The notes under the pieces are model-generated. The model saw nothing but the letters and a program-made list of their open reading frames with translations, had not been told where the DNA came from and did not search any database. From positions 1 through 64,000 of the forward strand of contig JAMONP010000098.1 of the NCBI GenBank assembly GCA_027065695.1: a stretch of 64,000 nt of DNA, written 5' to 3'. Origin of the DNA: Desulfuromonadales bacterium (GTDB lineage: Bacteria > Desulfobacterota > Desulfuromonadia > Desulfuromonadales > BM103). How positions within the stretch are numbered: the first letter of the stretch is position 1; the number at the start of each line of letters is the position of its first letter. This document shows, piece after piece, positions 1-64,000 of the stretch. The position numbers and the translations under genes were made by a program.

Positions 1-1
1 G

Positions 2-184
2 AGTGGCAGTGGGGCAACCTTCAATGAACTTGTGCGTGAGGATGAAACGACTCAGATTGAGGTGGTGCTGTCACGCAAGCCGAGTGAGAACTTGTTTGTG
101 TTTCATCGTGGGGATGATTCGGATTTGCATGTGAAGTGGGATCGGCGTGGGGTGGTTGTGGAGGATGGGTTGGGGGTTGAGTGA
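2..184 (+). CDS. 3' end of an unidentified gene (partial)
   Basis: The window opens inside an open frame that runs 60 codons to a TGA at 182-184. The visible tail is rich in charged residues (VREDET near its start, HRGDDSD in the middle, ending EDGLGVE). I do not recognise the family. The start lies outside the window. It ends about 90 bp before the left arm of the RAYT-associated inverted repeat, so it may be the last intact host gene before the accessory region. The coding call rests only on frame openness and residue make-up. Confidence 0.4.
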   Translation, partial: SGSGATFNELVREDETTQIEVVLSRKPSENLFVFHRGDDSDLHVKWDRRGVVVEDGLGVE

Positions 185-273
185 CGTTTGGATGTGCATA
201 GCATTGGGATAGGTATTGATGGGCCCCGGTTGCTAACGGCAGACTTGTCCTTTTTTGTTGCGAAATGTCCATA

Positions 274-552
274 AGTCAAGCCTGACACTGAATTCCTGAA
301 TTCTCGGAGCAAAAGCTGGAATCGTGATGACGAATGGTGATGGTGTTTATGTGCTGAAAGAGACCGAAGCAATCTATGGAGCTTGTTTTGGGGCCAAAAA
401 TAGGTCCATAGCACTAAATAACACCCATTATGGGGGTGGTCTAGTTGTGAAAACAGTGAGTTAGCCTGGTCCGACACCGGCATTAAATTCATATCCGGCA
501 AAATAGGTTAACCTGTAATCGTCAGGAAATTGAATTGGGGTCAGGCTTGACT
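274..552. repeat. 279-bp segment bounded by a perfect 13-bp inverted repeat, upstream of the RAYT gene
   Basis: AGTCAAGCCTGAC at 274-286 is the exact reverse complement of GTCAGGCTTGACT at 540-552. The right arm lies 29 bp before the transposase start. Inside are a small palindromic pair (GAATTC-CT-GAATTC near 292-305), AGCCTGGTCCGAC near 463-475 and CCTGTAATCGTC at 512-523, both of which have partial copies elsewhere in the window. No gene is evident in the 397 bp between the first gene tail and the transposase. This is the kind of palindromic sequence RAYT transposases act on, which is an inference here. Confidence 0.7.
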
Positions 553-581
553 CCTAACGATTCCATGCTAGCCTATAACCC

Positions 582-1538
582 ATGGCACGCAAACCGAGGA
601 TTCATTTCCCCTCTGCCGTTTACCATGTGATGCTGCGTGGCAATGCCGGGCAGGATATCTTTATCGACGATGCAGACCGCGTACGCTTCCTCTTGCTATT
701 GCAGGAAGGAACAGAACGTTTCTCCTGTCGCATCCATGCTTTCTGCTTGATGTCGAACCATGTCCACCTTGCTGTTCAGGTCGGCGAGATCCCTCTCTCT
801 CGTTTCATGCAGAATGTCAGTTTCCGTTACACTCGTTACTTCAACACCAGAAAGGGAATAAACGGCCATCTTTTCCAAGGCCGCTACAAAGCACTCCTGA
901 TAGATGCCGACAATTACCTGGTGGAACTCGTTCGCTACCTGCACCTCAATCCGGTTCGAGCCGGAATGGTGAGCAGAGCGGAGCAGCATCCGTGGAGTAG
1001 TCATCTGGCTTACTGTGGTAGAGAGTCTCTTCCCTGGCTGACTACTGGATGGGTACTGGCGCAGTTTTCAGGCAAGGTTGATGAAGCGGTCAAACGATAC
1101 GTGCGGTTTGTTACAGATGGTCTTGGCGGGGAGTATCGCAAAGAATTCCATCATGGCACTCAGGATGGACGGTTGCTTGGCGATGACCGCTTCGCCGAAG
1201 AATTGATGCGTAAACTCGATGATAATTATCACCGACAGATTTCGCTACAGGAAATCATAGAATATGTTTGTAGGCTTTACGCGCTACAGCCAAACGAACT
1301 GGCTTTACCGGGGAAAAAGAGAAACCGTTCAGAAGCGCGGTCAGTCATCGGCCTGCTGGTTCAGGAACAGGACCATTTATCGCTTACAGAACTGGCTCGA
1401 TTTACCCGGCGAGAATTGTCGGGAGTGAGTTATGGTGCAAACCGTCTAACAGAAAGGGCAAAAGATGACAAGGTTCTTGCCTCCAGCCTGGAGGTGATCA
1501 GGGCTGGCTTGTTTGCCTTGATGGCGAATTCGTCTTGA
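582..1538 (+). mobile_element. REP-associated tyrosine transposase (RAYT, Y1 HUH family)
   Basis: A 318-residue single-strand-specific transposase of the IS200-like Y1 family. The N-terminal half (about residues 1-140) carries the opening motif ARKPRI...YHVMLRGN, the HUH metal site SNHVHLAV (His60 and His62) and the region NYLVELVRYLHLNPVRAG, whose Tyr112 is the likely nucleophile. The C-terminal part (about 210-318) resembles the DnaA-like helix-turn-helix that longer RAYT proteins carry. The length is full and nothing looks broken. RAYTs are usually domesticated single-copy genes thought to move or maintain REP palindromes. The 13-bp inverted repeat just upstream and fragments of the same sequence elsewhere in the window fit that role. 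Confidence 0.9.
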
Positions 1539-1807
1539 ATCGAACAAATGTTTATTGCGTAGCGCGGGTCTAATACCCCGCCGCTTGCGGCATTCTAGAA
1601 TCAAGCTGTTTTGTCTCAGAGGCCTGCCCCCGCGAGTTTTGATACCCCCAAAAGTGATCTCTGGTTGCAAATGAAAAATCGCTATATAGTTGCTCGACAC
1701 CGACTTCGACGAGCGTTCCATCTTCCCTCGCCGAACTGAAGATTGCTGTTATGATTGTCGACATTCGTGGCATCGAGAGTTTGAAGATTATTTCGTTGGA
1801 GTAAGCT
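1539..1807. other. intergenic stretch with no supported gene
   Basis: Between the RAYT stop and the ATPase stub there is about 270 bp with short open frames only. One plus-strand frame ending near 1851 gives a plausible protein-like tail (DTDFDERSIFPRR), but it has no start and no family I can name. It is probably debris of a deleted gene. No promoter or hairpin stands out. Confidence 0.4.
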
Positions 1808-1906
1808 ATGTTGATTACCAGACTCAGTCTCAAAAACTGGCGGAATTTTAAAAAAATTAATATCCACCCTGTTTTTCCTGAAAATACTGATGAGTCGAGT
1901 CGCTGA
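1808..1906 (+). pseudogene. N-terminal stub of an AAA-type (RecF/SMC-like) ATPase
   Basis: From ATG 1808 the frame gives 32 residues beginning MLITRLSLKNWRNFKKINI and stopping at TGA 1904-1906. That opening matches the first beta strand of RecF/SMC-like P-loop ATPases, which typically start with a T-x-L-x-[IL]-K-N-[WFY]-[RK]-[NS]-F pattern and reach the Walker A loop near residue 35. The Walker motif and everything after it are missing. It sits directly before an intact Fic gene. I read it as the remnant of an accessory or defence ATPase gene; the family is inferred from the N-terminal pattern alone. Confidence 0.55.
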
Positions 1907-1927
1907 CATGAGAAACAAATCACCCTT

Positions 1928-1959
1928 TTCTATAAACGTTGCTCGTGATATGTATAGAA
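1928..1959. promoter_or_regulatory. inverted repeat upstream of the fic gene
   Basis: TTCTATA at 1928-1934 and TATAGAA at 1953-1959 are exact reverse complements with an 18-bp spacer, 43 bp before the chosen fic start. The area is AT-rich and could hold an operator or part of the promoter. Arms of seven bases also arise by chance, so this is a weak call. Confidence 0.25.
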
Positions 1960-2002
1960 AACCATCATTTTGTATATATATTATTCTGAAAAGGGGGTGC
2001 GC

Positions 2003-3091
2003 ATGACGCAAATACTGCCGCTACACCAGCTACCACCCAAACGTTTTGAAACCGCCGCGATTCTGAAAAAGCTGACCCAGGCCAGCCGTAATCTGGCTGA
2101 ACTTAAAGGGGTTGCCGCATCTATTCCCAATCAGAGTATCCTCATCAATACCCTTGGCATTCAGGAAGCGAAAGACAGTTCTGCCATCGAAAACATTGTG
2201 ACCACACACGATGAACTTTTTCAGGATGCCCTTTTTCCCGAAAAATTGGCAAACCCCGCAGCCAAAGAGGTTCTCCGCTATCGTCAGGCACTACGGGTAG
2301 GATTTGAACGGGTCTGTCATGACGGTCTGCTCACCGCGAACCACATCATTGAAATCCAGGCTGAACTGGAACAGAACAACGCCGGTTTCCGCAAGCTGCC
2401 GGGCACGGCACTGAAGAATGGCGCGGGAGAAATCGTCTACACGCCACCGCAGCAGCCAGAACAGATCGTTACGTTGATGCGTGATCTAGAACAGTTTATC
2501 AACGCCGACCAACAGACATACGCTGTCGATCCGCTCATCAAAATGGCGCTGATTCATCATCAGTTTGAAAGCATTCACCCCTTCTACGACGGTAATGGTC
2601 GTACCGGGCGGATTCTCAATGTACTTTATCTGGTCAAAGAAGAGCTACTTGAGATCCCCGTGCTCTATCTCAGTCGTTACATCGTGCGCACCAAACCGGA
2701 TTATTACCGCTTGCTGCAAACCGTGCGTGAAAACGATGAGTGGGAAGCCTGGGTCCTCTACATACTTACAGCTATAGAAGTGACAGCCGCCGATACTATC
2801 GAAACCATTCAGGCAATAAGAGTGGCTCTGATGGATGTGAAGCACCGCATTCGTGAGCAATACAAATTTTACAGTCAGGATCTGATCAACAATCTTTTCA
2901 TGCATCCGTACACCAAGATCGACTTCATCATGCAGGATCTGAAAGTCTCCCGCCTGACCGCCACCAAGTATCTTGATGCCCTGACCGCTGGCGGATTTTT
3001 GCAGAAGCATAAAAAGGGGCGCAACAACTATTACATCAACCTGGCGTTGACCGAGATTCTAACGCAGGATTCACTGCAGGAAGGCGCATAA
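2003..3091 (+). CDS. Fic family protein (probable AMP transferase, class II)
   Basis: Start taken at ATG 2003, which follows AAGGGGG at 1991-1997, rather than the ATG at 1970 with no ribosome site. The 362-residue product carries the complete Fic core HPFYDGNGRTGR, with catalytic His192. Near the N-terminus SSAIEN (about residues 59-64) fits the inhibitory (S/T)xxxE(G/N) motif, with Glu63 as the blocking glutamate, which defines the self-inhibited N-terminal class. A winged-helix-like region closes the protein (residues about 290-350). Fic proteins of this class transfer AMP from ATP onto protein hydroxyls; the target is unknown. It is intact amid broken neighbours: an ATPase stub before it and a methylase-like stub 4 bp after it. 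Confidence 0.92.
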   Translation: MTQILPLHQLPPKRFETAAILKKLTQASRNLAELKGVAASIPNQSILINTLGIQEAKDSSAIENIVTTHDELFQDALFPEKLANPAAKEVLRYRQALRVGFERVCHDGLLTANHIIEIQAELEQNNAGFRKLPGTALKNGAGEIVYTPPQQPEQIVTLMRDLEQFINADQQTYAVDPLIKMALIHHQFESIHPFYDGNGRTGRILNVLYLVKEELLEIPVLYLSRYIVRTKPDYYRLLQTVRENDEWEAWVLYILTAIEVTAADTIETIQAIRVALMDVKHRIREQYKFYSQDLINNLFMHPYTKIDFIMQDLKVSRLTATKYLDALTAGGFLQKHKKGRNNYYINLALTEILTQDSLQEGA

Positions 3092-3094
3092 CCC

Positions 3095-3247
3095 ATGGCC
3101 AAGAAATCAAAAATAAAGAGTGTCGAAACCCTCACCCATGAGGAAGCGACGCGTAAAAATATCCCCTCTGCCGAGCATCCTTTGGGGTCATCCTTTGGGG
3201 TCGGACCAAGCCAACCACCTGTAATCAAAGAGAATTCACATCAATAA
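3095..3247 (+). pseudogene. N-terminal stub of a probable type III Mod-like DNA methyltransferase
   Basis: ATG 3095 lies four bases after the fic stop, so this was the next gene of the same operon. The first 28 residues (MAKKSKIKSVETLTHEEATR then KNIPSAEH) look like the conserved start of Mod-type site-specific DNA methyltransferases, which open with a lysine-rich tract and a T-H-E-x-x-R-x-N-x-P pattern. After residue 28 the frame runs into the duplicated sequence at 3177-3202 and unrelated bases, ending at TAA 3245-3247. All catalytic motifs are gone. Identity is inferred from the short N-terminal match. Confidence 0.6.
3177..3202. repeat. perfect 13-bp tandem duplication at the methylase breakpoint
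   Basis: ATCCTTTGGGGTC occurs at 3177-3189 and again at 3190-3202 with no spacer. It lies exactly where the Mod-like reading stops resembling its family, and is followed by GGACCAAGCC and CCTGTAATC (3218-3226), sequences that also appear near the RAYT. Confidence 0.85.
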
Positions 3248-3353
3248 ACCGTCTATTTTGACCCTATGGGCTCATTTTTGAGGCCAAAATCAGTCTCATA
3301 TCCGTTTAATCCTTCACGCAGCATGCAAAATCTATCAAAAGAGCTACATCCAT

Positions 3354-3469
3354 ATACTGCTGAGGCAGTATATAAACAACAAACAGCCCTCCCGGACCGT
3401 TAATACTAGCACGACAGTATTTATATTGACGGAAGTCTTTTTGTGTTATATATACTGCCATAACAGTAC
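3354..3469. promoter_or_regulatory. three 18-bp palindromic operator-like sites with exact 49-bp spacing
   Basis: The sites are ATACTGCTGAGGCAGTAT (3354-3371), ATACTAGCACGACAGTAT (3403-3420) and ATACTGCCATAACAGTAC (3452-3469). They share ATACT at the left end and CAGTA at the right; the first is a perfect palindrome apart from its four-base centre. Start-to-start distance is 49 bp both times. They lie in an AT-rich leader ending 20 bp before ATG 3490 of the truncated HTH gene, so they are probably the autoregulatory operators of that repressor. Repressor binding is inferred. Confidence 0.7.
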
Positions 3470-3489
3470 TTATACTACTGGAGACTAAA

Positions 3490-3595
3490 ATGCCCAAAAC
3501 CATCAAACCATTGCCAATACCAGTCCAGAGGGGCCCCCTGGATGCAGAAATCTTGGGGAAGTTCATCCGTGCCCGTCGGACCCAGTCCGGTATGG
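3490..3595 (+). pseudogene. N-terminal stub of an HTH (XRE/HipB-like) regulator
   Basis: ATG 3490 follows CTGGAG at 3478-3483. About 35 residues read like the start of an XRE-type regulator (LDAEILGKFIRARRTQSGM), with the first helix of the domain visible, then the sequence turns into the antisense of the agmatinase-family gene at about 3595-3600. The frame stays open to 3771 but that part is only shadow. The DNA-recognition helix is lost, so the product cannot bind as the parent did. Its operators are intact upstream. A HipB-like antitoxin is one reading; its toxin is absent here. Confidence 0.5.
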
Positions 3596-3626
3596 GAAAA
3601 GGGGACGTTTCTGCATCTGAATGTGT

Positions 3627-4556
3627 TTTTTCGGCAAGAAGGCACAGAATCTCATACATTATAGTCGCTCCGATCAAAGCCGTATTGCCAAAGGGATCGA
3701 AGGGCGGTGATACTTCAACGACATCTGCACCGACAAGATTCAACCCCCTCAATCCACGAATCAGGCCTTGAGCCTCTAAGGTTGTCAATCCCCCAACCTC
3801 TGGAGTCCCGGTTCCTGGGGCAAAGGCAGGATCAATACTGTCGATATCAAAAGAAACATAGGTCGGCTTGTCACCAACCACCCGCCTCGCCTCAGCAACC
3901 ACTTTTTCAACCCCAAGTTGATTGAACTCCTCTATATATACAATTCGAATGCCGTACCTGGAACCAAACTCCCAACATTCATCTGAATTTGCGGCACCAC
4001 GAATGCCGATCTAAATGGCTCGTTTCGGGTCCAGTAAGCCTTCCTCGACAGCCCTGCGAAACGGTGTCCCATGGCTGTACCTGGAATTCATTTCCTCATC
4101 ACAACAGTCTGTGTGAGCATCAATATGCACCAGGCCGAGAGGACGATCTTTAGCAATGGCCCTCATAATCGGCAAAGTAATCGAGTGATCACCACCGGCG
4201 CTTAATGGCACGATGCCGAAGCGATGAAGGTTCTCATAGAAACCGGTTATGTCAGCATGACTGGCTTCAACATCAAAAATCTGTTTGAAAGGAACATCAC
4301 CGACGTCGGCGATTCTGCACAATTCATACGGATTGATCCGGGTCACATGGTGAATCGTTCGCATCATGCTCGACATGTCTCTTATCTGCCTGGGACCCTG
4401 ACGTGCGCCTGACCTGGCTTCTACGGCGCCGTCATAGGGTACGCCCACCAAGGCAATATCCAGAGCCTTCAGCTCCGTAGCCAATGGCGTTCTCATAAAG
4501 GTAGGGATTCCACAATAACGTGGCTCATTCATGGGGTTGCTGCTCTGCTCCGCCAT
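3627..4556 (-). pseudogene. agmatinase/ureohydrolase family gene, broken by an amber codon and loss of its 3' end
   Basis: Reading from ATG 4556, 181 residues of a ureohydrolase (arginase/agmatinase fold) are clear, including the manganese sites GGDHSITLP and DAHTD. Codon 182 is TAG (complement of 4011-4013) where the family usually has glutamine; the same frame then continues without a break through IGIRGAAN and the second metal motif SFDIDSIDPAFAPGTGTPE to about 3627. Beyond that it has no family resemblance and is the antisense of the HTH stub, so the natural stop is gone. The start lies 9 bp after the ammonia-lyase stop, so the two formed an operon for diamine or guanidino compound breakdown. 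Substrate (agmatine, guanidinobutyrate or another) cannot be fixed from sequence. Confidence 0.8.
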
Positions 4557-4565
4557 GCTGTCTCC

Positions 4566-5795
4566 TTAGTCTCGACCCGGCAGTTGATGTCGACCGTGCC
4601 AGAGGATTTCACGATAATTTTCGGGATCGGTTGCTCCCTCGGTATTAAACAACAGCAGCTTGGAATCAGAACCAATCTCCAGATCTTCTTTTAACTTACC
4701 AAAGGCGGGGTTATTGACCAAGAGGTCCAGCAGGCCGACCCCCAGCGCTCCTGACTCCCCGGCTTCAATAGCATTGTCACCCTTCAGGGGATTCGCCAGA
4801 ATACGAATCCCGTTGGCCGCCACGAAATTGCCGCAACTAACGTAGCAACAGGGGAAATCCCGTAAGAGATCCCAGGCAAGAGGGCTGGGTTCACCGCAGG
4901 CCAAACCAGCCATAATGGTGTTCAACTCTCCGTCAACAGCGTGGGCAAGACCGTCACCGGCTGCAGCAGAAGCAAGTATGCAGGCCGCATTCTCAGGCTC
5001 CATGATGATGAAAAGAGGCGGATTATCCTGAAACGTGTTGAGCAGGTAGCCGACCACGGTAGCGGCCATCGACCCCACCCCGGCCTGAACAAAGACATGG
5101 GTCGGTCGGCTTATTCCTGCTTGTGACATCTGACTCACCGCCTCGGCACACATAGTCATATAACCCTGCATGATCCAGCGCGGGATTTCAGTATAGCCCT
5201 CCCAAGCCGTATCCTGAAGAATATGCCAACCCTTTTCTTGAGCCATGCGGCGTGCCAGGCGTACCGTATCATCATAGTTCAGATCGGTGACTTCAACGCG
5301 AGCGCCATGGGCACGAATGGCCGCTACCCGAGAAGCGACCGACCCCTGAGGCATGTAGATCACAGCTTGTTGTCCTAACTGCTCAGCAGCCCAGGCAATA
5401 GAGCGACCGTGATTACCATCGGTGGCAGTGGTCAAGGTGATCTGGCCGAGATGCTGCCTGACCTCATCGCTCACCAGATAAGCAAAATCAACAACGTCCA
5501 TATCCAGCTTCAGTTTTTGGCACAAAAGCTTCGCAACCGCATAACTACCGCCTAGCACCTTGAAGGCTCGAAGGCTGAAACGCGTTGACTCATCCTTGAC
5601 TAGAATCTCTCCGCTCCCCCATGCCTTGGCCAGTTGCTTCAATCTTACCAGATCGGTTGGCTGATAGCCTGGAAGCTGGCGGTGAAACCTCAGCACCTTC
5701 TGCGCCTCAGTTTCAGAAAAGCTCTCTGGAAGACTTGCCCCTTGAGGAGTCTTTAGTAAGTATTTAAATGCATACTCTGGGATTTCCACCGTCAT
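4566..5795 (-). CDS. dpaL: diaminopropionate ammonia-lyase
   Basis: A 409-residue fold-type II PLP enzyme that splits 2,3-diaminopropionate to pyruvate and two ammonia. The PLP lysine is Lys79 in RFSLRAFKVLGGSYA; the glycine loop binding the phosphate is GVGSMA, and TTATDGNHGRS is the asparagine loop. The start GFxYLL-like opening (YAFKYLLKTPQG) and the length match the YgeX/DpaL group rather than threonine synthase or threonine dehydratase. It is intact while its operon partner downstream is broken. The substrate arises from degradation of unusual amino acids or lathyrus-type compounds; the native source here is unknown. Confidence 0.88.
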   Translation of the reverse strand: MTVEIPEYAFKYLLKTPQGASLPESFSETEAQKVLRFHRQLPGYQPTDLVRLKQLAKAWGSGEILVKDESTRFSLRAFKVLGGSYAVAKLLCQKLKLDMDVVDFAYLVSDEVRQHLGQITLTTATDGNHGRSIAWAAEQLGQQAVIYMPQGSVASRVAAIRAHGARVEVTDLNYDDTVRLARRMAQEKGWHILQDTAWEGYTEIPRWIMQGYMTMCAEAVSQMSQAGISRPTHVFVQAGVGSMAATVVGYLLNTFQDNPPLFIIMEPENAACILASAAAGDGLAHAVDGELNTIMAGLACGEPSPLAWDLLRDFPCCYVSCGNFVAANGIRILANPLKGDNAIEAGESGALGVGLLDLLVNNPAFGKLKEDLEIGSDSKLLLFNTEGATDPENYREILWHGRHQLPGRD

Positions 5796-5951
5796 CTTCT
5801 TTCTCTTTCATTCATACTACGGGGTTTTTTCAGTTGCCGGGATTAACTCGATACTATACGGCATGAATTACCGCCCCAGCTTTTCTCGTAAACTTTGATA
5901 TGGAACCCATCCACCATCGGCTTCAGTTATCGCTTGACGGCCATATCAATA

Positions 5952-6227
5952 TCACACAGCAGGCTTGCAATTTAGCGATTTCCGTATCGTGTCAACACGT
6001 TTCGCTACCTCGGGAATCGTAGTGATTTTCTTCTCCAACCTCCTCGCGGCAGAGCTTAAGCTTGTCACATCCAGATCGAATATTTTCTCCAACGCAGTCA
6101 AGGTGCTGCAACCATACTCCTGAACCAACAAAGCCACCTCTTTTAATGATGCTTTCACTTTAGGAAGCAAACGGACTGGAATATTATTATGGGCTTTAAT
6201 CTCAGCGACACATCCCCGACCTGACAA
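5952..6227 (-). pseudogene. probable C-terminal remnant of a RAYT transposase
   Basis: An open frame of 91 residues without an obvious ribosome site. Its last half (LTALEKIFDLDVTSLSSAAR, then RLEKKITTIPEVAKRVD) aligns by eye with the C-terminal DnaA-like helix-turn-helix of the intact RAYT (LTELARFTRRELSGVSYGAN). The catalytic domain is absent and the 5' end overlaps the tail of the secreted protein gene by 26 bp in another frame. I read it as a leftover of a second RAYT copy; a small independent HTH protein is the alternative. Confidence 0.45.
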
Positions 6228-6705
6228 AGAGCAGATCCAGTTTGAGATCAGGTATCTTGACGCGTATCACCTGGTCGCGTTTGTCGCCAATATCGAGGGC
6301 AAACGTCTGGTAGCCGCGCTGCTGCATCTGGCGGGCGAATTCCTGAGGAGTTTTGAAGCTACCAATACTCTTGACCTTGCGACGCGCGTTATCCAGCGGT
6401 TCACACTTCCCCTGGTGAGGGCTGAACAGCCAATTATTGTTTTTTGCGGAGGTCACCGCTTCAGGACGGGCCGAACTCATCGGAACCTCTTTGACAACAG
6501 GGGCCGCCTTGACTTGAGGAGCCACCGCCTGGCGGGCCTTGTTGACTGCCGCTGAAATCTGCGCAGACGTAGCCGAGGTTTTTTCAAGAGTTACCGGTTT
6601 CTGGGGGGGCATTTCGCTTGGGTCGACTCCACCCGCATGAACTAGAGTTGCAACCATCAGCAACCCAGGCAGCAAGCAAACCATCCGATTAAACCTTTTC
6701 GTCAT
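6202..6705 (-). CDS. secreted protein of unknown function
   Basis: Start set at the ATG whose complement is 6703-6705, preceded by GGAGGAAGAG; an upstream in-frame ATG at 6774 has no such site. The product opens with MTKRFNRMVCLLPGLLMVAT and an AHAGG-like cleavage site, a standard Sec signal peptide. A proline- and alanine-rich linker (about residues 30-90) follows, then a compact domain (about 100-167) with QEFARQMQQRGYQTFALDIG. It resembles SPOR-like or other short periplasmic modules only loosely. Function not recognised. Confidence 0.7.
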   Translation of the reverse strand: MTKRFNRMVCLLPGLLMVATLVHAGGVDPSEMPPQKPVTLEKTSATSAQISAAVNKARQAVAPQVKAAPVVKEVPMSSARPEAVTSAKNNNWLFSPHQGKCEPLDNARRKVKSIGSFKTPQEFARQMQQRGYQTFALDIGDKRDQVIRVKIPDLKLDLLFVRSGMCR

Positions 6706-6814
6706 CTCTTCCTCCACTTTAAGCTCAATTGACTCGTTGTTGCTGTATTCTACCTGATACAGAGCGGAGGACAATCACAAAGTGTGGTCAGGAGGTTGTC
6801 AGGTGGCCTGGTGT

Positions 6815-8092
6815 TCACTTGGCATCATAATGCTCACAAAGGGTGCCGAGGTAGCGTGAGCCGATCTGTTCGCTGGCGAGGATCCTTTTCACCGGCGGCA
6901 GTTTCAGAATTACACCGAACATTGCTGCTAAAGCACGATGACTCCAGAGAACCTGGTTGTCGAAAATCAGATTCTGCAATTTTCCCCGTTCAATCGCCAT
7001 AAGGACAACCTTGTGTGTCGAGTTGACCGGAGTGATGATCCGACTGGTACGTGACTGCATGGTCAAGGCATTGATCCGACAATTACGGACACAGACACCG
7101 CAGCCAAGACAAAGCTCCTCGTCAATGACGGCATGCTTGCGACCGGAGCCGTCCGCATGCTCGGCATCCAGAGATATAATCTTGACCGGACAGGCTGCCA
7201 GACAAAGACCACAGCCGCTGCAGTTGGGCTCAACCTGAGCAATAAAGTTGCTGCTGTGGACTGGTTGCTCATGACCGAAGCGCTGGGCGACGATCATCGC
7301 CTCGCAGCAACAGGAACAGCAGTTGCAGAGGAAGCTGACTTCTTTCTGCACGTTTTCACCGAATTGTACCAGGTTCTGCTCCCAGGCTTTGTTAAGTAAC
7401 TCTTTACACTCAGCTTGATCGACTCTTCGGGCAAACTCATTGCGGATCAAGGATGCAGCGACATTACCGAAAGTCATACAGATATCCATTTCGGCATCAC
7501 AGGCCTTGCCCTGATGCTGGCGCTTGTGACGACAATAACAGAGGCCGATAGCTATATCGCTCGCCGTTTCGATGACTTCTGTTGCTCTCTCGTAGTCAAG
7601 CACATGCAGAGCATGTTCACTGCTGAGCACTTCTTCCTGGACGAAAACCCGGCCAAGCTGGGTTTTGCCAATCAGAAAAAGCTGCCGGACAAAATCCTCT
7701 TCGACGTTGATGTACTGCTCATAGAGTTCGCTCAAGAGTTTCTGGTCGATATCACCACGGGTGCGCATCAGGGCGAACTCGAAGAAGCCGGCCATCGGTG
7801 GTGGCAAGACATATTCGGTTTTACCGTTGAGTTGGATATCGACCAGCAGGGCACGGCTGGCCAGGCGTTGCAGCTTTTCTTCAGCTGCAGATATGGAAAT
7901 CCGCCAATTTTTAGCCGCTTGCTCTGCGCTGAAAGGTTTGATCGGTAAACCGGCAACCAGTTCGGCTTCTTTCTCGGTAAAGAGCATGGCGAGGATACGA
8001 TAGAGGAGTTCTGAAGGGGGGGCACCCTGGGTATAGAGATTCAGACGCTTGGTCAGTGCCTGATAACTTGAGCGAGGGGTGCGGTGGGCCAT
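6815..8092 (-). CDS. 4Fe-4S dicluster ferredoxin-type protein with winged-helix-like N-terminus
   Basis: A 425-residue cytoplasmic protein. Residues about 1-110 look like a helical or winged-helix region; the middle has CYCRHKRQHQGKACD and the dense cysteine run LCNCCSCCCEAM; residues about 290-360 hold two classic CxxCxxCxxxCP clusters (CSGCGLCLAACP and CLGCGVCVRNCR). The start is firm because GGAGGT stands 7 bases before ATG 8092. Such proteins occur in anaerobes next to oxidoreductases, where they pass electrons; no partner enzyme lies beside it. Just upstream is a GAF-GGDEF gene in the same direction (53 bp gap), so the two may be co-transcribed. Confidence 0.8.
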   Translation of the reverse strand: MAHRTPRSSYQALTKRLNLYTQGAPPSELLYRILAMLFTEKEAELVAGLPIKPFSAEQAAKNWRISISAAEEKLQRLASRALLVDIQLNGKTEYVLPPPMAGFFEFALMRTRGDIDQKLLSELYEQYINVEEDFVRQLFLIGKTQLGRVFVQEEVLSSEHALHVLDYERATEVIETASDIAIGLCYCRHKRQHQGKACDAEMDICMTFGNVAASLIRNEFARRVDQAECKELLNKAWEQNLVQFGENVQKEVSFLCNCCSCCCEAMIVAQRFGHEQPVHSSNFIAQVEPNCSGCGLCLAACPVKIISLDAEHADGSGRKHAVIDEELCLGCGVCVRNCRINALTMQSRTSRIITPVNSTHKVVLMAIERGKLQNLIFDNQVLWSHRALAAMFGVILKLPPVKRILASEQIGSRYLGTLCEHYDAK

Positions 8093-8145
8093 TGCTTACC
8101 TCCATCCGCTGAGGAGACCAACGACTCATTGAATCCCAGTGAAAG

Positions 8146-9189
8146 TCAGGCAGACTGGACGGCGTCGCGGGAGGTCTCTTTGACGCGATACATCGCCTGG
8201 TCCGCCAGGCGAATCAAATCGTCCTTGGTATCGGCATCATCGGGAAAGGTGGCTATGCCGAAGCTGGCAGTCATGTTGAAGGAGACATCGTTGTCGTCAC
8301 GAAAATCATATACACGGAAAAGTTCACAGAGTTTGGTTGCCAGAGTCATGGCACCACTCTTACCTGTATTCGGTAGTACGATGACAAATTCATCACCGCC
8401 GTAACGAGCAGATTTACAGATTTTGCGTACGTTGTTCTTGATCAGCTTGCCTACCTCGGAGAGAGTGCGGCTACCCACCAGATGTCCACAGGAATCGTTG
8501 ATTTTTTTGAAGAAATCGAGATCAATAAAGATCAGAGACAGTTTGCCGCCGAAGCGTTGCACCCGCTCAATTTCCTCTTCGATCAAAGTGTGCAGGTAAC
8601 GGCCATTGTAAAGCCCAGTCAGGTCGTCAGTGATTACCAGCTCCCTGATATGCATGAAATTGCGAGCATTTTCGATGGCGATCGCCGCATAATCGGCGAT
8701 GGTCGAGAGGATCTGCAGGTCAGCTTCTTTGAAAACCCTTTCGTTGGGTCCGTTGACAAGTTCTATAACACCGAGGATATGATCTTTGCTGCGTACTGGC
8801 ACACAGAGCACCGATTGTGTGATAAAGGAGGACGCCCTGTCGAAGCGGTCGGAAAACCGTTCGTCTTTGCTGACATCAGGGATTACCAGTGCCTCGCCGT
8901 GCTCAGCTACCCAGCCGGCAATCCCCTGGCCGGCTGCGACCTTCATCCCTTTGAGCTTCTCAGCTGCTGGTGACACCGCGATTTCAAAGGTCAGGTCACC
9001 ACTTTGCTCGTCACGTAACAGCAGGGACCAAGCCTGGGTCTTGAACAGCCTACTGCCTCGATCCATAATCAGAGCAAGTACATCCTCAAGCTCGACGGTC
9101 GACGTCAGGGCCTTACCGATCTCAATGAGAACTTCAAGCTCCCTGTTGCGTCTTTCCAGAGTTTTCAGAAGATGGGCGTCAGTTGGCAA
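8146..9189 (-). CDS. GAF-GGDEF diguanylate cyclase
   Basis: Starts at TTG 9189 with GAGGGA upstream. Residues about 1-30 form a coiled segment, 30-175 a GAF sensor domain (VAAGQGIAGWVAEHG, SVLCVPVRSKDHILGVIELV), and 185-345 a GGDEF domain with the metal Asp in IDLDFFKKIND and the active loop RYGGDEF (264-268). It should make cyclic di-GMP from two GTP. The inhibitory site that is normally RxxD six residues before the loop reads R255-K-I-C258, so feedback inhibition is probably lost or weak. The standard GHxxGDxxL turn reads GHLVGSRTL, an Asp-to-Ser change that may affect base or metal handling. Confidence 0.88.
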   Translation of the reverse strand: MPTDAHLLKTLERRNRELEVLIEIGKALTSTVELEDVLALIMDRGSRLFKTQAWSLLLRDEQSGDLTFEIAVSPAAEKLKGMKVAAGQGIAGWVAEHGEALVIPDVSKDERFSDRFDRASSFITQSVLCVPVRSKDHILGVIELVNGPNERVFKEADLQILSTIADYAAIAIENARNFMHIRELVITDDLTGLYNGRYLHTLIEEEIERVQRFGGKLSLIFIDLDFFKKINDSCGHLVGSRTLSEVGKLIKNNVRKICKSARYGGDEFVIVLPNTGKSGAMTLATKLCELFRVYDFRDDNDVSFNMTASFGIATFPDDADTKDDLIRLADQAMYRVKETSRDAVQSA

Positions 9190-9369
9190 AGCGATCCCTC
9201 ATTATCACAAATTAAACCTGAACATCAGGGCACAGAACGAATAGTTGGCCTTTTATAACTTAACATATTTTTCATAGCGGGTCACTACCCTACAAATATG
9301 TGCCTGATATGGTATGATTTCGGCAATGAAACTGGATACTTAATTCAGATCGGGTGGCTCAAGAAACAG

Positions 9370-10602
9370 TTAACGCTTTGCCCACTTCTGCCACAGCTCC
9401 ACATAGGGAATAGTGCGAAAATCAAGACTCAAGCGTTCACGCGCAACCCCAGGCACAAACCCCTGCTCCAGCACCGCCTCCTCGATTGCCGGCATGTGCA
9501 TTGCTCCCCACGGGATAATGATCGTGTCGTAACGCTTTAAAGTCCTCAGCATACTATCGATCACCACCTCGTTGCGTTTATCGAGAATGTCGAACATAAC
9601 CCCGGCAATTCGCTCTTGGGTCATATTCTCACTCACCCAGGCATTATATTCCGCGAGTCCCTCAACCAGCGGCTTGTCGCTGAACAGGGTGCTACCGAGC
9701 GCATTGAGAAATTCAACAGTCTGCGGATTAAAACGATTGAGATCGATATCCGCCCTGGCGATGTCAGGCTTGTCCTGCTCTCTAGCGTTCGGATTCCTTT
9801 CATTGAGAGCATTGAGATCGACCAGGTTGCCATCAAAGCGCATCTTCTCCTGTGAACTCAGACCTATGATTCCAGCCAGTTTGCTGTAGTTGAACTGATG
9901 TTCCAGCAGCCTGTCCTGATCAGTAACTCCCTCGGCGAGGATGATAGTTCTGTCGGATGACATCGAACCGGCTAGACCCTCGTAGTAATCCTGTTTGCCT
10001 ATGTGTATCATCCCCGTTAGACGAATAATCTTCTCATCGAGGTGATAACTGCGGTCGGTCATGTAGATACCGATCGGGCTGAGTCGCATAAAACCGGCGG
10101 TCTGCTGGTCGAGGTAATAGCTGGTTGTTGCCAGACCGGTATAAACCAGGGCAAAAGGGAGTAAAAGAAGGTTGATGGCAGCAAAGCCCAGGGTGTTGCG
10201 CAAACTGAACATTGGCGACTCGAAAAGCTCCCGGGCCAGCAGATTCTGACCACCCAGGCCGCGCAGCAGAACCATAGCGGTTCCGCCGAGCAGAAGCTGA
10301 CCGATAGCCGATACCAGTTCAATTGATTCACGCCCGACAATTCCCGAGAGAGGCCACATCGCCAGGGCGCTCCAGAAGATATAAAGAGTCAGCGGCAAAA
10401 ACACCCGCTTGGGTAGACGTCGGTCGATCCCCAGGCAGACAAAGAGCAGCATGGAGAGAGCGATCACCGTGTAGTCTACGAAATAGCGCACTGACGAAAA
10501 GTACGGCAAGGAGAATGAATATGCTACGATCAGTTCATCGATTAGAGCGAGACCGGCATCGATCAGGAACAGGATGATATAGAGGTTGGCGAAGCGGCGC
10601 AT
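9370..10602 (-). CDS. membrane protein with TraB/PrgY-like C-terminal domain
   Basis: A 410-residue protein. Five hydrophobic segments fill roughly residues 5-170, then a soluble domain begins with GMIHIGKQDYYEGL, followed by IILAEGVTD and, near the end, RYDTIIIPWGAMHMPAIEEA. This order of a His-Ile/Val-Gly motif, an L-x-E-G motif and a late GxxH motif is that of the TraB/GumN/PrgY superfamily, some of which are thought to be metal-dependent hydrolases. Here the usual membrane anchor is N-terminal. Substrate and role are unknown. It stands alone on the minus strand. Confidence 0.65.
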   Translation of the reverse strand: MRRFANLYIILFLIDAGLALIDELIVAYSFSLPYFSSVRYFVDYTVIALSMLLFVCLGIDRRLPKRVFLPLTLYIFWSALAMWPLSGIVGRESIELVSAIGQLLLGGTAMVLLRGLGGQNLLARELFESPMFSLRNTLGFAAINLLLLPFALVYTGLATTSYYLDQQTAGFMRLSPIGIYMTDRSYHLDEKIIRLTGMIHIGKQDYYEGLAGSMSSDRTIILAEGVTDQDRLLEHQFNYSKLAGIIGLSSQEKMRFDGNLVDLNALNERNPNAREQDKPDIARADIDLNRFNPQTVEFLNALGSTLFSDKPLVEGLAEYNAWVSENMTQERIAGVMFDILDKRNEVVIDSMLRTLKRYDTIIIPWGAMHMPAIEEAVLEQGFVPGVARERLSLDFRTIPYVELWQKWAKR

Positions 10603-10874
10603 TGAAAATCCCGACAGAGCAAAGATACATTACCTGTGCCAGTCTAGACCTTTTCGAGGGGCAAATGAATAAAAAGATAACGCATCATGGTTTTACGGAT
10701 ATGAGTTCCGAATAAATTTTCATTTATGGAATAAACCTGAATCAGTGAGCTCATGGTGGATAAAAGAATCCTTGCAAGTAATCGGCTAAAAGAGTCTTGG
10801 TTATCGAACACTCAACGAGGTATTCTTCAGCAAGTCATTTGTTCCACTCGCGGTTTGAATTGGCAGAAAAATCA

Positions 10875-11666
10875 ATGAAAGATAAAGAGTTTATATTTTT
10901 ATCCGGTTTGCATCGGAGCGGGACATCATTGCTACACGAGATAATCCGTGAACATCCCGATATTAGCGGGTTTTCAGGAACGGCTGCTGCTGAAGACGAA
11001 GGGCAACATTTACAGTCTGTATATAAACCTGGGAAAGCTTTTGGCGGCCCCGGAAAATTTGCGTTCGACAAAAATGCATATATGGATGAATCACATCCAT
11101 TAGCAACACATGAAAGTGCAGTTAAGATTTTTAAGCAGTGGAGCGATTGTTTCGATTTGTCATGCAAGTATTTAATTGAAAAGTCTCCACCCAATATAAT
11201 TAGGACAAGATTTTTGCAAAAGCTGTATCCTCATTGTAAATTCATTGTGATATTACGACACCCGCTGGCTGTTTCTTATGCGACTCAGAAATGGAGCAAT
11301 ACATCAATTAACTCATTGCTGGAGCATTCAATTCTTGCGTACGAAATATTTTTAAAAGATATGAAACACCTTAGTTCTGTCTATGTTTTAAGATATGAAG
11401 AGTTTGTACTTGACCCAAAGAAAACAATTGAAAATATTTTTAGCTACCTGGAGATCAACCCTGTAAATGTCAATCATGCTGTGCATAGCAATGTAAACGA
11501 TAGATATTTTTCAATGTGGGAAAAGGATCGAAAAAAAATTCTGAATCGGGTTTTTGATAGTGCAGCTAAAAAGTTTGAGCATAGGTCAAACAAGTTTGGA
11601 TACAGTCTTAATAACTGTAGTGAGCTATTGCCGTTGCCGTGGTCCGGTATGCATAATCAACGTTAG
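10875..11666 (+). CDS. sulfotransferase family protein
   Basis: ATG 10875 (MKDKEFIFLSGLHRSGTSLL) puts the PAPS 5'-phosphosulfate loop HRSGTSLL close to the N-terminus as usual in the family; an in-frame TTG at 10797 would add 26 residues of no clear origin. The 3'-phosphate site is seen as RHPLAVSYATQKWSNTS. The enzyme should move sulfate from PAPS to a sugar or other hydroxyl. It is the first of three same-strand P-loop sulfotransferase-type genes in an AT-rich stretch with codon use unlike the neighbours, suggesting recent acquisition. No ribosome site is evident. Confidence 0.85.
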   Translation: MKDKEFIFLSGLHRSGTSLLHEIIREHPDISGFSGTAAAEDEGQHLQSVYKPGKAFGGPGKFAFDKNAYMDESHPLATHESAVKIFKQWSDCFDLSCKYLIEKSPPNIIRTRFLQKLYPHCKFIVILRHPLAVSYATQKWSNTSINSLLEHSILAYEIFLKDMKHLSSVYVLRYEEFVLDPKKTIENIFSYLEINPVNVNHAVHSNVNDRYFSMWEKDRKKILNRVFDSAAKKFEHRSNKFGYSLNNCSELLPLPWSGMHNQR

Positions 11667-11691
11667 GCTTGCAAAAGGCTTGGCCTTTAGA

Positions 11692-12339
11692 ATGATCTCA
11701 CATAAGCACAAATGCATTTTTGTAGAAATTCCTAAAACAGGGTCTACCAGTATAAGAGCTGTCATTGGCTCACCTCCGAAGGCGCATCTGAATATCTGCC
11801 AGATAAGATACGACATGCAGCGCTACTGGACACGGTATGGCGGCATCAAGAATAAACTTCTGTCGAGTCTTTATCTCTTGCTGCCGGAAAAAAAGAGGCT
11901 CGAAATCGGGGAAGAGAAGTTCCGCTCATATCTCAAATTTGGGTTCGTTCGTAATCCTTGGGATCGTGTCGTGTCACTATACTTTCGCACGGGTGGGTTA
12001 CAAATGAAAGACAAGATGACATTTGACGAATTTGTTGATTGGATCAAGTACAGTAGCAGCACATGCGTGCATTCTGTCCCACATACAAATCAACTGGACT
12101 GGTTGATCGATCCGCATGGAAATCTGCTTGTTGACTTTATCGGTAAATTTGAAAACATCCAGAAAGATTGGGAGGTTATTGCCGGCAAACACGGGCTGCC
12201 AATGGCGTTGCCTCACAAAAACAAGAGCTTGAACGAAAGAAGTTTCTATACAGAATATTATTCAAAAAGAACAAAGGAAATCATCGAAAACAAGTTTAGA
12301 GTGGACATCGAATTTTTTAATTACACCTTTGGCGATTGA
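11692..12339 (+). CDS. carbohydrate sulfotransferase-like protein (sulfotransferase family 2)
   Basis: Start set at ATG 11692, which places the P-loop IFVEIPKTGSTSIR at residues about 9-22; a reading from 11554 would overlap the previous gene by over 100 bp. The second PAPS motif is FGFVRNPWDRVVSLY. This IPKTGS...RNPWDR pair is typical of the bacterial relatives of chondroitin/heparan sulfotransferases. The 215-residue length is normal for the group. It lies 25 bp after its neighbour and 22 bp before the next gene, so the three form an operon. Likely target is an extracellular polysaccharide, judged from the glycosyltransferases downstream. Confidence 0.85.
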   Translation: MISHKHKCIFVEIPKTGSTSIRAVIGSPPKAHLNICQIRYDMQRYWTRYGGIKNKLLSSLYLLLPEKKRLEIGEEKFRSYLKFGFVRNPWDRVVSLYFRTGGLQMKDKMTFDEFVDWIKYSSSTCVHSVPHTNQLDWLIDPHGNLLVDFIGKFENIQKDWEVIAGKHGLPMALPHKNKSLNERSFYTEYYSKRTKEIIENKFRVDIEFFNYTFGD

Positions 12340-12361
12340 TTACGCTTAACGGGTCGCCAAT

Positions 12362-13234
12362 ATGGATATTTCCAGTGGTTTTATGAGTGCAGTAAATAAA
12401 AACGAAATTGCCCTTTTTGGGATAAAGCGAAGTGGCAACCATGCAATCATTCATTGGCTGTTAAAGCACATGGGTGAAAAAACGGTTCATATCAATGATG
12501 TCACCAGTATAGATCCTTACGATCATTTCTGTGAGATGAATGTCAAGGGATTGCCAACGTGGAAAATCAAACCAAACCTATTACACTTGATCAGGCAGCG
12601 CTTATTGAATTATGAAATTACAGAGTATTCCAAACATGACAAGGCTGTTGATTTTAAGTATATATATGGTTTTTCCCCAAAGGATTGCCTGATTATTTCT
12701 TACGAAAACTGCTTTATTGATGACGAGCTATATGCAAAGTTTATCCAGGAGCATGACACGTATGTGGGTGTCAGTAAGAGCCGTTACAGAGTTATCGTAT
12801 TGCGAGATGCATTCAACCTGTTTTCCAGTCTGCACAAAGCTTCGTTTGTAACGGAAGAGGATATGGGGAAATGCGTTGAATTATATAAGCAGTATGCGGA
12901 GATATTTCTCAGCACCGATTTACAAAAGCAACACGATGTCATTTGCATTAACTTTAACGAATGGTTTTTGAGTCGCGATTATAGAATTCAAGTGGCAAAG
13001 AAATTTGGGGTGACAATTGATGGAAGCCCTTTCCAAAGGGTGCCGCCCATCGGTGGCGGCAGTTCTTTTGAGGGCACAACCAGGTGTGGTCATGCTCAAA
13101 CGATGAATCTCCTTGAACGATGGAAAGTTTGCGAGAATGATCCTGCCTATCGAGCGATCTTCAAAGAAAAATATCTGGTCGAATTGTCCGAAGCAATTTT
13201 CGGTCAAATTGTTCCTGCAAGTTTCAGCTCATGA
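12362..13234 (+). CDS. P-loop sulfotransferase-like protein
   Basis: A 290-residue protein whose N-terminal strand-loop-helix IALFGIKRSGNHAIIHWLL is a PAPS-binding type P-loop, matched by a later VIVLRDAFNLFSSLHKA that stands in place of the RDP/RNP motif. Between them the sequence is unlike common sulfotransferases, so the donor and target remain open. An internal ATG eight codons in is an alternative start. It ends the AT-rich three-gene group and faces a convergent glycosyltransferase gene. Confidence 0.7.
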   Translation: MDISSGFMSAVNKNEIALFGIKRSGNHAIIHWLLKHMGEKTVHINDVTSIDPYDHFCEMNVKGLPTWKIKPNLLHLIRQRLLNYEITEYSKHDKAVDFKYIYGFSPKDCLIISYENCFIDDELYAKFIQEHDTYVGVSKSRYRVIVLRDAFNLFSSLHKASFVTEEDMGKCVELYKQYAEIFLSTDLQKQHDVICINFNEWFLSRDYRIQVAKKFGVTIDGSPFQRVPPIGGGSSFEGTTRCGHAQTMNLLERWKVCENDPAYRAIFKEKYLVELSEAIFGQIVPASFSS

Positions 13235-13271
13235 TCCCACAACAGATCTTTAAATGTAAAATCAAGGGCCG

Positions 13272-14162
13272 TCAAACACCACCTTGTTTTTTTCGGCTAA
13301 AACTGAAAAAAAACGAGGTCTTGGAATCCTCTATAGGTAAAAATGGTCGAGCCAGCAAGTTGTAGGTGGTGTCGACATTGCGGATGATCTTTTCGGTCAA
13401 CCGACCCGCATGGAAATTTGAAAAATCTCTCCGTTTCTTTGCCCACCAGAGGTGTGACCAGAGGTGAATACTGTAGATCCCTGAAAAATCGGAATCACAC
13501 CCTTCGAAAAGCCGGTAAAGATCTTCCCTGGTCCACATATAGCCATAAAAAGATCTTTTTGGTTCAATGTGTACCAGGTTTGGGCGAGCTTCACTCAACT
13601 TTTGCGGAAGAACAGTTGAGTGATTGCTCCAGGTGCCATCAAAAGCCCCTTTCATCTCTTCATACCATATACGGCCAAATTCCCCTTTTGGTTCCGACAT
13701 AATCAGAGCATTGCATAAAGAGTTTTGCTGCTTGCCGGTTTTTTGACACTGGATAGGATCTTCTCGGCCAAGGACATAAGACTTTTCAAAAAGATAGGTT
13801 GGGTACGGATTGACAAAGATCGTATCGATGTCAGCGTAGACGCCACCGTACTCATATAATTTTTCCAGCCTGATAAAGTCTGAATGGTGTGCGTAGGTGA
13901 AGTTCTTTTCTATGTATTTGTCTTCATAGTCAAAATTGCTAACCAGAGAGATGTGGTCGACTTTGACCAAAGTAAGTCGGTCTTTGATCAGATCCCAATA
14001 GCGACCATAGGGCTCGTAGTGGTAATAGAGATAGACCTTGTCGGGTCTGTTGACCATGAGACAGGAGTTCAGGCAAAGAAAGTAGGCTAGATGAAACGGT
14101 TCATTCTGCTCACGTAGCCCGAAAACAAAATGGAAAATATTTGGTGTTGGGTGCTGGGTCAT
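13272..14162 (-). CDS. glycosyltransferase with DxD sugar-binding motif (GT32-like)
   Basis: ATG 14162 follows AAAGGAGAC at a proper distance, so it is preferred to the in-frame ATG seven codons upstream. The product opens TPNIFHFVFGL, has HSDFIRLEKLYEYGGVYADIDTIF with the DxD motif (DID) that holds the nucleotide sugar's metal, and lacks a signal peptide. This layout is that of the Och1/capsular-polysaccharide type of cytosolic retaining glycosyltransferases. Donor and acceptor are not predictable. It probably acts on the same surface glycan as the sulfotransferases. Confidence 0.8.
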   Translation of the reverse strand: MTQHPTPNIFHFVFGLREQNEPFHLAYFLCLNSCLMVNRPDKVYLYYHYEPYGRYWDLIKDRLTLVKVDHISLVSNFDYEDKYIEKNFTYAHHSDFIRLEKLYEYGGVYADIDTIFVNPYPTYLFEKSYVLGREDPIQCQKTGKQQNSLCNALIMSEPKGEFGRIWYEEMKGAFDGTWSNHSTVLPQKLSEARPNLVHIEPKRSFYGYMWTREDLYRLFEGCDSDFSGIYSIHLWSHLWWAKKRRDFSNFHAGRLTEKIIRNVDTTYNLLARPFLPIEDSKTSFFFSFSRKKQGGV

Positions 14163-14354
14163 GATCGTCTCCTTTGTAAGCACTCAATCAGCGGTTTGGT
14201 CACGACTGCTTGATTGAACGATTTATATAGCGTTTAAGCTTCACACCGAGATTAAATAATAATCGCTCAGTTCGGCGAGATCGTACTGTAGAGACCAGCA
14301 GCCTGTCGGCTGTCAGGTTCAGGAATTGAATCTACCCCGCATTAGACGTTCGTC

Positions 14355-15578
14355 TCAGTCATATAGCCCCTGTCTTAAGCTCTCAACAGAATACTTCTCA
14401 AGCAACAATCGATGCGCATTTTTGGTCAGGTGACGACGAAGTTCGTCATCGTGCAGAAGCTGCAAACATTGCGCAGCAAAGTTGCTGGCAGAATCGGCTA
14501 ACAGCAGCTCTCTGCCTGGGGAAACCTGTAAACCTTCAGCGCCAATACGGGTACTGACCACCGGGCAATATTGCGCAAAAGCCTCGAGGATTTTGATACG
14601 CGTGCCGCCTCCGGCGCGGAGCGGCACCACCGCAACATCGGCCTTCCGATACCAGGGGGTGATATCTTCCACTTTGCCGGGGAGTTCTACATACTGCTGT
14701 GCTCCGAGCCATTTGCGAAAATCGTCCTTGAGACCATAACCAATGCAAACAAGGCGAAAATCGATCGAATCATGTAATCGTGGGGCAATCTCTTGCAGGA
14801 AGAAACGTACAGCGTCACGGTTCGGATAGTAACCGAAACTGCCGACAAACAACAAGGTGTGAGGCTGAGGCTTTACATGCGATGGGAACTCTTCTTCTTG
14901 AGGAACGACAATATTGGGTGCGACTCGAAGCTCTTCGAGTTGAAACCGCTGTTCCAGGTGGCGTTGCTCTTGTGGGCTGCTGACAAACAAACGCTTGAAA
15001 CGGGTGAGCCAGAGCTCCTCCTGTCGCTGTAAAAAGGAGCCATCGGCCAAATTGCGGGTTGCCATGACCGATTCACCCAGTTGTCGTTGTAGTTGACCAA
15101 TGCTTGATATGTTGCGGGACTCTGTTTCATCGATGTCGAGTTGCAACTGACAGGCCGGGTGGTCTCTGCAACAATTCCAGGCGAATGGAGCGCTGCTCAA
15201 ACGAAACGCATGGATTATTGTGTAATCCGCCTGCGCTGTTAATTTGCGAGCAAGGCGCAGCCGGAAGCTGGTCACGTGGAACCATGCAGTAGGCGTGGGT
15301 GACTGTCGAAGGAGTCCCTTGCCAGCCAAAACGTGATGGAGCATGGCCAGCATGTATGCCGGATCGCGCAACATGGGAGCAGGAAGGACAATGGCCCTCT
15401 CAACCAACTGAGCCGTTGCGTCTGGAATGTCACTTTGGTCCGCAATAATCAACAGGTCGATCTGATAGCGCTCACGCAAAACTTTAAGGGTATGAAATCC
15501 CCGTTGCGCGGTGCCGGTCCCGATTGGGTTCGGCATAATTGATGAAAGGAAGAGGAGCCTCGGCTGGACGGGTGACAT
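14355..15578 (-). CDS. GT4-type glycosyltransferase
   Basis: A 407-residue GT-B fold glycosyltransferase. The N-terminal domain starts LLFLSSIMPNPIGTGTAQRG; the C-terminal domain has LLFVGSFGYYPNRDAVRFF and the nucleotide-sugar loop PLRAGGGTRIKILEAFAQYCPVVST, where the E of KILEAFA stands for the conserved EX7E glutamate. It starts two bases after the stop of the GT2 gene upstream, so the two are translationally coupled. The role is most likely sugar addition to an exopolysaccharide or lipid-linked glycan. Confidence 0.85.
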   Translation of the reverse strand: MSPVQPRLLFLSSIMPNPIGTGTAQRGFHTLKVLRERYQIDLLIIADQSDIPDATAQLVERAIVLPAPMLRDPAYMLAMLHHVLAGKGLLRQSPTPTAWFHVTSFRLRLARKLTAQADYTIIHAFRLSSAPFAWNCCRDHPACQLQLDIDETESRNISSIGQLQRQLGESVMATRNLADGSFLQRQEELWLTRFKRLFVSSPQEQRHLEQRFQLEELRVAPNIVVPQEEEFPSHVKPQPHTLLFVGSFGYYPNRDAVRFFLQEIAPRLHDSIDFRLVCIGYGLKDDFRKWLGAQQYVELPGKVEDITPWYRKADVAVVPLRAGGGTRIKILEAFAQYCPVVSTRIGAEGLQVSPGRELLLADSASNFAAQCLQLLHDDELRRHLTKNAHRLLLEKYSVESLRQGLYD

Positions 15579-15580
15579 TG

Positions 15581-16504
15581 CTAACCACCTGTGGTACGAC
15601 GATAACCTTCTTGTCTCAGGCCAAACAGGCCGCAGACCAAGCCTGCGGAGCGGCTGAGAAAGATCAGGCTACGTCGTTTCTGGTAGGGAGAGACACCACA
15701 GCTAGCCAGCCCGGCAACCACCCCAGCGGCGAAATAGATCAGCACCTTACTCGTATTGCGTAAGATCATGACTTCAAGACTGAAAAGTCGACGCTCGACC
15801 ATGACGGTTACAGTGCCGACCCGAAACGATCTTGACAACAACCAGGGAATTCTCAGCCGATCGGAAGGGACCGTTTCGAACACCCGGGCGCGATCAGCCC
15901 AAGCTGTGACGAGACCGGAGCGCCTTGCAAAAACTGAAAACATCGCATCTTCACCACCGGTCAGGGCGAAATCTTCATCAAAAAAAAGCTTGTTCTGCGT
16001 AAAGACACTGATGGCAACCAGAGCATTCCCACAATCGATATTACGGGAGGACAAACCACCTGGCTCCTGACGGGCCTCGAAAAAGCAGAGTCTGCTGTTC
16101 CATGCTGGAGTTCCTTCAGGGAAGACCCGAATCACAGGACCACCAACCAGATCTGCCTGACAGGTATCCTGAATAGCCAGCAATTCGCACAGCCAGCGAG
16201 AATCGGGGATTTCATCATCATCGAGGAATGCCAGAAAAGCGCTTTGCAGAGATATGGCATAGCGGGCAATCTGGTTGCGAACGAAAGAAATTCCCCGTTG
16301 TTCAACTTTCAGGTAATGGAGAGGGAAAGGGAAGCTTGCCTCTTGCGAAGCGCAGAGCGCCTCAGCAGAACCCTGATCATCGTTATCGGCTATCACCAGA
16401 TGGAGTTCACATTCCTCGGGGAGCGACAAGGCACGAACACCTTCGAGAGTTTGTGACAACCCTTGAGGGCGTAAATAGGTAGCTATGCCGATGGTAATTC
16501 TCAT
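15581..16504 (-). CDS. GT2 family glycosyltransferase
   Basis: Begins MRITIGIATYLRPQGL at ATG 16504; a TTG four codons upstream is also in frame and no ribosome site separates them. The GT-A core shows IADNDDQGS, the metal motif LAFLDDDEIPDSRWL, and GGEDAMFSVFARRSG as the later catalytic ED. A hydrophobic stretch (about residues 255-280) near the C-terminus suggests membrane attachment. It heads the two-gene glycosyltransferase operon. Specific sugar unknown. Confidence 0.85.
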   Translation of the reverse strand: MRITIGIATYLRPQGLSQTLEGVRALSLPEECELHLVIADNDDQGSAEALCASQEASFPFPLHYLKVEQRGISFVRNQIARYAISLQSAFLAFLDDDEIPDSRWLCELLAIQDTCQADLVGGPVIRVFPEGTPAWNSRLCFFEARQEPGGLSSRNIDCGNALVAISVFTQNKLFFDEDFALTGGEDAMFSVFARRSGLVTAWADRARVFETVPSDRLRIPWLLSRSFRVGTVTVMVERRLFSLEVMILRNTSKVLIYFAAGVVAGLASCGVSPYQKRRSLIFLSRSAGLVCGLFGLRQEGYRRTTGG

Positions 16505-16916
16505 TGATTTTGCCAAGACAAACCAAGCCAGGTAAAAATTCTGTCCGTGTTTCCGTTTCTCTCAGGTATTCTCCACTTAGGCTAGGTAAACAATGATGCT
16601 GTGTATAAACGGATAAAAAGGTTTAAATTCATGGCTGTAATTTGCTATCACCCAAGCCTGTAATCGTCCCACTCGACTACAAACAGCTTCAAGTTAACCG
16701 TTTCACCCCAGCTACATTACACCAAAACCACTGTCAAAACCAATACCAGATCGATCCTCCCGCTTTGGTACGCATCTGCCCTGCACGTTTCCTCAGTCAA
16801 TACAAAGTAACATAAGTTTCACCAATAGCTCATGGGGCATTGATATTAGCCTCTTTCTTGGGTATCTTCTGTGTAGTCACAGCCCAAATTTGTGAAATGT
16901 GTAGACGCGCGCTCTA
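16505..16916. other. intergenic region without supported genes
   Basis: About 400 bp between the GT2 gene and the pseudouridine synthase remnant. It contains TTAAATTCAT at 16623-16632 and CCTGTAATCGTC at 16657-16668, both of which recur in the same order upstream of the RAYT (483-492 and 512-523). No open frame of note, hairpin or clear promoter was seen. Confidence 0.5.
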
Positions 16917-17269
16917 ATGAACATAATTTGCGAGGATAACTACCTGCTGGTGATCAACAAGCTTGCTGGACAACTGCTGCAGGGCGCTCAGGCTGGGCGT
17001 GGCACTTTGCTGGAAGAGGCCAAGATCTGGATTAAGGCAAAGTATGACAAACCGGGCAACGTTTCTTCGGGGTTGCTGCTCCTACAGGTAAAGAAGCCCG
17101 TTTGAGTTATAATAGGTTGAAGTTCTAAGGAGGTGTCAGCTTGGTGGAGATCTTTTTGGAAACTGGACGCCATCATCAGATCAGGGTGCAGTTCGCCCAC
17201 TGGGAGATTCCGATCCCAGGTGATGAGATGCAATTTGTCTCAGAACCAAATGATGATTGGTTAAGCTAA
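16917..17269 (+). pseudogene. RluA-type 23S rRNA pseudouridine synthase with internal deletion
   Basis: The first 50 residues (MNIICEDNYLLVINKLAGQL ... AKYDKPGNV) match the N-terminus of RluA/RluD-type pseudouridine synthases. The expected next block with the catalytic HRLDRxxSG is missing; instead the frame gives SSGLLLLQVKKPV and stops at TGA 17103-17105. In another frame the typical C-terminal strand VEIFLETGRHHQIRVQFAHW then appears at about 17140-17200, ending at TAA 17267-17269. So roughly the central half has been deleted and the frame lost. The neighbour downstream, serine dehydratase, is intact. Confidence 0.85.
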
Positions 17270-17284
17270 CGGAGCAACAACACC

Positions 17285-18487
17285 TTGAAATCACTTAATG
17301 AGCTTTTCCGTATCGGCACAGGCCCTTCCAGCAGCCACACCATGGCGCCACACAAGGCCGCCGAGCGGTTTCTACAGCGCCACCCCGAGGCAGCAAAGTA
17401 TCGGGTTACTCTGTTCGGCAGCCTTGCCGCTACCGGACGTGGCCATATGACCGACCAGGTTTTGATTGACACTTTTCAGCCTCGCTCTTGTGAAATTGTC
17501 TGGGTTCCGGAAGCCGAGTTACCCCTGCATCCCAACGGCATGAATTTTGAGGCATTGACTTCTACAGGTGATCTGATTGGGGAATGGGAGGTTTACAGTA
17601 TTGGCGGCGGTGCTTTACAGGAGGCCGGTGAGACGCTTTCAACTGCTGATGTCTACGATTTAAATAGTATGGATGCCCTTTTGCAGCACTCAACTGAAAC
17701 GGGAGAAACTTGCTGGGAGTATGTCAGCCATTGCGAGGGAGCAGAGTTCTCTCCGTTTTTGCATGAGGTTTGGGAGATGATGTCAGCCTCTATCGTGCGG
17801 GGATTGGAACACGTTGGTGTTCTGCCTGGAGGTCTGGGGTTAGGGCGTAAAGCTCAGGCCTTTTATCGTAAGGCGTCTCTCTACGGTCTGGATTCCAAGC
17901 GCAACGGTCTGCTCTGGGCCTATGCCCTGGCTGTATCCGAAGAGAATGCCGCTGGCGGTGTGATTGTTACGGCACCGACCTGTGGTGCGAGTGGAGTATT
18001 GCCGGCAGTACTGCGTTATCTGCAGGAGAGCCTCGAATGCCATACGGAAGATATACTGCGAGCCCTGGCAACAGCGGGCTTGATTGGTAATCTGGTTAAA
18101 CACAATGCTTCGATCTCCGGGGCAGAGGTTGGCTGCCAAGGTGAGATCGGCACGGCATGTGCCATGGCAGCCGCAGCGGCAACTCAACTGCACGGAGGAA
18201 CGGTGCGACAGGTTGAATACGCTGCGGAGATGGGCCTTGAGCATCACCTTGGATTAACCTGCGACCCAGTGCAAGGCCTGGTGCAGATCCCCTGCATTGA
18301 GCGTAATGCCCATGCCGCCAGTAGGGCTTTGAGCTGTTGTCATTTTGCTCTGCTTTCTGGAGGCGATCACAAAATCAGCTTTGACGAGATCACCCTTGTG
18401 ATGAAAGAAACCGGTCAGGCACTACCGTCACTCTACCGGGAAACCTCTGGTGGCGGCATTGCCCAGGCCTATCGCCAGCGACAGTAG
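17285..18487 (+). CDS. sdaA: L-serine ammonia-lyase, iron-sulfur type, single chain
   Basis: A 400-residue enzyme that deaminates L-serine to pyruvate and ammonia. The start TTG-preceded ATG 17285 opens SLNELFRIGTGPSSSHTMAP, the hallmark N-terminus of the family. The second half carries the cluster cysteines in APTCGASGVLPAVL and TCDPVQGLVQIPCIERN. The length is somewhat shorter than the E. coli enzyme but both halves are present in order, so it is the fused alpha/beta form. It stands alone, with 15 bp to the pseudouridine synthase remnant upstream, so its promoter probably lies inside or before that remnant. Confidence 0.92.
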   Translation: MKSLNELFRIGTGPSSSHTMAPHKAAERFLQRHPEAAKYRVTLFGSLAATGRGHMTDQVLIDTFQPRSCEIVWVPEAELPLHPNGMNFEALTSTGDLIGEWEVYSIGGGALQEAGETLSTADVYDLNSMDALLQHSTETGETCWEYVSHCEGAEFSPFLHEVWEMMSASIVRGLEHVGVLPGGLGLGRKAQAFYRKASLYGLDSKRNGLLWAYALAVSEENAAGGVIVTAPTCGASGVLPAVLRYLQESLECHTEDILRALATAGLIGNLVKHNASISGAEVGCQGEIGTACAMAAAAATQLHGGTVRQVEYAAEMGLEHHLGLTCDPVQGLVQIPCIERNAHAASRALSCCHFALLSGGDHKISFDEITLVMKETGQALPSLYRETSGGGIAQAYRQRQ

Positions 18488-18542
18488 GATTAATTTACAA
18501 GACAACCACGGATTTTTATTTAACCTGCAAGGAGGAACAATC

Positions 18543-18863
18543 ATGCGTAATCTGAAACCCCTGACAACCTTGATATTATTCGCCATTCTAAGTCTGCCGG
18601 TCACCGGTTGCATGCCCACTATGGGACAGCCCTTTCCAGTGAAACAGGTTCGCCAGATAGAGCTCGAGAAAACCACCATGGCGCAGATTCGACAGATGTT
18701 TGGTGACCCCTGGCGGACCGGACTTGAGGATGGTTTTCGAACCTGGACTTACGGCGAGTACTCTATGAAGATGACACGCGACCTGGTTATTCGTTTCGAT
18801 AAGCAGAATGTGGTTAAATCCTATAGCTTTAGCTCTTCTTATCCCGAGGATAAGAATCTCTAG
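18543..18863 (+). CDS. small outer-membrane lipoprotein, BamE/SmpA-like
   Basis: ATG 18543 has a strong AAGGAGG site at 18529-18535; the reading from 18450 would overlap serine dehydratase. The 106-residue product has a lipoprotein signal (ILFAILSLPVTGC, Cys at about 21) and then a single small domain with LEKTTMAQIRQMFGDPWRTG, the repeat pattern of the SmpA/OmlA fold. BamE itself supports outer-membrane protein assembly; whether this paralogue does so is not known. Confidence 0.75.
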   Translation: MRNLKPLTTLILFAILSLPVTGCMPTMGQPFPVKQVRQIELEKTTMAQIRQMFGDPWRTGLEDGFRTWTYGEYSMKMTRDLVIRFDKQNVVKSYSFSSSYPEDKNL

Positions 18864-18915
18864 GAGCTTGCCGGACTACCAATAACCTGGTTGCTAGAAT
18901 GCTGAGCAAACCGTA

Positions 18916-19818
18916 TCAGGATGAATTCTGAAAACAACCCTCAACCCCCTCAGCATAGCTGAGGGGGGCCAAGCCAAAAGCCTGTACCCAGTCTCTAGTA
19001 TCGCAGACATTCCCTTCGACCAGCATCGTCAACTGATCGTTGGTGATCGGGAAGTGATCGCATCCCTGCATCAACCGTATCATCGGTTTGATTATAAGCA
19101 GCGGCTGGTGTGCTTTGGTCACTTTTTCCTGACCCAGGGCTCGCGCGGTGAGGTCAAGAATTTCGTCATAGCTGTAGCTTTCCCCTCCGCCAAGGTGGTA
19201 GGTTTCGCTGATCGTTTCCGGCATCTCCAGTGCCCTGACAAAACTTGCCGCAACCTGTTGCCGAGCCACCGGTTGCATGCGATATTGTCCGTCACCGATA
19301 ACCGGTACCACAGGTATCCTGCGAATCAGTTCTGCAAGCATGCCGACGAATTCGCTACCCGGCCCAAAAATCACTGAAGGCCGAAAGATGGTCCAGTCCA
19401 AGATGCTGTCACGTATCCGTTCTTCCGCCTGCCACTTGGTGCGATGATACTCAGAACTGCCCCGCTCGCGGGTACAGTTGGAGCTCATATGCAGGAATCG
19501 TTGTACACCATGTTCCTCTGCTGCTGTCAGCATGTTCCCGGTGCCCTCGACATGGATCTTCCTGAAAGTCACACCACGACCGGGAAACTCGCGGATGATG
19601 CCGACTAGGTGAATCACTGCATCGCAACCATTCAGAGCACCGATTAGACTGACGGCATCAGTGACATCGCCAGAATGAATCTCGACATTCTCCGTGACCG
19701 CCAGCTTGCTCTCCGAGCCCTCACGGACTAAAACCCGTACATTATGCCCGGCCGCCACCAATTGTCGACGCACCTCGCTACCCACAAATCCAGTCCCGCC
19801 AGTCAAAAAAACCTTCAT
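18916..19818 (-). CDS. NAD(P)-binding epimerase-like protein (NDUFA9/extended SDR type)
   Basis: A 300-residue protein starting MKVFLTGGTGFVGSEVRRQL, the Rossmann TGxxGxxG motif of extended short-chain dehydrogenases. MSSNCT and YHRTKWQAEE supply the Ser-Tyr-xxx-Lys set (Y-H-R-T-K), and FRPSVIFGPG follows. The C-terminal half is that of the complex I NDUFA9-like branch, used in bacteria for diverse reductase or isomerase roles. An AAGGAAT site precedes the start. It is a single gene, divergent from the hydrogenase operon. Confidence 0.8.
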   Translation of the reverse strand: MKVFLTGGTGFVGSEVRRQLVAAGHNVRVLVREGSESKLAVTENVEIHSGDVTDAVSLIGALNGCDAVIHLVGIIREFPGRGVTFRKIHVEGTGNMLTAAEEHGVQRFLHMSSNCTRERGSSEYHRTKWQAEERIRDSILDWTIFRPSVIFGPGSEFVGMLAELIRRIPVVPVIGDGQYRMQPVARQQVAASFVRALEMPETISETYHLGGGESYSYDEILDLTARALGQEKVTKAHQPLLIIKPMIRLMQGCDHFPITNDQLTMLVEGNVCDTRDWVQAFGLAPLSYAEGVEGCFQNSS

Positions 19819-20177
19819 TGCTTTATGAATTCCTTTTCTCGGTTTTTACCACGAGTCACGAACCGCAAATCAATTCAACTATACCAGCATTAAGCTGCTG
19901 TGAAATTTATGATTTGTTCGCAATATCAACAGAATTAGATATGCTTTATGGGCTGTCGCTAATTGTGTGGTTTTTGTGCAGCTTAAGCGCACAAGAGATC
20001 GGTGTTGGGCAAGGGATTGAAAATTGTTCGTTTTCACTTGACAGAACATCGTTATACCTTTATCAAAGACGAGGTGTGAATTTTCTTAAAAAAACTTTAC
20101 TATCAATCTTAATATGTTGAATTTACTATGTTTGCGCGTTTAATTAAAATTGACACTAGAATTAAGGAGGTCGCTCA
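19819..20177. other. AT-rich leader of the hydrogenase operon
   Basis: 359 bp between the divergent epimerase-like gene and the hydrogenase. It is clearly richer in A and T than its flanks and should hold the hydrogenase promoter. TTGACA occurs near 20038 and again near 20150, but neither has a convincing -10 partner, and no sigma-54 GG-N10-GC pair was found with confidence. Confidence 0.4.
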
Positions 20178-21296
20178 ATGAAAACTGATCTGGATATTGT
20201 CTCCCCTCCGATTCCCGAGGAAATCCTGCAGCGCGTGGAGGCCAAAGGGATCAATCGTCGTGACTTTATCAAATTCTGTACGGCGACGACTGCTGCCCTG
20301 GCCTTACCGGTTAGCTTTATTCCTACCGTTGCCCAAGCGGTCGAGGACAAGCGTCCACCAGTGATCTGGGTTGAATACCAGAGTTGTTCTGGTGACTCGG
20401 AGGCTTTTCTGCGGGCCAACCAGCCCACTGCTGGCGAGCTCATTCTCGATCTGCTCTCGATTGAATACGCCGAAGTGCTCATGGCCGCTGCTGGCCATCA
20501 GGCCGAAGAAGCCAAAAACCAGGCAATGGAAAAATACAAAGGTCAGTATATCCTGATTGTTGAGGGTTCAATACCGACCGGTGCCGGTGGTGGTTACTGC
20601 ACAATTGGCGGTCAAAGTGCTGTGGATGATTGCAAAAAACTGGTACAGAATGCCGCCGCTACCATTTGCGTTGGCTCCTGTTCCTCTTTTGGCGGAATCC
20701 CGGCCGCGGCACCAAATCCAACCAGTGCCGTTTCGGTAGGTAGTCTGGTGCCGGGCGCAGCCATCGTCAACCTGCCCGGCTGTCCTGTTAATGCTGACAA
20801 CCTGACTGCAACCATCGTCCACTTTTTAACCTTTGGTAAGCTACCGGCGGTTGATCGCCTCGGCCGACCGAAATTTGCCTACGGCAAACGCATTCATGAT
20901 AACTGCGAGCGGCGCGGCCATTTCGACGCTGGCCAATACGCCGAATCCTTCGGTGATGATGCCCATCGTCAGGGCCATTGTCTCTATAAGGTCGGTTGCA
21001 AGGGGCCGGAAACTTTCCACAATTGCCCCACCATCCGTTACAACGAAGGCACCTCCTGGCCGATCATGGCCGGACACGGCTGCATCGGTTGTTCGGAACC
21101 GGAGTTCTGGGACACTATGAGCCCCTTCTATCGGCGTCTGCCAAAAGTACCCGGTTTTGGTATCGAGGATACTGCCGACAAGATTGGTATAGGTCTGGCG
21201 GCAGCCACTGCAGTGGCTTTCGGCATCCATGGGGTAGCAAGCTGCTTCCGCAAGGGTGATTCCATGGAAGAAGACAAGACCGGAAAGGAGGGCTAA
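20178..21296 (+). CDS. [NiFe] hydrogenase small subunit, Tat-exported
   Basis: The electron-transfer subunit of a periplasm-facing membrane hydrogenase. AAGGAGG precedes ATG 20178. The Tat signal has NRRDFIKF (Arg27-Arg28) and ends at VAQA near residue 54. The proximal cluster motif, usually CxxC, reads C70-S-G-D73, so the second cysteine is replaced by aspartate; the other proximal ligands appear in VGSCSSFGG and LPGCP. The distal and medial clusters are seen in IHDNCERR, KVGCKGPETFHNCP and HGCIGCSEPEFWD. A hydrophobic C-terminal helix (IGIGLAAATAVAFGIHG) anchors it to the membrane. The gene heads a four-gene operon with its large subunit three bases downstream. Confidence 0.93.
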   Translation: MKTDLDIVSPPIPEEILQRVEAKGINRRDFIKFCTATTAALALPVSFIPTVAQAVEDKRPPVIWVEYQSCSGDSEAFLRANQPTAGELILDLLSIEYAEVLMAAAGHQAEEAKNQAMEKYKGQYILIVEGSIPTGAGGGYCTIGGQSAVDDCKKLVQNAAATICVGSCSSFGGIPAAAPNPTSAVSVGSLVPGAAIVNLPGCPVNADNLTATIVHFLTFGKLPAVDRLGRPKFAYGKRIHDNCERRGHFDAGQYAESFGDDAHRQGHCLYKVGCKGPETFHNCPTIRYNEGTSWPIMAGHGCIGCSEPEFWDTMSPFYRRLPKVPGFGIEDTADKIGIGLAAATAVAFGIHGVASCFRKGDSMEEDKTGKEG

Positions 21297-21299
21297 CCG

Positions 21300-23012
21300 A
21301 TGGCCAAAAGAATTGCCGTTGATCCAATCACCCGTATAGAGGGCCACCTGCGTATCGAAGCAATGATCGAGGGTGGCAAGATAGTTGACGCCTGGAGTTC
21401 TTCCACAGCTTTTCGTGGCATCGAGAAGATTCTCAAAGGCCGCGACCCCCGTGATGCCCATCATTTCACCCAGCGTTTCTGCGGCGTCTGCACCACGGTG
21501 CACTCCATGGCCAGTATTCGTGCCGTGGAAGATGCCCTGGATATCCAGATCCCTGATAATGCCCGCCTGATCCGCAACCTGATCATGGGCATTCAGAACG
21601 TGCAGGATCATGTGATTCACTTCTATCACCTGCATGCTCTTGACTGGGTCGACCTTGTCAGTGCTCTCTCTGCCGATCCGGTAGCGACCGCAAAATTCGC
21701 CCAATCGATCTCCAACTGGCCGAAATCGAGTGCCACTTATTTCAAGGGCATTCAGGACAAATTGGCAGCTTTTGCCGGCACCGGCCGACTCGGCCCCTTC
21801 CAGAATGCTTATTGGGGTCACAGTGCTTATAAGCTTCCTCCGGAAGCCAACCTGATGGCCGTGGCCCATTACCTCGAAGCCCTCGAATGGCAAAAGGATA
21901 TCATCAAGATCCACGCCATTCTCGGCTCTAAAAATCCGCATCCGCAAACCTTCCTGGTTGGCGGCATGTCGATTCCGGTCGATCCGGATAGCCAGAATGC
22001 CATCAACGCCGACAAGATCGCTCACATCCGCAAATTGCTGCGCAAAGCCCGTGCTTTTGTCGAGCAGGTCTATATTCCGGACCTTTTGGCAGTGGCCCCG
22101 GCGTATCTCGACTGGGCCGGTATCGGTGGTGGGGTTGGTAACTACCTCTCCTACGGTGATTTCCCGATGGACAACAGTCCCGGCACCGGTAGCCTTTTCT
22201 TTCCCCGTGGCGTCATTATGGGCAAGGATCTGGCCAATGTCATGGAGATGGACGAGAAGAAGATTACCGAATACGTCACCCACTCCTGGTACGACTACTC
22301 TGGGGGCAACGATAAGGGGCTGCATCCTTACGATGGCGAGACCAATGACAACTACACCGGGCCGAAGCCTCCCTACGAGTTCCTCGACACCGATGGTAAA
22401 TATTCCTGGGTCAAGTCGCCACGTTACATGGACCAACCGATGGAAGTCGGCCCGCTGGCGCGCATCCTGGTCGCTTATGCTTCCGGTGTGAAGGAAGTCG
22501 TGGATACCGTCAATTTCGTTCTCAAAACACTCGGTGCTCCGGCTTCAGCACTCTTTTCGACCCTTGGTCGTACTGCCGCCCGCGGCGTAGATGCCTTGCT
22601 GTTGGCACAGAAGAACGAGCTCTGGCTCGATCAGTTGGCCAATAATATGGGTCGCGGTATCTACGAGACTTTCAATAAAGAAAAGTGGGATCCGGCAACC
22701 TGGCCGAAAGAAGCACAAGGCTTTGGTTACCATGAGGCCCCGCGCGGTGCGCTTGGTCACTTCATCCGCATTGAGAACCAGAAGATCGCCAACTTCCAGG
22801 CCGTGGTTCCTTCAACCTGGAACGCCGGTCCACGCGATCCAGCCGGACAACTGGGGCCATACGAGTCGGCCCTGATCGGCACTCCGATCGCTGATCCAGA
22901 GAAGCCTCTGGAGATATTGCGGACCATCCACTCCTTCGATCCCTGTCTGGCCTGTGCTGTACACGTTATGGACGGTAAAGGCACAGAGATCGTTAAGGTT
23001 CGGGTCCTCTAA
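21300..23012 (+). CDS. [NiFe] hydrogenase large subunit
   Basis: The 570-residue catalytic subunit that binds the NiFe(CN)2CO centre. The two metal-binding cysteine pairs are RFCGVCTTVH (Cys61, Cys64) and DPCLACAVH (Cys549, Cys552). After His555 a 15-residue tail (VMDGKGTEIVKVRVL) remains, the part cut off by the maturation protease once nickel is in place, and that protease is encoded two genes downstream. RIEGHLRIE is the usual N-terminal signature. With the small subunit and cytochrome b it forms a quinone-linked hydrogenase; uptake of H2 is the usual direction for this arrangement. Confidence 0.95.
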   Translation: MAKRIAVDPITRIEGHLRIEAMIEGGKIVDAWSSSTAFRGIEKILKGRDPRDAHHFTQRFCGVCTTVHSMASIRAVEDALDIQIPDNARLIRNLIMGIQNVQDHVIHFYHLHALDWVDLVSALSADPVATAKFAQSISNWPKSSATYFKGIQDKLAAFAGTGRLGPFQNAYWGHSAYKLPPEANLMAVAHYLEALEWQKDIIKIHAILGSKNPHPQTFLVGGMSIPVDPDSQNAINADKIAHIRKLLRKARAFVEQVYIPDLLAVAPAYLDWAGIGGGVGNYLSYGDFPMDNSPGTGSLFFPRGVIMGKDLANVMEMDEKKITEYVTHSWYDYSGGNDKGLHPYDGETNDNYTGPKPPYEFLDTDGKYSWVKSPRYMDQPMEVGPLARILVAYASGVKEVVDTVNFVLKTLGAPASALFSTLGRTAARGVDALLLAQKNELWLDQLANNMGRGIYETFNKEKWDPATWPKEAQGFGYHEAPRGALGHFIRIENQKIANFQAVVPSTWNAGPRDPAGQLGPYESALIGTPIADPEKPLEILRTIHSFDPCLACAVHVMDGKGTEIVKVRVL

Positions 23013-23033
23013 TTAAGGAAGGAGGCGCATACT

Positions 23034-23687
23034 ATGCACGAAATTCATTACGTGTGGCAATGGCCGGTTCGCATCTGCCACTGGATCAACGTGATCTCGA
23101 TCGTCATGCTGTCGATCACCGGTTTTTTCATTGGCCGTCCGTTTATGACAGCACCTGACACCTCACTGTACATCATGGGCTGGGCGCGCATGCTGCACTT
23201 CTCCTTTGCTTATCTTTTTACGGTGTCAGTTGCGGCACGCATCATCTGGATGTTCATAGGCAACGAGCATGCCTCCTGGAGATCGTTTTTCCCATGGTTA
23301 ACCAGAAAAGGGCGTGCGGAGTTTGTTGAAATGCTGCGCTACTATACCTTCACCGGTAAGCATACCTCCCGCGGGATCGGTCACAATCCGGTGGCGGCAA
23401 CTGCCTATTTCGGTATTTTTATCCTCTTTATCTTTCAGATTGTCTCCGGTTTCGCCATCTACGGGCAGTTCGCTCCGGGCGGTCTATGGGATGGAATCCT
23501 CGGCGGGCTCAATGTTCTGGTCGGTAACCAATGGCTGCGCCTGATGCATCACGGTGTCATGTGGCTATTGGTCGGTTTCACCATAAATCATGTCTACAGT
23601 GGCTGGTTGATGGATGTGAAAGAGCGCACTGGGACCATGTCCGGAATCTTCAGTGGTTATCGTTTCTCCGCACGTAAGGACCATTGA
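23034..23687 (+). CDS. hydrogenase cytochrome b subunit
   Basis: A 217-residue integral membrane protein with four hydrophobic helices (about 20-40, 60-80, 130-152, 175-195). Histidines on the helices (CHWINV, LHFSFAY, LMHHGVMW, TINHVYSG) are candidate haem ligands, as in the HyaC/HupC family. It takes electrons from the small subunit and passes them to the quinone pool. A GGAAGGAGG site lies before ATG 23034, and the stop overlaps the next start by four bases. Confidence 0.92.
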   Translation: MHEIHYVWQWPVRICHWINVISIVMLSITGFFIGRPFMTAPDTSLYIMGWARMLHFSFAYLFTVSVAARIIWMFIGNEHASWRSFFPWLTRKGRAEFVEMLRYYTFTGKHTSRGIGHNPVAATAYFGIFILFIFQIVSGFAIYGQFAPGGLWDGILGGLNVLVGNQWLRLMHHGVMWLLVGFTINHVYSGWLMDVKERTGTMSGIFSGYRFSARKDH

Positions 23688-24154
23688 TGTCGATTCTGGT
23701 CCTTGGTCTGGGTAATACAATCATGACAGATGACGGTTTCGGGGTGGAAGTGGTCACAACACTTTCATCCCGTTACCATTTTCAAGGTCCGGTGAAACTG
23801 CTTGATGGCGGCACCCTCGGTCTGGATCTGCTGCCTCACCTGGAAGAGATTGAATCGTTGTTGATTATCGACGCCCTCGATATGCGCGCCGAACCCGGCA
23901 AGATTTTTCGTCTGCAGGGTGAAGAGGTGCCACGGGCGTTTGCCAGTAAGCTTTCAGTCCATCAGATGGGGCTGCAGGATCTGCTCGCCGTCTCTGAGCT
24001 ACAGGGACATGTGCCGCGCAACCTGGTGGTCTGGGGTGTGCAGCCTGAATGCATCGAAATGGGTACAGAATTGACCTCAACGGTAGCTGCAGCTGTTGAG
24101 CCGGTGGTGACCAGCGTGCTGGATGAGTTGCAGAGTTGGGGGGTTCAGTACTAG
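23684..24154 (+). CDS. hydrogenase maturation protease (HyaD/HybD type)
   Basis: A 156-residue endopeptidase that removes the C-terminal tail of the large subunit after nickel insertion. It opens ILVLGLGNTIMTDDGFGVEV; the metal-sensing acidic residue (Asp in TDDG, usually Glu or Asp), a second in IIDALDM and the histidine in VHQMGLQDLL match the three HybD nickel ligands. ATG 23684 overlaps the cytochrome gene stop (ATGA), so translation is coupled. The other maturation genes (hypA-F) are not in this window. Confidence 0.92.
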   Translation: MMSILVLGLGNTIMTDDGFGVEVVTTLSSRYHFQGPVKLLDGGTLGLDLLPHLEEIESLLIIDALDMRAEPGKIFRLQGEEVPRAFASKLSVHQMGLQDLLAVSELQGHVPRNLVVWGVQPECIEMGTELTSTVAAAVEPVVTSVLDELQSWGVQY

Positions 24155-24167
24155 GAGCCTGTCCGAC
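24151..24167 (+). repeat. solo arm of the AGCTTGTCCGAC repeat family
   Basis: CTAGGAGCCTGTCCGAC starts on the stop codon of the hydrogenase protease gene and closely matches the end of the 159-bp palindromic element at 43730-43888 (AGGAGCTTGTCCGAC). No matching right arm was found nearby, so this would be a half element. Confidence 0.45.
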
Positions 24168-24408
24168 GTGGACTTTTGTACTCTTTACCTTACCCTGTAA
24201 GTACAACCCTGAATTTTAGTAAAAAAATCTTTTTTATTCTGACTGAATTTGATAAGGTGCCGCAGTCGCGGCGTTTTTGACTAACGCCATATACTTAATG
24301 TCTCTGCGTCGGTACTTCGTTTCTATGGACCTGTTGATTTTTAGACAAAGACTTCTTATAGCTAACAGCAAGTGTTATAAATACAAATCCCGAGAAGGTT
24401 AATGCCTG

Positions 24409-24439
24409 GCTTGTTATTGAAATATTTTCAGTAACAGGC
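24409..24439. promoter_or_regulatory. 14-bp inverted repeat upstream of pckA
   Basis: GCTTGTTATTGAAA (24409-24422) and TTTCAGTAACAGGC (24426-24439) pair at 12 of 14 positions around a three-base centre, ending 77 bp before the pckA start. No T-run follows, so it looks more like a regulator binding site or a 5'-UTR hairpin than a terminator. The rest of the 362-bp gap before pckA holds a repeat half-arm (24151-24167) and AT-rich sequence. Confidence 0.5.
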
Positions 24440-24516
24440 CGCTTCATTTTTTACATAACTATAGCCAGCACGTACGTGGCAAGGAGAACTTGCCGCAAAC
24501 CCAGGGGAGTCACACC

Positions 24517-26097
24517 ATGCAAAACCTTACCGCTCAGGAACTCGGGCTGAAAAGTGTCGGGGCCATCTATCGTAACCTCGGTTACGAAGAACTGTTTGAG
24601 CATGAGACTAAAAACAGTGAAGGCAAGCTTGCCGAAAATGGCACCATGATGGTAGATACTGGCAAATTCACCGGCCGTTCTCCCAAGGACAAGTATTTTG
24701 TTCACCAGAAGCCCTCTTTTGAAAACCTCGCCTGGGGCAAAATCAATCAGGCTGTGGCTCCCGAGATCTTTGATGAACTCTATACTGAAGTGATTGAGCA
24801 CCTATCCGGCAAGGATCTCTATGTGACGGATGGCTTCTGCGGGGCCAATGAGAAGACCTGCAAATCAACCCGGTTCATCACCGAACTCGCCTGGCAGTCA
24901 CATTTCGTCAAGAACATGTTCATCCGCCCAGCCGAAGACGAACTCGCCGACTTTGCCCCCCAGTTCACTGTCTACAACGCCTGCAATTTGACCAATAAGA
25001 ATTGGGAGAAGCACGGTCTCAATTCTGAAGTCTTTATAGTCTTCGATATTGAGAAGAATGTGGCGATCATCGGTGGCACCTGGTATGGCGGTGAAATGAA
25101 AAAGGGCATCTTCACCATGATGAATTACTGGCTGCCGCTGCAGGGGATTCTCTCCATGCACTGTTCGGCCAATGTCGGAAAAGATGGTGATGTAGCGCTC
25201 TTCTTCGGCCTTTCCGGTACCGGCAAGACCACCCTCTCCACAGACCCCAAGCGTAAGCTGATCGGTGATGACGAGCACGGCTGGGATGATGACGGCATCT
25301 TCAACTTCGAGGGCGGCTGTTATGCCAAGTGCATCAACTTGAGCGCTGAGAATGAGCCAGAGATCTACAAGGCTATCCAACGTAATGCACTGCTGGAGAA
25401 TGTCGTCGCCGACGACAAGGGCGTGATCGACTACGACAGCGATGCCAAAACTGAAAATACCCGGGTTTCCTACCCGATTGATCATATCGACAACCACGAT
25501 GCCAGCCTCAAAGGTGGTCATCCTGAGAACATTATTTTCCTTACCTGTGACGCCTTCGGTGTTTTACCTCCGGTCTCCAAGCTGACCAAAGAGCAGGCGA
25601 TGTACTACTTCCTCTCCGGTTACACTGCCAAGGTTGCCGGGACCGAGCGTGGTGTTACCGAGCCACAGGCGACCTTCTCGGCTTGCTTCGGCGAAGCATT
25701 CCTGCCGTTGCACCCTACGGCTTACGCCAAACTGCTCGGCGAGAAAATGGAGAAACATGATGTCAACGCCTACCTGGTTAACACCGGCTGGGTCGGTGGT
25801 GGTTACGGTGTCGGTAACCGCATGAGCATCAAGGCAACCCGTGCCTGCATCAACGCCATCCTGGATGGCAGCATCAATGATGTTGAATTTGATCAGACCC
25901 GCTGGTTCCGTCTCAATATTCCCAAAACCCTGCCAGGAGTCGATGATCAGTTACTTAATCCCCGCAATGCCTGGGCAGACAAGGACAACTTCGACAATAC
26001 GGCGAATAAACTGGCAGGGATGTTTATTGAGAATTTCAAGAAATACACCAGCGAGAATGATGACTTTGATTATACTCAGGCTGGTCCGCAGGTCTGA
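24517..26097 (+). CDS. pckA: phosphoenolpyruvate carboxykinase (ATP)
   Basis: Converts oxaloacetate and ATP to PEP, CO2 and ADP, the first step of gluconeogenesis from acids. Start taken at ATG 24517 behind GGGGAG rather than an in-frame codon nine residues upstream. The 526-residue product has the PCK P-loop [12 protein letters not shown], the metal loop [22 protein letters not shown] near the N-terminus and [10 protein letters not shown] later, which mark the ATP-dependent family. It is monocistronic, with a terminator just after its stop and a palindrome in its leader. Confidence 0.96.
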
Positions 26098-26118
26098 TCG
26101 CAGGAAGAATATCGTTGA

Positions 26119-26150
26119 AAAGGGCGTCCAATCGGGCGCCCTTTCTTTTT
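26119..26150 (+). terminator. rho-independent terminator of pckA
   Basis: AAAGGGCG (26119-26126) pairs with CGCCCTTT (26137-26144) across a ten-base loop and is followed by CTTTTT, 21 bp after the pckA stop. Confidence 0.85.
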
Positions 26151-26214
26151 AGCGCGTTGACAAGCAAATACGAGCGTATAGGTTTATAGAGTATCCGGAT
26201 ACAAGGGGGAGTGT

Positions 26215-26697
26215 GTGCAACTCGAAATCTTTACAACCGGCGGCACTATCGACAAAGTATATTTCGATGCCAAAAGTACTTTTGAAGTGGGTGAACCACA
26301 AATCCTTGAGGTCCTGCGCGAAGCGAACCTGAGCATTGAGTATCAGGTAACCCCACTGATACGCAAAGACAGTCTTGAGTTGACCAATGAGGATCGGGCC
26401 ATTATCCGCCTGGCAGTAGAGAAATCAATGGCTGAACAGGTTGTCATTACTCACGGCACTGACTCCATGACGGACACAGCCAGGGAACTCATTGGCATCA
26501 GCGGCAAGACTATTGTGCTGACCGGTGCCATGCAGCCAGCCAGGTTTCGTTTCACTGACGCGGTGTTTAATATTGCCAGTGCCATGATGGCGGCACAAAC
26601 CCTGTCTGCTGGGGTTTACATTGCCATGAACGGGCAAATTTTTGACCCATGTAAAACGCGCAAAAATATCGAGTTAAGCCGTTTCGAATGCGCCTGA
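26215..26697 (+). CDS. short asparaginase-family protein
   Basis: A 160-residue protein with GTG start 26215 behind AAGGGGGA. It carries both catalytic threonine motifs of bacterial L-asparaginases: FTTGGTID at the N-terminus and ITHGTDSM (with Thr-Asp) at about residue 78, plus LTGAMQPARF. It ends near residue 160 (KNIELSRFECA), roughly half the length of classic asparaginases, because the C-terminal domain is absent. Short forms of this kind are conserved in proteobacteria, so this is probably whole rather than truncated. It would release ammonia from asparagine if active. Confidence 0.8.
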   Translation: MQLEIFTTGGTIDKVYFDAKSTFEVGEPQILEVLREANLSIEYQVTPLIRKDSLELTNEDRAIIRLAVEKSMAEQVVITHGTDSMTDTARELIGISGKTIVLTGAMQPARFRFTDAVFNIASAMMAAQTLSAGVYIAMNGQIFDPCKTRKNIELSRFECA

Positions 26698-26763
26698 CCC
26701 CCTGCTTACACCTACTTCCTGCAAGATGAGATTTAAGCTCTCTGGTTTGAAAGGTTTTTCGGG

Positions 26764-27534
26764 TCAGAGGATCTGACTGAGGAACAGCTTGGTCCGCTCA
26801 TGTTGTGGATTATCAAAGAAATCGTGCGGGTTATTCTGCTCGACGATCTGCCCCTCATCCATGAACATAACCCGGTCAGCAACACTCTTGGCAAAACCCA
26901 TCTCATGAGTGACCACCAGCATAGTCATGCCCTCTTCGGCCAGATCGATCATAACGTCAAGAACTTCTTTGATCATCTCCGGATCAAGGGCAGAAGTTGG
27001 TTCGTCAAAAAGCATGACTTGAGGTTTCATACAGAGACTACGGGCAATCGCCACACGCTGTTGCTGGCCACCGGAAAGCTGACCGGGGAATTTCTCCGCC
27101 TGCTCGGCTATATGGACCTTTTCCAGGTACATCATCGCCATCTCTTCTGCTTCTTTTTTTGGTGTTTTACGCACCCATATCGGCCCCAGAGTTAGATTCT
27201 CAATAATTGTCAGGTGAGGGAAGAGATTAAAGTGCTGGAAGACCATGCCGACTTCGGCACGAACTTTTTCAATGTTCTTGATGTCATTGGTCAACTCAGT
27301 GCCATTGACGATGATCTGACCACGCTGGTGCTCTTCAAGCCGATTGATGCAGCGGATCAAGGTTGATTTACCGGAGCCCGAAGGACCACAGATGACAATC
27401 CGCTCCTGCGACTTTACCTGCAGGTTAATGTCGCTGAGTACGTGGAAATCACCGTACCACTTATGCATGCTGCTGACTTCAATAATTGGTGTACCAGCAC
27501 TTGTGTCATCAGTCTGAGCTTGAGTTTCATTCAT
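26764..27534 (-). CDS. aapP: amino-acid ABC transporter ATPase
   Basis: The 256-residue ATPase of a polar amino-acid importer. Walker A is GPSGSGKST, the signature LSGGQQQR and Walker B VMLFDEP, with the H-loop in VVTHEMGF. Its order behind two permeases and a binding protein is that of the Rhizobium aapJQMP system, which takes up many L-amino acids. It ends the operon and converges on the asparaginase gene. Confidence 0.93.
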
Positions 27535-27565
27535 AATATCTCGCTAGTTCCGGCCTGCGTAAAAT

Positions 27566-28660
27566 TCAGTGGCCCGTGTGTAATTCTTTTTCCAGTTTTC
27601 GACTATAACTCGACATTGCGTAGCAACAGATAAAATAAAGAACCGCCAGGAAGATATATGCTTCGGTCGAGTAACTGGTCCACTTAGGGTTTGACAGGGT
27701 GACCTTGGTCGTCTTCAAAACATCATAGAGTGCGATAATAACCACGAGGGAGGTATCCTTGAAAACTGACAACAGAACCCCCACCGTTGGTGGTATAACA
27801 ATCTTCAATGCCTGTGGCAGAATAATCAGCCGCATCGACTGGTTATAGTTCAGCCCCAGCGAGTCAGCCGCTTCAAACTGCCCACGTGACATAGCTTGCA
27901 GACCACCGCGCACAACTTCGGCGACATAGGCTGCAGAAAAGAGAATAATGGCCGCTTGCGCGCGCAATACCTTGTCAAGCGTTACACCATCAGGCAGAAA
28001 CAGAGGAAACATCACTGACGACATGAACAGCAGGCTGATCAGCGGCACTCCGCGAATCATCTCGATATAGACCACACACAGAGTCTTGATCGCAGGCATT
28101 TTTGATTGCCGACCAAGAGCCAGAATCACTCCAATCGGGTAAGCAGCCACGATGCCAAAGAGGGCAAGCATAAAAGTCAGCGGCAGTCCACTCCATTGGT
28201 CGGTCTCAACAACTGGCAGACCGAAGATGCCACCATACATCAGGCTCGCCATAACAACCAGATTGATCAGCCAGTAGATACCAAGAGACTTTTTCCAGTG
28301 ATTGCGATTTTTGGAGTAAACAACCAGTGCTATGAGCAGCACCATGGCGAGTCCAGGCCGCCATTGCTGGTCTTCGGGAAAAAAACCGAAGAAGATAAAG
28401 TTTATGTTTTGTGGGATAACTGACCAGCAGGCACCATCAGTTTCACGGCAAACCTCAGCGCTGGTATTCCAGACACTATTAACAAATGCCCAGCTAAAAG
28501 CTGGCGGTATCAACTGCCAGAACAGCAGCATTACGATCACTGTCAAGAGCGAGTTATACCAGTTATTGAACAGATTGCTGCGTAGCCAACCGATGACGCC
28601 AACTTCCGTGACCGGAGGCTTGAGAAATTCGCGAGTTGCTTTGGTGGTCGGGTTGCTCAT
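27566..28660 (-). CDS. aapM: amino-acid ABC transporter permease
   Basis: A 364-residue inner-membrane permease with a GGAGAGGTG site before ATG 28660. About eight hydrophobic segments are visible, and the EAA coupling loop reads AADSLGLNYNQSMRLIILPQA. The long N-terminal part with three extra helices is typical of AapM rather than of the smaller GlnP/HisM permeases. It pairs with AapQ, whose stop lies four bases upstream. Confidence 0.92.
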   Translation of the reverse strand: MSNPTTKATREFLKPPVTEVGVIGWLRSNLFNNWYNSLLTVIVMLLFWQLIPPAFSWAFVNSVWNTSAEVCRETDGACWSVIPQNINFIFFGFFPEDQQWRPGLAMVLLIALVVYSKNRNHWKKSLGIYWLINLVVMASLMYGGIFGLPVVETDQWSGLPLTFMLALFGIVAAYPIGVILALGRQSKMPAIKTLCVVYIEMIRGVPLISLLFMSSVMFPLFLPDGVTLDKVLRAQAAIILFSAAYVAEVVRGGLQAMSRGQFEAADSLGLNYNQSMRLIILPQALKIVIPPTVGVLLSVFKDTSLVVIIALYDVLKTTKVTLSNPKWTSYSTEAYIFLAVLYFICCYAMSSYSRKLEKELHTGH

Positions 28661-28664
28661 AAAG

Positions 28665-29864
28665 TCACCTCTCCACCAGTACCATTTTTTTGTTGTATAT
28701 GTTCATAAATAAGGATGTCGACAAACTGAAAGAGAGGTAAACCAGCATAATCAACGCAACCCCCTCAATGGCCTGTCCGGTCTGGTTGATTGTGGTATTG
28801 GTTACAGCAACAAAATCCGCATAACCTATGGCAATCGCCAGAGAACTGTTCTTGGTCAGATTAAGCAACTGGCTGGTAAGCGGTGGGATGATAACACGCA
28901 GGGCTTGTGGAAAAATCACTAGATGTAGCACTTGTCCAGGACGCAGCCCAACAGACATAGCCGCTTCAATCTGCCCCCGACTGACCGACTGGATACCAGC
29001 ACGCACTATCTCGGCAACAAAGGCCGCAGTATAAAACACCAGGCCCAGTAGCAATGCGCTGAATTCCGGGCTGATCGTTATACCACCCTTGAAATTAAAA
29101 CTTTGCAGTTCGGGTACATTCATCGCTGTTGGCGCACCATAGAACAACCAGGTCAACAGCGGCAGACCGAGACAAAGTGCCAGAGTAACCCGAATTATCG
29201 GAAATATCTGTCCTGTCAGCGCCTGCCGGCGGCGTCCCCAGCGGTTCAACCCCCAACCGGCAACCAGAGCTATCAACAGCACCCATCCCATCGCGGTATG
29301 CGCCGCATGAGCCTCGGGAACCGCGAAGATCAGACCGCGATTACATAAAAACACACCGTTAAAAGGATTGAGTGCCTGACGCGGCGAGGGGAAAGTCTCA
29401 TAAAAGATAGCGTACCAGAAGAACAGTTGCAGCAGCACTGGAATGTTCTGCATAACCTCGATATAACCGGCCGCAAGCCTTGCCACTAACCAGTTACTAG
29501 AAAGCCTTGCGATGCCGATAAAAGTACCGAGGATAACGGTCAGAATAACCCCGATAAAAGAAACCTTGATCGTATTAAGCGCACCGACCAGTAAAGCATC
29601 GGCATAACTGTCAGCGGCAGAATAATCAACCATCGCTTCGCCGATTTCAAAGCCAGCTTCGGTTTCAAGAAAACCGAAACCGGTCGCAATCGACTGTCGT
29701 TCCAGATTCGCCTGGGTATTAGTGAAGAGGTAGTAGCAGACCGAAGCAACCAGCAGCAGAGCAGCAACCTGAAAAACAATGGCTCGCTTGGCCGGATCAC
29801 GCCAGAAAGGCGCGGCACTCGGCTGCAGTCCTGCATCAGGTGTAATAGATGGCTCGCTTTGCAA
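28665..29864 (-). CDS. aapQ: amino-acid ABC transporter permease
   Basis: About 399 residues of permease with helices throughout and the EAA loop AAMSVGLRPGQVLHLVIFPQA. The longest frame begins at ATG 29948, but that codon lies inside the intercistronic palindrome and has no ribosome site, so I prefer TTG 29864, which follows AGGA at a six-base distance. Together with AapM it forms the membrane channel. The start remains an inference. Confidence 0.88.
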   Translation of the reverse strand: MQSEPSITPDAGLQPSAAPFWRDPAKRAIVFQVAALLLVASVCYYLFTNTQANLERQSIATGFGFLETEAGFEIGEAMVDYSAADSYADALLVGALNTIKVSFIGVILTVILGTFIGIARLSSNWLVARLAAGYIEVMQNIPVLLQLFFWYAIFYETFPSPRQALNPFNGVFLCNRGLIFAVPEAHAAHTAMGWVLLIALVAGWGLNRWGRRRQALTGQIFPIIRVTLALCLGLPLLTWLFYGAPTAMNVPELQSFNFKGGITISPEFSALLLGLVFYTAAFVAEIVRAGIQSVSRGQIEAAMSVGLRPGQVLHLVIFPQALRVIIPPLTSQLLNLTKNSSLAIAIGYADFVAVTNTTINQTGQAIEGVALIMLVYLSFSLSTSLFMNIYNKKMVLVER

Positions 29865-29930
29865 AGGTGATCCTGTATGATATGAGCAGACTGAAACTAA
29901 GAACGATACTATACACCTGAGAATCAGGGA

Positions 29931-29950
29931 AGGCGTCACATGTGACACCT
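29931..29950 (-). promoter_or_regulatory. intercistronic palindrome between aapJ and aapQ
   Basis: AGGCGTCACATGTGACACCT is a 20-bp inverted repeat with one mismatch, 22 bp after the binding-protein stop. There is no T-run. Such stem-loops behind a periplasmic binding-protein gene commonly slow decay of the upstream message or reduce expression of the permeases, which fits a need for excess binding protein. Confidence 0.6.
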
Positions 29951-29972
29951 CCCCCGAGCAGTCTACAGTCGA

Positions 29973-30992
29973 CTATTTGAATGGTGGCGAATACATCAGA
30001 CCACCATTGGTCCAAAGAGCGTTCAAACCACGCTCAATACCAAGAGTCGTGTTAACACCAACGTTACGCTCGAAAATCTCGCCGTAGTTACCAACCTGTT
30101 TGATGATATTATAGGCCCATTTCTCATCAAGACCGAGAGCCTTGCCGTTGCCCTCAATTACACCAAGGAAACGCTGTACCATCGGGTCTTTGCTCTTGAG
30201 CATCTTATCAACATTTTGGGAAGTGATCCCCATTTCTTCAGCGTTAATCATTGCCAGCACGGCAAAATCAACGATATCACGCCACTGATCATCACCATGA
30301 CGAACGGCTGGAGCCAGAGGCTCTTTGGAGATAATTTCAGGAAGAACCACATAGTCCTTAGGGTTAGGTGCAATCGCACGGGTTCCCGCCAACTGGGAAG
30401 CGTCTGAGGTCAACACATCACAACGTCCAGCAAAAAAGGTCTGGGCCAGTTCAGAAGTTGACTCGATAACCACAGGCGTCCAGTCCATTTTGTTGGTACG
30501 GAAAAAATCAGCAGCATTCTGCTCAGTTGTTGTTCCCGGCAGGACGCAGATCGTCGCACCACTGAGGTCTTTCGCACTTTTTACGCCAAGCTTTTTAGGT
30601 ACCATGAAGCCCTGACCATCATAGTAGTTAACTGTCACAAAGTTCAATCCAAGCTTGGTTTCGCGGCTCAAAGTCCGGGTGGCATTACGAGTCAGCAGAT
30701 CAATTTCACCGGACTGCAGAGCAGTAAAACGCTGCTGAGCGGTCAGAGGAGTGAACTTAACCTTGCTGGCATCACCAAAGATGGCAACAGCTACGGCACG
30801 GGCAGTATCAACATCCAAACCTTTCCAGACACCTTTGTTGTCCGGCATACCAAAACCAAAAACGTTACCATTTACACCAGCTTGAATAAAACCTTTTTTC
30901 TTTACTGCATCGAGGTCTTTGCCAGCAAAGGCAATGCCTGCGGCCAGCAAGGAAAGAATAGTAACCATTACTGTCAGTCTGCTCAGTTTCAT
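29973..30992 (-). CDS. aapJ: periplasmic amino-acid-binding protein
   Basis: A 339-residue solute-binding protein with a Sec signal peptide (VTILSLLAAGIAFAGKDL, cut near residue 23). The opening LDAVKKKGFIQAGVNGNVFG and RCDVLTSDASQLAGTRA follow the AapJ/BztA type of family 3 binding proteins, which are longer than glutamine- or histidine-binding proteins. It delivers amino acids to AapQM. An AAGGAGA site precedes ATG 30992. It heads the operon aapJ-aapQ-aapM-aapP. Confidence 0.93.
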   Translation of the reverse strand: MKLSRLTVMVTILSLLAAGIAFAGKDLDAVKKKGFIQAGVNGNVFGFGMPDNKGVWKGLDVDTARAVAVAIFGDASKVKFTPLTAQQRFTALQSGEIDLLTRNATRTLSRETKLGLNFVTVNYYDGQGFMVPKKLGVKSAKDLSGATICVLPGTTTEQNAADFFRTNKMDWTPVVIESTSELAQTFFAGRCDVLTSDASQLAGTRAIAPNPKDYVVLPEIISKEPLAPAVRHGDDQWRDIVDFAVLAMINAEEMGITSQNVDKMLKSKDPMVQRFLGVIEGNGKALGLDEKWAYNIIKQVGNYGEIFERNVGVNTTLGIERGLNALWTNGGLMYSPPFK

Positions 30993-31298
30993 CGGCCGAT
31001 CTCCTTAAATAAGTTATGGGGTTTGAAAAACTTGATCCACGAAAGACCCTGCAAAATAAAACAACGTGTTAAAATATACGTTGTGCTACCGTAGCTGTCA
31101 ATTGCCTAATGGATAATTTCTTTACCGTACGTTTTGTTGTGGGTGTTTGGGTCCAGCGATCTGCCACGCTTGACACACACGAGTAAACTCACGGATATCT
31201 CGTCAGCAACTTCACGGCTAAGCAGGCTTGACATATGCATATTCATAAATAAGAATGTATTGTTGTAGAAACTAGGTGGCGTCTTGGGAGAGCTTGGT
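30993..31298. promoter_or_regulatory. divergent promoter region of aapJ and thiL
   Basis: 306 bp without a gene. On the plus strand TTGACA at 31228-31233 with a weak AT-rich -10 area (TAAGAA at 31250-31255) could serve thiL, and a second TTGACA lies near 31169. No thiamine riboswitch-like core (CTGAGA with ACCTGA-type pairing) is seen before thiL. The aapJ promoter on the minus strand is not resolved. Confidence 0.35.
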
Positions 31299-32294
31299 AT
31301 GAAACTAAAGGATCTGGGTGAATTGGGACTGATCGAACAGATCCGGCGAAGTGTACCGGTAAAGCCCGGTGTGCACCGCGGTATCGGTGATGATGCCGCA
31401 GAAACAAGTCTTCCAGAGGGACACCACCTGCTCACTTCGACCGACTTACTGATCGAGGAGATCCACTTTCGTCACGACTGGACCTGCTGTGAGGATCTCG
31501 GTCACAAGGCAGTGGCTGTCAACCTCAGCGACATCGCCGCCATGGGTGGCATGCCGCGCTATCTATACCTGGGGTTGGCTTGTCCCGGCGAAACCAACTT
31601 GGACGATATTAACGCCTTTCTCAAAGGCGCACTCGACGAAGCAGAGCAGCATAACGTGACCCTTGTTGGTGGTGATACCTGTCGTAGCCCCGGGCCGTGG
31701 ATGATTTCGGTTACTATAGAGGGGAGCGTTACTGCACATCAGGCCATCGGTCGCGACGGCGCACAACCTGGCGACCTGATCATGGTCTCCGGAACCGTGG
31801 GCGACAGCTCTTTGGCCTTGCACTTGTTAAACGACGGCATAGAACCGGAGGAGGCCCTGCTGGCCCGCCACCATCGGCCGACAGCACAGGTTGAGCTTGG
31901 TTGTCTGCTTGGCGATAATCGCCTCGCCAGAGCCATGATCGATATTTCCGATGGTCTGGCTGGAGATTTGGAGCATATCCTGCAAGCCTCTGGAGTTGAC
32001 GGTCTCATCGAAGAGGACCTGTTGCCCCTGTCAAAGACTTTTCGGCAATACATTGACAGGGCTCCCGGCCTGCAGGAACTGGCCCTCTACGGTGGTGAAG
32101 ATTATGAGCTACTCTTTACTGTAGCCCCTGATAAGCTGACTGAGGTCACTGCTCTTTGCCTTGAACGAAAGCTGTCGATTACCACAATCGGGGTCATTCA
32201 GAAGGGTTCCGGGGCTCTTTCGCTCCAGGATAAGAGAGGAGTGGTACGACCCATCCTTGTCAGTGGCTATGACCATTTTTGTTCAGAGATGTGA
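31299..32294 (+). CDS. thiL: thiamine-monophosphate kinase
   Basis: Phosphorylates thiamine monophosphate to the active diphosphate with ATP. ATG 31299 is preferred over the in-frame TTG 31284, because GGGAG (31286-31290) stands at the right distance before it. The 331-residue product has the PurM-like motifs LGELGLIEQI, HRGIGDDAA, STDLLIEEIHF, NLSDIAAMGG and GGDT, and the C-terminal DISDGLAGDL and GGEDYELLF. It lies 33 bp before cheR on the same strand, so read-through into the chemotaxis operon is possible. Confidence 0.95.
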   Translation: MKLKDLGELGLIEQIRRSVPVKPGVHRGIGDDAAETSLPEGHHLLTSTDLLIEEIHFRHDWTCCEDLGHKAVAVNLSDIAAMGGMPRYLYLGLACPGETNLDDINAFLKGALDEAEQHNVTLVGGDTCRSPGPWMISVTIEGSVTAHQAIGRDGAQPGDLIMVSGTVGDSSLALHLLNDGIEPEEALLARHHRPTAQVELGCLLGDNRLARAMIDISDGLAGDLEHILQASGVDGLIEEDLLPLSKTFRQYIDRAPGLQELALYGGEDYELLFTVAPDKLTEVTALCLERKLSITTIGVIQKGSGALSLQDKRGVVRPILVSGYDHFCSEM

Positions 32295-32327
32295 TTCAAA
32301 CAACAGGCTTGAAGCTATTGAGGCAAG

Positions 32328-33194
32328 ATGACGGAGACCTCTACTCACACATGGACAGGTGACGATCTCTCTGACGCTGAATTTACGGCGATCGCGAACC
32401 TACTGCGTGAGCGGCGTCAGTTTGATCTCGACCAATATAAGGATCGCTGTATCCGCCGGCGGATTGCCAAACGTCTCCGTATCTGCCAAGTCGCTGATTT
32501 TGCCTCCTACCTGAGCCGACTGGAGATGGATCGAGATGAGCTGGATACTTTGCTGGCGACCATCTCCATCCATGTTTCCCAGTTTTTTCGCAATCCGGAC
32601 ACTTACCGAATTCTTGAGCAAAAAATCTTGCCTGACCTTTGTCAGCGGGCCCAGGCTGCTGGTCGAACCGAACTGACACTTTGGAGTGCCGGATGTGCTT
32701 CCGGTGAGGAGCCATATTCCCTGGCCATGCTGGTTGATGACCTGGCCACGGCAGATCTTGATATCCATATCATGGCCACTGACATCAGCAAGCCAATACT
32801 GGAAACAGCTCGTTCCGGCAGCTTTGATGCCTCTCGCTTGAAAGAAGTGCCACCTGCGGTTCTTGAGAAATATTTTCAGGCTGAAAATGGTCGTTATCAG
32901 CTCATTGAGCAGGTACGAGACAAAGTTGAGTTTCTGCAACACAATCTCATGACCGCCAGTAATTACCCCGCTGCGGATCTGATACTCTGCCGCAATGTTC
33001 TGATTTATTTTACACGATCGGAACAGGAGCGCATCCTGTCTCGCTTTGCAACAGAACTGCCAGAGCACGGGGCTCTGATCCTGGGCCGGGCAGAAACTAT
33101 AACCGGCAGCACCCGCCAGTGCTATCAAACGGAATTCCCAGCGGAACGAATTTATCGCCGTACGGCTGAACCTGTTACCGCACCTGTCATTTAG
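32328..33194 (+). CDS. cheR: chemotaxis protein methyltransferase
   Basis: Transfers methyl from S-adenosylmethionine to receptor glutamates. The helical N-terminal domain (about residues 12-80) ends at SIHVSQFFRNPDTY; the SAM-binding core has WSAGCASGEEPYSLAML and ILCRNVLIYF. The 288-residue length is normal. It opens the chemotaxis operon. The operon has no gene for the opposing methylesterase CheB, so demethylation must come from elsewhere or not occur. Confidence 0.95.
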   Translation: MTETSTHTWTGDDLSDAEFTAIANLLRERRQFDLDQYKDRCIRRRIAKRLRICQVADFASYLSRLEMDRDELDTLLATISIHVSQFFRNPDTYRILEQKILPDLCQRAQAAGRTELTLWSAGCASGEEPYSLAMLVDDLATADLDIHIMATDISKPILETARSGSFDASRLKEVPPAVLEKYFQAENGRYQLIEQVRDKVEFLQHNLMTASNYPAADLILCRNVLIYFTRSEQERILSRFATELPEHGALILGRAETITGSTRQCYQTEFPAERIYRRTAEPVTAPVI

Positions 33195-33252
33195 GAGGCT
33201 GGCTCTCCATTGGTGATGCACTCGAGACAGCCAGCCGATAAGGAGTAGAATC

Positions 33253-34530
33253 ATGCGTGTTGAAATCAGTCATAAATTCATTATCGGATTCATGGTCGTG
33301 GTTGTCGCAGGCATTCTCGTCAACCAGGCCGTCCCTTATATCGACGCGATACAGCCAGAGTTCCGGCAAGTTTTTTCAATCTTTTGCTCACTGGTTGTTG
33401 GCCTGATCATTGGCGCACTCTTTTCCCGGGCGTTCACCGCAAACATTCGCTGTCTGACCTCGGCTGGTGACCGTATCAGTCAAGGGGACCTGTCTGCGGA
33501 AATCCAGTTGAAGGCGGGCAGCTTTCCTGATGAGACCAGCGACCTGGCAAATTCTATAAATCACATTCAGGAGAGCTTGCGTGCCCTGGTCGGTGACATC
33601 CGCAGTATCGCCTTCAGGGTTGCTGGCTCGGCGCAAAATCTCTCCGGGACCTCGCTGGAGATGTCCGCTTCGTCTCAGGAAGTTGCCAGTACTGTTGACC
33701 AGATCAGCAAGGGAGCTGAAACCCAGGCGGAGATGGTGGAGAAATCGAACCGACTCTTCAAGGAAGTGGCAATGTCAATCAATCTGGTCGCGTCTTCAGC
33801 AAAGAAAGTCGCCGAATCGGCTCACCAGACGGTGGAAACCGCCAATAGAGGCAGTGAACTGGCGGGCGTCAGTCTCGGCAGCATTCGTCAAGTCCTTGCC
33901 GAAGTGGAGAGCAGTGGTCAGCAGATGGTTACTTTCCTTGCGCAGTTGCAGAAAATCAGTACATTTGTTGAAGTCATCAACGGTATTGCCCAAAAAACCA
34001 ATCTACTTGCCCTGAACGCCACGATCGAAGCTGCACGAGCTGGTGAATATGGTCGCGGTTTTACTGTGGTTGCAGATGAGATCCGCAAATTGGCTGATTC
34101 GACCACCATCTCTGCCGACGAGATAACCAGTCTGGTAGAGGGGCTCAGTGATGAAGGTCAGCGGGTGCAGTCTTCGATGGCTCAGGTTATTGAGGAGATG
34201 GAGAGCAGTCGCGAGGCAGTCGACCGGACTGACCAGACGTTCTCGGTGATTACTCAAAAGGCCGAAGGCACCCAGGCCAAGGCCAATAGTATCGCTGAGT
34301 TGTCGGAGCACCAGATCTCCAGCGCCGAACGCATCACCCAAGCAATTGACGAAATTGACAAGGTGGTTTCCGATAACGCGGCAGCAACCGAGCAAGTCTC
34401 TGCTGCGACACAGGAACAATCCGCCTCCATGGAGGAGTTGGCCCAATCGGCCAAGGACCTTTCCACCATGTCGGAGGCAATGCTCCAGATCGTCAAGCAA
34501 TTTAAGTTGGTTAATAAGGAACAGGGCTGA
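33253..34530 (+). CDS. methyl-accepting chemotaxis protein without a periplasmic sensor
   Basis: A 425-residue receptor with two membrane helices close together (about 8-25 and 38-58) joined by roughly a dozen residues, so it lacks the usual ligand-binding domain. A HAMP-like region follows, then a long coiled coil and the signalling tip [24 protein letters not shown]-type hairpin with [16 protein letters not shown]. There is no C-terminal CheR/CheB-tethering pentapeptide. AAGGAG precedes ATG 33253. It may sense a membrane or cytoplasmic state, or partner another sensor; CheW starts four bases after its stop. Confidence 0.92.
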
Positions 34531-34533
34531 TCT

Positions 34534-34962
34534 ATGGCCTTGACCCTGATCTTTACCCTTGCCGAAGAGGTTTACGGCCTGGAAATAGGTGCCGTTCAAG
34601 AGATCATCGAGGACCCTTCTCTGCATTATGTGCCACTCGCCAAGGGGGTTCTCACCGGAGCCATCAATTTTCACGGACAGGTCCTCGCGGTGATCGATCT
34701 GCCAGCTCTGCTCGGCTTTGTTGGGGCAGGACACGACCACCGGCACGTGGTTTTGACCCCGGAATTCAGATCCCTGGTATTAATGGTCAGCGGCATCGAA
34801 AAAATTATCGAGCTGGATCTTTCGGGACTGCAGCCAACCCCGGCAAATACCGAGAGCAAGGCAATTCGTGGCGTCGTTGATCTGGACGATATGATGGTTA
34901 ACCTGCTTGACACGGATGAAGTATTCAACCGACTGGAGAATATTTATGCTGGAATTAAATAG
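34534..34962 (+). CDS. cheW: chemotaxis adaptor CheW
   Basis: A 142-residue single CheW domain that couples receptors to CheA. It shows FTLAEEVYGLEIGAVQEIIE at the N-terminus and INFHGQVLAVIDLPALLG in the core, both standard for the fold. It sits between the receptor and cheY genes in one operon (3 bp and 9 bp gaps). Confidence 0.93.
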   Translation: MALTLIFTLAEEVYGLEIGAVQEIIEDPSLHYVPLAKGVLTGAINFHGQVLAVIDLPALLGFVGAGHDHRHVVLTPEFRSLVLMVSGIEKIIELDLSGLQPTPANTESKAIRGVVDLDDMMVNLLDTDEVFNRLENIYAGIK

Positions 34963-34971
34963 GAGGAACTT

Positions 34972-35340
34972 ATGGCTTTGCGGGTGATGGTTGTTGATGA
35001 TGCACTTTTTATGCGCAATATGCTCAAGGACATCTTTGTCCGGGCAGGTTACGAAGTGGTCGCCGAAGCGGAGGATGGTGAAATGGCTCTTGGGCTATAT
35101 CAAAAGACCAGGCCGGACCTGGTGACTATGGATATAGTCATGCCCAAGAAAAGTGGTATCGATGCGTTGCGGGATATTATGGCTGAAGACCCGGATGCCT
35201 GTGTGGTAATGGTCAGCGCCCTTGGCCAGGATTCACTAGTCCTTGACGCGGTTGAATCAGGGGCAAAAGATTTTATTGTTAAACCGTTCAAAGAGGATAA
35301 AGTCCTCGAAATCGTCAAACGGATTACAGGACATCGCTGA
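34972..35340 (+). CDS. cheY: CheY-type response regulator
   Basis: A 122-residue stand-alone receiver domain. The acidic pair is Asp9-Asp10, the phosphate acceptor Asp54 (TMDIVMP), the switch Ser82 and the lysine Lys104 (FIVKPF). GGAGG precedes ATG 34972. It receives phosphate from CheA encoded next, and signals to a motor or other output that is not encoded here. Confidence 0.94.
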   Translation: MALRVMVVDDALFMRNMLKDIFVRAGYEVVAEAEDGEMALGLYQKTRPDLVTMDIVMPKKSGIDALRDIMAEDPDACVVMVSALGQDSLVLDAVESGAKDFIVKPFKEDKVLEIVKRITGHR

Positions 35341-35359
35341 AAAGCCTCCGGAAACTGTT

Positions 35360-37318
35360 ATGGACATGTCCCAGTACCTGGATCTTTTCTTAAGTGAAAC
35401 CCGGGAACATATCAACAACCTTAATAAGCTGGTCGTCACCCTGGAACAGGAACCTGGCAATCGGAAAACGATTGACGCCCTGTTCCGTGAGGCGCACTCT
35501 ATCAAGGGCATGGCTGCAACCATGGGCTTTGATCGCACGGCCAAGCTGGCCCATTTCCTCGAAGACCTCCTCGACGGTTTTCGCGCTTCAGGCAAGGTTC
35601 CGGCTACGACAATCGATTTCCTCCTGATCGGTATCGACCTTCTCGATGGCCTCCTTGATGACCTGCAAGCTAATCGGCCGGAAAGAGCAGTCGATGCTTT
35701 TTTGCGTGACCATTCACAGGATGAAGCGATCCCGGTCGCTGAAATTCTGGAAGAGCCTTTCTCTGCGGCTGATATTGAAGATGCACTTGAAGAAATTACA
35801 CCTATAACAGAGATAGAGTTGGAATCCGAATCGGAGACGGCCACTGGCGTCAAGGTGGCTTCATATGTCCCCGAAGAAGAACCCGTCCCAGAAAAAACAG
35901 AGGCTTTTCAAATCCTTGTTGACCTGGCCGAAGACACTCCGGCAGTAGCTTGCGGTATCCTGGTCCTGCGTGAGGTGGAGAAATTCGGCGAGTTAATAGC
36001 AAGCAAGCCGGATATGGCTGACTTGCGCGGCGATGCTCCCTGTCGGCAAATCCAGGCTTGGCTGCGCACTCCGCTGGACAAGGAGCATATAGAGAAAACC
36101 TTAATGTCAATCAGCGGGGTCGTCAGGGTTCGTTTTATCGACGACCGCCGCAAGGAAGACCATTGCCGCCGCGATGAGGATACCCGCACCATTCGCGTCC
36201 GCACCGGCCTGCTTGATCAGTTTGTCAACCTGACCGGAGAACTGATCACTCATCGCCACATGCTTAATACAGCAACAAGCAGTCGCGACTGGGAGAACCT
36301 GACTCAGACACTTGGTAAAACCAGTCGCTTGATTGACGATCTGCATCACCATGTTCTCCAGGCTCGCCTGATGCCGTTAGAAAATATTGCCGGACGGTTG
36401 CCACGTATTGTTCGCGATATAAGTCGCAAAACCGATAAAAAAGTCACTCTGCGCCTGGCTGGTACCAATATCGGTATCGATCGCGCTATTCTTGAGGAAT
36501 TGACTGATCCTCTGGTACATCTTGTCCGCAACGCCGTGGATCACGGTATTGAAAAAGAGGGTGTTGTCACGGTTTCTGCCTGCCGTGAAAAAGATCTGGT
36601 TCTGGTTGAGGTTGCCGATAACGGCAAAGGTATGCACCCTGGTCTATTACGTCAGAAAGCTGTGGATTGTGCTCTGCTGACATCTTCACAGGCCGCCGAC
36701 TTAAGTGACAATGATGTCCTGATGCTGGTCTGCCGGCCAGGGTTTTCCACTTCAGAAAAGGTCACGGAGACCTCCGGTCGCGGTGTGGGCATGGATGTGG
36801 TCAAGTCCGCGATCAGCAAGCTCGGCGGAACTCTGAAAATCATTTCTGCACCCAATGAGGGAACCCGCTTCCAGATGCGGTTGCCACTCTCCATTGCCAT
36901 CATCAAAATCGTCTTGGTAAGTTGTGCCGGGCATCTTCTGGCTATCCCTATCACCCGCGTTCAGAGGACTTTGGATATACCGACCAGTGAAATCCAGGGC
37001 TTTGGTCACAAACGGGTATTTCGTCTCGGCGAAGAAGATGTCAGCCTCTACTCACTGACAGCCGTTCTTGGTCTGCCGGCAGTCCCGGCAGGAGAAATCA
37101 CCTGGGTGGTTCTGACTGAAGTACAGGGCCGACGTATCGGCTTGCAAGTAGATCGCTTTATTGGTCACCGTGAGGCTTTCGTTAAAAGCCTCGGGTTCCC
37201 CCTGAACCTCTTGACCGGCTTGAGTGGTGCTGCCATAGAAGGCGACGGTCAGGTTGTTTTTATTGTCGACCCACAGTCTTTGTTTGATAATCGTAACTTT
37301 GATACAGAAGGCTGTTGA
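35360..37318 (+). CDS. cheA: chemotaxis histidine kinase CheA
   Basis: Start at ATG 35360, as the frame upstream overlaps cheY by nearly 100 bp. The 652-residue kinase has an Hpt domain with phosphorylated His46 (FREAHSIKGMAATMGF), an acidic linker (about 125-200), a short P2-like region, the dimerisation domain, an ATPase domain with N-box LVHLVRNAVDHGIE, G1 EVADNGKGMHPG and G2 GRGVGMDVVKSAISKLGG, and a C-terminal CheW-like domain. All key residues are present. It drives phosphotransfer to CheY, with CheC as the likely phosphatase. Confidence 0.95.
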   Translation: MDMSQYLDLFLSETREHINNLNKLVVTLEQEPGNRKTIDALFREAHSIKGMAATMGFDRTAKLAHFLEDLLDGFRASGKVPATTIDFLLIGIDLLDGLLDDLQANRPERAVDAFLRDHSQDEAIPVAEILEEPFSAADIEDALEEITPITEIELESESETATGVKVASYVPEEEPVPEKTEAFQILVDLAEDTPAVACGILVLREVEKFGELIASKPDMADLRGDAPCRQIQAWLRTPLDKEHIEKTLMSISGVVRVRFIDDRRKEDHCRRDEDTRTIRVRTGLLDQFVNLTGELITHRHMLNTATSSRDWENLTQTLGKTSRLIDDLHHHVLQARLMPLENIAGRLPRIVRDISRKTDKKVTLRLAGTNIGIDRAILEELTDPLVHLVRNAVDHGIEKEGVVTVSACREKDLVLVEVADNGKGMHPGLLRQKAVDCALLTSSQAADLSDNDVLMLVCRPGFSTSEKVTETSGRGVGMDVVKSAISKLGGTLKIISAPNEGTRFQMRLPLSIAIIKIVLVSCAGHLLAIPITRVQRTLDIPTSEIQGFGHKRVFRLGEEDVSLYSLTAVLGLPAVPAGEITWVVLTEVQGRRIGLQVDRFIGHREAFVKSLGFPLNLLTGLSGAAIEGDGQVVFIVDPQSLFDNRNFDTEGC

Positions 37319-37343
37319 TGAGACAGCCCACCTGGAGGATTCG

Positions 37344-37967
37344 ATGACCTTTCGTGAACTGAACAACGTCCAGCTGGATACCTTGAAAGAGCTCAGCAAT
37401 ATAGGTATGGGACATGCTGCAACGGCCCTTTCACAGATGATCGGTCAGACCGTAAATCTGCGGGTCCCTCATATCACGATCACCGAAATCAGTCAGGTAC
37501 CGGAGTATCTAGGCGGTGCGGAAAAGCTGATAGTTGGTATCACCTTACAGATTCTTGGTGATGCCCGTGGCAGCATCATGCTGCTCTTTCCCCAGGATAG
37601 CGCTCATTACCTGCTTTGCAATTTACTTGGTCACCAGGAAAAAGGGTTGATCATGAATGAAGTGAATGTCTCGGCGTTGAAAGAGGTCGGTAATATCCTA
37701 GCTTCGGCATACCTCAGCGCCCTGGGCAACCTGCTAGACAAAACCATGATTCCCTCGATTCCCATGCTTGCTTATGATATGGCCGGTGCAGTGGTCGATT
37801 ACGTTTTGATTAATTTGAGCCAGTCTGGTGATCTGGCCATGATTGTGGAAACAGATTTTAGTGGCGACTCGGACCAGGATTTTGCCGTCAAGGGGCATTT
37901 CTTTCTGTTGCCAGATCCGGCAACCCTCGACATTTTCCTTAATGTTACCGGAGAGCCTCATGAGTGA
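37344..37967 (+). CDS. cheC: CheY-P phosphatase CheC
   Basis: ATG 37344 follows GGAGG; a longer frame from 37254 overlaps cheA. Both CheC active-site helices are kept: LDTLKELSNIGMGHAATALS and VSALKEVGNILASAYL each show the ExxN pair. The 207-residue product removes phosphate from CheY-P and is stimulated by binding CheD, whose gene overlaps it by eight bases. Confidence 0.93.
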   Translation: MTFRELNNVQLDTLKELSNIGMGHAATALSQMIGQTVNLRVPHITITEISQVPEYLGGAEKLIVGITLQILGDARGSIMLLFPQDSAHYLLCNLLGHQEKGLIMNEVNVSALKEVGNILASAYLSALGNLLDKTMIPSIPMLAYDMAGAVVDYVLINLSQSGDLAMIVETDFSGDSDQDFAVKGHFFLLPDPATLDIFLNVTGEPHE

Positions 37968-38442
37968 ACGAGTCAGCATCGCCCAGGCTCGTATAGATCG
38001 GGCTCCAGAGGTTCTCAAAGCTTATGGTCTCGGTTCTTGCCTCGCGGTCAGTCTTTATGACCCGGAAGCCGGGATCGGCAGTCTGGGGCACATGCTTTTA
38101 CCGTGCCGCCCAGAGAAAACCCCACTTGGTTCGGAGAGCAAATATGTCGATACCGGAATTTACCAGATGGTGGATGAACTGGTGCGGGCCGGAGCTAACC
38201 GGGAAAGACTTGTGGCCAAGATAACCGGTGGTGCCAACATGTTCGAAACAGTCTACCAGACGTTGATTAACAGTATCGGTGCCCGTAACGCCAGGAGTGC
38301 ACGGGTGACTCTTGCCGAACTTGGCATCCCCCTGCTCGGTGAAGAGGTCGGCGGCAACCGGGGGCGCACGGTCGAGTTTGATCTTGCCTCTGGTAATATG
38401 ATGGTTTACTGTGCCCGTGAAGTTGGACAGATATCCATTTAG
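37960..38442 (+). CDS. cheD: receptor glutamine deamidase CheD
   Basis: ATG 37960 lies within the last codons of cheC, indicating translational coupling. The 160-residue protein has the catalytic cysteine in GLGSCLAVSLYD, the histidine in GSLGHMLLP and the conserved KITGGANMF and GGNRGRTVEF. It deamidates receptor glutamines and regulates CheC, the circuit known from Bacillus and Thermotoga. Confidence 0.94.
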   Translation: MSERVSIAQARIDRAPEVLKAYGLGSCLAVSLYDPEAGIGSLGHMLLPCRPEKTPLGSESKYVDTGIYQMVDELVRAGANRERLVAKITGGANMFETVYQTLINSIGARNARSARVTLAELGIPLLGEEVGGNRGRTVEFDLASGNMMVYCAREVGQISI

Positions 38443-38463
38443 ACAGTTTTTCAGGAGTCTCCA

Positions 38464-39387
38464 ATGATAAAATGGAACTTTTTCTCTGTATGGCATTTTA
38501 GCGCTTTTATGACATTGTTTCTTGGCGCTTTCCTTGCGATCACAGCTACTTCTGTTTGGGCGATCGCTCTCAATGATGTTATTCACACTCTGGAAACCCC
38601 CTTTCAAACCAAAACAGCCAAAGAATTAAGGATCTTTGACTATTCCGCCGACTTTTTCCAGGAATCGAAGATCGCTTCACTCGACCGATTGCAGCGTGCA
38701 ACCGGTCGTGTCGAGGTCTCTTTCGATTATAAACGTCCGCAAACGGTACCGGATGTCATGTTCCGCTGGCAGTATGAGCAGCCAACCACCCAGGAGATCG
38801 TTTCCGACGGCAAGACTTTGTGGGTCTATCTGCCGGAAAACAACCAAGTGATCCAGTCAGATATCGAAATGATCAACAAGTCCCGCCAGAATGATCCTAT
38901 GACTTTTCTCACCGGGCTCGGTAACCTCTCACGGGACTTTTTGATCCGCTGGGCCACGCCGAACACCGACATTGATGGCAATTATGTTCTGGAGTTGACT
39001 CCGCGGCGTGCCTCCTCGTTGATAAATCGTCTGGTCATCGTCGTTGATCGTTTTGCCGTCGAGGCCGACCAGAACCGCGCTAAGGAGGCTAATTCTCCTC
39101 AAGACCCCAGGCTTGAGCCTAAAGATCTCGGACCTGCGTCTCGGAATCCCAGATTGGCGTCGCCATCCAGAAGAGGCGATGGTGGCTTTCCCGGCTACAA
39201 AAATGATCTAAACGGCCTCTGGTTCCCGATCATGTCAACCACGGTTTACGATCCCAACGGCAATAGCACCATCATCGAATTCAGCAACCTGCGGGTCAAC
39301 CTCGGCATTTCGAGGATGACCTTTAACTTCATTCTGCCGGCAGGCGTTCAGGTAGTCAGGCCGACTGGTAAAGAGATGGGTTTCTAA
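38464..39387 (+). CDS. LolA-like outer-membrane lipoprotein carrier with an internal insertion
   Basis: A 307-residue secreted protein with a signal peptide (about 1-33, ending SVWA). The core matches LolA: FKASL-like GRVEVSFDYKRPQTVPDVMF, SDGKTLWVYLPENNQVI and FNFILPAGVQVV at the C-terminus. LolA ferries lipoproteins from the inner to the outer membrane. Residues about 200-248 (39061-39207) form a Pro/Arg/Ser-rich stretch (SPQDPRLEPKDLGP) that has no counterpart in the fold and makes the protein long. It follows cheD by 21 bp. Confidence 0.78.
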   Translation: MIKWNFFSVWHFSAFMTLFLGAFLAITATSVWAIALNDVIHTLETPFQTKTAKELRIFDYSADFFQESKIASLDRLQRATGRVEVSFDYKRPQTVPDVMFRWQYEQPTTQEIVSDGKTLWVYLPENNQVIQSDIEMINKSRQNDPMTFLTGLGNLSRDFLIRWATPNTDIDGNYVLELTPRRASSLINRLVIVVDRFAVEADQNRAKEANSPQDPRLEPKDLGPASRNPRLASPSRRGDGGFPGYKNDLNGLWFPIMSTTVYDPNGNSTIIEFSNLRVNLGISRMTFNFILPAGVQVVRPTGKEMGF

Positions 39388-39418
39388 ACTGTTTTATAAA
39401 GGATGAAAAGGACGCAAA

Positions 39419-39811
39419 ATGACAAAACTCACGCGTGCCGAAGTTATGAATAGAGCAAGTTTCTTGCGTAGCAATGGCAAGATGATACTTAAGTTCGATC
39501 TTTCAGGGCTTGAGAGTATCGACGAAGTAAAAAAAGTTGTCAAATACTTCAGTACTCTGGTTTCCAATATGCCCAAAAAATCGATGGTCGGTCTAGCCGA
39601 TTTTAACGGCTTGATAGTTACTGAAGAGGTGACCCAGGAGTTGATCTGCTTGGCAGAAGCCTGTAGCCCCTATTTTCGCGCGACGGCGATGATTGCTAAT
39701 GATGACGCCACTAAAAGTCTGGCTAATGCTGTGATCAACCATTTCGGGAAGATCAATATGCCGATTTACCAAGAAGAAGCGTTAGCCAAGGAGTGGTTGT
39801 TCACTCAGTAG
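39419..39811 (+). CDS. small STAS-like protein
   Basis: A 130-residue cytoplasmic protein. ILKFDLSGLESIDEVKKVV and the later helix-strand pattern resemble STAS or SpoIIAA-like domains, but the phospho-serine of anti-anti-sigma factors is not placed. It lies 31 bp after the LolA-like gene on the same strand and ends the run that began with chemotaxis. Function not known. Confidence 0.6.
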   Translation: MTKLTRAEVMNRASFLRSNGKMILKFDLSGLESIDEVKKVVKYFSTLVSNMPKKSMVGLADFNGLIVTEEVTQELICLAEACSPYFRATAMIANDDATKSLANAVINHFGKINMPIYQEEALAKEWLFTQ

Positions 39812-39890
39812 CTGAGAGGGCTTACTAATGGGGATCTTTATTGGCAACATACGTCCACCTATAAACACATAAAATGAAGTATTAACACAG

Positions 39891-39925
39891 CCGTCGCCCC
39901 GGAGGAAACCTTTCTTCCCGGGGCG
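39891..39925 (+). terminator. GC-rich hairpin after the chemotaxis run
   Basis: CGTCGCCCCGG pairs with CCGGGGCGG across a loop of about 15 bases near 39891-39925, followed by TTTGTGTT. The tail is a poor T-run, so termination may be partial. It lies between the STAS-like gene and rimO. Confidence 0.6.
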
Positions 39926-40002
39926 GTTTGTGTTATAACTCCCCGAATATTAGAAGAAAATCAGCATCAACACCCCTGTGCATCTCTGAGGAGGGACCCT
40001 CG

Positions 40003-41340
40003 TTGAAAAAATACAATGTCAGCCTGGTCAGTCTGGGCTGTCCAAAAAACCTGGTGGATGCCGAAGTCATGCTCGGTCATCTGCCTGCCGAGCGCTTCAC
40101 TATTGTCACCAATGACAGTGAAGCGGATATTATCGTGGTCAACACCTGCGCTTTCATCAGCGAGGCGCAGAAAGAATCGGTGGAAACCATCCTCGAGGTG
40201 GCTGACCATAAGAAGAATGGCCGCTGTAAACTCCTGATCGTCAGTGGCTGCCTGCCGCAACGCTACCAGGATGAGCTGGCAAACGAACTGCCTGAAGTCG
40301 ACTTCTTTATGGGTACGGCCGATGCCCCACGCATCCTCGAACTGCTCGATAGTCATCTGCAGGGAGAGCAACAGCAGGAGATTGGCCTGCCTGACTACCT
40401 TTATGATCACACCACTCCGCGAGTTACTTCGTCACCTTTTTACTCGGCGTATGTCAAAATTGCCGAAGGTTGCGTCAACCACTGTTCCTACTGTGTCATC
40501 CCGAGTATTCGCGGCACTTTGCGGTCACGAACCATCCCGTCGGTTGTCGCCGAGGTTGAACGGCTGGTCGAGAGCGGTGTCAAAGAGATCAACCTGATTG
40601 CCCAGGACGTGACCGCTTTCGGCGCCGAGCGTGGCAACGGCCCTGAGTTGGTACCCCTACTGCGTGAATTGGTGAAAATTGACAAACTTGTCTGGCTACG
40701 CTTGCTCTACGCCTATCCAGACGGCATTACTGATGACCTGCTCGACCTGATTGCTGCTGAAGAGAAAATCTGCAGCTACCTTGACTTGCCGATCCAGCAT
40801 ATCGACGATCAGATTCTGGCCGCGATGAACCGCCGGGTTGATGAGGCCGGCATCCGCGCGCTCCTGGAGCGTATTCGCACCCGTATTCCGGATATCACCT
40901 TGCGAACCTCGCTGATCGTCGGCTTTCCCGGCGAAACCGATGAACATTTCCGCAAATTGCTTGCCTTTGTCGAAGAGGGACACTTTGAACGTCTCGGCGT
41001 GTTCCGTTATTCCCGCGAAAAAGGCACCTCGGCCGCAAAACTCGACCATCAGGTGCTTGCGCGCACCAAGCTGTCGCGCTACAAACGCCTGATGAAGGCT
41101 CAGTCACGGGTCTCCTTCAGTAAAAATCTGGCATTGAAGGGACGTATCGAGCCGACCCTGGTGGAGGGTTACAGCGAAGAGACAGAATTGCTGCTGCGTG
41201 GCCGCAGTATCCGCCAGGCCCCCGATGTTGACGGCCAGGTCTACATTACTTCTGGACAAGCCGATGTCGGTGACATTGTCGATCTGAAAATTACCGACTC
41301 TTCCGAATATGATCTGATCGGCGAAATCTGTGAGGAATAG
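40003..41340 (+). CDS. rimO: ribosomal protein S12 methylthiotransferase
   Basis: Adds a methylthio group to an aspartate of ribosomal protein S12 by radical SAM chemistry. TTG 40003 is chosen since GAGGAGG stands before it and the family opens [20 protein letters not shown] right there; an upstream ATG lacks support. The 445-residue product has the UPF0004 domain with three cluster cysteines, the radical SAM motif [11 protein letters not shown], and a C-terminal TRAM domain. RimO rather than MiaB is indicated by SLGCPKN and [10 protein letters not shown]. Confidence 0.95.
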
Positions 41341-41342
41341 CC

Positions 41343-42356
41343 TTGCCCTGGAATCGCCCTCTGATTATCGGCCTCCTCGTGGTGCTATTGGCACTGACCT
41401 GGTGGCGACTGCAGCCTGAAGACGAGGAAATCCGCCGCAGCCAGCTGATGATGGGAACAGTCGTCGAAATCATGGCTGGTGGGCAGGGTTTCGACAAACT
41501 GGACGCTGCTGTTGATGCCGCCTTTGCCGAGATGGCAAGATTGGACAAGCTGCTCAGCAGCCATAACCCCGACAGTGACGTCTCCCGTCTTTCACAAAGC
41601 GACCATGGCGGTGACGTCGCAGCGGCAACGGCTGAGGTGATTGCACTTGGCCTGGAGGTTGCTCAGCGCAGTGACGGGGCTTTTGACCTGACTCTCGGCA
41701 GGCTGAAATCTCTTTGGGGTTTCGACCAGGAAACACCGACCGTTCCCAACCGGGATGCTCTCGCCACCGCTCTGGCTGGAATCGGGCCGGAAGCCTTATC
41801 TCTGGAAGGTCAACAAGTCAACAAGCGGGCTCCGCAGCTTCAGGTTGACCTTGGTGGTATTGCTAAAGGCTATGCTGTCGATCGGGCAATTGCAGTGCTC
41901 AAGCAGTATGGTGTTACCAGCGCCGCAGTCAATGCCGGTGGTGATATGTATCTGCTTGGCCAGCGTTCCCGGCGTGCAAAACACCCAGAGCGTTTCTGGC
42001 GTATCGGCCTCCAGCATCCCCGTCAAAAGGATGCTGTGCTTGAGACGGTTCAGGTTCGTGATCGCGCCGTGGTTACTTCCGGGGATTATGAGCGCTTTTT
42101 TGAACAGGACGGCATTCGTTACCACCACATCTTCGATCCACAGAGCGGTCTCCCGGCCAGGGGTTGTCAGAGCGTGACCATTATTGCTGACAGTGTTGCT
42201 CTGGGTGATGCTCTGGCGACAGCGGTTTTTGTCCTCGGGCCACAAGCAGGCCTGCTGCTGCTGACACAATATCCTCAGGCAGAGGGCTTAATTGTCGCCA
42301 CGGACGGCAGCCTGCATACCAGCCCCGGCTGGGCAGCTTACCAGGTTACCCCATGA
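41343..42356 (+). CDS. apbE: FAD:protein FMN transferase
   Basis: A 337-residue flavinyltransferase that links FMN from FAD to a threonine of target proteins. It begins with TTG 41343, two bases after rimO. A membrane helix (PLIIGLLVVLLALTWW) leads, followed by MMGTVVEIMAGG, DLGGIAKGYAVD, AVNAGGDMYLLG and YHHIFDPQSGLP, which are the ApbE FAD and magnesium motifs. No FMN-accepting RnfG/NqrC-type protein is encoded nearby. It overlaps the next gene by four bases. Confidence 0.94.
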   Translation: MPWNRPLIIGLLVVLLALTWWRLQPEDEEIRRSQLMMGTVVEIMAGGQGFDKLDAAVDAAFAEMARLDKLLSSHNPDSDVSRLSQSDHGGDVAAATAEVIALGLEVAQRSDGAFDLTLGRLKSLWGFDQETPTVPNRDALATALAGIGPEALSLEGQQVNKRAPQLQVDLGGIAKGYAVDRAIAVLKQYGVTSAAVNAGGDMYLLGQRSRRAKHPERFWRIGLQHPRQKDAVLETVQVRDRAVVTSGDYERFFEQDGIRYHHIFDPQSGLPARGCQSVTIIADSVALGDALATAVFVLGPQAGLLLLTQYPQAEGLIVATDGSLHTSPGWAAYQVTP

Positions 42357-42736
42357 AAACGCCCTGGCATTTCATGACGGCTGGTGACTGGCTGGTTGTC
42401 CTGTTTTTATTAACGGCTGCTCTGGCAGGGATCGCCTGGGTGGCCGCCGCACCAGAGGGGACGCGGGTGGTGGTCACCAGCGGTGAGCAGACCCTTTTCA
42501 TCGCGCCTCTTGATCAGCCACGCAGCGTCGATCTTGATGGTCCCCTCGGTCAAACCCACCTCGTTATAGATGAGCAGGGCGTCCGCATTACCCGTTCACC
42601 ATGTCCACGTAAAATCTGTATCTCCATGGGCACGGCCAGGCACAGGGGTGATCTGCTGGCCTGCGTACCAAATCGTATTCTGGTTCACATCGACAGCTCT
42701 GCTGAAGAGGCTCCTTATGACCTGCTCAGCCGTTGA
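42353..42736 (+). CDS. NusG domain II-containing membrane protein
   Basis: A 127-residue protein with an N-terminal membrane helix (WLVVLFLLTAALAGIAWVAA) and an exported NusG-II-type beta domain (VVVTSGEQTLFIAPL, then VRITRSPCPRKICISMG with CPRKxC). The CPxKxC-like pair is typical of this family, found beside Gx transporters and ApbE in anaerobes. Its role in the flavinylation or quinone/isoprenoid context is not established. Confidence 0.75.
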   Translation: MKTPWHFMTAGDWLVVLFLLTAALAGIAWVAAAPEGTRVVVTSGEQTLFIAPLDQPRSVDLDGPLGQTHLVIDEQGVRITRSPCPRKICISMGTARHRGDLLACVPNRILVHIDSSAEEAPYDLLSR

Positions 42737-43292
42737 TACCGGGGAGCTGACCCGGGCACGTCGCCAGGTTTTCCTGGCCCTGTTCATTGCCGTGGCCGTA
42801 ACTCTGCACCTCTTCGAGACCTTGCTGCCGACTCCTGTTCCCTGGCTGCGTCTTGGTCTGGCCAATATCATGACCCTGGTTGCGCTTTATCTTTATGACG
42901 GTCGTGGCGCCTGGACCGTCAGCCTGGCTCGGGTCGGTATTGGCTCCATCTTACTCGGCAGACTTTTCAGTCCTGGCTTCTGGCTGGCTTTAGCCGGTGC
43001 CATCGTCGCAACATCTGCTATGATTATCCTGTATCGTGTTGCCGGAAGGCGTCTGAGTCCCATCGGGATCTCAGCAGTCGGGGCTGCCGGTCATGCCCTG
43101 GGCCAGATCCTTGCTGCCCGGCTACTGGTCATCCAGCACGAAGCGATCTGGCAGATTCTGCCGCTGTTTCTGTTCTTCACGGTCTTTTCCGGGATTTTGA
43201 CAGGGTGGCTTGCCGCTGGTCTGCTTGAACAGCTAAAGCAACACCCGGCATTTCAACTGACACCAGGTGTACAAGAGAGGCTTTGTAAATGA
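42717..43292 (+). CDS. Gx transporter family membrane protein
   Basis: ATG 42717 is inside the end of the previous gene, an overlap of 20 bp. The 191-residue protein has five or six hydrophobic helices and the family signature PWLRLGLANIMTLVALYLYDG. Older annotations call such proteins heptaprenyl diphosphate synthase component I. They resemble ECF-type substrate-binding subunits. The substrate is unknown; co-occurrence with ApbE suggests flavin or a related redox cofactor. Confidence 0.78.
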   Translation: MTCSAVDTGELTRARRQVFLALFIAVAVTLHLFETLLPTPVPWLRLGLANIMTLVALYLYDGRGAWTVSLARVGIGSILLGRLFSPGFWLALAGAIVATSAMIILYRVAGRRLSPIGISAVGAAGHALGQILAARLLVIQHEAIWQILPLFLFFTVFSGILTGWLAAGLLEQLKQHPAFQLTPGVQERLCK

Positions 43293-43750
43293 ACCGATGG
43301 CGACTTTTTTGGGCAGGGATTGTCCTTATCACCTTATGCGCTTGTGCCGCACAACAGAGAGTCACAACAAGCCCTGTCTTCAAAAACCCCTCATCTATTC
43401 AGATGGCTGATCTGCCCTGTGCAGAGACCAACGCAAGCGGTTCATTGATAATCCGTTATCCCTCTGAGAATCTTTATCGCAGCGGTGCCGTGCTGCCAAA
43501 ACAAGAGGGCCTCGCATGCCTTGAAGAGTTGGCAAGCTGGCTAAAAAGCGTACCACAAGACCACTGGCAGGTGACGGTGGCCGGTGAAGAGGGCCAGGGT
43601 TTTGACCCTCTGGCGCTGGCCGCTAAACGGCAGGAGCTTCTGCAGCGATTTTTTGCCCGCAAAGGGCTTGAGCAGAAAGACTGGCAGTGGCAAACTATGA
43701 TCGGGCAGGGAGAGCAACTGGAGCTTAGGAGCTTGTCCGACAATCCATGA
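43289..43750 (+). CDS. lipoprotein of unknown function, OmpA-like C-terminus
   Basis: Overlaps the preceding gene by four bases (ATGA). The 153-residue product has a lipoprotein signal ending LCAC (Cys at about 19) and a domain with LIIRYPSENLYRSGAVL and HWQVTVAGEEGQGFDPLALAAKR, the order of strands and helix seen in OmpA-like peptidoglycan-binding domains. Its last seven residues and its stop codon fall inside the palindromic element that starts at 43730, so the natural C-terminus may have been replaced by the insertion. Confidence 0.65.
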   Translation: MNRWRLFWAGIVLITLCACAAQQRVTTSPVFKNPSSIQMADLPCAETNASGSLIIRYPSENLYRSGAVLPKQEGLACLEELASWLKSVPQDHWQVTVAGEEGQGFDPLALAAKRQELLQRFFARKGLEQKDWQWQTMIGQGEQLELRSLSDNP

Positions 43751-43888
43751 TCGGCTGCAAACCCAGCTGTTTTTGGCCCATATTTCAGCTCCTTTTCGAC
43801 CAATAGCTATGGCTATTACTCTCAAACGAGCTAGAATCTGTTCTCAAACTTCTGGATTTTCGCTGCGACCCTTATTGTCGGACAAGCT
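43730..43888. repeat. 159-bp palindromic element (MITE/BIME-like)
   Basis: AGCTTGTCCGACAAT (43730-43744) is perfectly inverted as ATTGTCGGACAAGCT (43874-43888). The element fills the gap between two convergent genes, ending next to the stop of hslO and overlapping the last codons of the lipoprotein gene. Related sequences occur at 24151-24167 and 54430-54487. It codes for nothing itself and could act as a bidirectional terminator. Confidence 0.8.
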
Positions 43889-43889
43889 A

Positions 43890-44762
43890 CTAGAGCTGCG
43901 CCCTGATCTCTTGCAAGGTTGCACTGTCGACCGTGTAGGTCTCCTTGCAATATTCACAGGTCACCTGGGTATCATCAGTGGCCTCAATGAGCTGGTCAAG
44001 TTCATCGGCACCCAGCATGCGCAACAGACCAAGTGTTTGCTGACGGCTGCAGTGACAGGAAAAAGACAAAGGTGTTGTACCGAGGGTCCGGTACGGAAAA
44101 TCGTGCAAAAGACGTTCAGCGATCGCTGTGGGTGAGAGCCCCTGGCGCAGCAGAGTGGTGGTCGGTGGTAAAGCACTAAGTGCTTCTGTAAGACGGTCAG
44201 CCAGAGTGTCGTCGGTGTCAGGCATTAGCTGTACCAGGAAACCTCCTGCAGCAACGACTTCGCCCTGTGGCCCCAACTCAACACCCAGGGCAACACTTGA
44301 TGGTGTTTGCTCTGAAGTCGTAAAATAGTGCGCCAGGTCCTCGGCAATTTCGCTGCTGACCAGTTGAACCATGCCTCGGTAAGGCTCTTTCAAGCCAAGA
44401 TCCTTGACGACATGCAGAAACCCGGCATGGCCAACGGCTCCAGCAACATCGAAGCGACCATCGCGCGGCGGCAAGTTTGCCAACGGCACTTTAACCGTTG
44501 CCCGCACGTGGCCATGGGTATCAGTTTCCGCCTGAATGCGCTGCAGAGGGCCATTGCCCTCAACTGTCAGACCGATCCTCTGGTCACCTTTGAGCAGGCT
44601 GCCCATTAGTGCGGCGGCTGTTGCCACGCGGCCGACCGCGACCGTAGCGGTCGGGTCGGTCTGTTGACGCTGGCGTACTTCCTCAACCAGTGCGGTGGTT
44701 GTCGCAACGGTGACACGGATGGCACCATCGAGGGTCAGGATACGAATCATATGATCAGTCAT
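43890..44762 (-). CDS. hslO: redox-regulated chaperone Hsp33
   Basis: A 290-residue holdase activated by oxidation. The zinc-binding cysteines lie near the C-terminus as SCHCSR and VTCEYCKE, the CxC-xn-CxxC pattern of Hsp33. The N-terminal core shows ATAALMGSLLKGDQRIGL and GVELGPQGEVVAAGGFLVQ. AAGGAGAGG precedes ATG 44762. It would protect proteins during oxidative or bleach stress, useful to an anaerobe exposed to oxygen. Single gene. Confidence 0.95.
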   Translation of the reverse strand: MTDHMIRILTLDGAIRVTVATTTALVEEVRQRQQTDPTATVAVGRVATAAALMGSLLKGDQRIGLTVEGNGPLQRIQAETDTHGHVRATVKVPLANLPPRDGRFDVAGAVGHAGFLHVVKDLGLKEPYRGMVQLVSSEIAEDLAHYFTTSEQTPSSVALGVELGPQGEVVAAGGFLVQLMPDTDDTLADRLTEALSALPPTTTLLRQGLSPTAIAERLLHDFPYRTLGTTPLSFSCHCSRQQTLGLLRMLGADELDQLIEATDDTQVTCEYCKETYTVDSATLQEIRAQL

Positions 44763-44855
44763 GGGGAGCCTCTCCTTAGGTCGACAGGAATCTTAGCCCA
44801 AAGTCTGGGGATGGTAAAGGATGATACCGCTGATAATGCAAATTGAGAGAAAATC

Positions 44856-46451
44856 ATGTTAGAGAGCATGCCCTGGTTGCCTTGGCTGATGCCGCCCCTG
44901 ATCGGTGCCTTGATCGGCTATGTGACTAATTACATTGCTATCCGCATGCTCTTCAGGCCGTTACGACCCTGGCGCCTGTTCGGTATTCGCCTACCCTTGA
45001 CCCCTGGGATTATCCCCTCCAAGCGTGGCGAACTGGCCCAACGCATGGGTAAAATGGTCGGCTCGCACCTGCTGACAGCCGATGATGTCAGTCAGACTCT
45101 GGAAAAACCTGCCTTTCGTCGTGAGTTGAAGGGGGCGGTCAACGATAAACTCAGGGTGTTTCTCGATCGTGACCTCGGCTCACTGGAGACTCTGGTACCC
45201 GAGAGTTACAAAAAACGTTTTCGTGAACTGGTTACAACGGTGCGTGCAAAAGCAGTCTGTGCGGCAACCGATTACTTGGCCAGTGACGAGTTCGAACGGC
45301 AGTTGCGTGATTTTACCCAGGAGAAAGGCGATGCATTGCTGGCGCGCGATCTGGAAAGTTTTCTGACCCCGGCGCGCTACCAGGGTCTGCAAAACCATCT
45401 CGATACGCGCTTGACCACGGTTTTGCACTCTCCTGAAGTAGCCAGAACTGTAGAACGGTTTGTTGATGAGCGGCTTGAACGCTTGTTACAAAGTGACCAT
45501 TCTCTGCGCGAGATGTTACCAAAAGATCTGGTCGAAGTTCTGCTGCAGCAGCTCGAACGAGAAGTGCCGCCCCTGCTGGAGCGTTTCGGTGGATTGCTCT
45601 ACGATCCCGACTTTCGTAAGCGACTGGTGGCGCGGGTTCATCAGGGAATAGAGGCTTTTCTGGATTCTCTTGGCGGGCTCGCTGGACTGCTGTCAGGCTT
45701 TATCAATCTCGACCAGATTTACAGTCGGATTCCCGAGTTCCTCGACAAAGCTGGCGAGGAGATTTCCCACTGGTTGCGCGAAGAGAAGACCCAGCAGCAG
45801 GTTGCCGTCATGCTGCGGGAACGCCTGGAAGGCTTGCTGGACAAGCCTTTGGGTCAGTTCCTGGAAAAAGCCCCTTATGAGAAAGTTGCTGGGGCCAGGC
45901 GTTACATCAGTGAACGTTCGGTCGAAGCAGTTCAAAGTCGACGGACGACAGATATGCTGCTTGGCTTTGCCGATAATGGCCTGCAACGGATCAAGGATCG
46001 CTCGTTTCGCAGTCTGCTTGATGAGAACCTGCCTGCTGATGGAGTTGACCGGCTGCGGGACGAATTGGGCGACCGGCTGCTCACCCTGGTCAGATCCGCC
46101 GAAGCCTCTGCGGCCATAGATGCGGTGATCAAAGACAAGCTGGAGTTCTGGGTCTTTCAGAAGCCCCTGGGGCGTCTCGCTGAACGCTTGCCTGCTGATG
46201 TCCTTGAGGAACTTGAAGAGGGCCTCTACCGTCATGTCGGTGAGGTCCTGCAGAAGGAAGTGCCACCACTGATCGAAACGCTCAATGTGGCTCGTATGGT
46301 AGAAGAGAAGGTCAACCAGCTGGATATCCTTCAGGTCGAAGATTTACTCATGGGAATCATGAAGGAGCAGTTTAAATATATCAACCTGTTCGGAGCCGTC
46401 CTGGGTTTTCTGATCGGACTGATCAACCTGGCTGTCTGGTGGATGGCTTAA
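44856..46451 (+). CDS. DUF445 family membrane-anchored protein
   Basis: A 531-residue protein with a hydrophobic N-terminal segment (WLMPPLIGALIGYVTNYIAI) and a C-terminal one (LFGAVLGFLIGLINLAVWW), enclosing about 450 residues of charged helices. IGYVTNYIAIRMLFRP and the closing GFLIGLINL are DUF445 hallmarks. Both ends probably sit in the membrane with the helical body on one side. Function is unknown. It is the first gene of a tight three-gene operon with an uncharacterised protein and a DUF815 ATPase. Confidence 0.85.
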   Translation: MLESMPWLPWLMPPLIGALIGYVTNYIAIRMLFRPLRPWRLFGIRLPLTPGIIPSKRGELAQRMGKMVGSHLLTADDVSQTLEKPAFRRELKGAVNDKLRVFLDRDLGSLETLVPESYKKRFRELVTTVRAKAVCAATDYLASDEFERQLRDFTQEKGDALLARDLESFLTPARYQGLQNHLDTRLTTVLHSPEVARTVERFVDERLERLLQSDHSLREMLPKDLVEVLLQQLEREVPPLLERFGGLLYDPDFRKRLVARVHQGIEAFLDSLGGLAGLLSGFINLDQIYSRIPEFLDKAGEEISHWLREEKTQQQVAVMLRERLEGLLDKPLGQFLEKAPYEKVAGARRYISERSVEAVQSRRTTDMLLGFADNGLQRIKDRSFRSLLDENLPADGVDRLRDELGDRLLTLVRSAEASAAIDAVIKDKLEFWVFQKPLGRLAERLPADVLEELEEGLYRHVGEVLQKEVPPLIETLNVARMVEEKVNQLDILQVEDLLMGIMKEQFKYINLFGAVLGFLIGLINLAVWWMA

Positions 46452-46463
46452 CGGAGACTATCA

Positions 46464-47972
46464 ATGAATTCTCGTTTTTACCTCGGTTGGGATCATATTC
46501 GCCGAGCCTGGAGCGGCATCCTCGGCTCAGATGACCTTGACAGCCTGCCCAAGGTGGCTGCCGACCTGCCGCCAGCAGACACCAAACGTGTCCGGTCCCT
46601 CATGGAAGACTGTTTGTCCACCCGTGGTGGCGAGGTTTCTGCACGACAACGTGCCGCGATTCTCGGTGAACTCTATCTGACTTTAAATGAAACGGGCCGC
46701 AGGAACTTTCTTGAGACTCTGGTGGACAGCTTTTGCGTTGATCGACAGCAGGTTAAAACTACGGCACGCAAACTTCTGGAATCAGCAGATGACAAGAGCT
46801 TTCAGCAGACCGCCATGCAGATGCGCGAAGCACTCGTTTCGCCGCAGCAGCGGCTGCTTCGTCAGTTCAATGCCCTGCCTCAGGGGATTAAATTTCTGGT
46901 CGGTTTGCGTGCTGATCTGTTGGCCTATCGCACATCCCAACCGAAACTCTTCGCTCTTGACCGCGACCTGAAGGAGCTATTGGTCTCTTGGTTCGATGTC
47001 GGTTTTCTTGCAATAGAACGAATCACCTGGCAGAGTCCAGCCGCTCTGCTGGAGAAACTGATGGGCTACGAGGCGGTCCACGCTATCAACTCATGGACTG
47101 ACTTGCACAATCGCTTGGAATCTGACCGCCGCTGCTATGCTTTCTTCCACCCCGGCATGTCTGAGGAGCCGTTGATCTTTATTGAAGTCGCTCTGGTTGA
47201 AGGTTTGGCGACAAGCATCCAGGATTTGCTCGATGAAAATGCTCCGTTGATCGCTCCGGAAGAGGCTGATACTGCCATCTTCTACTCGATTTCCAACACC
47301 CAGCAAGGCCTGCAGGGGATCAGCTTCGGGCCGTTCCTGATCAAGCAAGTGGTGACCAGTCTGCGTCAGCAGCTACCGAAACTGAAAACTTTTTCAACCC
47401 TGTCTCCCCTGCCGGGCTTCCGCCGCTGGCTGACGTCCTATTTTGAGGCGGCTATGGACGGAGATGAGCAGGGTCCGATGGAGCAGGCCCTTGTCGAGGC
47501 CGCGAAACTTCTCAAGGTTGACGCAGAAGCAGAAGCTGTCTTCAATGCCCCACAATGGTGGCAGAATCAACAGGCGGCCGACATTCTCAAAGACCCTCTG
47601 CTATCTCTTTGCGCTCGCTATCTGAATGAGCCGCGAGAAAAGGACCAAGCCCCTCTTGATCCGGTCGCCCGCTTTCATCTCGGCAACGGCGCTCGCATCG
47701 AGCGTATCAACTGGCTCGGTGACATCTCCGAGAAGGGGATGCAGGAGTCATGCGGATTGATGGTCAATTATCTTTATCAGCTCAAGGACATTGAGAAGAA
47801 TATAGAGGCCTACGCTACCAACAAGGAGATCGCTGCCGCTGCACGGGTACGCAACCTGCTGCGTGATGATGATGACGAACAGAGCCAGTTGGCTCGTCTG
47901 CGTCGGTTGCTGTCTATTAAGCGAAATAATGGTGCTGCAGATTCGAAACAATCCTCTCGGGAGAAGACATGA
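46464..47972 (+). CDS. 502-residue protein, mostly a malonyl-CoA decarboxylase-like core
   Basis: The sequence from about residue 70 on reads like a malonyl-CoA decarboxylase: GVKFLVxLRADLL-like IKFLVGLRADLLAY, WFDVGFLAIERITWQSPAALLEKL, the block YEAVHAINSWTDLHNRLESD, CYAFFHPGMSEEPLIFIEVAL, TAIFYSISNTQQGLQGISFG, FSTLSPLPGFRRWL and, near the end, FHLGNGARIERINWLGDIS. These include the Ser/His motif region (HPxMPxEPLIFVEVAL and FYSISNCQxGL) of the family. It should convert malonyl-CoA to acetyl-CoA and CO2. ACGGAGA precedes the start, and its stop overlaps the next start (ATGA). Confidence 0.85.
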   Translation: MNSRFYLGWDHIRRAWSGILGSDDLDSLPKVAADLPPADTKRVRSLMEDCLSTRGGEVSARQRAAILGELYLTLNETGRRNFLETLVDSFCVDRQQVKTTARKLLESADDKSFQQTAMQMREALVSPQQRLLRQFNALPQGIKFLVGLRADLLAYRTSQPKLFALDRDLKELLVSWFDVGFLAIERITWQSPAALLEKLMGYEAVHAINSWTDLHNRLESDRRCYAFFHPGMSEEPLIFIEVALVEGLATSIQDLLDENAPLIAPEEADTAIFYSISNTQQGLQGISFGPFLIKQVVTSLRQQLPKLKTFSTLSPLPGFRRWLTSYFEAAMDGDEQGPMEQALVEAAKLLKVDAEAEAVFNAPQWWQNQQAADILKDPLLSLCARYLNEPREKDQAPLDPVARFHLGNGARIERINWLGDISEKGMQESCGLMVNYLYQLKDIEKNIEAYATNKEIAAAARVRNLLRDDDDEQSQLARLRRLLSIKRNNGAADSKQSSREKT

Positions 47973-48862
47973 ACCTGAAACCGGAAGTCGTTGAGCAACT
48001 CGAACGGGTACTCTCAGCGGTAGAACAGTTGTTACCGAAAGCTGCTGAAGCAATCGATTGGACGAAAACTTTGGCCGCCAACTGGAGACGACATTCTTTT
48101 GCCGGTTACCTGGAGCCGATTGAATATATTGAAGATACCCACCTCGACGATCTGGTCGGAATCGAACGCCAGAAACAGGTTCTCGAAAAAAATACACGTC
48201 AGTTCCTGCGTGGCTATCCCGCCAACAATGTCTTGCTCTGGGGTTCGCGCGGTACCGGCAAGTCGTCTGTGGTCCGGGCGTTGCTTAACAAGTACGCAGA
48301 CGAGGGCCTGCGAATTGTCCAGGTAGACAAGAACGACCTTGATTACTTGTCAGACATTTTTGCGCAGATCGGCAAACAGCCTTATCGTTACATTATCCTC
48401 TGCGATGATCTCTCCTTCGAGCCAGGTGATCCTGGCTACAAAATTCTTAAAAGTGTTCTCGATGGCTCAGTTTATGCCTCACCGAAGAATGTGTTGATCT
48501 ATGTGACCTCCAACCGGCGTCATCTGCTCCCGGAGTTTCATACCGACAATCTCGGCGCAAAAATGGTCCATAACGAGATCCATCATGGTGAAGCGGTTGA
48601 GGAGAAAATTTCCCTTTCGGATCGCTTCGGCCTCTGGGTTTCGTTCTATGTTTTCAAACAGGATCTTTATCTGGAGATTGTGCAGAAAACCATCGCCAGA
48701 CTCTGTGTCGAGAACCAGAAAGAACCGCAATGGGATGAAGATCTGGCCAAAGCCGCCATCAAGTGGTCTCACGAAAAGAGCAAACGCTGTGGGCGCACTG
48801 CATTGCAGTTTGCGCGGCATTGGTTGGGGCAGTATTTGCTGGAGAGAGAGGAACACCAATAG
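47969..48862 (+). CDS. DUF815 AAA ATPase
   Basis: A 297-residue ATPase with Walker A WGSRGTGKSS, Walker B YIILCDDLSFE and the sensor ILIYVTSNRRHLLPE, plus the opening LVGIERQKQVLEKNT. These are the DUF815 features. Proteins of this family occur widely in proteobacteria with no assigned role. Start overlaps the decarboxylase-like gene by four bases, so translation is coupled. No nuclease or protease domain is attached. Confidence 0.88.
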   Translation: MNLKPEVVEQLERVLSAVEQLLPKAAEAIDWTKTLAANWRRHSFAGYLEPIEYIEDTHLDDLVGIERQKQVLEKNTRQFLRGYPANNVLLWGSRGTGKSSVVRALLNKYADEGLRIVQVDKNDLDYLSDIFAQIGKQPYRYIILCDDLSFEPGDPGYKILKSVLDGSVYASPKNVLIYVTSNRRHLLPEFHTDNLGAKMVHNEIHHGEAVEEKISLSDRFGLWVSFYVFKQDLYLEIVQKTIARLCVENQKEPQWDEDLAKAAIKWSHEKSKRCGRTALQFARHWLGQYLLEREEHQ

Positions 48863-48898
48863 GAGGGAACAGTTTCATTTGCCGGTTGAATGTCAACA

Positions 48899-48909
48899 AG
48901 TCAAGCCTG
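48899..48909 (+). repeat. RAYT-associated repeat fragment at the mazE breakpoint
   Basis: AGTCAAGCCTG is identical to the first 11 bases of the 13-bp repeat arm at 274-286. It lies 12 bp before the point where the MazE-like reading begins. Confidence 0.5.
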
Positions 48910-48921
48910 GTACCTTTTTTA

Positions 48922-48984
48922 ACTCCGGAAAACCAACAGTCTGAAGTTAAGACCGGGGATCCCACAGGCAAGGAGGCCTGGTAG
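48922..48984 (+). pseudogene. C-terminal remnant of the MazE antitoxin
   Basis: The last 20 codons before mazF read TPENQ ... TGDPTGKEAW, the toxin-binding tail typical of MazE/ChpBI antitoxins. The stop TAG at 48982-48984 is directly followed by the mazF start, as in intact pairs. Upstream the frame runs into unrelated sequence and the repeat fragment, so the DNA-binding N-terminal domain is deleted. The open frame reaches back to 48763 but that part is shadow of the ATPase gene. Confidence 0.7.
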
Positions 48985-49314
48985 ATGGCTTATGCACCGG
49001 ATCGGGGGGATGTGGTGTGGTTACAGTGCAATCCACAAGCGGGACATGAGCAGGCAGGGCACCGCCTGGCTTTGGTTCTTTCACCAAAACGATACAATAA
49101 AATCACCCATCTGATGCTTTGCTGCCCTCTGACAACTTCAATCAAAGGCTATCCGCTTGAGGTGGCAACTAAGATCAGCGGCAAGGACGGAGTTGTCCTC
49201 GCAGATCAAGTCAAGAGTCTCGACTGGGTCGCCCGTAAAGCCAAAAAAGAGGGGTGCGTGGAACAGTCTGTTCTGGATGAGACCCTTGCCAAGGTTGAGG
49301 CTTTGCTCTGGTAG
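48985..49314 (+). CDS. mazF: MazF-type endoribonuclease toxin
   Basis: A 109-residue PemK/MazF toxin that cuts mRNA at short sequences. The features are APDRGDVVWLQCNPQAGHEQ with the catalytic arginine region, HRLALVLSPKRYN, CCPLTTSIKGYP and VVLADQVKSLDW. AAGGAGG at 48970-48976 lies in the mazE tail. All core motifs are present, so it may be active, yet its antitoxin is reduced to a tail here. It should be tolerated only if a MazE elsewhere covers it, or if the promoter was lost with mazE. Confidence 0.9.
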   Translation: MAYAPDRGDVVWLQCNPQAGHEQAGHRLALVLSPKRYNKITHLMLCCPLTTSIKGYPLEVATKISGKDGVVLADQVKSLDWVARKAKKEGCVEQSVLDETLAKVEALLW

Positions 49315-49446
49315 ACAAGTACGAACAAGAGGTGTCACACCTTTTGCTGGAAGGCCTTTCCCTGTTAGCGTTAATGGCGATCAGCTACTTGATCATGTGA
49401 TTTGATTATCAGTTTCTAGTGTTCACGCTGGCCTAAAGAAACTCAA

Positions 49447-50625
49447 TCAGACCTCGAAAAGCTTTCTCTCGGTAACGGATAGGACTTCACATCCGTTCTC
49501 TTTGATGAGAACCATGTCCTCCAGCTTGACCGCTCCATGAGACGGATGGGTAAGGTGTAACTCAATGGTGATGACGAACCCATCCTGAAGGGGAAACTCA
49601 GAATTGTGGAAAAGGATTGGGGCTTCGTTTGCGTCAAGACCGATGCCGTGACCCACGAAATTGCCCTTTCTCGGGGCTAGCCCTAGAAAAAGGTCTTCAA
49701 CGTCTAAGGCGCACGCCGCTGAATGGGCTGCAGCAAAGACCTCTCGGCATTGGACCCCACTTTTGAGAATATTGATTGTCGTGTCCGAAATTTCCTTCAG
49801 CCGATTGAATAAATCAACAATATTTGGGTCAGCTTGACCTAGGATGTAGGTTCGCGTTTCATCACAATGATATCCGTGGTGGCATGTCGGGATGTCGACG
49901 ATGACTAGATCTCCCTTGTTGATCTGGCGCCGTGAAGGCCCGGCGGGGACGGCAGGACTGAGCCCGACACCAGTTACCGTATTTGCAAATCCACTCACCT
50001 GCAGCAGGTTTTCGCCTGAAGAAAGTGGGCCATGACTGATATGGAAATCAAAGTTGCGCATAGACAGGATGCCCTCATGTCCAGCCTTTCGGTGCGCATA
50101 TTCGACCTCTGCGGCGAGGTCGAGTTCCGACATCCCGCTCGTGAGCGTTTCGAGGATTCTTTTGTGGCCAGCGTTCATGATTGCGCTCGCGGTCCGAATG
50201 TATGCAACCTCATCGTCATCTTTGACCATACGCTGGCTCAGCACCATTTGCGCTATATTGATTGGTTCGAAACTTGAGAATGTCTTGGCAATCTTCAGAA
50301 AAAGCTCTGCCGGTAATACGTCCATTTCAAGACCAAGCCGTCCTTTAGCTACGCCTAGATTCTTTAGGCTCTCAGCGGCCTCACGAAAACTCCCACCGGG
50401 GATAAGCTTATCTGCGGGAAGCCATGTTTCGCGCTCTACAAAATCCAGCGCGCGGCGTACGATCAGAAAGAAGGAGTTCGGGGTCACAACCAAAATGCTA
50501 GGTTGGGCAGTGCCTGTGTAGTAGAAAATATCCCTGGAGAGGACGAGGATGGCGGCATCAATGTTCTCAGTTTGTAACTCATGTTGAAACATAGCGATTC
50601 TGGCGAGCTTAGGACTATTGGACAT
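49447..50625 (-). CDS. M24 family metallopeptidase (Xaa-Pro peptidase-like)
   Basis: Start set at ATG 50625 behind AAGGAGA; frames starting further up have no site. The 392-residue product has an N-terminal creatinase-like domain and a pita-bread domain with metal ligands in VIVDIPTCHHGYHCDETRTY, VGHGIGLDANEAP, ITIELHL and VKLEDMVLI (Asp, Asp, His, Glu, Glu). It probably removes N-terminal residues before proline or acts on a related amide such as creatine. It stands beside broken toxin-antitoxin genes and may have arrived with them. Confidence 0.88.
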   Translation of the reverse strand: MSNSPKLARIAMFQHELQTENIDAAILVLSRDIFYYTGTAQPSILVVTPNSFFLIVRRALDFVERETWLPADKLIPGGSFREAAESLKNLGVAKGRLGLEMDVLPAELFLKIAKTFSSFEPINIAQMVLSQRMVKDDDEVAYIRTASAIMNAGHKRILETLTSGMSELDLAAEVEYAHRKAGHEGILSMRNFDFHISHGPLSSGENLLQVSGFANTVTGVGLSPAVPAGPSRRQINKGDLVIVDIPTCHHGYHCDETRTYILGQADPNIVDLFNRLKEISDTTINILKSGVQCREVFAAAHSAACALDVEDLFLGLAPRKGNFVGHGIGLDANEAPILFHNSEFPLQDGFVITIELHLTHPSHGAVKLEDMVLIKENGCEVLSVTERKLFEV

Positions 50626-50659
50626 TTTGCTCTCCTTCTTCCGTGAGGGCTGCTTGGTA

Positions 50660-50948
50660 TCACGAGTCTGGTAGCTCATTTCGGCGATTCTCTTCAGCAT
50701 GAGCCAACAGGGAATACAGCTCATCATGAACCGCTCTTGCAGAATAATACTCCCCCTATTTGCAGTGCCTCATCTTTTGAGGCCAAACCCCTAGCGATAA
50801 ATTCTTGCTGTACTTTACGGTACAGAATACCTGCCCGTAATGATGCTTCCATAAAGCTGGAGAGAGTTTCCCCTTCACGTAAAACATTTTCTGCGGCCTT
50901 ACGCAGACCAGGCTCAACTCTTAAGAATGAAATTGTGGATGATTTCAT
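50660..50948 (-). pseudogene. ribbon-helix-helix antitoxin (YlcI/YnfO-like) with a frameshift
   Basis: ATG 50948 gives MKSSTISFLRVEPGLRKAAE, a ribbon-helix-helix start, and EFIARGLASKDEAL, a motif common in the YlcI/YnfO type antitoxins. The frame ends VLFCKSGS at 50724. Dropping one base in GTATTATTC near 50745 continues it as YSARAVHDELYSLLAHAEE and on to a stop at 50660-50662, the expected toxin-binding tail. So a +1 insertion truncates the protein. The parE-type toxin that should follow is not found; only MSYQTRD at 50679 could be its start. Confidence 0.55.
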
Positions 50949-51108
50949 GTCGCATATCCATGCGCCGCAATTTATCCTAGCAGGAAGGCCAGCTGCAGAC
51001 AATGCTAGATATCAATCTATTCATCTTTAAGCGCTACAGTCATGTATTGTTCTTTATATTTACGCTGTTACAATGTAATTATCTATTCATAATCTATTCG
51101 GAAAGGCT

Positions 51109-52470
51109 ATGAATCTAACAAAAGAACAACATAAAGCCAGGCTCCTTGCTCTTTTAGCAAGTGGTGCAAAAACTTCTCCGCAGTTACAACAGGCCCTGGC
51201 TGTCAGCCAGCCCACTGTCTATCGCCTGCTGGGGTCACTTTCCAGACAGGTTGTCACCCTGGGTCGTGCTAGAGCAACATGTTACGCCATCTCTCGAAAT
51301 GTAAGAGGGGTTGGAAGTATTTTTCCAATCTACAAGGTGACTGAGGCAGGAGATGTACGCCAATTTGGCAGCTTGACAGCTTTACAGGGTGGACAATATT
51401 GGTGGGAGCCAAAGGGTCAAACCGGGGAGATCTTTGATCATCTTCCCTGGTTTATCCAAGACATGCGCCCCGATGGCTTTATGGGGAGAACCTTTGCTCA
51501 CTCCATAAGTGCCGAACTTGGAATCCCGGAAAGACTCAAAGACTGGAATGATGACCACGTTTTGATTGCCTTGGCCCATCGCGGTGAAGATTGCATGGGC
51601 AACCTGATTCTTGGCGAAGAATCGCTTGAGCGTTATTTACAGGGAGCTCGCCAAACAGTTGGGGCTATAAACAGTAGTGAGCGGGTAGCAACCTACCCCG
51701 ACCTTGTCCGAGAGGCTATGGCTGGAGATCCACCAGGGTCATTGGTCGGAGGAGAGCAGCCCAAGTTTGCAGCACTGGTTATAGAGGATGAGGAGCTCAG
51801 GCATGTCCTCGTCAAGTTCTCACCCTCGACCCAATTCGCGAGCGGCAGGAGGTGGGCTGATTTACTTATTTGCGAACAAATTGCTTTGCAGATCATCGCG
51901 GAGCGTGGGATAGGTGCAGCAAAGAGCGAAATCATTGAGAGCAATGATCGTGTCATGCTCGAAGTTACTCGCTTTGATCGTTGTAGCCAACTTGGCCGCT
52001 TGCCTATGATTTCACTGGAAGCTGTTGACAATGAGTATTTTGGGGAACTCGACAATTGGATCGCGGCAGCAGCGCGACTAGAGAGCAGCGGCAGGCTCGC
52101 TGCTGACGACGCAAACAGGCTTAGATGGCTAGTTGTGTTTGGCAATCTAACCGCTAATACAGATCAGCATTTCGGCAACATTTCATTACTTATAGATAAT
52201 GCTGGAAGGTCCTTTACTCTTGCACCTGCCTATGATGTGCCGCCGATGCTTTATAGACCACAAGAGACTGAGGTCCCCGAGCGTACCTTCAACCCCAAGC
52301 CGCCACAAGCTGTAGCCTTGGAGCAATGGCATGACGCACAGCAATGGGCGGTTCGTTTTTGGCGTGCAGCAGCAGAGGACCAACGAATTTCAAGAGGGTT
52401 CAGGAGTATTTGTGAGCAGAACCTCAAAACTGTTCAAGGGCTTTTGGACGGCCCACAACTTCTTGAGTAG
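51109..52470 (+). CDS. HipA family kinase (YjjJ-like)
   Basis: A 453-residue protein with an N-terminal winged-helix domain (about 1-60, QLQQALAVSQPTVYRLLGSL) fused to a HipA kinase body. The phosphate loop is GGEQPKFAAL, the catalytic region NLTANTDQHFGNISLL with Asp and Asn, and the magnesium motif LAPAYDVPPML. HipA proteins phosphorylate tRNA synthetases; the YjjJ branch carries its own DNA-binding domain and has no separate HipB. No hipB is beside this gene, in agreement with that form. Confidence 0.85.
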   Translation: MNLTKEQHKARLLALLASGAKTSPQLQQALAVSQPTVYRLLGSLSRQVVTLGRARATCYAISRNVRGVGSIFPIYKVTEAGDVRQFGSLTALQGGQYWWEPKGQTGEIFDHLPWFIQDMRPDGFMGRTFAHSISAELGIPERLKDWNDDHVLIALAHRGEDCMGNLILGEESLERYLQGARQTVGAINSSERVATYPDLVREAMAGDPPGSLVGGEQPKFAALVIEDEELRHVLVKFSPSTQFASGRRWADLLICEQIALQIIAERGIGAAKSEIIESNDRVMLEVTRFDRCSQLGRLPMISLEAVDNEYFGELDNWIAAAARLESSGRLAADDANRLRWLVVFGNLTANTDQHFGNISLLIDNAGRSFTLAPAYDVPPMLYRPQETEVPERTFNPKPPQAVALEQWHDAQQWAVRFWRAAAEDQRISRGFRSICEQNLKTVQGLLDGPQLLE

Positions 52471-52650
52471 TCGCTTATTGCTGAGATCAACACTTATGAA
52501 AAACGAGACGGCAGATGATCGTCTGAGGTCCATCTGGCTGAAGCCATCCCGTATCGGGAGCGGGATTGCAAGACGCAATGAACCCCCAGATGTTCGCAAA
52601 CATCCCCTGTTCTGCTTGGTCGTCTCTGTTAATTGTGATATTTTGCCCCC

Positions 52651-54387
52651 ATGGGTGATTCTCTCCTGCCATTACTGCTAGCTCTGTCTTCTATATTTCT
52701 CGGTGCCCTGATCGGGGGCCGCATAGCATCGGTCTGTCATATCCCCCGGGTTACCGGATACCTGATCACAGGCCTGCTAATCGGGCCCTCGTTTGCAGGG
52801 CTGACCAACTTGCCGGTACTCTTGCCACCGGATGTCCTGTTAGAGCTGCGACCACTCTCAGAAATGGCTTTGGCCCTGATTCTGATGCATATCGGTGGCC
52901 TCTTTGAAATCAGTCATCTCGATCGCTGGCGACATCGTATCCTGCTTTTTTCCGGCAGCGAAATCCTGCTGACTTTTTCCCTGGTTGTCGGTGCAGTGCT
53001 AACGGTTAACCTTACTGTTCTGCAGAAGGTTTTGCCAGGACAAACCCTTTGGCAAACCTCTCTGGAATTTGCTTTGTTTCTTGGCATTATTGCCGTAGCA
53101 ACTGCACCGGCAGCTACGCTGATGGTTATCCGTGAATACGAAGCTGACGGACCGGTAACGAGTGTGTTGTTGACTCTGGTCGGTTTTAACAACCTGGTTT
53201 CAGTCCTTGGTTTTGCCGTTCTGGCACATATCTTTATCTTTCCGGATGAGGGCTTCGGTATCCTTGTGATGCGTATGGGAGGCCCTATTCTGGTGGGTGC
53301 CGCCATGGGTTTTGCCATGTCGGTGTGGGCTCAGCGCCTGGAGTTGTCGAGTGAGAACAAGATCCTGATGCTGGGTGGGATCGCCGTCAATGTCGCTCTC
53401 TGTCGGGCGTTGAATATTGACCCGCTGCTGGCAAGCCTGGTTTTGGGGATGACTCTGGCCAACAGCTGCCCGCGCTGGCATCGTCTGCAAGAGGATATCC
53501 GTCAGGTTGATTACCTGCTCTACGTCGCCTTTTTCGTTATGGCCGGTGCCAATCTGCATATTGAAACCTTAACGCATATCGGCCTGCTCGGTGTCGCTTA
53601 TGTTATCGCCCGCACCTTTGGCAAATGGTTGGGGGCCGCCATCGGTGCCCGTCTCGGCGGCTTCGGCCCGAACGAAAAGGCTTACATAGGGCTGACTCTC
53701 ATGGCCCAAGCAGGTGTCGCCATCGGCTTGGCCAGTCAATTGGCCCACCATTGGCCAGGAGGTGGCAAGCTTCTGGAAACGATTGTGCTTGGCTCAGTGG
53801 TGGTCTTCGAACTGATAGGGCCGCTTGCCGTACGGCATGGCCTGGTGCGTTCCGGTGAAGTACCGATTCTCGCGCTGTTGCAGAAACGGGCACCAGTGGG
53901 TGCTTTAGAGGGGATGCATAATGTGGTCCATCATTTTCGCAGTTCCCTTGGCGTGCCGGTTGGCCACCGACTTGAAGACCCCGGTGATATCCTGGTGCGA
54001 CACATCATGCGGCAGAATGTCGAGACAGTGCTGCACAGCACTCCCTACTATGCCCTTCTCAAGCATATAGCCCATAGTCGCTACGATCGCTTTCCTGTGG
54101 TCGATGATGGTAACCACTTTATCGGCATGATTGACTACACAGAGATCCGTAACCTGCTCTTTGAACCGGCGCTGGTACCCCTGGTGGTTGCCGGAGACCT
54201 GACATCCACAGTGCAATATTGCCTGCAACCGGATCAACCGCTTCGCGAGGCGCTGAAGACCCTGCAACTGCACCGCAATATAAGTTATTTTCCCGTAGTT
54301 GACCCTGACGACCCGCAAAAACTGGTGGGCATCCTCAACCAAAATGATGTGCTAGCTGCTTTTCGTCGTTTGGGACAAGAGGCGTAG
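52651..54387 (+). CDS. cation:proton antiporter with C-terminal CBS pair
   Basis: A 578-residue protein. Residues about 1-400 form twelve or so helices of the CPA2 sodium/potassium-proton antiporter fold (VTGYLITGLLIGPSFAGL; GFNNLVSVLGFAVLAH in place of the usual GVLLFQD-type motif). Residues about 440-575 form two CBS modules (VRHIMRQNVETVL, RFPVVDDGNHFIGMID, SYFPVVDPDDPQKLVGIL), which often bind adenine nucleotides and gate transport. The usual ion-pair aspartates are not clear in the helix quoted, so the transported ion is open. No neighbour suggests regulation. Confidence 0.82.
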   Translation: MGDSLLPLLLALSSIFLGALIGGRIASVCHIPRVTGYLITGLLIGPSFAGLTNLPVLLPPDVLLELRPLSEMALALILMHIGGLFEISHLDRWRHRILLFSGSEILLTFSLVVGAVLTVNLTVLQKVLPGQTLWQTSLEFALFLGIIAVATAPAATLMVIREYEADGPVTSVLLTLVGFNNLVSVLGFAVLAHIFIFPDEGFGILVMRMGGPILVGAAMGFAMSVWAQRLELSSENKILMLGGIAVNVALCRALNIDPLLASLVLGMTLANSCPRWHRLQEDIRQVDYLLYVAFFVMAGANLHIETLTHIGLLGVAYVIARTFGKWLGAAIGARLGGFGPNEKAYIGLTLMAQAGVAIGLASQLAHHWPGGGKLLETIVLGSVVVFELIGPLAVRHGLVRSGEVPILALLQKRAPVGALEGMHNVVHHFRSSLGVPVGHRLEDPGDILVRHIMRQNVETVLHSTPYYALLKHIAHSRYDRFPVVDDGNHFIGMIDYTEIRNLLFEPALVPLVVAGDLTSTVQYCLQPDQPLREALKTLQLHRNISYFPVVDPDDPQKLVGILNQNDVLAAFRRLGQEA

Positions 54388-54429
54388 TAACCAATAATGT
54401 GGACTTGCTCCGCTTTTCATAGTAGATAT

Positions 54430-54487
54430 CTGTTCGACAATCCAAATCAGCAAGCAGCCAGTTTATTGATCGCCCGACAAGCTCCTA
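54430..54487. repeat. short diverged copy of the AGCTTGTCCGAC element
   Basis: TGTTCGACAATCC at about 54431-54443 and CCCGACAAGCTCCTAG at 54473-54488 correspond to the two ends of the 159-bp element at 43730-43888, in reverse order and with a much shorter middle. It lies between the antiporter gene and the DUF4019 gene, and the right end borders that gene's ribosome site. Confidence 0.5.
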
Positions 54488-54499
54488 GAGGAGGTAGTT

Positions 54500-54937
54500 T
54501 TGATCCCCAAGCAATTTCGTATTCATATTGTTCTCATAGTCACCGCTCTTTTCATGATTATCTACCCGATCCTCAGTGAGCGGCCAAATACAGAGAAGGC
54601 AGAAAAAGCAACTAACGCTGCGATGGAGTTTCTTAAACTGGTCGATTCTGAAAAGTATGCAGAGAGCTGGGAGCTTTCGGCAGACCTGATGAAAGAAAAG
54701 GTGACCCAGCAGGAATGGGTTGAGAAATTGACCAAGGCCAGGACTCTTTCCGGAGCGCTGATCAAACGCTCTAAAAAAAATGCAAGTTATTCCACCTCGG
54801 CCCAGGACAGCCCGGAAGGTGAGTATATTGCACTGACTTTTGACTCGAAATATCAGCGCGCGGCGAGTGTCTCCGAACATGTGACCGTGATGCTCGAAGG
54901 AGACCGTTGGCGGGTCGCGGGGTATTTTATCCAGTAA
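54500..54937 (+). CDS. DUF4019-like exported protein
   Basis: TTG 54500 is favoured by GAGGAGGT right before it. The 145-residue product has one N-terminal hydrophobic segment (IHIVLIVTALFMIIYPIL), then a domain with NAAMEFLKLVDSEKYAESWELSA and VTVMLEGDRWRVAGYFI at the end, which is the DUF4019 pattern. Such proteins are periplasmic and of unknown function. Confidence 0.75.
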   Translation: MIPKQFRIHIVLIVTALFMIIYPILSERPNTEKAEKATNAAMEFLKLVDSEKYAESWELSADLMKEKVTQQEWVEKLTKARTLSGALIKRSKKNASYSTSAQDSPEGEYIALTFDSKYQRAASVSEHVTVMLEGDRWRVAGYFIQ

Positions 54938-54960
54938 TATCGTAGTATCGTTAATGACAA

Positions 54961-54987
54961 AAGCGGGCCACACATTGTGACCCGCTT
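54961..54987. terminator. hairpin between convergent genes
   Basis: AAGCGGGCCAC (54961-54971) pairs with GTGACCCGCTT (54977-54987) at 10 of 11 positions over a five-base loop. It follows the DUF4019 stop by 24 bp and could end transcription from both sides, though T-runs are weak. Confidence 0.65.
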
Positions 54988-55003
54988 CTGTCGTTGCATA
55001 TCG

Positions 55004-55082
55004 TTGTCATTCCCGAGGGTGTCATCGGGAATCCAGACTTTAAAATCATGGATCCCCGATAGAATCATTCGAGGATGACAAG
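55004..55082. repeat. 79-bp imperfect palindromic repeat (TCATTCCCGA type)
   Basis: TTGTCATTCCCGAG at the left end and TCGAGGATGACAA at the right are imperfect inverses, with an inner pair ATCGGGAATCC and GGATCCCCGAT. This layout is that of dispersed repeats in many bacterial genomes that give a GTCATCCCCGA-type hairpin. It lies between the DUF4019 gene and purA. Confidence 0.65.
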
Positions 55083-55128
55083 CATTTTTACCAACAGTTC
55101 AGCTTGTGCTTAATCGTCACGAAATATT

Positions 55129-56436
<1,308 letters not shown>

Positions 56437-56459
56437 TTAAATTGTTTTCGAACTATGCG

Positions 56460-57734
56460 TTAAAGCTGAAATTGTCCTGACTCAATCGCTGCACGGGTCA
56501 CGCTGATTTCCTCGCCATCCGCTGCGCGGATCAGGGTCAGTTCTTCTGATACTTCAAACACCAACAGATAACTATAATGCATGCGCCTGGCATAATCGAG
56601 GCTGGCCGATTGATTACGCTCAATAATATCCCGGGACACTGAATAACCCTGCTCGCGCAAGACGGTTGCCAGCTGTTGTGCCGGGGCCTTATCCTGTCCT
56701 GATGAAAAGAGCAGAATATCACTCCCATCTTCAGTGCGCTCGTCGAGTATTTTATCGAGAGCAAAGAGCAGGTTGTACAGATTAAAGGCGAAGCCGGTGG
56801 CCGGTGCCGGGAAACCGTAACGAGCCGTCAGGCCATCGTAACGACCGCCAGAGCAGACTGCTCTGCCGAACCCGGACAGGAACCCCTGAAAGACCAGCCC
56901 ACTATGATAATCGAAACCACGCATTTCACCAAGGTCTAAAGTGATGTGATCCTCGATACCATAGACCGTGAGGATTTCGAGGATTTTTTCAAGATTATCC
57001 AGAGCTTTTTGCGAAGCAGGGTTAGTAACAGATTGCCGGGCCTGGCCAAGGACTTCGTGACCACCGTAGAGCCTCGGCAGGGCGAGCAGTTCCGTACGCT
57101 GCTGATCGGTCAGTGGCAAGTCCTTGATGAGTTGTCGCAACCCGGAGAGGTCCTTGGCTGCGATCGCAGAACGAACCGCACGGGACTGTGCAGCATCGAG
57201 GGGCAGGTCACTCAAGATTCCGCGCAGGAATTCGATCTGACCGATGTCAATAGTGAACTCGCCAGCGCCGACAGCTTGCAGGCATTTCACGGCCATGGCA
57301 ATCATTTCGGCATCTGCTTCAGGACCACTAAGACCGATCAGTTCTACTCCGGACTGGAAAATCTCCCGGTCTTTGCCGAGGCGCTGTTCCGTGTGACGCA
57401 ACACACGGCCATTATAGCAGAGCCGAAAGGGCAGTGGCATTTCGCGCATGCGGGTTGCTGCAATCCGTGCCACCTGCGGAGTGATATCAGGTGGGAAGGC
57501 GACCAATCGACCGGTTTGGCGGTCATCAAAGCGAAAGGTTTTCTCGCGCAGGTCTGTTCCCAGGCCGAGCTCTAGAACGGCCAGGTCCTCAAGGACGGCA
57601 GGTGCTACGGGGCGAAACCCCCATGAGCGGTAGATGCTGCGCAGGGTGTTTTGCAGATAGTCCAGCTTGGCAGTTTTAACCGGCAGAAAATCTTTCACGC
57701 CGGTTGGTAACCGCGTTTCAATGGTGTTCGACAC
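56460..57734 (-). CDS. hisZ: ATP phosphoribosyltransferase regulatory subunit
   Basis: GTG 57734 is preferred because AAGGA stands seven bases before it and the family begins with the sequence RLPTGVKDFLPVKTAKL just after it; an ATG at 57782 would add 16 residues over a repeat-like stretch. The product of about 424 residues is a histidyl-tRNA synthetase-like fold (FRFDDRQTGRLVAFPPDITPQVARI, LRHTEQRLGKDREIFQSGVELIG) without tRNA-charging function. With a short HisG it forms the first enzyme of histidine synthesis. hisG is not in this window. Confidence 0.92.
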   Translation of the reverse strand: MSNTIETRLPTGVKDFLPVKTAKLDYLQNTLRSIYRSWGFRPVAPAVLEDLAVLELGLGTDLREKTFRFDDRQTGRLVAFPPDITPQVARIAATRMREMPLPFRLCYNGRVLRHTEQRLGKDREIFQSGVELIGLSGPEADAEMIAMAVKCLQAVGAGEFTIDIGQIEFLRGILSDLPLDAAQSRAVRSAIAAKDLSGLRQLIKDLPLTDQQRTELLALPRLYGGHEVLGQARQSVTNPASQKALDNLEKILEILTVYGIEDHITLDLGEMRGFDYHSGLVFQGFLSGFGRAVCSGGRYDGLTARYGFPAPATGFAFNLYNLLFALDKILDERTEDGSDILLFSSGQDKAPAQQLATVLREQGYSVSRDIIERNQSASLDYARRMHYSYLLVFEVSEELTLIRAADGEEISVTRAAIESGQFQL

Positions 57735-57790
57735 GTTCAAGTCCTTGGCAGCCCGACAAGCTGCTGCGCTATTGGTAAACAACTCGGTAT

Positions 57791-59374
57791 TTATAAAACA
57801 ATCTGGTTTGCAGCCACAATGTGTGGATGGGCGCGCAATTTTTCCAGGGTTTCATCAGGAATGCAACTATCAATATTGATCAGGGAGACGGCCTGGCCGT
57901 CAATTGCCTGGCGGGTCAGATTCATCCCGGCGATATTAACCTCGGCTTCGCCAAGTATCTGGCCGATAAAGCCGATGATGCCGGGGCGGTCTTCGTTGAA
58001 CAGCACCAGAATATGGCCGTGGGGGAGGGCTTCCACGTTGCAGCCGTTAACACGCACAATGCGATAGTCATTTTCACCAAACATAGCCCCACAAATAGAA
58101 TGTTCACCCTCTGTACCAACCACCGTCAGCCGTATCATGCTGGAGAATCCGCGCGATGTCTGGCTGCGGGTTTCCGTAACAAGGATGCGGCGTTCTTTCA
58201 CCAGGTGCGGTGCATTGATATAGTTAGCTTCCGGGCCGATCATAGGTGTCAGGATGCCTTTCAATGCCGCCATGGTCAGAGGCTCAGTCGGATTATTAGT
58301 GACTGTGCCAGCATATTCAAGGTGCACCTCTTCAAGACCCTTACCATATAGCTGGGCCTGGAATGAACCGAGACGTTCAGCGAGCTCTATATGGGGTCGC
58401 AAGGTTGTCAACAGGTCGGCACTGATTGACGGCACATTAACGGCGTTGACGATGATGCCTTTTGTAAGGAAGTCAACGACCTGAGTGGCTACTTGTACGG
58501 TAACATTCACCTGGGCGTCGCGGGTGGCGGTGCGCAGATGCGGAGTGCAGATGACCTGTTCAAGCCCCAGCAGTGGATTGTCTAATCCGGGTGGCTCTTT
58601 TGCGAAGACATCAATCGCGGCTCCGGCCACGCGTCCGTCTTTGATCGCCTCAGCCAGAGCTATTTCATCGATCAGACCACCAGTAGCGCAGTTGATTATA
58701 TGACAGCCGGGTTTGGTTCGCGACAGAGTTTCGCTGTTCAGGATATTGGCTGTTTCCGCATCGAGCGGAGTGTGTAGTGTCAGAAAATCGGCACGGGCCA
58801 ACAGCTCTTCGAAATCAACCTGATCAGCACCGAGTTGGCGAATGGTGTCGACACTAAGGTAGGGGTCATAAACTATCGGTTTCATTTTCAGGGCGAGAGC
58901 TCGTTCTATAACCAGTCGACCTATTTTACCGCCCCCCATAACACCGAGGGTTTTTCCGGCGATTTCGATACCTATGAAAGATTCTGATTCCCATTGGCCT
59001 TTTTTGGTTGATTGACTGGCCATTGGAATCCGCCTGGCCAGGGCGAAGAGCATGGCGATAGTATGTTCCGCCGTGGTGGTTGTGCTACCGAAAGGGGTGT
59101 GCATGATGACAACCCCTTTACGGTTGGCCGCTTCCAGGTCCAGGTTGCCGGTACCAACTCCCGCACGGCCCACCACTTTGAGCTTTTTGGCCGCCTGAAA
59201 AACCTCTTCTGTGACCTGTGTGCCGCTACGGACAATCAGTGCTTCCACCTCGGCAACAGCCTCCAGCAACTGTTCTGATGTCAGTCCGGGCTGATAGTTA
59301 AGTTCAATACCTTCAGCCTCTTCCAGCACCTGTAGGCCTTCGGCTGGGAATTTATCAGAAACCAGTATTTTCAT
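57791..59374 (-). CDS. serA: D-3-phosphoglycerate dehydrogenase
   Basis: The first enzyme of serine synthesis, oxidising 3-phosphoglycerate with NAD. At 527 residues it is the long type: substrate and NAD domains (IVRSGTQVTEEV; TLGVMGGGKIGRLVIERAL as NAD loop; HTPLDAETANIL and CTPHLRTATRDAQ with the catalytic His), then an intervening domain and an ACT domain (LVLFNEDRPGIIGFIGQILG). The ACT domain suggests serine feedback. It heads the operon with hisZ and purA. Confidence 0.96.
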   Translation of the reverse strand: MKILVSDKFPAEGLQVLEEAEGIELNYQPGLTSEQLLEAVAEVEALIVRSGTQVTEEVFQAAKKLKVVGRAGVGTGNLDLEAANRKGVVIMHTPFGSTTTTAEHTIAMLFALARRIPMASQSTKKGQWESESFIGIEIAGKTLGVMGGGKIGRLVIERALALKMKPIVYDPYLSVDTIRQLGADQVDFEELLARADFLTLHTPLDAETANILNSETLSRTKPGCHIINCATGGLIDEIALAEAIKDGRVAGAAIDVFAKEPPGLDNPLLGLEQVICTPHLRTATRDAQVNVTVQVATQVVDFLTKGIIVNAVNVPSISADLLTTLRPHIELAERLGSFQAQLYGKGLEEVHLEYAGTVTNNPTEPLTMAALKGILTPMIGPEANYINAPHLVKERRILVTETRSQTSRGFSSMIRLTVVGTEGEHSICGAMFGENDYRIVRVNGCNVEALPHGHILVLFNEDRPGIIGFIGQILGEAEVNIAGMNLTRQAIDGQAVSLINIDSCIPDETLEKLRAHPHIVAANQIVL

Positions 59375-59511
59375 GATATGGGTCCGTTACAGACGGGGAG
59401 AACTCTCATTTAAGAATTATAACCGAACACAACAAACTAGCAACCGACCTTTACCCTGTCAAGCTCAAAGACTGGGCTCAAAGTCTGGGGTTGTAACTCC
59501 CCTAAATGGCA

Positions 59512-61020
59512 TCAGGCTGTCTTGGACAATGTCTGCAGAAAAGAGATCAGCATGCGAACGCCAACGCCGGTACCACCCTTGGGTGTGTAGGGTTGGTTCT
59601 GGTCACGCCAGGCGGTTCCAGCGATATCCAGGTGAGCCCAACGGAAGTCACAGGCAAACTTTTTCAGGAATGCAGCAGCAGTAATCGTCCCGGCCGGGCG
59701 TCCGCCGGTATTCTTGACGTCGGCAACGTCGCTCTTGATCTGCTGGTCGTAGTCATCCCAGAGTGGCAGCTGCCAGAGACGTTCACCACTTTCCTCTCCA
59801 GCGTTCAGTAGCGATTGCACAAGTTTTTCGTCATTGCCGAGTACGGCCGTGGCGTGATGCCCCAGCGCAATGATGCAGGCACCGGTCAGAGTCGCCAGAT
59901 CGATGACCAGCTTCGGCTCGTAACGTTTTACATAAGTCAGGGCATCGGCAAGGATCAGACGTCCCTCAGCATCCGTATTGAGGACCTCAATAGTCTGACC
60001 GGAAAGGCTGGTCAGTATATCGCCTGGTCGATACGCCGTTCCCGATGGCATATTTTCCACTGTCGGTACGATCCCCAGAAGATTGATTGGCAGCTCCAGC
60101 AGTGTGGCAGCCAGCATGGTACCGATGACTGCTGCACCGCCGGCCATATCCATCTTCATTTCATCCATTTTTTCGCCGGGCTTCAGTGAAATTCCCCCGG
60201 AATCAAAGGTGACGCCTTTACCGACCAGAGCGACCGGTGCTTCGTTCTTGCCGCCACCATGATGCTCAAGAATAATCAGGTGTGGTTCGCGTACGCTTCC
60301 CTGAGCGACACCAAGCAGAGCACCGAAACCTTCTTTAGCCAATTCTTTCTGACCAAGAATTTTACACTTTAATGAGCTTTCATCAGCGACTTTCTGTGCT
60401 TGTTCAGCCAGGTAATCGGGAGATTTGATATTGCCTGGTGTATTGACCAGATCACGCGCGATTACCACACCTTGGCAGAGTTTTTGTGCTTGCTCTAGAG
60501 CAGATTCACAGGCTTGCTTTTCACCCGCAGTTTCGATCAGCAAGGTCACCGATTTCGGCAGTTTGCGCATCTTTTTACTTTCCTCGCTGAGAAACCGGTC
60601 ATAACGATAACCCGCCAGCAGAAGGCCTTCTGCCGTGGCCTGAATGCATGCTGCGCTGTCACTCTTTTTTGCTGCGCAGAGTGGCAGTGCAAATGCAACT
60701 TGCGCCATTTTTTTCTCCGCCACCCGTTGCATGGCACTGCCTGCTGCCTGGCGAATCTTCTCGATGGTGACCTCCACCTTTGCCCCCAGGCCGACCAGAA
60801 GAATTCGTTCCGCAGGGAGATGCCCGGCCGGTTGAAAGAGAATTTGCTCACCGCTTTTGCCGGTGAATTCACCATTGTGTTGCGCCTTGTGTAACAGACC
60901 ACCCAGTTTCCGGTCGAGTTCTTCCAGCAGTGGGTCAGAAAAGCTTTTTTCGCAGACGCCGATCACCAGGCAGGAGGTTTTTATTTGAAGCGGGGCTACT
61001 TTGCGAATCTTGATGTCCAT
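59512..61020 (-). CDS. pepA: cytosol (leucyl) aminopeptidase
   Basis: A 502-residue M17 aminopeptidase. The C-terminal catalytic half holds the two-metal site: VGKGVTFDSGGISLKPG (Lys and Asp), KMDMAGGAAV and VLNTDAEGRLILADAL (Asp, Glu, Arg), which is the family's hallmark. AAGGAGA precedes ATG 61020. It frees N-terminal residues from peptides, and relatives also bind DNA at cer-type sites or the carAB promoter. Transcribed alone, 137 bp before serA. Confidence 0.95.
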   Translation of the reverse strand: MDIKIRKVAPLQIKTSCLVIGVCEKSFSDPLLEELDRKLGGLLHKAQHNGEFTGKSGEQILFQPAGHLPAERILLVGLGAKVEVTIEKIRQAAGSAMQRVAEKKMAQVAFALPLCAAKKSDSAACIQATAEGLLLAGYRYDRFLSEESKKMRKLPKSVTLLIETAGEKQACESALEQAQKLCQGVVIARDLVNTPGNIKSPDYLAEQAQKVADESSLKCKILGQKELAKEGFGALLGVAQGSVREPHLIILEHHGGGKNEAPVALVGKGVTFDSGGISLKPGEKMDEMKMDMAGGAAVIGTMLAATLLELPINLLGIVPTVENMPSGTAYRPGDILTSLSGQTIEVLNTDAEGRLILADALTYVKRYEPKLVIDLATLTGACIIALGHHATAVLGNDEKLVQSLLNAGEESGERLWQLPLWDDYDQQIKSDVADVKNTGGRPAGTITAAAFLKKFACDFRWAHLDIAGTAWRDQNQPYTPKGGTGVGVRMLISFLQTLSKTA

Positions 61021-61180
61021 TAGAGGTTCTCCTTAGAGTACGAATAAGTTTATGCTAAAGGCCAATGATAGGCTGGTTTCTCTCATTTGGCCAGCAGCAT
61101 TTGGCTGGTTTTTTCGCTGAGTCTTAACCACTGTGCTATTGCACAGTGCTCAAGTCTGGATTCTGTGATATTTTCATTTA

Positions 61181-62554
61181 ATGCGACTCGCTCTTAAACA
61201 CCAGATAATCATGGCTCCTGCTGCGGTGCTTTGCCTGATGACCTTGTTACTTTGCTTCCTGCAGTTCACCTACTGGGACATGTCGGTCAAGCGACAGCAG
61301 ACCAAGGATCTAAAAACGGCCTTTATTGCCTTGGCGGAAGCTGATATGGCAGCTGAACGTATGCACGGTGTTGTCCGCTTTCTAACTCAGGCTCAAGAGC
61401 CTGCCCCCAAAGTACTGGAACAGATGACGAACTTATATCAGCATCTCGCCGTGGCGATTGATCGTCTACAGGAGACAGAGCTTTTGGGTCCGTCTGCCAT
61501 AAATCTGCTGCAACAGAGTGTTATTGACCTGAACCCTGAACAGGGGATTCAGTTGGAACGCTTCAATTCGAAGCTGGAGGTTCTTCGTCCCTACATTAAG
61601 GAACAACTCAATGCCTTAAATCGACAACGTCAAGATCTAGGTGTGCTGCATCAAGATGATATGGACGCCTTGGTTGCAGAGACCACTTTTGTGACAATTG
61701 TTGTGCTTGGCTTCGCTATCCTGGTGGGAATTCTGCTTTCACTTACTTTTGCCCGGCGTATCCTCCAGCGTATTCAAGTACTCTCTGACAGTGCTGCCCG
61801 CATCACCGATGGTGATTTTTCACCACCGCCAGCACCGGACGAAGTGCGCGATGAGCTTGACGGCCTGGCGGTTTCCATCAACCACATGACCGATCAGCTG
61901 ATTCGGGTGGTTTCTTCCGAAAAGCTTCTTGAAGGTGCAGAAGAGGAACGCCGCCGCATCGCCATGGATCTTCACGACCAAACCCTTGCTGACTTATCGG
62001 CCGTGCGCAGAGGGCTTGAACAGTTGCAGCAGGAAACCGTTTGTGGTGAAGCGGCTGAATTGATTGACGCTGATCTTCAGCGGGCGATGGCCAACCTGAG
62101 AGCGGTGATGGACGACCTGCATCCGCAGACTCTTGACATTCTCGGTCTGCCAGCGGCCGCTGAATCCTTGCTGACAAAGTCTTGCGAGTCGCCGGATTCT
62201 CCCGCATATCATTTCCTTGCGGACGATGGTGCTACCGATATCAAATTGCCACGGCTGACCCAAGTGACTGTCTACCGAATCCTTGTTGAAGCCATCAACA
62301 ATGTGCTGCGTCATGCACATGCCAGTCAACTGGAGGTTGGCATGACGCTACGTGGCAGGACTCTGATTGTTGACGTTGAAGATAATGGCCGGGGTTTCGA
62401 TCATGCCCCTCAGCCACCGACAACATCAGGAGGGCGAGGTTTGCACAATATTCAGGAGCGGGCCCGAGCGATTGGAGCCCAGGTCAGCTGGAGTAATTCG
62501 CGCTTTTCTTCCGGGACACGCTTTGAGCTGGTGTTGCCGCTCAGAGAAGAGTAA
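61181..62554 (+). CDS. sensor histidine kinase (NarX/LiaS type)
   Basis: A 457-residue membrane kinase with two membrane helices (about 10-30 and 170-190) around a periplasmic helical sensor, a HAMP domain (about 190-245) and a HisKA_3/HATPase module. The phosphorylated histidine is His265 in RRIAMDLHDQTLADLS; the ATP site has DVEDNGRGFD and GGRGLHNIQERA. It partners the response regulator 12 bp downstream. The signal is unknown. No ribosome site is visible before the start. Confidence 0.9.
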   Translation: MRLALKHQIIMAPAAVLCLMTLLLCFLQFTYWDMSVKRQQTKDLKTAFIALAEADMAAERMHGVVRFLTQAQEPAPKVLEQMTNLYQHLAVAIDRLQETELLGPSAINLLQQSVIDLNPEQGIQLERFNSKLEVLRPYIKEQLNALNRQRQDLGVLHQDDMDALVAETTFVTIVVLGFAILVGILLSLTFARRILQRIQVLSDSAARITDGDFSPPPAPDEVRDELDGLAVSINHMTDQLIRVVSSEKLLEGAEEERRRIAMDLHDQTLADLSAVRRGLEQLQQETVCGEAAELIDADLQRAMANLRAVMDDLHPQTLDILGLPAAAESLLTKSCESPDSPAYHFLADDGATDIKLPRLTQVTVYRILVEAINNVLRHAHASQLEVGMTLRGRTLIVDVEDNGRGFDHAPQPPTTSGGRGLHNIQERARAIGAQVSWSNSRFSSGTRFELVLPLREE

Positions 62555-62566
62555 GGAGACGATTCC

Positions 62567-63313
62567 ATGGCACCTTATGCCTTGGTTGTAGCAGAAGACA
62601 ATCCCAAAGATCTCGAATTCCTCAAGCAGATTGTAGCCGATTGGGAACATGACTGTGTAATCGAGCGGGCTCCTGACGGGCTGGTTGCTTTGGAGCTGGC
62701 CCTGGTCCACGATGAGCCACTGGTTATCAGTGATATTCAGATGCCGCAGATGAATGGTGTCGATTTCGCCAAAGCTCTCTGGGAACACAAGCCGCAGGCG
62801 CGGATTGTTTTCTGGAGTCAGTTCAAAGACGAGATGTACGTGCGCACCCTGGCCAAGATCGTGCCACCGGAAACGGTCTATGGCTATGTCCTTAAATCGA
62901 GCCCCCGTGAAAAAATTTCAACGGCCATGGCCACGGTTCTCTTCGAAGATCAATGCTGGATCGATCCGGAAGTGCGTAAGGTCCAGGGGCGTACCGGTCA
63001 CAGCCAGACGGCACTTTCCGACATCGAGTATGAAGCCCTGATTGATATATCCCTCGGCCTGACAGACAATCTCATCGCTCAACGCCGTTATCTTTCCCGC
63101 CGCGGCGTGCAAAGCCGCCTCAATTCCCTCTATGGCAAGCTGAGTCTCGACCAGGAGCAGTTCCAGAGTGACAAGGTTGGCGATGCCTTTAACCTGCGCA
63201 ACCGTGCCATCTCTGTCGCCCTGCGCCGAGGCCTGATCAATGCTTTTGAACTGGAACATGAAGAAGAATACCTGCAGGGTTGGCTGAAACGTTACAAGAG
63301 TGGGAGAAAGTGA
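62567..63313 (+). CDS. response regulator paired with the upstream kinase
   Basis: A 248-residue regulator with a receiver domain (about 1-125) carrying acidic Glu10-Asp11 and phosphorylated Asp56 (ISDIQMPQMNG). The C-terminal part (about 145-240, LSDIEYEALIDISLGLTDNL) is a LuxR/NarL-like helix-turn-helix though it diverges from the usual KEIA pattern (NLIAQRRYLSRRGVQSRLNS). AAGGAGA precedes the start. It forms a two-gene operon with the kinase; targets are unknown. Confidence 0.88.
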   Translation: MAPYALVVAEDNPKDLEFLKQIVADWEHDCVIERAPDGLVALELALVHDEPLVISDIQMPQMNGVDFAKALWEHKPQARIVFWSQFKDEMYVRTLAKIVPPETVYGYVLKSSPREKISTAMATVLFEDQCWIDPEVRKVQGRTGHSQTALSDIEYEALIDISLGLTDNLIAQRRYLSRRGVQSRLNSLYGKLSLDQEQFQSDKVGDAFNLRNRAISVALRRGLINAFELEHEEEYLQGWLKRYKSGRK

Positions 63314-63384
63314 AAGACAGTTACTGACAACTGATTACTAGCCTCTGCTTTGCCGTTGTAAAAGCCCCCTTGCTGTGCTAAAAA

Positions 63385-63397
63385 TTGGTCATACCAA
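63385..63397. promoter_or_regulatory. TTGGT-N3-ACCAA operator before the GntR-type regulator
   Basis: TTGGTCATACCAA is a perfect inverted repeat with a three-base centre, 20 bp before the regulator's ATG. It matches the binding pattern of the FadR/PdhR/LldR group (TTGGT-N3-ACCAA), so the regulator probably represses its own gene. Confidence 0.75.
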
Positions 63398-63417
63398 ATC
63401 ACGAGTGGGGAAAAGGC

Positions 63418-64000
63418 ATGACCATTGTTCTGAAGCCAATTCGGCCAAAAAAGATCTCTGAAGAAATTGTTGAGCAGATTAAACAACTGATTTCAAAGGG
63501 TGATCTCAAGCCCGGTGATCGCATCCCCTCGGAAAGGGATCTGGCCACCATGCTGGGGGTCAGCCGACCTTCTGTTCGTGAGGCAATCATGGTCCTTGAG
63601 GCCATGGGTTTCCTCGATTCACGACAGGGGGGCGGTACTTTCGTTCGCGCTCTGACGGAGAGTAGTATTATGGATCCACTCGCCAAACTGGTCGAGAAAA
63701 AGGATCCTGAACTCTTGCGATCCCTTGCTGAAGTACGCATGGGAGTGGAGAGTTGGTCTGCGTACCTCGCCGCACAGCGGGCCAATGATGAAGATCTGGC
63801 TGAACTGCGTCGGATTTATGCAGTCATGGAAAAACAGGCCGCCCGGGGCGGCTGGAATTCTGAGGTCGATGCCGAATTTCATTATGCAATTACTGCGGCA
63901 AGTCACAACAGCTTGCAAATGCATGTGCTCGACTCCATTCATTCTATCTTACATACCACTATTCAGGTCGCACTAACGGAGTTCTATCAGGAAGAAGGGC
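63418..64000 (+). CDS. FadR-type GntR transcription regulator (partial, LldR/PdhR-like)
   Basis: ATG 63418 opens an N-terminal winged helix (LISKGDLKPGDRIPSERDLA, then MLGVSRPSVREAIMVLEAMG) and an FCD-type effector domain (from residue about 85, SLAEVRMGVESWSAYLAA, AEFHYAITAA), with acidic and histidine residues that usually bind a metal and a carboxylic acid. The C-terminus lies outside the window. Regulators of this subgroup control lactate, pyruvate or fatty-acid genes; the genes it controls would be to the right. Confidence 0.88.
   Translation, partial: MTIVLKPIRPKKISEEIVEQIKQLISKGDLKPGDRIPSERDLATMLGVSRPSVREAIMVLEAMGFLDSRQGGGTFVRALTESSIMDPLAKLVEKKDPELLRSLAEVRMGVESWSAYLAAQRANDEDLAELRRIYAVMEKQAARGGWNSEVDAEFHYAITAASHNSLQMHVLDSIHSILHTTIQVALTEFYQEEG

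Follow-up and report, generated by a model that had tools for sequence, protein, structure and literature searches.

The [NiFe] hydrogenase small subunit encoded in this window (the whole stretch of DNA analysed, 64,000 nucleotides) carries an aspartate where the CxxC motif of the proximal cluster would have its second cysteine. The initial annotation likened this residue to that of the actinobacterial-type enzyme and raised the possibility of oxygen-tolerant hydrogen oxidation in an anaerobe. The locus therefore poses three questions: whether the aspartate is real, whether it sets the enzyme apart, and what it may mean for the cluster and for oxygen tolerance.

The hydrogenase locus and its aspartate

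The operon consists of four genes on the + strand, in the order small subunit, large subunit, cytochrome b and protease. The genes and the sites under discussion are as follows, in window coordinates.

20178..21296, + strand: [NiFe] hydrogenase small subunit, 372 aa, predicted to be Tat-exported (TIGR00391, PF14720, PF01058)
20250..20309, + strand: twin-arginine signal, residues 25-44 (INRRDFIKF...; TIGR01409, 24.4 bits, above the cut-off of 16.7)
20385..20387, + strand: C70, first proximal-cluster ligand (codon TGT; Cys in 107/107 rows and in 258/258 grouped rows)
20394..20396, + strand: D73, at the second proximal Cys place (codon GAC; in the joint alignment, in the column of the second CxxC Cys of HoxK, HyaA and HybO and of the Asp of HofK)
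20679..20681, + strand: C168, proximal-cluster ligand, role by homology (invariant Cys column)
20781..20783, + strand: C202, proximal-cluster ligand, role by homology (Cys column invariant where filled)
21300..23012, + strand: [NiFe] hydrogenase large subunit (PF00374, E 3.4e-235; motifs L1 RFCGVCTTVH and L2 DPCLACAVH, read from the alignment with HoxG, HyaB and HofG)
23034..23687, + strand: Ni/Fe-hydrogenase b-type cytochrome subunit (TIGR02125, 155.4 bits, above the cut-off of 121.5)
23684..24154, + strand: hydrogenase maturation endopeptidase, HyaD/HybD family (TIGR00140, 163.7 bits, above the cut-off of 151.8)

In the profile search the small subunit matches TIGR00391 with an E value of 6e-140 and 466.5 bits (cut-off 179.5), and it is the sole TIGR00391 match in the host genome (3.39 Mb, 108 contigs, 99.95% complete). 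The Tat signal and the cytochrome b gene bear out the earlier description of a Tat-exported, cytochrome b-linked enzyme. A promoter and terminator scan of positions 19700-24700 returned counts close to those of shuffled sequence (4 against a mean of 3.7, and 6 against 5.2). An open frame of 531 aa lies antisense to the hydrogenase genes (20841-22436, - strand) and is taken as a coding-strand shadow rather than a gene. Elsewhere in the window, an arginase-family gene (PF00491; 4556-3306, - strand) is broken by one in-frame TAG at 4011-4013, past which the reading frame resumes. A lone asparaginase N-terminal domain of 160 aa (PF00710) is found at 26215-26697; the usual asparaginase is longer. 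The IS200-like (Y1) transposase ORF at 582-1538 also matches the DnaA C-terminal helix-turn-helix weakly, with a score under the Pfam cut-off.

The aspartate at the second cysteine place is an observation, and the same holds for the other residues, the order of the genes, the family assignment and the conservation described here. The site reads VIWVEYQSC70SGD73SEAFLRA, with codons 70-73 (20385-20396) specifying Cys-Ser-Gly-Asp, and both the codons and the joint alignment confirm C70-S-G-D73 at the proximal CxxC; the range first given, 20384-20398, covers these codons with an offset of one or two bases. The likeness to the actinobacterial-type enzyme also holds, D73 aligning on the Asp of HofK. 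Over 351 residues this HofK sequence, taken from plasmid pHG1, matches PDB chain 5aa5_A without a difference; the plasmid gene table labels its gene (L101:4963-6018) 'hydrogenase expression protein HypE'. For wider comparison, open frames of less than 230 aa were dropped, which reduced 268 matches to 261 rows besides the query, and three rows (HofK, a Streptomyces copy and a second Sulfurovum copy) were set aside from the resulting 258-row grouping. The remaining ten ligands of the query are intact: C70, C168 and C202 of the proximal cluster, H240, C243, C268 and C274 of the distal cluster, and C283, C302 and C305 of the medial cluster, roles which we take to be those of solved group 1 enzymes. 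Their columns are invariant where filled among the 258 grouped rows, with the exception of one row at H240.

Distribution and class of the enzyme

How widespread Asp is among small subunits had been put forward as a check, and the residue proves to be common. In the host family, a small-subunit match is present in 21/22 genomes and an Asp-type small subunit in 20/22; nine Cys rows from this search are extra copies in those same genomes. In the host class, 194/244 genomes have a match. The 70 loci examined among the class-level best matches comprise 64 Asp, 6 Asn and 0 Cys; since the ranking followed similarity to the query, other groups are under-seen in this sample. A pattern scan of 395 genomes of the phylum, which also returns chance matches and is not usable as a rate, includes among the matches listed Asp copies in further families beside many Cys copies. 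An Asp-demanding pattern scan of named genomes gave at least 118 loci; among the matches listed are Desulfuromonadales, Geobacteraceae, Nitrospirota, Deferribacterota, Chloroflexota, Acidobacteriota and Actinomycetota, the last including Frankia, Parafrankia and Kineosporia. These 118 loci yielded 114 usable rows, 113 with Asp and one that was too short for a call. In the total set, near-copies and repeats of the same gene included, Asp occurs in 214/262 rows, a share that is no frequency because the 118 loci came from a pattern demanding Asp.

Phylogenetic trees place the query in a single large clade. Seven short rows of the 261 were dropped and the rest reduced to 144 representatives at 90% identity; a second set of 60 rows was hand-picked from these. 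With column 73 excluded, the clade contains 114 of the 144 rows (106 Asp, 7 Asn and 1 Cys) with an SH-aLRT of 98, and the same clade is recovered with a mixture model on the 60 rows, again with an SH-aLRT of 98. Both trees are of the 'quick' type, with several long branches flagged. The clade brings the query together with copies from Geobacteraceae, Deferribacterota, Frankiaceae and Chloroflexota. The aspartate is the normal state of this clade, and the swap is the rule within its enzyme group, which sets aside any view of it as peculiar to the query enzyme. Being ordinary for its group, the residue gives the locus no claim to special status.

Sequence comparison indicates that the enzyme is very probably a periplasmic uptake hydrogenase of the Hya type (HydDB group 1f), anchored in the membrane and carrying a 3Cys-1Asp proximal cluster. 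The label 'group 1f' rests on the wording of published papers together with the clade membership described above. For group 1f the residue replacing the second proximal Cys is given as Asp or Asn (PMC5364354), and D73 agrees with this. The group 1f operon of small subunit, large subunit, cytochrome b and protease, as described in PMC6896113, is also that of the query. The same order occurs in 64/79 Asp rows having at least 5 kb downstream, and in 5/8 Asn rows. The same paper names the Deferribacter group 1f proteins HyoS, HyoL and HyoE, with a protease, and calls group 1f polyphyletic. Geobacter Hya and Deferribacter Hyo have in common with the query the Asp/Asn, the Tat signal, the b-type cytochrome, the gene order and the clade, and nothing was found that sets the query copy apart from them. 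The Hya of G. sulfurreducens is a four-gene operon, GSU0120-0123 (PMC7894505); that species also has Hyb, whereas the host has one TIGR00391 small subunit.

The trait itself is already known. In PMC4070099 'G. metalloreducens' is listed with Asp for Cys at proximal position 2, each of the listed substitutions being seen in several members, and the matching C81D and C81N substitutions in the engineered Alteromonas enzyme are reported as functional and active. Since Hyb is, according to PMC7894505, the only G. sulfurreducens hydrogenase missing from G. metallireducens, Hya is the probable identity of this Asp copy. The residue had thus been reported for Geobacter (PMC4070099) and for group 1f (PMC5364354), and by 2016 the observation and the question that it raises had both been published.

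Two other group 1 classes resemble the query in part. The group 1h enzyme of Cupriavidus necator (HofK/HofG, PDB 5AA5) has Asp at the same column, a mark of group 1h that the query shares. However, group 1h is also characterised by the L1 motif TSRICGICGDNH and by the lack of a Tat signal and a C-terminal anchor helix (PMC5364354); HofG reads RICGICGDNH where the query reads RFCGVCTTVH, and the query has a Tat signal. Group 1d enzymes (HoxK, HyaA) are among the best PDB matches of the query, and the query gene order is that of the hox operon of pHG1. In contrast to group 1d, the query has Asp for the second CxxC cysteine and glycine (G72 and G173) in place of the two extra cysteines of the [4Fe-3S] cluster.

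Electron path and oxygen tolerance

We infer iron ligation by D73 from homology, and with it a scheme of cluster types, electron path and physiology. The large subunit would split H2 at its [NiFe] site, and electrons would pass to a proximal [4Fe-4S] cluster with C70, C168, C202 and the D73 carboxylate as ligands. From there they may travel through the medial [3Fe-4S] cluster (C283, C302, C305) and the distal [4Fe-4S] cluster (H240, C243, C268, C274), and reach the quinone pool by way of the b-type cytochrome. The protease would trim the large subunit after nickel insertion.

The question of oxygen tolerance raised by the aspartate is fair, although not new. The Asp might confer oxygen tolerance through the chemistry of the actinobacterial-type enzyme, with the host oxidising H2 in air-exposed water. 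In favour of this, D73 falls on the same column as the HofK Asp, and Asp copies occur in records of Frankia, Parafrankia, Kineosporia and Nitrospira, which are aerobic genera. The Hya of G. sulfurreducens is linked to oxidative-stress defence, reportedly in a 2012 study by Tremblay and Lovley and also in further papers, which would count for tolerance as well. A cbb3-type oxidase subunit I in the host genome points the same way (516 bits on the partial stretch scanned, against the TIGR00780 curated cut-off of 583). This gene weakens the premise that the host is an anaerobe; what stands on the side of that premise is that cytochrome bd, looked for in the host genome, was not found. The Asp of group 1h has been linked to oxygen tolerance (PMC5364354), and PMC6776052 has group 1f mediating aerobic H2 oxidation, which in Acidobacterium ailaaui goes down to sub-atmospheric levels.

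Other points argue against such tolerance or are neutral, the failure to find cytochrome bd among them. HofK is distant in sequence (96.8 bits, where the best PDB match scores 333.3), and the two extra cysteines of group 1d are absent. A purified group 1h enzyme 'seems impeded by oxygen' without H2, in the words of PMC7174314. Geobacter Hya and Hyb are both reported in oxidative-stress protection (PMC10582990), and a Geobacterales small subunit taken for the Hyb type (L273) has Cys. Oxygen tolerance through the Asp is possible on this evidence, if rather doubtful. In the papers searched, no group 1f enzyme was found with a structure, spectra or an oxygen assay, nor any purified member with oxygen data. 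Group 1f would make a fair test bed. Metal- and sulfur-reducing bacteria commonly carry it, as do some aerobes, and its fourth proximal ligand is Asp or Asn.

Exchange at position 73

On the 144-row tree a minimum of ten state changes is required, and Asn arises several times, mainly in Geobacterales. Asn replaces Asp in the close relatives L078, L080, L091, L093, L096 and L099 (all Geobacterales), and in L118 and L105:3812; genome G071 has both states, Asp in L087 and Asn in L099. The single Cys row of the clade, L264 (G296:C192), sits within the Asp clade beside an Anaerolineae Asp row, and its Cys is probably a return to that state. In the large subunit of L264, NPHL stands in place of the NPHP found in the clade's other aligned copies. 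HofK and the Streptomyces copy fall apart from the Asp clade in both trees, and a tree constrained to hold every Asp and Asn row in one group is not rejected (p-AU 0.2, with a log-likelihood lower by 20.3). The placement in the trees suggests that Asp likely arose in parallel in HofK and in the query clade.

These exchanges allow a more speculative reading, in which group 1f carries a natural proximal-cluster switch, with repeated alternation of Asp and Asn among close Geobacterales relatives, Cys regained at least once, and [4Fe-4S] clusters in the Asp copies against [3Fe-4S] clusters in the Asn copies, as in Huc. The codons for Asn (AAY) and Asp (GAY) are one base apart. We regard the switch as unlikely; if it were true, an Asp/Asn swap would retune the potential of the enzyme and its O2 response, and natural Asp/Asn pairs would be matched material for testing the role of the fourth ligand. 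The repeated switching among close Geobacterales relatives, set against the Asn-bearing HucS, is the fresh point here, and a small one.

Comparison with Huc (group 2a; PDB 7UUR, 7UTD) also bears on whether D73 binds iron at all. Both enzymes are non-cysteine at the same motif position, the HucS motif reading C-S-G-N where the query has Asp. The Asp could stand without binding iron, leaving a three-cysteine [3Fe-4S] proximal cluster; Asn stands for Asp in close relatives, which would fit, although Asp is in general the better ligand of the two. Huc, with its Asn, is assigned three [3Fe-4S] clusters in PMC10017518, while in the Ralstonia group 1h enzyme Asp is the fourth [4Fe-4S] ligand (PMC5364354). 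Asp is moreover kept in 212/220 non-Cys rows, though the Asp-demanding pattern, the source of 118 of the loci, biases this set towards Asp. Taken together, a three-cysteine cluster is improbable, and ligation by D73 is the preferred reading.

A different cysteine as the fourth ligand, which the initial annotation had considered, finds no sequence support in the alignment columns, since the other Cys columns do not track Asp. The non-ligand cysteines of the query are at positions 34, 141, 152, 164 and 356, and as a group they do not follow the aspartate. C141 is Cys in 178/212 Asp rows and also in 21/37 filled Cys rows, C164 in 47/212 Asp rows and 15/38 Cys rows, C152 in 51/212 Asp rows, and C356 in 49/192 filled Asp rows. 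Columns 142 and 156 were tried as substitutes, with Cys in 37% and 58% of the Asp rows against 0% and 21% of the Cys rows; they were rejected as neither is Cys in the query and neither is general. Among the 258 aligned rows no conserved replacement cysteine was found. A sequencing error, or another cysteine filling the fourth place, can be dismissed almost entirely: D73 is no single read error because the Cys (TGY) and Asp (GAY) codons differ by two bases and Asp is conserved in close relatives, in the host family and further afield, and no other Cys column tracks it.

Two residues do accompany the non-cysteine state. E66 is present in 215/220 and H281 in 193/220 Asp/Asn rows, and both are rare among Cys rows; E66 is not strictly required, because five Asp rows carry His at this position.
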